IMG/VR virus record: IMGVR_UViG_3300025151_000388
Location: 1-20,517 of that record
Origin: a virus
Length of the DNA: 20,517 nucleotides
Reading direction: 5' to 3' (one strand)
The position numbers and the translations under genes were made by a program. Below the pieces are notes generated by a model, which saw only the letters and a program-made list of their open reading frames with translations, was not told the DNA's origin and did no database searches. Position 1 is the first letter of the stretch. Every line of letters starts with the position of its first letter. Positions 1-20,517 of the stretch are shown here, in pieces.

Positions 1-411
1 GGCAACAATAATGTCATCAATTACATTATCAAATTTGTATGTAATAGTATTGGGCGTGTGAGTATCTGAACCACCATAACCAATAAAGTCGCCTTGATAG
101 ATACCATCATTCTGTGGTAGTCTGTCTAGACATATATGTAGAATCGAAGCAACTCTAGGTATATGTCCATGATTTGATTCAATATCTGTATGAGTATAGT
201 TTATCTTGATTCTTCTCTTATTGAATACTGATTTAGTTCCTACAAAGAATTTACCATTCTCAGGGTTAGTTCCATATACTATGGCAGGGGCACCATCATA
301 CTTTACTGATACCTGACTCTGTTTAGTATCTAAGAAGTTGATAGCATTGATCGCACCATGCTTGCCCTCAAGTATATGATCTTCAATATGTTCTAAGTGT
401 TTGTTCTTCAT
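1..411 (-). CDS. DUF6267-like protein, N-terminal 137 residues (runs off the window)
   Basis: The frame is open from the ATG at 411 to the window edge, so the C-terminus is missing. The start MKNKHLEHIEDHILEGKHGAI resembles cyanophage proteins I recall as DUF6267. Residues 37-42 read KYDGAP, 55-65 FFVGTKSVFNK and 104-109 IYQGDF. A KxDG box followed by a G-D/E-hydrophobic strand is the arrangement of motifs I and III in ATP-dependent DNA/RNA ligases and capping enzymes, in which the lysine becomes nucleotidylated. Catalysis is an inference; the family assignment is from memory. A TATAAT lies only six bases before the ATG, so transcripts from that promoter would have almost no leader. It is the last gene visible on this strand. 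Confidence 0.8.
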   Translation of the reverse strand, partial: MKNKHLEHIEDHILEGKHGAINAINFLDTKQSQVSVKYDGAPAIVYGTNPENGKFFVGTKSVFNKRRIKINYTHTDIESNHGHIPRVASILHICLDRLPQNDGIYQGDFIGYGGSDTHTPNTITYKFDNVIDDIIVA

Positions 412-417
412 ACTATC

Positions 418-462
418 ATTATAACACATGGCACTAGGTTTTCAACCATATATGTGCCAGTT
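418..462 (-). promoter_or_regulatory. Box-type promoter 1 (AACTGGCACA - TTGAAA - TATAAT)
   Basis: On the minus strand the box AACTGGCACA (462-453) is followed after 7 bases by TTGAAA (445-440) and after a further 16 by TATAAT (423-418). The predicted start falls at about 411, on the ATG of the DUF6267-like gene, so the mRNA would be leaderless or nearly so. The box also pairs with a downstream GTGCCA (434-429), and GGTT/AACC pairs inside, so a transcript reading in from upstream could fold into a hairpin here. Confidence 0.6.
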
Positions 463-541
463 TGTAAAGTGGTTGGGCGGTAGTTGAGTACGCAACTGTT
501 TGAACTACCATTAAGTATGTTGATCTAGAATTAACTCTCAT
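434..541 (-). CDS. Possible 35-residue ORF, doubtful
   Basis: An open frame runs from an ATG at 541 to a TAG at 434-436 and would encode a 35-residue peptide starting MRVNSRSTYLMVV and ending AHIWLKT. It sits downstream of the structured RNA core and its last codons overlap the AACTGGCACA promoter box. The bases before the ATG (TTGGGTGT) are at best a weak ribosome site. I recognise no family. It may be a real microprotein translated from the 3' part of the same transcript, or chance. Confidence 0.2.
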   Translation of the reverse strand: MRVNSRSTYLMVVQTVAYSTTAQPLYKLAHIWLKT

Positions 542-702
542 ACACCCAAGAGAGTGTCAGGGAGCGGGGCGAACTTATCTGAGTTTCACTCAGGCGCCCA
601 AATTTACCTACTAGGAATCGCTTACACCTGTACCCCTACTAACTACTGATCTAGCAGTGCTGACGCTCGACTTTCGGGTAGTAGAACCGCATATCCCTGA
701 CA
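464..702 (-). ncRNA. Candidate structured small RNA
   Basis: This stretch between genes is richer in G and C than its surroundings and has no convincing coding frame over its first 160 bases. On the minus strand TGTCAGGGA (702-694) pairs perfectly with TCCCTGACA (563-555), closing a domain of about 148 bases. Inside, GGGCG (599-595) pairs with CGCCC (571-567) and encloses CTGAG/CTCAG (593-589 and 583-579) with a UGAAA loop. CTACTA/TAGTAG and ACTG/CAGT pairings are also possible. Downstream, ACTCTC/GAGAGT (555-550 and 539-534) and GGTAGTT/AACTACC (509-503 and 485-479) form two more hairpins. A box-type promoter at 708-752 predicts a start at about 701, exactly at the 5' arm of the closing stem. 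The 3' end is unknown. No tRNA, tmRNA or known ribozyme core could be recognised. Confidence 0.6.
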
Positions 703-707
703 TTCAT

Positions 708-752
708 ATAATAATCCATTGACATATAATTACAACCACCTGTGTGCCAGTT
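708..752 (-). promoter_or_regulatory. Box-type promoter 2 (AACTGGCACA - TTGTAA - TATTAT), for the small RNA
   Basis: AACTGGCACA (752-743) lies 7 bases before TTGTAA (735-730), which lies 16 bases before TATTAT (713-708). The box begins just after the stop codon of the 63-aa gene. No gene follows for about 160 bases, only the structured RNA whose closing stem starts where this promoter predicts transcription to begin. Confidence 0.6.
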
Positions 753-754
753 TA

Positions 755-946
755 TTAAATGTCACAATCAGGGTTGACAAACTCTCTCTTTCTCTTTACT
801 TTTGTTGTATTAATATCAATTAAATCTTCTAACTCTTCAATAGAATTGGCGAGGTTGTCATCATTTTTCTCTTCAGAATAGAAAAATAATGCTTCACTTA
901 ACAAGTTGAATTGTTTATCGGTTAATGTTACATTGATTTTATACAT
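755..946 (-). CDS. 63-residue protein of unknown function
   Basis: The last gene of a four-gene unit. Its ATG (946) lies one base after the stop of the upstream oxygenase gene, and ATGAGGTAAT just before it supplies a GAGG ribosome site, so translation is probably coupled. The product starts MYKINVTLTDKQFNLLSEAL. It has an amphipathic, acidic middle (residues 24-47) and a basic patch KVKRKR near residue 50. There is no signal peptide, no membrane segment and no motif I recognise. It resembles the small hypothetical proteins that are numerous in early T4-like phage regions. Real-gene confidence comes from spacing and the ribosome site, not homology. Confidence 0.8.
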   Translation of the reverse strand: MYKINVTLTDKQFNLLSEALFFYSEEKNDDNLANSIEELEDLIDINTTKVKRKREFVNPDCDI

Positions 947-947
947 A

Positions 948-1544
948 TTACCTCATAGGTATGTTAAAAGACATGATAGTTCTTGGTGTCTCAGTTTGCG
1001 ACACTGGCGACTCGTGCAATAATACAGAGGGAAATGTAATAATATCCCCTTCAAATACAGGCGGAGCAACTTTATCTATAGTTCCATAATAGGGATTTGG
1101 GTGTGGACTATAGAATGTTGTAGGAAAATGTAATTTATCATCAAATTCCACATACAACACACATGATATATTCATTAGACCATGATTATGAGCACCATGA
1201 TATTGTCCTTTAGTGTATCTCTGTGACCATAGTTGCCACTTATCAACACTCTCAACAGGGCAATCTCCTCTGTATCTATCTGTCAATATCTCTGTGTATT
1301 CTTCAACTAACTTATCCAAATCAGTTTTCAATATGTCAACGAACTGATTAAGATATGGTGCTGAAGTCTGATACTTGTAATAATCTGTCTCACACTCTAT
1401 GATAGAAAATGGTTGCCCATCAAAATTAGTATCAGTATCACTAAAATCTATTAGTTTTAACAGTTTACTCTTTTTGTTCTGCCAATCACTAACTGTAAAT
1501 TTAATGATAGGAAACCCAAATAGATTCATAGATTGAGAGTTCAT
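948..1544 (-). CDS. 2OG-Fe(II) oxygenase-like protein (H-x-H type)
   Basis: A 198-residue protein of the putative 2-oxoglutarate/Fe(II) oxygenase group often found in cyanophages (2OG-FeII_Oxy_5-like). The double-stranded beta-helix core is visible as H119-x-H121 in GAHNHG, then the strand SCVLYVEF, then H177 in PSVLLHES and R188 in PRTIMSFNI, which would hold 2-oxoglutarate. The usual Asp/Glu of the HxD/E motif is His here, as in three other proteins of this window. Such enzymes couple 2OG decarboxylation to hydroxylation of a protein, nucleic acid or small molecule; the substrate is unknown. The ATG overlaps the stop of the 50-aa gene upstream (ATGA), showing an operon with 1541-1968. Confidence 0.85.
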   Translation of the reverse strand: MNSQSMNLFGFPIIKFTVSDWQNKKSKLLKLIDFSDTDTNFDGQPFSIIECETDYYKYQTSAPYLNQFVDILKTDLDKLVEEYTEILTDRYRGDCPVESVDKWQLWSQRYTKGQYHGAHNHGLMNISCVLYVEFDDKLHFPTTFYSPHPNPYYGTIDKVAPPVFEGDIITFPSVLLHESPVSQTETPRTIMSFNIPMR

Positions 1545-1693
1545 TTCCTTTTCCTAAATGGATTCCAATTTCTTCTAGGTTTCATGCCCTTATCCTTTTT
1601 CAACTGTGCTTTTAACTTCTTCAGATATTTTAAGTGATTCGGATAGATTAACTTCTCAACATCTTTTTTAGTCTGGCGCTCTTCTTTGCTCAC
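1541..1693 (-). CDS. 50-residue basic protein, GTG start, coupled at both ends
   Basis: The frame starts with GTG at 1693, overlapping the TGA of the upstream gene (GTGA), and ends with TGA overlapping the ATG of the oxygenase gene (ATGA). This double overlap fills an otherwise empty gap and is the main reason to call it. The product begins MSKEERQTKKDVEKLIY and ends RNWNPFRKRK. It contains many Lys and Arg residues, a predicted helix (residues 4-34) and a basic tail, and could bind nucleic acid, though that is a guess. No ATG exists early in the frame; the internal ATG at residue 37 would leave only 14 residues. Confidence 0.7.
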   Translation of the reverse strand: MSKEERQTKKDVEKLIYPNHLKYLKKLKAQLKKDKGMKPRRNWNPFRKRK

Positions 1694-1968
1694 TTATCTG
1701 TCCATCTACTTTTATTTTGAAAATCATCATCTATGTCAATATCATTTATATCTGTGAAGTATATGCCTTTCAAATCCTTCTCTGACCACTCGGTTAGATC
1801 ATCAAGGAATAAATCTCCATCATCAAAATCTTCCGCCTCAACCATCATTTCCAGCACTAGAGATTCAGCATCTTCTAGTCTCATTTCATCAACAAGTTTC
1901 TCCATTTGAGAGGCATACTGCTCGTCCATCAACTGAAGGCATTGTTCTCTGATTCTGTCAATTTGCAT
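1690..1968 (-). CDS. 92-residue acidic protein of unknown function
   Basis: First gene of the 1968-755 operon. It is preceded by AGG eight bases before the ATG and by a TAGACA-N17-TATAAT promoter. The product starts MQIDRIREQCLQLMDEQYAS. It is helical for roughly residues 1-50 and then very acidic (EAEDFDDGDLFLDDLTEW, DINDIDIDDDF). Strongly acidic small phage proteins are sometimes DNA mimics or inhibitors of host enzymes, but nothing here proves that. Its TGA overlaps the GTG of the next gene. No domain was recognised. Confidence 0.8.
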   Translation of the reverse strand: MQIDRIREQCLQLMDEQYASQMEKLVDEMRLEDAESLVLEMMVEAEDFDDGDLFLDDLTEWSEKDLKGIYFTDINDIDIDDDFQNKSRWTDK

Positions 1969-1989
1969 TGGTGTTACCTATGTAGTTTG

Positions 1990-2018
1990 ATTATACCATA
2001 AAATGAGTTTATTGTCTA
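1990..2018 (-). promoter_or_regulatory. Sigma70-type promoter of the 1968-755 operon
   Basis: On the minus strand TAGACA (2018-2013) is 17 bases from TATAAT (1995-1990). The -35 overlaps the stop codon of the helicase gene. The predicted start at about 1983 leaves a short leader containing the AGG ribosome site of the 92-aa gene. There is no AACTGGCACA box. Confidence 0.6.
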
Positions 2019-3236
2019 TTTTCTGTTAGATAGAGATACCTGTGCCTGTCCTTTGTTGAATATGGTATCAACAACTGATTGAAGGCGCTTTTCTGTACCA
2101 ATACCAACATTGTTGTAAACTGGTACAAACATCTTACCAAATGGTTTGATGTATCCAGTACCCTTGATACAGGGTTTCAAGGCACCTGTACTAATCTTCT
2201 GTGCATCTTCTTTATGTAGTCTGATGACTCTACCAATAGTTTGTGCCATAGTGATAAGATCAAGATTTCTCAATAGAATACAGGCATTTAGACCTGACAC
2301 ATTCATACCCTCTGATAGTATAGAGTGATGAAATAGTAGAAACTTCTTAGTATCATCTTTGCCCCACTTGTTCATTAGATTGAAAAATGTCTTACGAGTG
2401 ACTTTCTTACCATTGATGATAGCACCATACTTTGATGTAATCCACATGACATTGTACTTACGAGCATGACACTCAACTTGGAAGTCTGTCCTAGTAATCA
2501 ATTTGTGGATATTGGTAGTAGATTTGGCAGTGACTAATACTTTGTCCATGCTCTCCTCATTGTCAAGAGCATCAAGTATCATTTCCTTGTCAATCTCCTC
2601 TACACTCTCATAGAAACCAGTATTGTAATTTCTAGTCTTGACCTGTGGAGGCACTATATAACCTTTTTTGATTAACTCTGGAGCAGGGATTTCTGCAATC
2701 ACTTTTCCATACACCTTAGCATTGTTCATACCACGCTCCTGTGATGTATGATGTTTAGGTGTAGCAGTGAAGTAGAACTTACGTCTAGTGATGTTAGACC
2801 TGTCCTTGACACTCTCAAAGAAGTTCTTTTGAACTGAATTGTGTGCCTCGTCATAATATACTGTATCCGCTTCAACATCTTGTTTGATTCTGTGAAGTGA
2901 ATGATATGTTGTAAAAATCAACTGATTCTTTGTACTAGCATGATGCCACTCTTGTATCTCTTTTGGATTAGTGGTAGTCTTGTAGTTAGTCTCTCCACTA
3001 TGTACATGAAGCACCTCGACATTATCAATCTGCTCGAGGAACTCTTCACATAACTGTTGAGCAAGTAAGATTCTAGGGGCAACAACAATAATAGTCTGTG
3101 GTATAGGCATACTGAATCGCCACTTAGCGTCCACAATCATACACATTGTCTTACCGCCACCAGTAGGTACTAGAACCTGACCACACTTCTGTTGCATGAG
3201 ATTTGTTATCTCTGTCTGATGATCTCTAAGTTTCAT
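2016..3236 (-). CDS. Superfamily 2 DEAH helicase (UvsW-like)
   Basis: A 406-residue ATP-dependent helicase or translocase. Numbered from the ATG at 3236: MKLRDHQTEI is a Q-motif-like start, PTGGGKT (24-30) is Walker A, DEAH (129-132) is Walker B, TATP (157-160) is motif III, SEGMNVSG (about 308-315) is motif V, and QTIGRVIR (332-339) is motif VI with its arginine finger. In T4, UvsW remodels replication forks and R-loops. This protein lacks UvsW's N-terminal extension and could instead be the second SF2 helicase found in many cyanophages. The frame is also open to a TTG at 3251, but the ATG opens the conserved helicase start. It is transcribed from its own box-type promoter. Confidence 0.9.
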   Translation of the reverse strand: MKLRDHQTEITNLMQQKCGQVLVPTGGGKTMCMIVDAKWRFSMPIPQTIIVVAPRILLAQQLCEEFLEQIDNVEVLHVHSGETNYKTTTNPKEIQEWHHASTKNQLIFTTYHSLHRIKQDVEADTVYYDEAHNSVQKNFFESVKDRSNITRRKFYFTATPKHHTSQERGMNNAKVYGKVIAEIPAPELIKKGYIVPPQVKTRNYNTGFYESVEEIDKEMILDALDNEESMDKVLVTAKSTTNIHKLITRTDFQVECHARKYNVMWITSKYGAIINGKKVTRKTFFNLMNKWGKDDTKKFLLFHHSILSEGMNVSGLNACILLRNLDLITMAQTIGRVIRLHKEDAQKISTGALKPCIKGTGYIKPFGKMFVPVYNNVGIGTEKRLQSVVDTIFNKGQAQVSLSNRK

Positions 3237-3258
3237 TGTGTATTGTCTCAATAATCAT

Positions 3259-3303
3259 ATTATAGAATAAAAAAAAGACCCTTGCAAGGGTCTTGTGACA
3301 GTT
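3259..3303 (-). promoter_or_regulatory. Box-type promoter 4 (AACTGTCACA - TTGCAA - TATAAT), for the helicase
   Basis: The box AACTGTCACA (3303-3294), one base different from the other strict copies, begins next to the stop codon of the 40-aa gene. It is 6 bases from TTGCAA (3287-3282), which is 17 bases from TATAAT (3264-3259). The -35 is the centre of the terminator palindrome, so termination of the upstream gene and initiation of the helicase mRNA share the same bases. Confidence 0.6.
3269..3293 (-). terminator. Rho-independent terminator
   Basis: The minus strand carries the perfect palindrome AGACCCTTGCAAGGGTCT (3293-3276), a seven-pair stem with a TGCA loop, followed by a run of eight T. 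It ends transcription of the small gene just upstream, and its loop forms the -35 of the helicase promoter. Confidence 0.85.
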
Positions 3304-3426
3304 TTAGAACTGTGCCAATAGTTTTTGAGTTTCTGGGTCAAATTCCTCTCTGACTCCATTAATGTCCATCAACCAATCATCTTGCTCTTGTCCATCAAAT
3401 TCGTCAAATTCCAATTCAAAATCCAT
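3304..3426 (-). CDS. 40-residue acidic protein
   Basis: A short frame between a box-type promoter and a strong terminator, so it probably forms its own transcript. The product starts MDFELEFDEFDGQEQDDWL and ends ETQKLLAQF. It is highly acidic (Asp and Glu near one third), with no Cys and no membrane segment. An in-frame ATG at 3453 would add MKVNKQKKI, but the predicted transcription start (about 3447) lies after it, so the ATG at 3426 is preferred. Neither start has a clear ribosome site. I recognise no family. The flanking control elements are the main support. Confidence 0.7.
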   Translation of the reverse strand: MDFELEFDEFDGQEQDDWLMDINGVREEFDPETQKLLAQF

Positions 3427-3453
3427 AATCTTTTTTTGTTTGTTTACTTTCAT

Positions 3454-3499
3454 ATAATAGTATAATGTAAAATTGTTTGCAACTGTATGTGTGCCAGTT
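3454..3499 (-). promoter_or_regulatory. Box-type promoter 3 (AACTGGCACA - TTGCAA - TATTAT)
   Basis: AACTGGCACA (3499-3490) overlaps the stop codon of the 99-aa gene. It is 7 bases from TTGCAA (3482-3477), which is 17 bases from TATTAT (3459-3454); an alternative -10 is TATACT (3464-3459). It drives the 40-aa acidic protein gene. Confidence 0.6.
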
Positions 3500-3797
3500 A
3501 TCCAACTGGAGGTGCATTTGGTATCTCAGCAGGTTTTGCGTCCATGTCAAATTTGCTTGAGGCAACCTCATACTCCTTATTACCTTTCAAAGAATTGACC
3601 TCTACAATAAGTGCCTTAAGATCATCTTGCTGTTTGAGTAAGGCAGCATGAACCATTGACTCTAATGAAGTCAATCTCTCATCAAGATTACCTATGGTTC
3701 TCATCGCCGCATTTAGTTGTTTCTTTAGTCGATCAACTTGCTGTAACTTGACTTTAGTTAGTGTCTCTGTGTCTGATGTAAGTGAATCGTAACCCAT
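3498..3797 (-). CDS. 99-residue coiled-coil protein
   Basis: The product starts MGYDSLTSDTETLTKVKLQQVDRL. Residues 12-75 form a long heptad-rich helix (LKKQLNAAM, LDERLTSLESMVHAALLKQQ, LKALIVEVNSL), a probable oligomeric coiled coil. The tail is proline-rich (PAEIPNAPPVG). A late-type TCTAAATA lies 17 bases before the ATG, suggesting late expression and perhaps a small virion or assembly protein; that role is inferred only from the promoter and coiled coil. The stop codon is part of the next promoter's upstream box. Confidence 0.8.
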   Translation of the reverse strand: MGYDSLTSDTETLTKVKLQQVDRLKKQLNAAMRTIGNLDERLTSLESMVHAALLKQQDDLKALIVEVNSLKGNKEYEVASSKFDMDAKPAEIPNAPPVG

Positions 3798-3814
3798 AAT
3801 TTATTCTTTTTAGT

Positions 3815-3822
3815 TATTTAGA
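3815..3822 (-). promoter_or_regulatory. T4-late-like promoter element TCTAAATA
   Basis: TCTAAATA is one base from the T4 late consensus TATAAATA and identical to the element before the 2331-aa virion gene. It lies between two genes, 17 bases before the ATG at 3797. A second partial match, AATAAATT, abuts that ATG. Confidence 0.45.
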
Positions 3823-3832
3823 GGTGTAATGA

Positions 3833-4252
3833 TTATCTGATGTAGAGATAACCGCCCGCCCAATCGCAATTAGCATACATATACTCACGTTGGTTTTGAT
3901 CTCTCATGTCAAATCTAACGTGTTTAGCAGGCGCTTTCCATGAAGCAGGTTTGTAAACTTCTCCTGTATCCTTTCTAACAAAAGCGTGAACCCCTGCACT
4001 CTCATACTTACCATTGCGATAATCATTCTGAATGATCTTAAAGTATGTTTTACCTGATGTGATAGTGAATTTGATACACTCTTCATCATTCTCAATTTTT
4101 CTCGCCCTCTCCTGTAGATACTTGTCATTGCCATTCTGACTATCCATGACATATCTCAACGAATAGTTCCTGTACTGTGCCTCTAGGCATCTACATAGTT
4201 CCTGTGTCCATTTAAGAATCTCTGTCTTTTGAATTGAGTTTGCCAATGTCAT
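3833..4252 (-). CDS. 139-residue conserved T4-like phage protein of unknown function
   Basis: The product has a helical N-terminal part (residues 5-60, including ILKWTQELCRCLEAQYRNY) and a beta-rich C-terminal part containing TSGKTYFKII, GVHAFVRKDTGEVYKPASW and DWAGGYLYIR. I recall very similar GVHAF...GEVYKPASWKAPAK stretches in hypothetical proteins of many cyanophages, so it is probably a conserved gene, but no function is known to me. Aromatic residues and a small-domain layout suggest a nucleic-acid or protein adaptor. The ATG is about 20 bases after a terminator hairpin and has no clear ribosome site, so expression may depend on read-through of that leader. Confidence 0.85.
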   Translation of the reverse strand: MTLANSIQKTEILKWTQELCRCLEAQYRNYSLRYVMDSQNGNDKYLQERARKIENDEECIKFTITSGKTYFKIIQNDYRNGKYESAGVHAFVRKDTGEVYKPASWKAPAKHVRFDMRDQNQREYMYANCDWAGGYLYIR

Positions 4253-4274
4253 AATAATAATTGTTGTTTGTTGT

Positions 4275-4314
4275 AAAAAGGGAAAGGGAAGGTAACAAAC
4301 ACAAAACCTTCCCT
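4275..4314 (-). terminator. Terminator or attenuator hairpin before the 139-aa gene
   Basis: AGGGAAGGT (4314-4306) pairs perfectly with ACCTTCCCT (4293-4285) around a 12-base loop and is followed by TTCCC and five T. It lies after a predicted promoter (4326-4370) and before the ATG at 4252, so it may act as a leader attenuator as well as a terminator for the gene upstream. Confidence 0.7.
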
Positions 4315-4325
4315 CTCATATTCTT

Positions 4326-4370
4326 ATATTACTCCATTGTGGGAATAATGCAACCAGCAGTGTGACACTA
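4326..4370 (-). promoter_or_regulatory. Degenerate box-type promoter 5 (TAGTGTCACA - TTGCAT - TAATAT)
   Basis: TAGTGTCACA (4370-4361) matches the AACTGGCACA box at seven of ten positions and includes the stop codon of the membrane-protein gene. It is 7 bases from TTGCAT (4353-4348), which is 16 bases from TAATAT (4331-4326). The match is weaker than the other four copies, but the position and spacing are the same. Confidence 0.4.
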
Positions 4371-4547
4371 CCTCAACTGTCCACTCTTAGTCCTCATTGT
4401 ATGATAGTATGCAGTTTTACGTCTAGTCAACTTATGGATATAGTATCCAATAAGAGCAAAGACTCCAACTGTTGCATACTGTTGCATTGTTTTGCTCATT
4501 TGATTCAAAGCAATGTCCATGCCAGTACCATACTCACTATTTCTCAT
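4368..4547 (-). CDS. 59-residue single-pass membrane protein
   Basis: Numbered from the ATG at 4547, the product starts MRNSEYGTGMDIALNQMSKTMQQYATVGV. It has one membrane segment at about residues 28-43 (ATVGVFALIGYYIHKL), followed directly by a basic stretch (TRRKTAYYH). By the positive-inside rule the C-terminus would be cytoplasmic. The frame is open up to a TTG at 4577, but that codon lies in a leader hairpin and has no ribosome site. Transcription comes from a perfect sigma70-type promoter, so this is probably an early product. Early phage membrane microproteins often alter the host envelope or exclude other phages; that is inference. Confidence 0.75.
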   Translation of the reverse strand: MRNSEYGTGMDIALNQMSKTMQQYATVGVFALIGYYIHKLTRRKTAYYHTMRTKSGQLR

Positions 4548-4570
4548 GGCAATAATATAATTGGGTGCGA

Positions 4571-4605
4571 GAAACAAAAATGATAAACTAAGATCATTTT
4601 GTTTC
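4571..4605 (-). repeat. Long inverted repeat in the 5' leader of the membrane-protein gene
   Basis: GAAACAAAATGAT (4605-4593) pairs with ATCATTTTTGTTTC (4584-4571), a 13-pair stem with one bulged T and an 8-base loop. It lies in the leader that the 4615-4643 promoter would produce. No T run follows on either strand, so it is not a normal terminator. It may stabilise the mRNA 5' end or control translation. Confidence 0.6.
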
Positions 4606-4614
4606 CCTGTCCAT

Positions 4615-4643
4615 ATTATAATATATCAATTATTGTTTGTCAA
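4615..4643 (-). promoter_or_regulatory. Perfect consensus sigma70-type promoter (TTGACA-N17-TATAAT)
   Basis: TTGACA (4643-4638) and TATAAT (4620-4615) are exact and 17 bases apart, with the -35 inside the last codons of the upstream oxygenase gene. It predicts a start at about 4608, just before the leader hairpin. The same perfect pair occurs at 8891-8919. Consensus host-type promoters of this kind are expected for immediate-early phage transcription. Confidence 0.8.
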
Positions 4644-5327
4644 GTTTTCTTTTGTATCAAATGCCTTCATTCTCTCCTGTGGGGATAGATTGGTACATCG
4701 CCAACCATAGTCTCCATTGGTTACGATTGTAGGCATCATATTCATTGATAGTGTGATTCTATTAGAACCCTCGTTGTTGTTATATCCATGTATGATCTGA
4801 GCAGGGAAAATCATCAATTCACCCTCATTCACCTGTATTTGATTGTCCTGATTGTAGTCAGTAAACTTATTCCTCATTAATCCCAGAGCAGGCATCACAG
4901 GAAAATATAAACTCTCCTCTCTAGTGAAGTGTGTATTGACATGATCCTTTTCTGGATCAAAGTTTACATAGTATATACAGGATAGATAAGAATTACTATG
5001 GAAATGTGGGTGCTGATACCCGCCTTTGTCACTTATATTAAACCAACTGTCAGTTACTTGTACTGTCTCCTGTATGTAATCGCCTTTGATCTCCTTAGCA
5101 TAGTGTTCTGCTTGTTGTTCACACCAATTTCTAAATCTACCATACTTTATGTCATCATGTATAACTGAGTAGTGACCAACGTGTTTTAATTCTTTTGAAT
5201 TAGTATTATATGATAACTGATTTATCTTTTGTTCTTCTATCTCCGCTAGTATAGTTTCCTTTACCTTGTCGTGGAAAGGGCAAGGTATAATGGCAACGGG
5301 CGTTGGTAGTATGTTTACGACTTCCAT
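4626..5327 (-). CDS. 2OG-Fe(II) oxygenase-like protein, tandem paralogue A
   Basis: A 233-residue protein. The core reads TDSWFNISDKGGYQHPHFHSN, with H108-x-H110, the strand SCIYYVNFD, H180 in PAQIIHGY and R190 in NRITLSMNM. Length and the position of every key residue are identical in its upstream neighbour (5329-6030), marking a tandem duplication. As in that group, the canonical Asp of HxD is His. Hydroxylation of a protein or nucleic acid is the expected chemistry; the substrate is unknown. The ATG lies one base after the stop of paralogue B, and it is the last gene of the operon that starts at 8815. Confidence 0.85.
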   Translation of the reverse strand: MEVVNILPTPVAIIPCPFHDKVKETILAEIEEQKINQLSYNTNSKELKHVGHYSVIHDDIKYGRFRNWCEQQAEHYAKEIKGDYIQETVQVTDSWFNISDKGGYQHPHFHSNSYLSCIYYVNFDPEKDHVNTHFTREESLYFPVMPALGLMRNKFTDYNQDNQIQVNEGELMIFPAQIIHGYNNNEGSNRITLSMNMMPTIVTNGDYGWRCTNLSPQERMKAFDTKENLTNNN

Positions 5328-5328
5328 A

Positions 5329-6030
5329 TTATAATAGAGGATAATCCCATAGTTTACCAGACCTAGATGTAGTCATGGCAGTGTGTCTCTCATCTTTTGT
5401 TAGTGGTTCAATCCTAACCTCATTGATATATCTAGGCATCAAATTACTTGATACTGTTATTCTATTATTACCATAGTTAGTTGTATAACCATGGCAAGTG
5501 TTAGCAGGCCACAGTAACAATGAACCCTCAACTCCTATAACTTCATTGATATGATTATACTTTGTTTCTTTTTGGTTTGTCAACATATATGCAAAGTAAT
5601 TTGGATAATTCATACTGTTGTTAGGACGATAAAAATATGTTGGAGCGTGGACTTCATCATCAAAGTTGACATAATATAAGGCACATATAACGGCATTAAT
5701 ATGATAATGAGCACTCTGACGACCACCACTATCACATACATTTAACCAACTGTCTGTCAATATGAAATCAGATGTATCATAGTTAAGTATGTCTCTAGCA
5801 TATATCTCTGCCTGTATCTGTATCCACTCTCTAAACTCTTTATATTTGTCATCAGATAGAGGCGAGTAGTAATCAAAATGTTCTAATCCTTTTGCGTATG
5901 CGTCAACTTTCTTATGTTCATAATCAATGCCATGATTATTGATCTCCTCAATCATTAATGACTTTACCTTTTGATGCTCAGGATATAATACTGCACCTAA
6001 TTTCAATGGCAATGTATCAACCACTCTCAT
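5329..6030 (-). CDS. 2OG-Fe(II) oxygenase-like protein, tandem paralogue B
   Basis: A 233-residue protein from the ATG at 6030, which overlaps the stop of the gene before it (ATGA). A longer frame begins at a TTG at 6054 but would overlap by 28 bases and breaks the pattern. Core motifs are TDSWLNVCDSGG, H108-x-H110 in SAHYHIN, ALYYVNFDDE, H180 in PANTCHGY and R190 in NRITVSSNL. It aligns without large gaps to paralogue A. Differences cluster at residues 125-165, the loops over the active site, so the two may act on different substrates. It belongs to the oxygenase operon below the DUF262/HNH gene. Confidence 0.85.
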   Translation of the reverse strand: MRVVDTLPLKLGAVLYPEHQKVKSLMIEEINNHGIDYEHKKVDAYAKGLEHFDYYSPLSDDKYKEFREWIQIQAEIYARDILNYDTSDFILTDSWLNVCDSGGRQSAHYHINAVICALYYVNFDDEVHAPTYFYRPNNSMNYPNYFAYMLTNQKETKYNHINEVIGVEGSLLLWPANTCHGYTTNYGNNRITVSSNLMPRYINEVRIEPLTKDERHTAMTTSRSGKLWDYPLL

Positions 6031-6650
6031 TTCTTCGCACCCAAAGGTCCCCAAACTGATTCTAAAAATTCATCAGGTAACATTTCTCTCGGGCAGGCAC
6101 TTGTATTAAAACTCATAGTAATTCTATCCCCATCAGTATTATTAACTCTGCTTCCATGTTCTAACCACGAAGGAAATAGGTATAGATGATTCTCTTTAAT
6201 TGGAATGTCAATCTCATATACTCCATAAGGTGTGGGTTGTATATTATGAATACACATCATATATGGTTTAAGTGGCGATACCACATAAAACTGTCCATGA
6301 TCTCCCTCTGGTAATTGAAGGTAAAAGGCACCACTAATCACGCTAGACTCATGGCGATGTCTGTCTGTGTATCCACCTTTGGGCAGTATATTATACCATG
6401 AACCACTGATGATTGCAGGGTAGTTTCCTATTTTATGATTATAGTCTGTTAAACACTCATGTAAAACGTCCATTATTGGTCTGCAATTCTCGTCATCTAG
6501 TGGGTCCCAACCACCATGAGAACTCACACCATTGACGGCAAGTGAATGTTCATTATTTTTGCCATTCTCTTTGATATGTTTTTTCAGATAATCTAGACCA
6601 GGCGCACCTGAGAGATCATACTCTTCTAATAGTGTAGGAAATAAATCCAT
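6027..6650 (-). CDS. 2OG-Fe(II) oxygenase-like protein (H-x-H type)
   Basis: A 207-residue protein. SGSWYNILPKGGYTDRHRHESS carries H98-x-H100, followed by the strand SGAFYLQLPEG, H165 in PSWLEHGS and R176 in DRITMSFNT, the usual set for Fe and 2OG binding with His in place of the common Asp. It is related to the paralogue pair downstream through the SW-N-GG-H-x-H block but more distant. Its ATG follows the preceding TAG with no gap and its TGA overlaps the next ATG, so it is co-translated with its neighbours. The substrate is unknown. Confidence 0.85.
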   Translation of the reverse strand: MDLFPTLLEEYDLSGAPGLDYLKKHIKENGKNNEHSLAVNGVSSHGGWDPLDDENCRPIMDVLHECLTDYNHKIGNYPAIISGSWYNILPKGGYTDRHRHESSVISGAFYLQLPEGDHGQFYVVSPLKPYMMCIHNIQPTPYGVYEIDIPIKENHLYLFPSWLEHGSRVNNTDGDRITMSFNTSACPREMLPDEFLESVWGPLGAKK

Positions 6651-7172
6651 CTAATTCCACTTACAATAGTCTATGTTGAGAACAACTCTTAAATCTTTGT
6701 CGGTACATGATGTGCCTGCATGAATCAAATCTCCCTCAAACATCACTGCCCTGTTTTCTTTTGATTCTATCTTTTGTCCGTCCTCAAAATATGTATATCC
6801 ATTGTTATCATTGAAATATATCAAACATATATGATAGTTTGGTATGTCAGTAAAGTTTCCTTTTTCATCTTTGGGACCTGAAACATCAACGTGTAAAAGT
6901 TTCTCTTTTATATTTGTTGTTCGAGGTGTAGCATTAAACTTAACTCTGTGTATAGCAAATGGTTTAAGTGATGCAAATACTGGTTTAATCATACCATAAA
7001 CCTCTGATACTGGTTCAGAGTCTATGTAACAACCATGAGTAAATTGTGGGCAACCATCGCCGTCTGCCACAGAGGTAGGAGAATAGTACCAAGGCATACC
7101 CCCACCAAAGACAAACTCTTTGATGGGGTCAAAAACCTCAGTAGGTAGGAAGTTATCGTAAACTTCTATCAT
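6651..7172 (-). CDS. 2OG-Fe(II) oxygenase (H-x-D, prolyl-hydroxylase-like)
   Basis: A 173-residue protein starting MIEVYDNFLPTEVFDPIKEF, the helix-turn typical of prolyl-4-hydroxylase-like phage proteins. The iron ligands are H94-x-D96 in LLHVDVSGP and H151 in DLIHAGTS, with R162 in LRVVLNIDY for 2OG. YHICLIYFNDNNGYTYFEDG supplies the core strands. Unlike the next three genes it keeps the canonical HxD. The ATG overlaps the stop of the DUF262/HNH gene (ATGA), which couples the nuclease-like protein directly to an oxygenase. Hydroxylation of a protein side chain is most likely from the family; the target is unknown. Confidence 0.88.
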   Translation of the reverse strand: MIEVYDNFLPTEVFDPIKEFVFGGGMPWYYSPTSVADGDGCPQFTHGCYIDSEPVSEVYGMIKPVFASLKPFAIHRVKFNATPRTTNIKEKLLHVDVSGPKDEKGNFTDIPNYHICLIYFNDNNGYTYFEDGQKIESKENRAVMFEGDLIHAGTSCTDKDLRVVLNIDYCKWN

Positions 7173-8815
7173 ACTGTAATAGAGTCAACCATTTTCTTGC
7201 CTTTACTCCTGTTTGTTGATGTGAATATCAACTGACAGTTTTCGTAAACAGTAGGACTCCCTTCTCTACCTTCACTCAACCAAACCTCAAAAGGTATAAT
7301 GTGGTCTAGTTCAGTTAATGATGGGTCTAGTGCCTCCTCTAGAGACATTTCAACTTGATCTCCATTTTGATCTCTAGTAAGAGCACACTTGCCTTCTTGA
7401 TCTTCCCATAGAGATTGCCTGTAAGTGTAATCAAACACCCTACTATACTCACTAGATTTCTTGATGATACCCTTATCTTGAAGCATAGGCACAATTACAT
7501 CAGTAATCATTTTGAATCTGTGATTCAACTTGTAAAGGGTATTAGCACCAAACAATCCCATGTAATCAGAGAAGTTTGACTTCTTACTTGTACCAGTGGT
7601 GTTGTAAACGTTAGTGAATGCTTTGCCCTCTTGAATTGGATATGGTTTTCCAAAAGCATCATGTGTCTTATCATTACTCTTATCAACATACCATGTCATA
7701 ACAGTATTGAATAAGTTGCCATATTGTTGCTTTGGAATCTTAAGATCAAGAACCTTCTCAACGTAAACAAATAGATACCAAAAGTCTACCCAAATATTTC
7801 TCTGATTCCACTCATAATTGTTCTTGAGATTAGTTTCTCCCTTGATATACTTGTCAACAAAGACAGTAAATCTATTGAACTGAGTATTAAATTCCTTCAT
7901 ACTTTCTGTGACCTTACTGTTAGCGATAGTTCCCTCTTCGTAATCTTCATCAAGAATAGTAGGACTAAATGAATCAACTGTTAGTTTTTTACTATCCATG
8001 TTTGCATAAGAGTTACCCAAGGCAGAAAGTGTGCCGTTGAATTTGAATCTCTTTGCGTTCTTAGGTTCAATAAGTTTATCAGCAAGGAATAAACCCTTCC
8101 ACTGCTTACCTAAGTTTCTGACATAAGTACACCAATCTGTTAGAGAGCAATTTCTCATTTCCTCTCTGTTCAAGTCCTCATTAGCATTAAGAACAATAAA
8201 CTTCTTCTTCCTCTGATCTTCGTCCATGTCAGAGTAAATTTTGAAACTGAACTGAGAATCATCTATGCAATGTGCGAGTAACTCATAATCGCCACCAAGA
8301 GAGATTAATGTATCTCTGGTGTACTTTGGTTTAAGACCTTTCTTTATGTCCTTAGTTTCTACTAGATCTAAGTGAATCCATTTCTGCCCTCTCATTGAGT
8401 AAACAGAGTGCTCTTGATACTGAAGTGGTATTCTGTTCTCATACCAACCTTGAAGTGTATCTGTTCTGTTACCGCCATCAATGTGGAGGTATCTAAAACC
8501 TTTTGAATAGAAATCTTTTAATCTTTTTAGATACTTAACATTCTTCTTTGATAAGTTCTTCTTAGATAGATGATCAATAGTGCGTTTTATATCTACGATA
8601 TGAATAACAGTATCATCTGTATCTCCTGTACAGCAATGACTTAAAAAACTTTCTTGTTTGCCTGGAATATCTGCCCAGACATTTTCTCTTTGTACTGAAT
8701 CATCTCTAACAATAAGATGTTTGTTAAGATACCTGTCGTATGCAAGATTTCCGACAAGTTGCTTGCGTTCTGATTGGGAGGTTTGAAAACCAAAACCAAT
8801 GCCTCGTTTGTTCAT
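7169..8815 (-). CDS. DUF262/HNH nuclease-like protein
   Basis: A 548-residue protein from the ATG at 8815; a TTG at 8860 gives a 15-residue longer version. Near the N-terminus, VQRENVW (about 41-47) and IDGGNRT (about 112-118) resemble the QR-x-Y-x-W and DGQQR motifs of DUF262, a ParB-like NTP-binding fold. The C-terminus has an HNH-type site: GKCALTRD, LDHIIPFEVW (D504, H505), YENCQLIF (N526) and TNRSKGKK (N535). DUF262 plus HNH is the layout of GmrSD-type modification-dependent nucleases and several anti-phage systems. In a phage it could attack host or competitor DNA, or be a homing-type enzyme. It opens an operon with four oxygenases under a perfect early promoter. Confidence 0.8.
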   Translation of the reverse strand: MNKRGIGFGFQTSQSERKQLVGNLAYDRYLNKHLIVRDDSVQRENVWADIPGKQESFLSHCCTGDTDDTVIHIVDIKRTIDHLSKKNLSKKNVKYLKRLKDFYSKGFRYLHIDGGNRTDTLQGWYENRIPLQYQEHSVYSMRGQKWIHLDLVETKDIKKGLKPKYTRDTLISLGGDYELLAHCIDDSQFSFKIYSDMDEDQRKKKFIVLNANEDLNREEMRNCSLTDWCTYVRNLGKQWKGLFLADKLIEPKNAKRFKFNGTLSALGNSYANMDSKKLTVDSFSPTILDEDYEEGTIANSKVTESMKEFNTQFNRFTVFVDKYIKGETNLKNNYEWNQRNIWVDFWYLFVYVEKVLDLKIPKQQYGNLFNTVMTWYVDKSNDKTHDAFGKPYPIQEGKAFTNVYNTTGTSKKSNFSDYMGLFGANTLYKLNHRFKMITDVIVPMLQDKGIIKKSSEYSRVFDYTYRQSLWEDQEGKCALTRDQNGDQVEMSLEEALDPSLTELDHIIPFEVWLSEGREGSPTVYENCQLIFTSTNRSKGKKMVDSITV

Positions 8816-8890
8816 AATAATTTGTTGATAATTGCCCTTGCTCGTCCTGTCTCCCCTCAAGGTGACATCAAAGTTCGGATCTATGTTCTC

Positions 8891-8919
8891 ATTATAGTCG
8901 AATAGTTTTCACTTGTCAA
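8891..8919 (-). promoter_or_regulatory. Perfect consensus sigma70-type promoter of the DUF262/HNH-oxygenase operon
   Basis: TTGACA (8919-8914), a 17-base spacer and TATAAT (8896-8891) match the consensus exactly. The predicted start at about 8884 gives a leader of about 70 bases with a GGGGAG stretch near 8856-8851. The TTG alternative start at 8860 lies in this leader. It should be transcribed immediately on infection by the unmodified host polymerase. Confidence 0.85.
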
Positions 8920-8922
8920 CTG

Positions 8923-9063
8923 TCATTTTAAAAGATTGTTAATGAACTCAGGACTTTTTGAAAGAAGGTTTCTGATAATTGGTTTCTTGCCTTTCTCAAA
9001 TTCCTTTCTAAATTTTTCAAATAGTTCCTTGTCTATTTTATACTTAGCGGGTTCATTGTTCAT
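8923..9063 (-). CDS. 46-residue basic protein of unknown function
   Basis: From the ATG at 9063 the product starts MNNEPAKYKIDKELFEKF and ends SKSPEFINNLLK. It is mostly helical and Lys-rich (KFRKEFEKGKKPIIRN), with no membrane segment or known motif. The frame is open further to a GTG at 9105, but the TATAAT at 9085-9090 lies inside that extension, so the ATG is more likely. It ends just before the perfect promoter of the next operon. Its promoter region contains palindromes that may be a repressor site. Confidence 0.6.
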   Translation of the reverse strand: MNNEPAKYKIDKELFEKFRKEFEKGKKPIIRNLLSKSPEFINNLLK

Positions 9064-9084
9064 CTTATTAAAATGATTATCTTC

Positions 9085-9090
9085 ATTATA
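9085..9090 (-). promoter_or_regulatory. Probable -10 element (TATAAT) of the 46-aa gene
   Basis: An exact TATAAT 21 bases before the ATG at 9063. No good -35 is found at 16-18 bases; instead the spacer holds the palindrome CAAATGTCCACATTTG, so activation or repression by a bound protein is plausible. Confidence 0.45.
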
Positions 9091-9153
9091 CAAACAAATG
9101 TCCACATTTGGGGCAACAGTGGACAGTTTTTGTACTGTACATCTGTTTGTATA
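9087..9153. repeat. Nested inverted repeats with mirrored -10-like ends
   Basis: TATACAAACAAATGT (9087-9101) and ACATCTGTTTGTATA (9139-9153) are inverted copies with one mismatch in fifteen. Inside, GTCCAC (9100-9105) pairs with GTGGAC (9119-9124), and TGTACTGTACA (9131-9141) is a further small palindrome. The left arm contains part of the TATAAT of the leftward gene; the right arm gives TATAGT reading rightward. It looks like a two-way control region or a cruciform-forming site. Confidence 0.65.
9095..9110. promoter_or_regulatory. Perfect 16-bp palindrome, candidate operator
   Basis: CAAATGTCCACATTTG has two 7-base arms and a 2-base centre. It lies in the -15 to -30 zone of the leftward TATAAT at 9085-9090, where a dimeric repressor would block polymerase. 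Confidence 0.45.
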
Positions 9154-9185
9154 GTCTTGGGTTTTCTTTTTTGATAATTAAATCA

Positions 9186-9350
9186 TCAAGTTTCTGTACT
9201 TGCTTTTTCATTTTCTAAGATTTGGAGCATTTCTAAAGCGCCTTGTACCTTTAAAAACTCTTCTTTCTTGAGTTCAAAGGTCTTACTCAACTCTTGTATC
9301 TCTACCTGTAGATCATTCGCTCTCTTAGTCAGATCTTCTTTATGACTCAT
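9186..9350 (-). CDS. 54-residue coiled-coil protein
   Basis: The product starts MSHKEDLTKRANDLQVEIQELSKTF and ends ENEKASTET. Almost the whole chain is a heptad-patterned helix rich in Glu, Lys and Leu, a probable small coiled coil. The ATG is preceded by a TTGCCA-N16-TATAAT promoter, which places it head-to-head with the plus-strand adhesin gene. There is no clear ribosome site. No family was recognised. The neighbouring early promoters suggest an early gene. Confidence 0.7.
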   Translation of the reverse strand: MSHKEDLTKRANDLQVEIQELSKTFELKKEEFLKVQGALEMLQILENEKASTET

Positions 9351-9374
9351 AATTTTGATGCACTTACTCTATAT

Positions 9375-9402
9375 ATTATACCACAATAAATAGAATTGGC
9401 AA
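9375..9402 (-). promoter_or_regulatory. Sigma70-type promoter of the 54-aa gene
   Basis: TTGCCA (9402-9397) is 16 bases from TATAAT (9380-9375). It overlaps the rightward late-type element at 9385-9392, so early leftward and late rightward transcription may exclude one another. Confidence 0.55.
9385..9392 (+). promoter_or_regulatory. T4-late-like element AATAAATA of the adhesin gene
   Basis: AATAAATA differs from the T4 late consensus TATAAATA at one base. It is 25 bases before the ATG at 9418, a normal distance for a late promoter, and is the only promoter-like sequence seen for this lone plus-strand gene. Confidence 0.5.
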
Positions 9403-9417
9403 GGTATCACTACTTAT

Positions 9418-11007
9418 ATGGATTACGAACATTATAGTGCCGATCAAGAGAGAATAGAATACGAGATTGAAAACAATCCCGAACTACAGAGGAATGAGTT
9501 AAACCCATCTGTGGCAAGGGTTATGTGTGAGCATACTAAGGTTTATAAGACACTGGCAACTGTAGGAGACTTCCATTGTAAGATTTGGTACTATGATGAT
9601 GATTATGACCCATCTAGAACCACTCAGGGTGGTAAGAGAATACATATAGTTCCATCAAGTGACGACTTTATAACAGAGCATTCAGATATAAACTACTTCT
9701 TTAACACTGCCAATGACAAATGGTCAGAGGGTGTAGTATTTGTTAACCCTATCATAAGAAGGAATGGCGTAAAGTTTACAAGTAATAATGATTTAAAAGA
9801 CTGTGTGAAATATATGACAGGTGTGTCTGCTCACTACGGGGCATCAGAGATCATAGTGATTGACATGGAAGATAATAATGCCATGTACGATATGAGTTAT
9901 GATAGTGTAGTATCCAAGATATACTCTGATGTATCGAACAACGTGTACGAAGATTTCACATCAGGTCCTGTTGGTAATGGTAGTCTAAATTTATATTATA
10001 CTCAAAAGTTTCAGAGTGGTGGTATTCCCTTCAGTGATCTAAAGTCAGAATTGGGTGGCGGTAATAAAATTAGTGGTTACTATCGTGGCGGTGCAGTTGG
10101 AGACATATCTTTGAACACCAATGTTCCTACAAGTGGCGTTATATCTTTCAGTAACTTTAGAACTGTAACCACTGCTGTTGCTGCAGACTGTAATGGTAAC
10201 TGGCAACATCTACAGGCAAGATATGAAGTATTTACTGGAGATTTGTGGCAATCCACACTTAAGAAAACACTTAATCTTAATGGAAATGTTGGAGGTGCAA
10301 GCGGAAGTCCAGCGTTAAGATTCAATACTGGTGGTCAAGGAGACATTGAAGTTTATGTCAACAATACTACCAATAGTCCTTGTGTCAGAGGTTATTCAGG
10401 CGAGGGTGGAGATGCAAATAAAGGTAATGGTAAGACAGGATACGTTGCTATGCACGTTTCATCGCCAATTAAAATGTCTAATGACCACAAAAACAATCGT
10501 GTAAAAGGCGGTGGAGGCGGCGGCGGAGGCGGCGGCAAAGGCGGCAAAGGAGGTGGCGGTGGTCACGGCGGAGGTAGAAGATGTAGAGGTTGGTTCTGTA
10601 ATAGTTCTTATCGTGTCTGTTCTGGTAATGGAGGAACAGGCGGTAATGGTGGTAATGGCGGAGTAGGAGGTAGAGGAGCGGGATATTACTGGAATGGAAA
10701 TAATGCCTTTGTTGATGTCGAGACTAATGCAGAGAGAAATGGTGCTGGTGGAAGCGGTGGCAGTAATGGAGGAAGCAGAGCAGGCGGTAAAGGAGGAGAC
10801 GGCGGAAACGGAGGCAGAGGTGGTACTTACGAATCAAATGCAGATAATGGTCAAGGAGGAGATCAAGGCGGTCAAGGTGGCGGAGATCAACAGGGTTGTG
10901 GATATAGAGGAAGCAGATCAGGTCAAGGAGGCCAAGGAGGCGGAAGTGGTGGAGGTAATCAAGGTAAGTTTACTACCAGTAACTCTGGAAGTATAAGTAA
11001 TATCTAA
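9418..11007 (+). CDS. Glycine-rich tail adhesin-like protein (gp38-type layout)
   Basis: A 529-residue protein. Residues 1-195 form an acidic domain I do not recognise. Residues 201-250 (GGIPFSDLKSELGGG, YYRGGAVGD, NVPTSGVISFSNFRTV) match a module common in marine phage tail proteins. Residues 260-360 look beta-rich. Residues 363-517 are glycine-rich repeats (GGNGG, GGQGG, ten Gly in a row) broken by four non-repetitive segments: about 387-402 with three Cys, 421-440, 470-478 and 489-502. Alternating glycine blocks and variable loops is the plan of T-even and S16 gp38 adhesins, whose glycine segments form polyglycine-II helices that present receptor-binding loops. AAGG lies 13 bases before the ATG. 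It is the only plus-strand gene, and its stop overlaps that of the convergent gene. Confidence 0.8.
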   Translation: MDYEHYSADQERIEYEIENNPELQRNELNPSVARVMCEHTKVYKTLATVGDFHCKIWYYDDDYDPSRTTQGGKRIHIVPSSDDFITEHSDINYFFNTANDKWSEGVVFVNPIIRRNGVKFTSNNDLKDCVKYMTGVSAHYGASEIIVIDMEDNNAMYDMSYDSVVSKIYSDVSNNVYEDFTSGPVGNGSLNLYYTQKFQSGGIPFSDLKSELGGGNKISGYYRGGAVGDISLNTNVPTSGVISFSNFRTVTTAVAADCNGNWQHLQARYEVFTGDLWQSTLKKTLNLNGNVGGASGSPALRFNTGGQGDIEVYVNNTTNSPCVRGYSGEGGDANKGNGKTGYVAMHVSSPIKMSNDHKNNRVKGGGGGGGGGGKGGKGGGGGHGGGRRCRGWFCNSSYRVCSGNGGTGGNGGNGGVGGRGAGYYWNGNNAFVDVETNAERNGAGGSGGSNGGSRAGGKGGDGGNGGRGGTYESNADNGQGGDQGGQGGGDQQGCGYRGSRSGQGGQGGGSGGGNQGKFTTSNSGSISNI

Positions 11008-11954
11008 TCTAAACCATATACTAATTCTAACTTAGTTCCATCATGTCCAGCAGTGATAATGGTGGCACCATGTACTGCCTTTGGTTGTTGTTCCCATACA
11101 GATATTTCATTGTACCAAGTATCTGATAACCAGTACCACTCTTTTGTCTTTGATGAGATAGTGGCGACTGCATTATTATGCGATTGGTGTCTCTCAAGAT
11201 ATACTGGAAAATTGTCCTGAGAAGTAGTTCCCTCTGGAGCATCTTTCATAAACTCTGAAGATAAGGCATATCCAATTTCTTTTACCAATCCAGTTGAATC
11301 AAACTCAAGTATTATCTCTACTAAGTTATTCTCAGCATCAACTATGAGTGTATCAACCAACTGACTTACACCTTGAATATTTTGATATATCTTTGTATTC
11401 GATCTAGTGCCATATAATTTCAATACTTCCTCTGGTATGGAGGTAGATTTCTTAATTAATCCTATTCTAATAGACTTATCTACTCTACTCATGTCTGCTG
11501 TAGATATTTCATAGTCCCCAAACTCATCAGGTTCTAGTATCTTCAACACTTCTCTCAAAGATGAAGTGTCAGTATTACCTGTAACCTCAGTTGCAAGTTG
11601 ACATAAGGCATCAATCGTAGGGTCGATTAGTGGGGGTCCCTCAAATGACACAATCTCTTTTGTCATCACTCCATTTTTAAAATATAGGAATTTATATTTG
11701 TTTAGATACTTGAATAGTACATTATTTCCTAAATGTCCATCAAAGTATTCATACTGTTCTACACCTGTGGGGATATTTACTTTCAATCCATACTGTGAAA
11801 CTCCGCCATCAGTCTTTATCAGTCCTATGGAATCATTAGCACTGGAAAACAAGTCAGGATACATCTCTGCTAACTCTTTTATGGCATCTTTATCCTCTCC
11901 ACTAAACAAATTAGGGTAGTTAGATATTGACATTAAGTGATCTAAATTAACCAT
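11004..11954 (-). CDS. 316-residue protein of unknown function, virion block
   Basis: The last gene of the leftward virion block. The start at 11954 has a strong AAGGAAAGGA ribosome site and overlaps the upstream oxygenase gene by 13 bases. The product starts MVNLDHLMSISNYPNLFSGE and looks like two alpha/beta halves; the second (about 200-316) contains LVEIILEFDSTGLVKEIGYALS, KEWYWLSDTWYNEISVWEQQP and a Gly-Asp-rich end. There is no signal peptide or membrane helix. I recognise no family. Lying between oxygenase genes and an adhesin gene, it may be a substrate, partner or small virion part; that is inference. Its TAG overlaps the TAA of the opposing adhesin gene. Confidence 0.8.
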   Translation of the reverse strand: MVNLDHLMSISNYPNLFSGEDKDAIKELAEMYPDLFSSANDSIGLIKTDGGVSQYGLKVNIPTGVEQYEYFDGHLGNNVLFKYLNKYKFLYFKNGVMTKEIVSFEGPPLIDPTIDALCQLATEVTGNTDTSSLREVLKILEPDEFGDYEISTADMSRVDKSIRIGLIKKSTSIPEEVLKLYGTRSNTKIYQNIQGVSQLVDTLIVDAENNLVEIILEFDSTGLVKEIGYALSSEFMKDAPEGTTSQDNFPVYLERHQSHNNAVATISSKTKEWYWLSDTWYNEISVWEQQPKAVHGATIITAGHDGTKLELVYGLD

Positions 11955-12523
11955 TCCTTTCCTTTTTCGTAACTAAACCAAGTGATAACAGAATATCTTT
12001 CTCCTTTAGTGACAGGTGTGACTTCATGTTTAAACAAGTGATTACTTGGATATACATGAGCAGAGTTGCCACCTGAGAGAATATTATATCTACCCCAGAA
12101 TGTGATCCAACCACCTTCATAGTCATCATTAATGGTATATGATGTAGTTACTGAACCAGCATCAGCGTCAACGTCTGCATGGGGAGATAGATAACCGCCT
12201 TCTGGGTATTTACATAACCAGTATCCTGAGTATTTATTGTAAATAGGGTCTGTTGGTAAAGTATCTCCGTAATGGTGGTATATTTGAGGCATCAACTTAA
12301 TGTGTGCCTTATGAATCAAATCAAATATCTCTCCATGATGAGGTTCTATCTCTAGTGATGATCTCCAACCTTTTATATTGTAATAATTTCCAGGCGGAGG
12401 GGAATCTGGTTCAGGCCAGTCTAGTCCTTCAACGAGTTCGAGCAATCTTCTATGATCGAGTGTAGAAAGAACATTCCCAGAATGAAGGATATAGTGAAGT
12501 AATCCGTTTGTTTCATTCAGCAT
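11942..12523 (-). CDS. 2OG-Fe(II) oxygenase (prolyl-4-hydroxylase-like)
   Basis: A 193-residue protein. YPEGGYLSPHADVDADAG holds the HxD pair H115 and D117, GGWITFWGRYNILSGG supplies the core strands, and HLFKHEVTPVTKGERYSVITWF holds H166 and R176. This is the classic arrangement of P4Hc-type enzymes that hydroxylate protein side chains, and all predicted metal and 2OG ligands are present. It overlaps genes on both sides (11 and 13 bases), so it is produced together with the DUF6445-like protein. Being in the tail-protein transcription block, a virion protein is a plausible substrate, but nothing in the sequence shows this. Confidence 0.9.
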   Translation of the reverse strand: MLNETNGLLHYILHSGNVLSTLDHRRLLELVEGLDWPEPDSPPPGNYYNIKGWRSSLEIEPHHGEIFDLIHKAHIKLMPQIYHHYGDTLPTDPIYNKYSGYWLCKYPEGGYLSPHADVDADAGSVTTSYTINDDYEGGWITFWGRYNILSGGNSAHVYPSNHLFKHEVTPVTKGERYSVITWFSYEKGKEWLI

Positions 12524-13277
12524 TGATGTCTAAGTTTAAAGAATCAGCAAATACAAATCCAGACATTGAAACTCTGGGTTTGTCTTTATACCACCCATTT
12601 TTCATCACGGCAGTGTGCCACAAGAATGAGGGATATATTATCATTCGATTGAACTTCATAGGAACATGATATTGTTCTTCCCATACTTCATCAATGAGCA
12701 TGGTGTCATTATCTACAAGTTCAGTTGCCTTTGGAGAAAAGTCATACACCCACTCTTTTAAGTTCCAATACTCCTCGGTTCTTTTGAATGGTTTGTGTAT
12801 GTTCTCTGTATTAGTTAGTCCAGTTGCACTATGGGTGAAAAATGAAGTTCCGCCTTCACCATCACTCAAATATAATACTGTGGCATATACTGCTGGGTCT
12901 ATGTGTGGTTGTATAGAGATTCTAGGAACTTCCCTATCACTATACATGGCATTGATTTGATAAAATACTTTTATTAAATCTGGTTCTATGTTCTTAAAAT
13001 CTGTACACTTTTGTATCATGTGTCCAGTTAGTTTAGACACTTCCGCCAGATTAAGATGTATATTTGATTGGTAGCCTGGAAATACCTCGTCTGGATCTCC
13101 CTTATGCAGTTCATTGTATTGCATTGGCAGTTTCTCCACCACCTGATTTATGAAGTCATGTGGATTCTCCAACACATCATCAATGATAATGATGGGGTGT
13201 GATTCTAGTTTTGAGATTTCATATTTTAATTCATCATTGACTCTGTGAGTCTTATCATCAATAATATTCAAATTCAT
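12513..13277 (-). CDS. DUF6445-like 2OG-Fe(II) oxygenase-fold protein
   Basis: A 254-residue protein with IIIIDDVLENPHDFI near the start (residues 29-43), then QPHIDPAVYATVLYLSDGEGGTSF (H125-x-D127), then MIIYPSFLWHTAVMKNGWYKDKPRVSMSGFVF (H221, R235). The layout agrees with DUF6445, an oxygenase-fold family I know from marine bacteria and phages; the assignment is from memory. All three metal ligands and the 2OG arginine are present, so it is probably active. It starts 3 bases after the 69-aa gene and overlaps the next oxygenase gene by 11 bases. Confidence 0.85.
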   Translation of the reverse strand: MNLNIIDDKTHRVNDELKYEISKLESHPIIIIDDVLENPHDFINQVVEKLPMQYNELHKGDPDEVFPGYQSNIHLNLAEVSKLTGHMIQKCTDFKNIEPDLIKVFYQINAMYSDREVPRISIQPHIDPAVYATVLYLSDGEGGTSFFTHSATGLTNTENIHKPFKRTEEYWNLKEWVYDFSPKATELVDNDTMLIDEVWEEQYHVPMKFNRMIIYPSFLWHTAVMKNGWYKDKPRVSMSGFVFADSLNLDINAE

Positions 13278-13280
13278 GTG

Positions 13281-13490
13281 TTATAACTCTAGGTTGTATT
13301 CAGCAATCATGGAGAACATCTTGGTTCGTATATGTTCGAGATACGCTTTATTGATTGGCGGTATATCTTCAGTCTTTTCAAGATAATCGGTGACTGTGTG
13401 GTGAAGTATTCTCACCTCTTCAATCCCCATGACTGCTTCGCAGTGCCAGTCTCCATCTTGAAATGGCCGAGGTTCGTATCTATCCTCCAT
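13281..13490 (-). CDS. 69-residue protein of unknown function
   Basis: The product starts MEDRYEPRPFQDGDWHCEAVMGIEEVRILHH and ends RTKMFSMIAEYNLEL. It is mainly helical from residue 22 onward. There is no Cys pair, membrane segment or known motif. Its ATG overlaps the end of the giant virion gene by 11 bases, with no strong separate ribosome site, so it depends on that gene's translation. Position directly after an S74-domain fibre gene suggests a small tail or assembly protein; this is inference only. Confidence 0.8.
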   Translation of the reverse strand: MEDRYEPRPFQDGDWHCEAVMGIEEVRILHHTVTDYLEKTEDIPPINKAYLEHIRTKMFSMIAEYNLEL

Positions 13491-16400
13491 TTTTCAGTTC
13501 CTCAATCTCATCTTTGAGTTCCTTAATTGCTTCAATAAGTAGAGGTACTAATTTCTCATACTTAACAGTAAAGAATTTATCATGTGGTCGTTTAACAACT
13601 GCCTCTGGTGCGACTGATTGTACGTCTTGTGCAGATACGCCAAGTTGTCTACCTTTTGGTAATTGAAGTTCTCTACCTACCTCATTAAACTCGTATGTAA
13701 ATCCACTAAGTTGACATACCTTAGCAACAGCACCTTCAATCTGTTCAATGTTTGTCTTTAATCTCATGTCAGATGCGAAGGCAGTGATGTCTCCGTTTAC
13801 AGTCAACTCATTAGTTGAGGCATTGAATGATATGCCACCATCACGATATATGTTTGCACTAGATGACTGACCAGAGTTAGTCATTATCAAGTTATAACTT
13901 CCACTGGTTGCAGTTGTGACATTCAATGTACTAGCAGAAGCAGCGTTTCCATTGATACTACCCTCGATAGTAGTATTTGATTTCAGTGCCTGGGCAGTCA
14001 GTTTAGTTCCGTTAAACTGTAGGTTACTACTGGTTGTAGTTGTATTTGATGCACTGTTGTATGGTACTCTATTTGCACCACCAACTACGTTTGTTGCAGT
14101 TGTTGATGTTGTTGCATTACCATCAAATTGAGTTCCAGTTGCAGCAATGAATGTACCTGTAACCTCAAGGTTATTGATTTTGTTATTACCACCAATATCC
14201 GCATTGTTACCTGTGATTGATACAGGGAAGGCACCAGCACCACCTTGGAAGATACCAGTTGCAGTAATATCTTTAACCTTTGTACTACCATTTGAGTCTC
14301 TACCCATAATAGATGCACCTGATGTCCAGTTGCTGTCTATCATTGTAAGACCATCAAGTAAATCAGCGTTCAAGTTTACACACTTGACACTAGATGATGT
14401 CTTGATTGGAGGTACGTTTGTTGCGATTGACTCAAACTGGAATGACTTGATCTGTCCAGCAGGACCTGCATCAATAGTCATATTTGCATTATTACCAGCA
14501 CTTAGGGCAGTAATGATACCAACGTCAGCGGTGACTTTAGGAGCAGCAAGTCCATCACCACCAGATGTCATGTTAATTCTCGCCATTGTCATAGCGAAAC
14601 CAGTAACACAAGTGTAGACACCAGCGTTAGCAAAGATAGTCAACTGTTCTGACTCTACGCCTGGAGTAGGACCATATTTACTACCAATCTGTCTGGTAGT
14701 CATGGCATCAGAGTCTACATCATTAGAGAAGTATGCGTCAGGACCTATAAGGTCATCAGTGAATGTGATGTCCGTACAGGTTAGGTCGGCAATATTTGCA
14801 AGTTCAATGTCTGCGTTACCACCACCAGCAGAGGGAACTGTTAGGTTAGTGATAGTTGCGTTTGTGACTGTCTCGTTGGCAATAGTTGCTTGGTTAGTTA
14901 CATTGAAGGTTGTAACAAATCCAGTGAATACCCTACTCTCATTGACATACTGTGTACCAACATGAGATAGAGTTGTAATACCAATATCAGCATACAGTCC
15001 GTTAGTTACAACACCGACTGTAACGTGTAGGTCTGTAACGATACCAGCCTTTGCATACAACTGTGTTGATGCTTCAAGTACACCAAATGAACCATTGTCT
15101 GCATTGACAAATGTACCATTGAATGTACCACCTGTACTCTCAAGGTTTCCAACTTTAAGTGTGCCTTCAAATGTACTTACACCAGAGAATGTGGACTTCA
15201 TAGGTCCTTCAACCACTATTTGTGAAGCGGGTTTGAAGGTCACATATGTACCAACAGTCTCTATGTTATACAGTCTGGAAGTACCAGCTTCATGCACCTG
15301 TGTGTAGTAACCATGTTGTTCCCAAGGGATTCCATCATAGGATATACCACCTGTAGTATTGTATCCCCAGAAATTAGCGTTCTTCTTAATTACTAGAGTG
15401 TCATAAGATACACCAGCGAATGACTGGTTGGCAGCAAATGTAACCATACCAGACACAAATAGGTCTTTGATCTTAGCAACACCATTACATTCAAATGAAT
15501 CTTTGAAGTTGAATACACCAACGCCAGATTGTCCAATACCTATCTGATCAAACTTGTAGAATGATCTGTCTCTTTCCTGTGATACTGCACCAAATCTTCT
15601 CCATTCTCCTTCTGCAAAGATATGTCCTAAGTATCCACCAGCATCGGGAACACCTACAAATGATAAGTCACCTGATCTTCCAGCAGATGTAGGAGTTGAA
15701 ATACCAACTGTGATGATTTTACCCTGTGGGGCATCTCCTCTAAGTGATATAGTTACAGTCTCAATACCATCATCAGATGTGTTGGTAAGTTTCTCTGTCA
15801 TGTTGACAGGACCATAGAACTGAGTGGTTCTATTGTTGTTGTCTCCACCCTCAACTGTGAGTGACTCTCTAACTAATACTTCATCAAATACACCTGATGC
15901 TCTCTTGATTGTCTCCGCCTCAGCATCGTCACCAACATAGGTGAACACTGGCGCTTCAAGAACTTCTTCTTCACCTGTAATAGATGATAGTTTCTTATAT
16001 CCTGTAAAGAAGTCTCCAGAGTCGTTCATACCAGTATAAACAACTGTACCACCATCTAGTTCTTTCTTCTGAGCGGATAGTGATTCTTGGTCAGATAGAA
16101 CTCTGTCCTGTTTCTGTGGTAATGATGTAGAGTAGTTTCCTGATCCATAACCAAGATATTCAAATGTATGACCAGATGCACGAAGGATCGAAGGTCTGCG
16201 TAATTCCATGGCAAGAACTTTGATCTTTTTGATCGTAGTTCCTGTTATGGCAGGGGATGCCAGTGTACCAAACTGTCCACGAAGTATGTTGTTAATGTTA
16301 TCAGAGGTGAATCTTACGATTTCACCATTGATCATACAGTAGTCTCCTCTTCTGAATCCTTCTGTTGATGACAGTGTAATACTTGTATCTGTAGATGTTA

Positions 16401-19400
16401 GTGGAGCATTGATTGTGGTAGATATACCAGTATAGAAGTATGAACCTCTACCAGCCAAGTTGTTCTCACCAGCACTCAATGACTTGCCGTTCGCAGATAT
16501 ACCAGTACCAAACAATCTAGTATCAGTTGTTGAGTATGATGTATCAATACCAGATGTGATGATACCTACATTGAAAGTAATACTTCTGAGTGGTATATCT
16601 TCCTCTACACCATCAACAACTAACTTTCTATCATCAAACAATGGGTTTCCAGTTCCATGAATAACAAAGGCATTTCCAGGCACAAGTGCGTGGTTGTTGT
16701 CAGTTCTGACTGTTGTAAGTCCTGTCTCTCTAGAAACATCAATATAAGTTACACCAACACCAATATTCGCTAAGTGATATGTTGGAACTCTTCTGTCATC
16801 TCTATCTTTGAAATATGGTTCTAGGCTTCTTGAAGTTCCAATTTCAACTGATACAGATTTAGATGTAGGAATATCTACAATCTTGAATGTACCATTTATC
16901 TTAGGATCTTCAAAACCAGTTAGGTTTAGTCCATCTCCTATATTATTGAAGATAGATGTAACTTCAACAACACCAGCAGTAGTAGGAGCACCAGCAGGGA
17001 ATGATGATACTGTCATGGTATTACCTATACCATAACCACAACCACCATCTATTAGAGATGCTTCAGTAATTGTACCAGCAGCAGATATAGTAATCTTTGC
17101 AGCTGCGTTTCTACCAAGTAAAGCAGTATTTTCTAAGTCTGCAGCATATATGACTGTTGCGATTCCTGATCCGTTATTGTATCCAGCGCCAGGATTAATA
17201 ATCTTGAGTCCTTTGATTGGATTTAAGTTATGTTCAACGTCAGTAAACAGAGTTACAGTGGTGTTACCAGTACCAGTTATGACTGCACCTGTAGCAGCAT
17301 AACCCACCTGTTGTCCCTGCATGAAATATCCAAGAGACTCTTTGGTGATTGATTTCTTCTTATCACTGGTAATAACTTCACCAATAACTGCAGCACTAGC
17401 ATGAGTGATTGCTGGTTCTGGATCTGAGTCGTAGTTGTCTCTGTCCTGTTGTGGATATAGATTTCTTACGTCCTGTTGGAAAGATTTAGTTGATACACCA
17501 AAACCTAGATCCTTATCTAGTGGAATGGAAGCACATACCATAATGACATTATAAACACCATCTTGTCCAGATGTGCCAGGCACATGAGGTTTGTTCTCTT
17601 GTACTCTGTAAACAGTGAAACTATCTGCAGCTTTTGATCTCTGAACTGTTGGAAGTGCTTCAATCTGTTGTTGTGTAGTTCTCTGGTTGACTTGGTTGAG
17701 GAATAGGCCTGGATCTGTGTTAATACCAGTAACAGTAAACTGTTTAGTTGATATGATATTATCAACACCAAACTCACCATTGTATCCTAATTTGAATACT
17801 GATGTGCTGTTGTTAACTGAGGATATATTTCTAATAGTGACAATATCGCCCTTCTGTAATCTGTGTGCCTCTTCTGTGGTATAAGAGATAGTCTGAGAAG
17901 TATATGTGGCGTTCTTAATAATCTTGACGTTCTTAAGTTGAGTTGGGTTACTCAAGTCTGCACTTAAGAATGATGCACTACCAACACCAACTGTCTTAGA
18001 TTCCTGTAGAATGAAACCAGGCTTAGGAGCACGAGCATTGATATGTTCTTTTGGTATAACATATCTAACTCTGTATAATCTATCAAGTAATGATCTGTTG
18101 TCAACTCTACGTTTGATGAATGTAGTTCCAGTTTCTTCTCCAATAACACCCACACCAATAGTATTAAGAGCAGGGAAGATAGTATTATCTACTGTATTAG
18201 ATGAACCAGTAAGATACCAACCACCAACTGTATTTGGAACACTATTGATAGTATAAGTTGTCTCGTCAAACTGCATTGGGTGGCCTGGATCGCCAGGAGT
18301 TTTGTCTGAGACAGTTGACCTTACAGTTAGTTTACCACCACCATTTGATATACCTGTGATAGGTCTACGGGCGATAGCATCGTTAAATGTAGATGCCAAC
18401 TGTATTCTATCAGCAGCAAGTGTACCACCAGCGATTGCAAAGTATATTTTATCGTTTATAACACCAGCAGGAGTTTCACCAGTGTTACTGAATACTCTTA
18501 TCTTTTCTCCATTTACTAATTGGTGAGTAGTCTTGAATTGAAGTACGTTAGAGATAATGGCATTGACACCAGAATTTCTAATTACCTCGTATTCTTTCTT
18601 AGATGAAGTACCAATACCACTTGGAACTTGCATGAATACAGGAGATTCATAAGTCTCTTGTACTGCCTGTCCAGATAGAGTATTAACTAAACTTAGAAAT
18701 AGTTTATCGTTTCTTCTAGCACCAATCTTGAATGAGTCAATCTCATGTGGAGGCACAATTTCTTCATTGTTGTATCCAAAGAGATAGAATCTATCAGTAA
18801 CACCAACACCAATAGTTTTTCTAGTGTCAATGGTCAACCAAGATACTGTAGAGTCCTCTCTTACAATCTCTCTTGGTGGAATGATATGTGTGATATAACC
18901 TACATCATCTCTATCGAATGATACTGGACGGAAACCTGTAGCCTCAAGTGCAGTCTGTCCAAAGTTACTGTTAGAGTTGGTGATTGATGCGTCACCGCCT
19001 CGTTCTGCATGGAAGTGTCTAGCATATGCAATAGCGAAAACAGAAACCAACTGGATAACAGAGTTATTCCTAGTCCTCATGTGTGAGGTTTCATAGAATG
19101 GTTTGTATATCGCCCTTGAGTTTGAGTGTAGTGGTTTGTCTGACTCTGCTACTGTTGTGGTATCATTGAAGATTGCAGTTGTAGGATTATATAAGATGAA
19201 GGCGTTGTCATCTTTCTGAATTGAAATACCAGTGAACTGAGCACAAACCATAGATTTGAAACCAGTTGCCTTATCTCCATCACAATCCAATCCGTTCATA
19301 CCAAATACGGAACGGAGTGATACGTTGAAGATATATGGAGAAGCAGATCCAACAGTATCAGACTCAACTACGACACTAGAGTTCTGTATTTCCTGTGGAG

Positions 19401-20475
19401 TTGGAAGTGCATTAGCAGGGATATTTGAGGTCTGAACTGTAAATTGAGTGCTACTTAGAACCTCATCTACAAGGAATGAACCATTATAGGAGTTGATTGC
19501 AGTTGTAATACCAGCAATTAAGACAGGAGTATCCTTGAATAGTCCATGTGCCTTATTAGTATTAATAGTTAAAGTTGCAGTAGGAGTATTACCATCACCA
19601 GCCTTAATAGATGATACACCAACTGGGTCTGACTGTAAGTCTCCAACGATTCTAAATTCATCTACGTTGGGTTCAAAGTCATCAAATGTTGGGTAATCAC
19701 CAACTGGTCTACCTGATGAGTCTCCATATGCCTTTGCAACCTTGAAGTAGAACATATCAAGGTCAGTCAATCCACTGTCTGTGCCATCAATCAAGACATT
19801 GTTTATACCATCAGCATAGGTGAATGTTCCTAATTTATGGTGAGAGTATGAAGGAGTCTTTGTATTACTATCGTAGTCATAGTATGCAGTCTTGGTGATG
19901 TCTGCATCAAATATGGTGAAAGCAGTGAAGTAACAAGTACCAGTAACTCTAAGAATACCAGCATACTCCATGGCATCGTTTGCTGGATCTGGAACATATA
20001 GTGGTCTTAGTTTGGTTTTACGAAGATCCAAACCAATAATAGATGTACCACGAGGCATGATAGCACCACCTTCGGTACTATTATACTTGTATAGTTCGTT
20101 GTTAGGGTCTAATACATCAAAGTTTGTTTCAGTTGTGAACTGTTCTAGAGAAGTTACTTGATACCCTGCGTTCTTTCTCTGCTTAAATTCTGCGTTACCA
20201 CCATTATTTGTAACTGTAAATCCAGGCCTATTATCAATATAGTGTGTGCCAGGATATGCTAGAATAGTGGTTCTGTCTATCTTATCATTATTTTTACCTA
20301 CTTGATATGAGAACCTTGCAGCCTCTATCAACGCCCTTTGGATAGTTTTGAAGGGTCTTGTCTGAGAGTTACCTCTATTTTCTATGCTATCAGTAGCATC
20401 AAAGTCACTTGGGTTTACATAGAGTATATTACCCTCAGCGTTCTTCAGAAAGTTTTCTAATCTTGATAGAGGCAT
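13480..20475 (-). CDS. Giant virion protein with C-terminal S74 intramolecular chaperone
   Basis: A 2331-residue fibre-like structural protein. Residues 1-80 (MPLSRLENFLKN, NPSDFDATDSIENRGNS, TRPFKTIQRALIEAARFSY, ILAYPGTHYI) look like the start of a pectate-lyase-like beta-helix and are typical of cyanophage virion proteins. A beta module of the form AHGL..G..V.I.G...YNGxFxVxxVxSxTQFTV occurs at about 305-348 and 866-914, with weaker copies near 1176-1212 and 1262. The last 97 residues are a Peptidase_S74 domain. SDMRLK (2235-2240) gives the Ser/Lys dyad spaced by five, GVSAQDVQSVAPEAV is the conserved core, and a coiled coil (IEAIKELKDEIEELK) ends the chain. Self-cleavage before S2235 is expected after trimer folding. 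A GAAGG ribosome site and a late-type element precede the start. Confidence 0.93.
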   Translation of the reverse strand: MPLSRLENFLKNAEGNILYVNPSDFDATDSIENRGNSQTRPFKTIQRALIEAARFSYQVGKNNDKIDRTTILAYPGTHYIDNRPGFTVTNNGGNAEFKQRKNAGYQVTSLEQFTTETNFDVLDPNNELYKYNSTEGGAIMPRGTSIIGLDLRKTKLRPLYVPDPANDAMEYAGILRVTGTCYFTAFTIFDADITKTAYYDYDSNTKTPSYSHHKLGTFTYADGINNVLIDGTDSGLTDLDMFYFKVAKAYGDSSGRPVGDYPTFDDFEPNVDEFRIVGDLQSDPVGVSSIKAGDGNTPTATLTINTNKAHGLFKDTPVLIAGITTAINSYNGSFLVDEVLSSTQFTVQTSNIPANALPTPQEIQNSSVVVESDTVGSASPYIFNVSLRSVFGMNGLDCDGDKATGFKSMVCAQFTGISIQKDDNAFILYNPTTAIFNDTTTVAESDKPLHSNSRAIYKPFYETSHMRTRNNSVIQLVSVFAIAYARHFHAERGGDASITNSNSNFGQTALEATGFRPVSFDRDDVGYITHIIPPREIVREDSTVSWLTIDTRKTIGVGVTDRFYLFGYNNEEIVPPHEIDSFKIGARRNDKLFLSLVNTLSGQAVQETYESPVFMQVPSGIGTSSKKEYEVIRNSGVNAIISNVLQFKTTHQLVNGEKIRVFSNTGETPAGVINDKIYFAIAGGTLAADRIQLASTFNDAIARRPITGISNGGGKLTVRSTVSDKTPGDPGHPMQFDETTYTINSVPNTVGGWYLTGSSNTVDNTIFPALNTIGVGVIGEETGTTFIKRRVDNRSLLDRLYRVRYVIPKEHINARAPKPGFILQESKTVGVGSASFLSADLSNPTQLKNVKIIKNATYTSQTISYTTEEAHRLQKGDIVTIRNISSVNNSTSVFKLGYNGEFGVDNIISTKQFTVTGINTDPGLFLNQVNQRTTQQQIEALPTVQRSKAADSFTVYRVQENKPHVPGTSGQDGVYNVIMVCASIPLDKDLGFGVSTKSFQQDVRNLYPQQDRDNYDSDPEPAITHASAAVIGEVITSDKKKSITKESLGYFMQGQQVGYAATGAVITGTGNTTVTLFTDVEHNLNPIKGLKIINPGAGYNNGSGIATVIYAADLENTALLGRNAAAKITISAAGTITEASLIDGGCGYGIGNTMTVSSFPAGAPTTAGVVEVTSIFNNIGDGLNLTGFEDPKINGTFKIVDIPTSKSVSVEIGTSRSLEPYFKDRDDRRVPTYHLANIGVGVTYIDVSRETGLTTVRTDNNHALVPGNAFVIHGTGNPLFDDRKLVVDGVEEDIPLRSITFNVGIITSGIDTSYSTTDTRLFGTGISANGKSLSAGENNLAGRGSYFYTGISTTINAPLTSTDTSITLSSTEGFRRGDYCMINGEIVRFTSDNINNILRGQFGTLASPAITGTTIKKIKVLAMELRRPSILRASGHTFEYLGYGSGNYSTSLPQKQDRVLSDQESLSAQKKELDGGTVVYTGMNDSGDFFTGYKKLSSITGEEEVLEAPVFTYVGDDAEAETIKRASGVFDEVLVRESLTVEGGDNNNRTTQFYGPVNMTEKLTNTSDDGIETVTISLRGDAPQGKIITVGISTPTSAGRSGDLSFVGVPDAGGYLGHIFAEGEWRRFGAVSQERDRSFYKFDQIGIGQSGVGVFNFKDSFECNGVAKIKDLFVSGMVTFAANQSFAGVSYDTLVIKKNANFWGYNTTGGISYDGIPWEQHGYYTQVHEAGTSRLYNIETVGTYVTFKPASQIVVEGPMKSTFSGVSTFEGTLKVGNLESTGGTFNGTFVNADNGSFGVLEASTQLYAKAGIVTDLHVTVGVVTNGLYADIGITTLSHVGTQYVNESRVFTGFVTTFNVTNQATIANETVTNATITNLTVPSAGGGNADIELANIADLTCTDITFTDDLIGPDAYFSNDVDSDAMTTRQIGSKYGPTPGVESEQLTIFANAGVYTCVTGFAMTMARINMTSGGDGLAAPKVTADVGIITALSAGNNANMTIDAGPAGQIKSFQFESIATNVPPIKTSSSVKCVNLNADLLDGLTMIDSNWTSGASIMGRDSNGSTKVKDITATGIFQGGAGAFPVSITGNNADIGGNNKINNLEVTGTFIAATGTQFDGNATTSTTATNVVGGANRVPYNSASNTTTTSSNLQFNGTKLTAQALKSNTTIEGSINGNAASASTLNVTTATSGSYNLIMTNSGQSSSANIYRDGGISFNASTNELTVNGDITAFASDMRLKTNIEQIEGAVAKVCQLSGFTYEFNEVGRELQLPKGRQLGVSAQDVQSVAPEAVVKRPHDKFFTVKYEKLVPLLIEAIKELKDEIEELKNGG

Positions 20476-20506
20476 TTTACCTTCTTACTATAAATTTCTT
20501 CTAACC

Positions 20507-20514
20507 TATTTAGA
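20507..20514 (-). promoter_or_regulatory. T4-late-like promoter element TCTAAATA of the virion block
   Basis: TCTAAATA lies 31 bases before the ATG at 20475, with GAAGG as ribosome site between. The identical 8-mer precedes the coiled-coil gene at 3797. It differs from T4 TATAAATA at one position. Confidence 0.55.
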
Positions 20515-20517
20515 CAG

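Follow-up and report, generated by a model that had tools for sequence, protein, structure and literature searches.

R1, a conserved RNA structure that very probably forms the 5′ leader of mRNAs in T4-like cyanophages

We describe an RNA, here called R1, encoded on the minus strand (702 to 555) of a 20,517-nucleotide stretch of viral DNA (the window, IMG/VR record IMGVR_UViG_3300025151_000388). Compensatory base changes among its relatives give good support to R1 as a real RNA family with a conserved secondary structure. The order of promoter-like sites, R1 and coding sequences indicates that it is very probably the structured 5′ leader of an mRNA in a T4-like cyanophage. Taken as a whole, the data are best explained if R1 is a 5′-terminal leader fold with a module port, which probably protects phage mRNA from decay that depends on the 5′ end; we give this complete reading a probability of about 0.5.

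The window covers part of the genome of a T4-like cyanophage; of its annotated relatives, Synechococcus phage S-SSM7 is the nearest here (81% identity across 78% of 1 kb). R1 is located in an intergenic gap of 325 bp (430-754), which the preliminary description had measured at 333 bp, between a 63-codon gene (755-946, minus strand) and, downstream on the same strand, a DUF6267 gene (1-429; Pfam PF19782, E 2.3e-58). The latter is cut by the end of the window and starts at the ATG at 429, or at the ATG at 411 as the relatives have. The gap is locally richer in G+C, as had been remarked, with a content of 0.43-0.48 versus 0.29-0.36 in the adjoining sequence. Between R1 and the DUF6267 gene, the remainder of the leader (430-554, minus strand) contains two additional hairpins along with a second promoter-like site (TTGAAA at 445-440, TATAAT at 423-418). 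These hairpins had been counted as part of the candidate RNA; they are present at 464-554 but fall outside the conserved core at 555-702. At the same gene junction of S-SSM7 (L001), the slot of R1 is filled by a different, shorter stem-closed sequence of 60 nt, and R1 is therefore not obligatory for the DUF6267 gene. The S-SSM7 record annotates a hypothetical gene of 33 amino acids in this slot, which may be spurious. Elsewhere on the minus strand of the window, a run of genes (948-1544, 4626-7172 and 11942-13277) resembles 2OG-Fe(II) oxygenases by eye.

When 234 bp of the gap served as query in a sensitive DNA search, P-SSM2, P-SSM5 and four single-cell marine viruses gave matches, all without annotation. 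By blastn, P-SSM2 and P-SSM5 were the only cultured phages to match, the other matches being single-cell marine viruses (AG-345). Scanning IMG/VR with a 16-base conserved string yielded at least 120 stretches. Once a few chance matches in other sequence are left out, R1 has at least about 115 relatives, which come from marine phage contigs, P-SSM2 and P-SSM5, and at least 111 gave a complete automatic parse; since the relatives were collected with one exact string, these numbers underestimate the diversity of R1. The R1 patterns had no match in the 84,980 bacterial and archaeal genomes scanned, nor in plasmids. Phages appear to be the carriers of R1, although the search pattern favours close relatives. 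A bacterial or archaeal origin was considered and rejected because these scans of genome collections were empty. One contig (L026) carries two copies of R1 within 1.1 kb, at 1211-1340 and 2120-2268.

The fold was evaluated from compensatory changes in two alignments. For 29 relatives aligned by MAFFT without structure, double-sided compensatory change was observed in 22 of 31 pairs, and 94.9% of the cells were paired versus 78.9% in shuffled sequences. The alignment of 99 distinct sequences, which was fitted to the model, gave 25 of 31 pairs and 95.5% of paired cells versus 77.9%; sliding the partners by 1 to 3 columns left at most 52% of its cells paired. The MAFFT alignment is the fairer test because the larger one was fitted to the model, and both agree. 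The window scores 115.3 bits (E 6.6e-32) with the R1 model, but is itself among the 29 sequences of this model. Folding energy, one of the checks suggested at the outset, did not single out the region: z was +0.51 for 431-702 and -1.71 for 555-702 (10 of 200 shuffles equally good), and -0.26 for the relative L022. As these values are unremarkable and not significant, one sequence alone could not settle the fold. Substitutions in the closing stem of homologues, another check set beforehand, do compensate. Chance as the origin of the fold was ruled out by covariation, though the single-sequence folding energy lends no support.

The R1 core comprises five helices (P1 to P5; all coordinates are on the minus strand). 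From 5′ to 3′, it runs through P1a, a bulge, P1b, P2, P3 with the port at its tip, a near-invariant strand, the 3′ strand of P2 (P2′), the joining strand GUAAAUUU, P4 carrying P5, and the 3′ strands of P1b and P1a. The closing stem P1a (TGTCAGGGA at 694-702, pairing with 555-563) is the 9-bp perfect stem of the preliminary description and sits inside a 12-nt inverted repeat that is 92% complementary. All eight counted pairs of P1a showed double-sided change, with 93.8% of the cells paired in the 99-sequence alignment. On the 5′ strand only, a bulge of about 3 nt (691-693), placed by the alignment of relatives, separates P1a from P1b (GCG at 688-690, pairing with 564-566), which covaries at two of three pairs with 96.6% of cells paired. 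P2 is the clearest helix of R1: its strands CTACTA (679-684) and TAGTAG (608-613) covary at all six pairs and 99.1% of the cells are paired. P3 (CCC at 676-678, pairing with 634-636) shows double-sided change only in a few relatives. Its tip, which has no conservation among relatives, holds a plugged-in module of about 40 nt here (637-675) that varies between relatives.

The near-invariant strand GTACAGGTGTAAGCGATTCC (614-633), recognized in the alignment of relatives, lies between P3 and P2′; the core has it as GUUCAGGUGUAAGCGAUUCC, with GUACAGG.. in the window. Sixteen of its bases are conserved in the collected loci by selection, because they served as the search pattern. The joining strand GTAAATTT (600-607), in which TAAATTT is invariant, leads to P4 (599-595 with 567-571, the whole element spanning 567-599). 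All cells of P4 are paired and three of its pairs covary. It carries the hairpin P5 (580-592; 592-588 with 584-580), which has an invariant GTGAAAC tip, 96% of cells paired and three covarying pairs. P4 and P5 correspond to the GGGCG/CGCCC and CTGAG/CTCAG arms seen in the first inspection of the sequence. The 3′ strands of P1b (566-564) and P1a (563-555), located by covariation, close the structure. Altogether 45 alignment columns are invariant in R1, many of them unpaired, and 16 of the 45 lie inside the search string.

No match to Rfam 15 (4227 families; covariance models at the gathering cut-off) was found in the window; the gap region 430-780 had none up to E = 10, and cmscan gave none in 14 related loci. 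The families covered included tRNA, tmRNA, ribozymes, introns, riboswitches, manA, wcaG and PhotoRC-II, and ARAGORN predicted no tRNA or tmRNA in the window. The proposal of a new RNA family, read on the minus strand, is thus upheld by the covariation and these negative searches. No account of the R1 family was found in the literature, although most subscription papers and preprints were outside the reach of the search and this absence is not proof. Structured leader RNAs of phages are a known kind; what is new is a leader common to many unrelated genes and carrying nestable modules.

R1 is preceded on the minus strand by a promoter-like site (TTGTAA at 735-730, TATTAT at 713-708), with transcription predicted to start at about 701-702. 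These boxes are those initially proposed, but they are no rarer in shuffled sequence, so that the promoter call rests on conservation among relatives. Among the matches listed, a TATAAT-like hexamer ends exactly 7 nt before P1 in 39 of 70 non-redundant relatives and 6 nt before it in 10, a group to which the window belongs; the remaining 21 of the members listed have no -10 hexamer at 6-7 nt. Because the hexamer lies 6-7 nt before the stem in 49 of the 70 relatives listed, the closing stem is the predicted 5′ end, which is consistent with the initial idea that it begins at the transcription start. In 11 further members another conserved box (GGGG..GACGCATAAAGTGT..) stands directly before P1. 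A box reading GGGGGGACGCATAAAGTGTCCTTAAGGT or similar, ending at the closing stem, may belong to a different promoter class (loci L004, L018, L019, L021, L022, L103, L104, L110, L115 and L122). By eye, many relatives also have a terminator-like hairpin just upstream.

The promoter-like site is itself preceded by a dyad (TGTGACATTTAATAAACTGGCACA, 743-766, minus strand; half AACTGGCACA at 752-743), which recurs in the window. Further copies are found on the minus strand at 3499, 3303 and 462, each followed by a -10 hexamer 39-40 nt on; in the last of these, the half AACTGGCACA (462-453) accompanies the second promoter-like site. The spacing between the consensus GTGnCAnTT-nn-AAnTGnCACA and the -10 hexamer downstream of it is fixed: among 574 non-redundant AAnTG[GT][CT]ACA sites in all loci, the offset of the hexamer is 39 in 238 and 40 in 77. 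The dyad resembles an operator, at about -52 to -43, that a transcription factor of the phage or of its host would recognize. Two direct repeats, 453-471 and 743-761, were considered as insertion borders and rejected, as they are these promoter-upstream elements. Behind a dyad promoter, at about 3426-3304 (minus strand), the window has a small acidic reading frame (MDFELEFDEFDGQEQDDW...), and a similar-looking small protein follows R1 in L070 and L071.

Leaders starting with R1, or with a second scaffold termed R2 (see below), were compared with those of other promoters. Same-class promoters without R1 or R2 have a median leader of 19 nt, versus 187 nt for R1 and 170 nt for R2. The predicted pairing of nucleotides +1 to +10 was 0.42 for promoters without R1 or R2 (0.49 after shuffling), and reached 0.69 in R1 leaders and 0.82 in R2 leaders. 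As the control promoters are less paired, a paired 5′ end is special to R1 and R2 leaders, which follows in part from the way R1 and R2 are defined. Among dyad-class promoters that lack R1 and R2, the 41 with leaders of at least 80 nt have paired starts as well (0.66 versus 0.48 after shuffling); hence further leader RNAs probably exist.

The surrounding genes indicate to which transcript R1 belongs. Among the matches listed, the upstream gene is on the strand of R1 in 104 of 107 loci and the downstream gene in 76 of 92, the exceptions to the latter being frames that are short and doubtful. The distance from the R1 core to the AUG of the following gene is only 21-43 nt in 19 non-redundant loci, four of which have a Shine-Dalgarno-like motif. 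The preliminary description had taken R1 for a small RNA. This is doubtful, because promoter, R1 and coding sequence are on one strand in the relatives and the linker to the AUG is short in these 19 loci. A free RNA acting in trans would have its own promoter and a G+C content above that of its surroundings, as R1 does, and the second promoter-like site between R1 and the gene means that R1 could be a separate transcript in the window. However, no terminator-like site is present between R1 and the DUF6267 gene within the window, and a same-strand gene follows in most loci; we consider a trans-acting RNA very unlikely.

At least 20 unrelated gene families are found downstream of R1, which therefore looks like a general mRNA leader and not a gene-specific switch. 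This bears on the idea that R1 senses a small molecule as riboswitches do. The leader position, the junction rich in invariant bases and the long joining strands are compatible with such a sensor, and other presumed cis-regulatory RNAs occur in cyanophages (manA, wcaG and PhotoRC-II; PMC2864571). Nevertheless, the downstream genes have no evident pathway in common, no terminator adjoins R1 in the window, the start site is not evidently sequestered and no Rfam family matched. The set of downstream genes disfavours a metabolite switch in particular, and the sensor is distinctly unlikely.

The port in P3 accepts 12-229 nt, and its content is sequence-unrelated between relatives. At the locus of the window, phages that have these neighbouring genes in common (68-97% identity in the aligned parts) carry at least four unrelated P3 modules. 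The inserts are assembled from recurring, self-contained pieces, which are nested in each other and in R2. The latter is a second leader scaffold with its own insertion site, found in P-SSM2 (55815-56116, L129) and at 57 sites in the loci. Its closing stem (e.g. GGGAAACAAA/TTTGTTTC) begins about 7 nt after the -10 hexamer in most of the 57 sites, where transcription is predicted to start, and its core reads CTGAC-insert-GAAGCAG..ACATGA. An R2-like core was found inside P3 of R1, and R1 inside the insertion site of R2 (L074, L108); R1 is consequently not always 5′-terminal. Module B, of about 52 nt, has a conservation of 0.87-1.0 in 79 distinct contexts, falling to about 0.4 outside its borders, and its apical stem shows compensatory change (CTCTG/CAGAG versus CTCAA/TTGAG). 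It occurs in P3 of R1, in another module within R1, in R2, in module D, or free in the leader. P-SSM2 and P-SSM5 have different modules in one leader, with flanks 95.5% and 98.3% identical. The differing leader of these closely related phages lies at L005 2699-3000 and L006 2699-2955.

The sharp borders of module B in its 79 contexts, the nesting in both directions and the different modules of P-SSM2 and P-SSM5 despite their nearly identical flanks are also compatible with the modules, or R1 itself, being selfish insertion elements or self-processing RNAs for which the leader is the least harmful site. This seems highly improbable, as no mobility protein, reading frame or transposase was seen with the modules, R1 keeps its place between promoter and gene in most loci, the covariation shows that the fold is under selection, and no ribozyme or intron family of Rfam matched. 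Fungal mitochondria contain mobile double-hairpin elements, which are short, structured repeats scattered in many places. The R1 modules likewise occur in many places, but nest in defined leader loops beside promoters. Tentatively, and with the odds rather against it, we propose that the mRNA 5′ ends constitute a combinatorial kit, in which scaffolds sealing the 5′ end (R1, R2 and others) offer ports for swappable, recursively nestable modules, whose exchange among genes and phages outpaces the divergence of the genes.

What such a leader might do is suggested by bacterial mRNA decay. Base pairing at the 5′ terminus stabilises mRNA in E. coli, and the RppH of B. subtilis requires at least two unpaired 5′ nucleotides (PMC3997798). 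R1 follows directly behind the promoter-like site and precedes a gene. If transcription starts at P1 as predicted, its fold would seal the 5′ end and slow those decay pathways, of the RppH, RNase E or RNase J type, that need this end to be free; the AU-rich and mostly Shine-Dalgarno-less stretch would stay open for the ribosome. The invariant junction strands may keep the fold in place or serve as the binding site of a protein from host or phage, and the modules in the port may tune it. In Prochlorococcus MED4, infection by a cyanophage increases the RNase E of the host, and antisense RNA is believed to shield the phage transcripts (PMC9692554). We judge a protective function of R1 against mRNA decay to be a possibility somewhat short of even odds.

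A bare stem-loop would suffice for 5′ protection, and since R1 keeps 45 invariant columns a more specific task is suggested. With so many invariant bases unpaired, a bound protein is the strongest rival of the protective role, or an addition to it. R1 would then be a common landing site for a host or phage RNA-binding protein, as a regulon-wide translational operator or an RNP seed, the invariant strands forming the protein site and the modules accessory sites. One regulator for many genes would be expected to recur before many gene families, as R1 does, and a leader structure bound by protein is already known from T4 gene 32 (PMC3014915). Yet no candidate protein emerged, and with its end 21-43 nt before the AUG, the core lies mostly outside the initiation site, which operators as a rule overlap. 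We regard this explanation as rather unlikely.

The phage-linked RNAs GOLLD and ROOL offer a comparison. Like R1, they are structured RNAs of unknown function (PMC12286853), but they are much larger and are not short leaders, and R1 has no Rfam match. The manA, wcaG and PhotoRC-II RNAs are closer to R1, as structured leader RNAs of T4-like cyanophages and marine metagenomes (PMC2864571); R1 differs from them in giving no cmscan match, in preceding unrelated genes and in carrying nested modules. The T4 gene 32 leader pseudoknot is likewise a structured leader of a T4-type phage gene (PMC3014915), but it serves autogenous control of one gene, whereas R1 is common to many. The 5′ stem-loops of the E. 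coli ompA/papA type (PMC3997798) have in common with R1 the pairing at or near the mRNA 5′ end, ahead of the site where the ribosome binds. Each of them is a simple hairpin belonging to one gene, in contrast to R1 with its five helices, invariant junctions, at least 20 gene families and a module port; stabilisation by R1 is putative.

We found no earlier description of a phage leader family that is common to many unrelated genes and carries nestable modules. As R1 is present in P-SSM2 and P-SSM5, which are cultured and have a cultured host, transcript starts, RNA structure and mRNA half-life are directly measurable. The finding is relevant to the survival of cyanophage transcripts while RNase E is raised in the infected host, and the RNA modules form a natural collection in which the folding of nested structures can be studied. 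If the combinatorial kit is real, it would be an RNA-level counterpart of domain shuffling and may serve to adjust or vary the expression of phage genes, or to escape a host factor that targets RNA.
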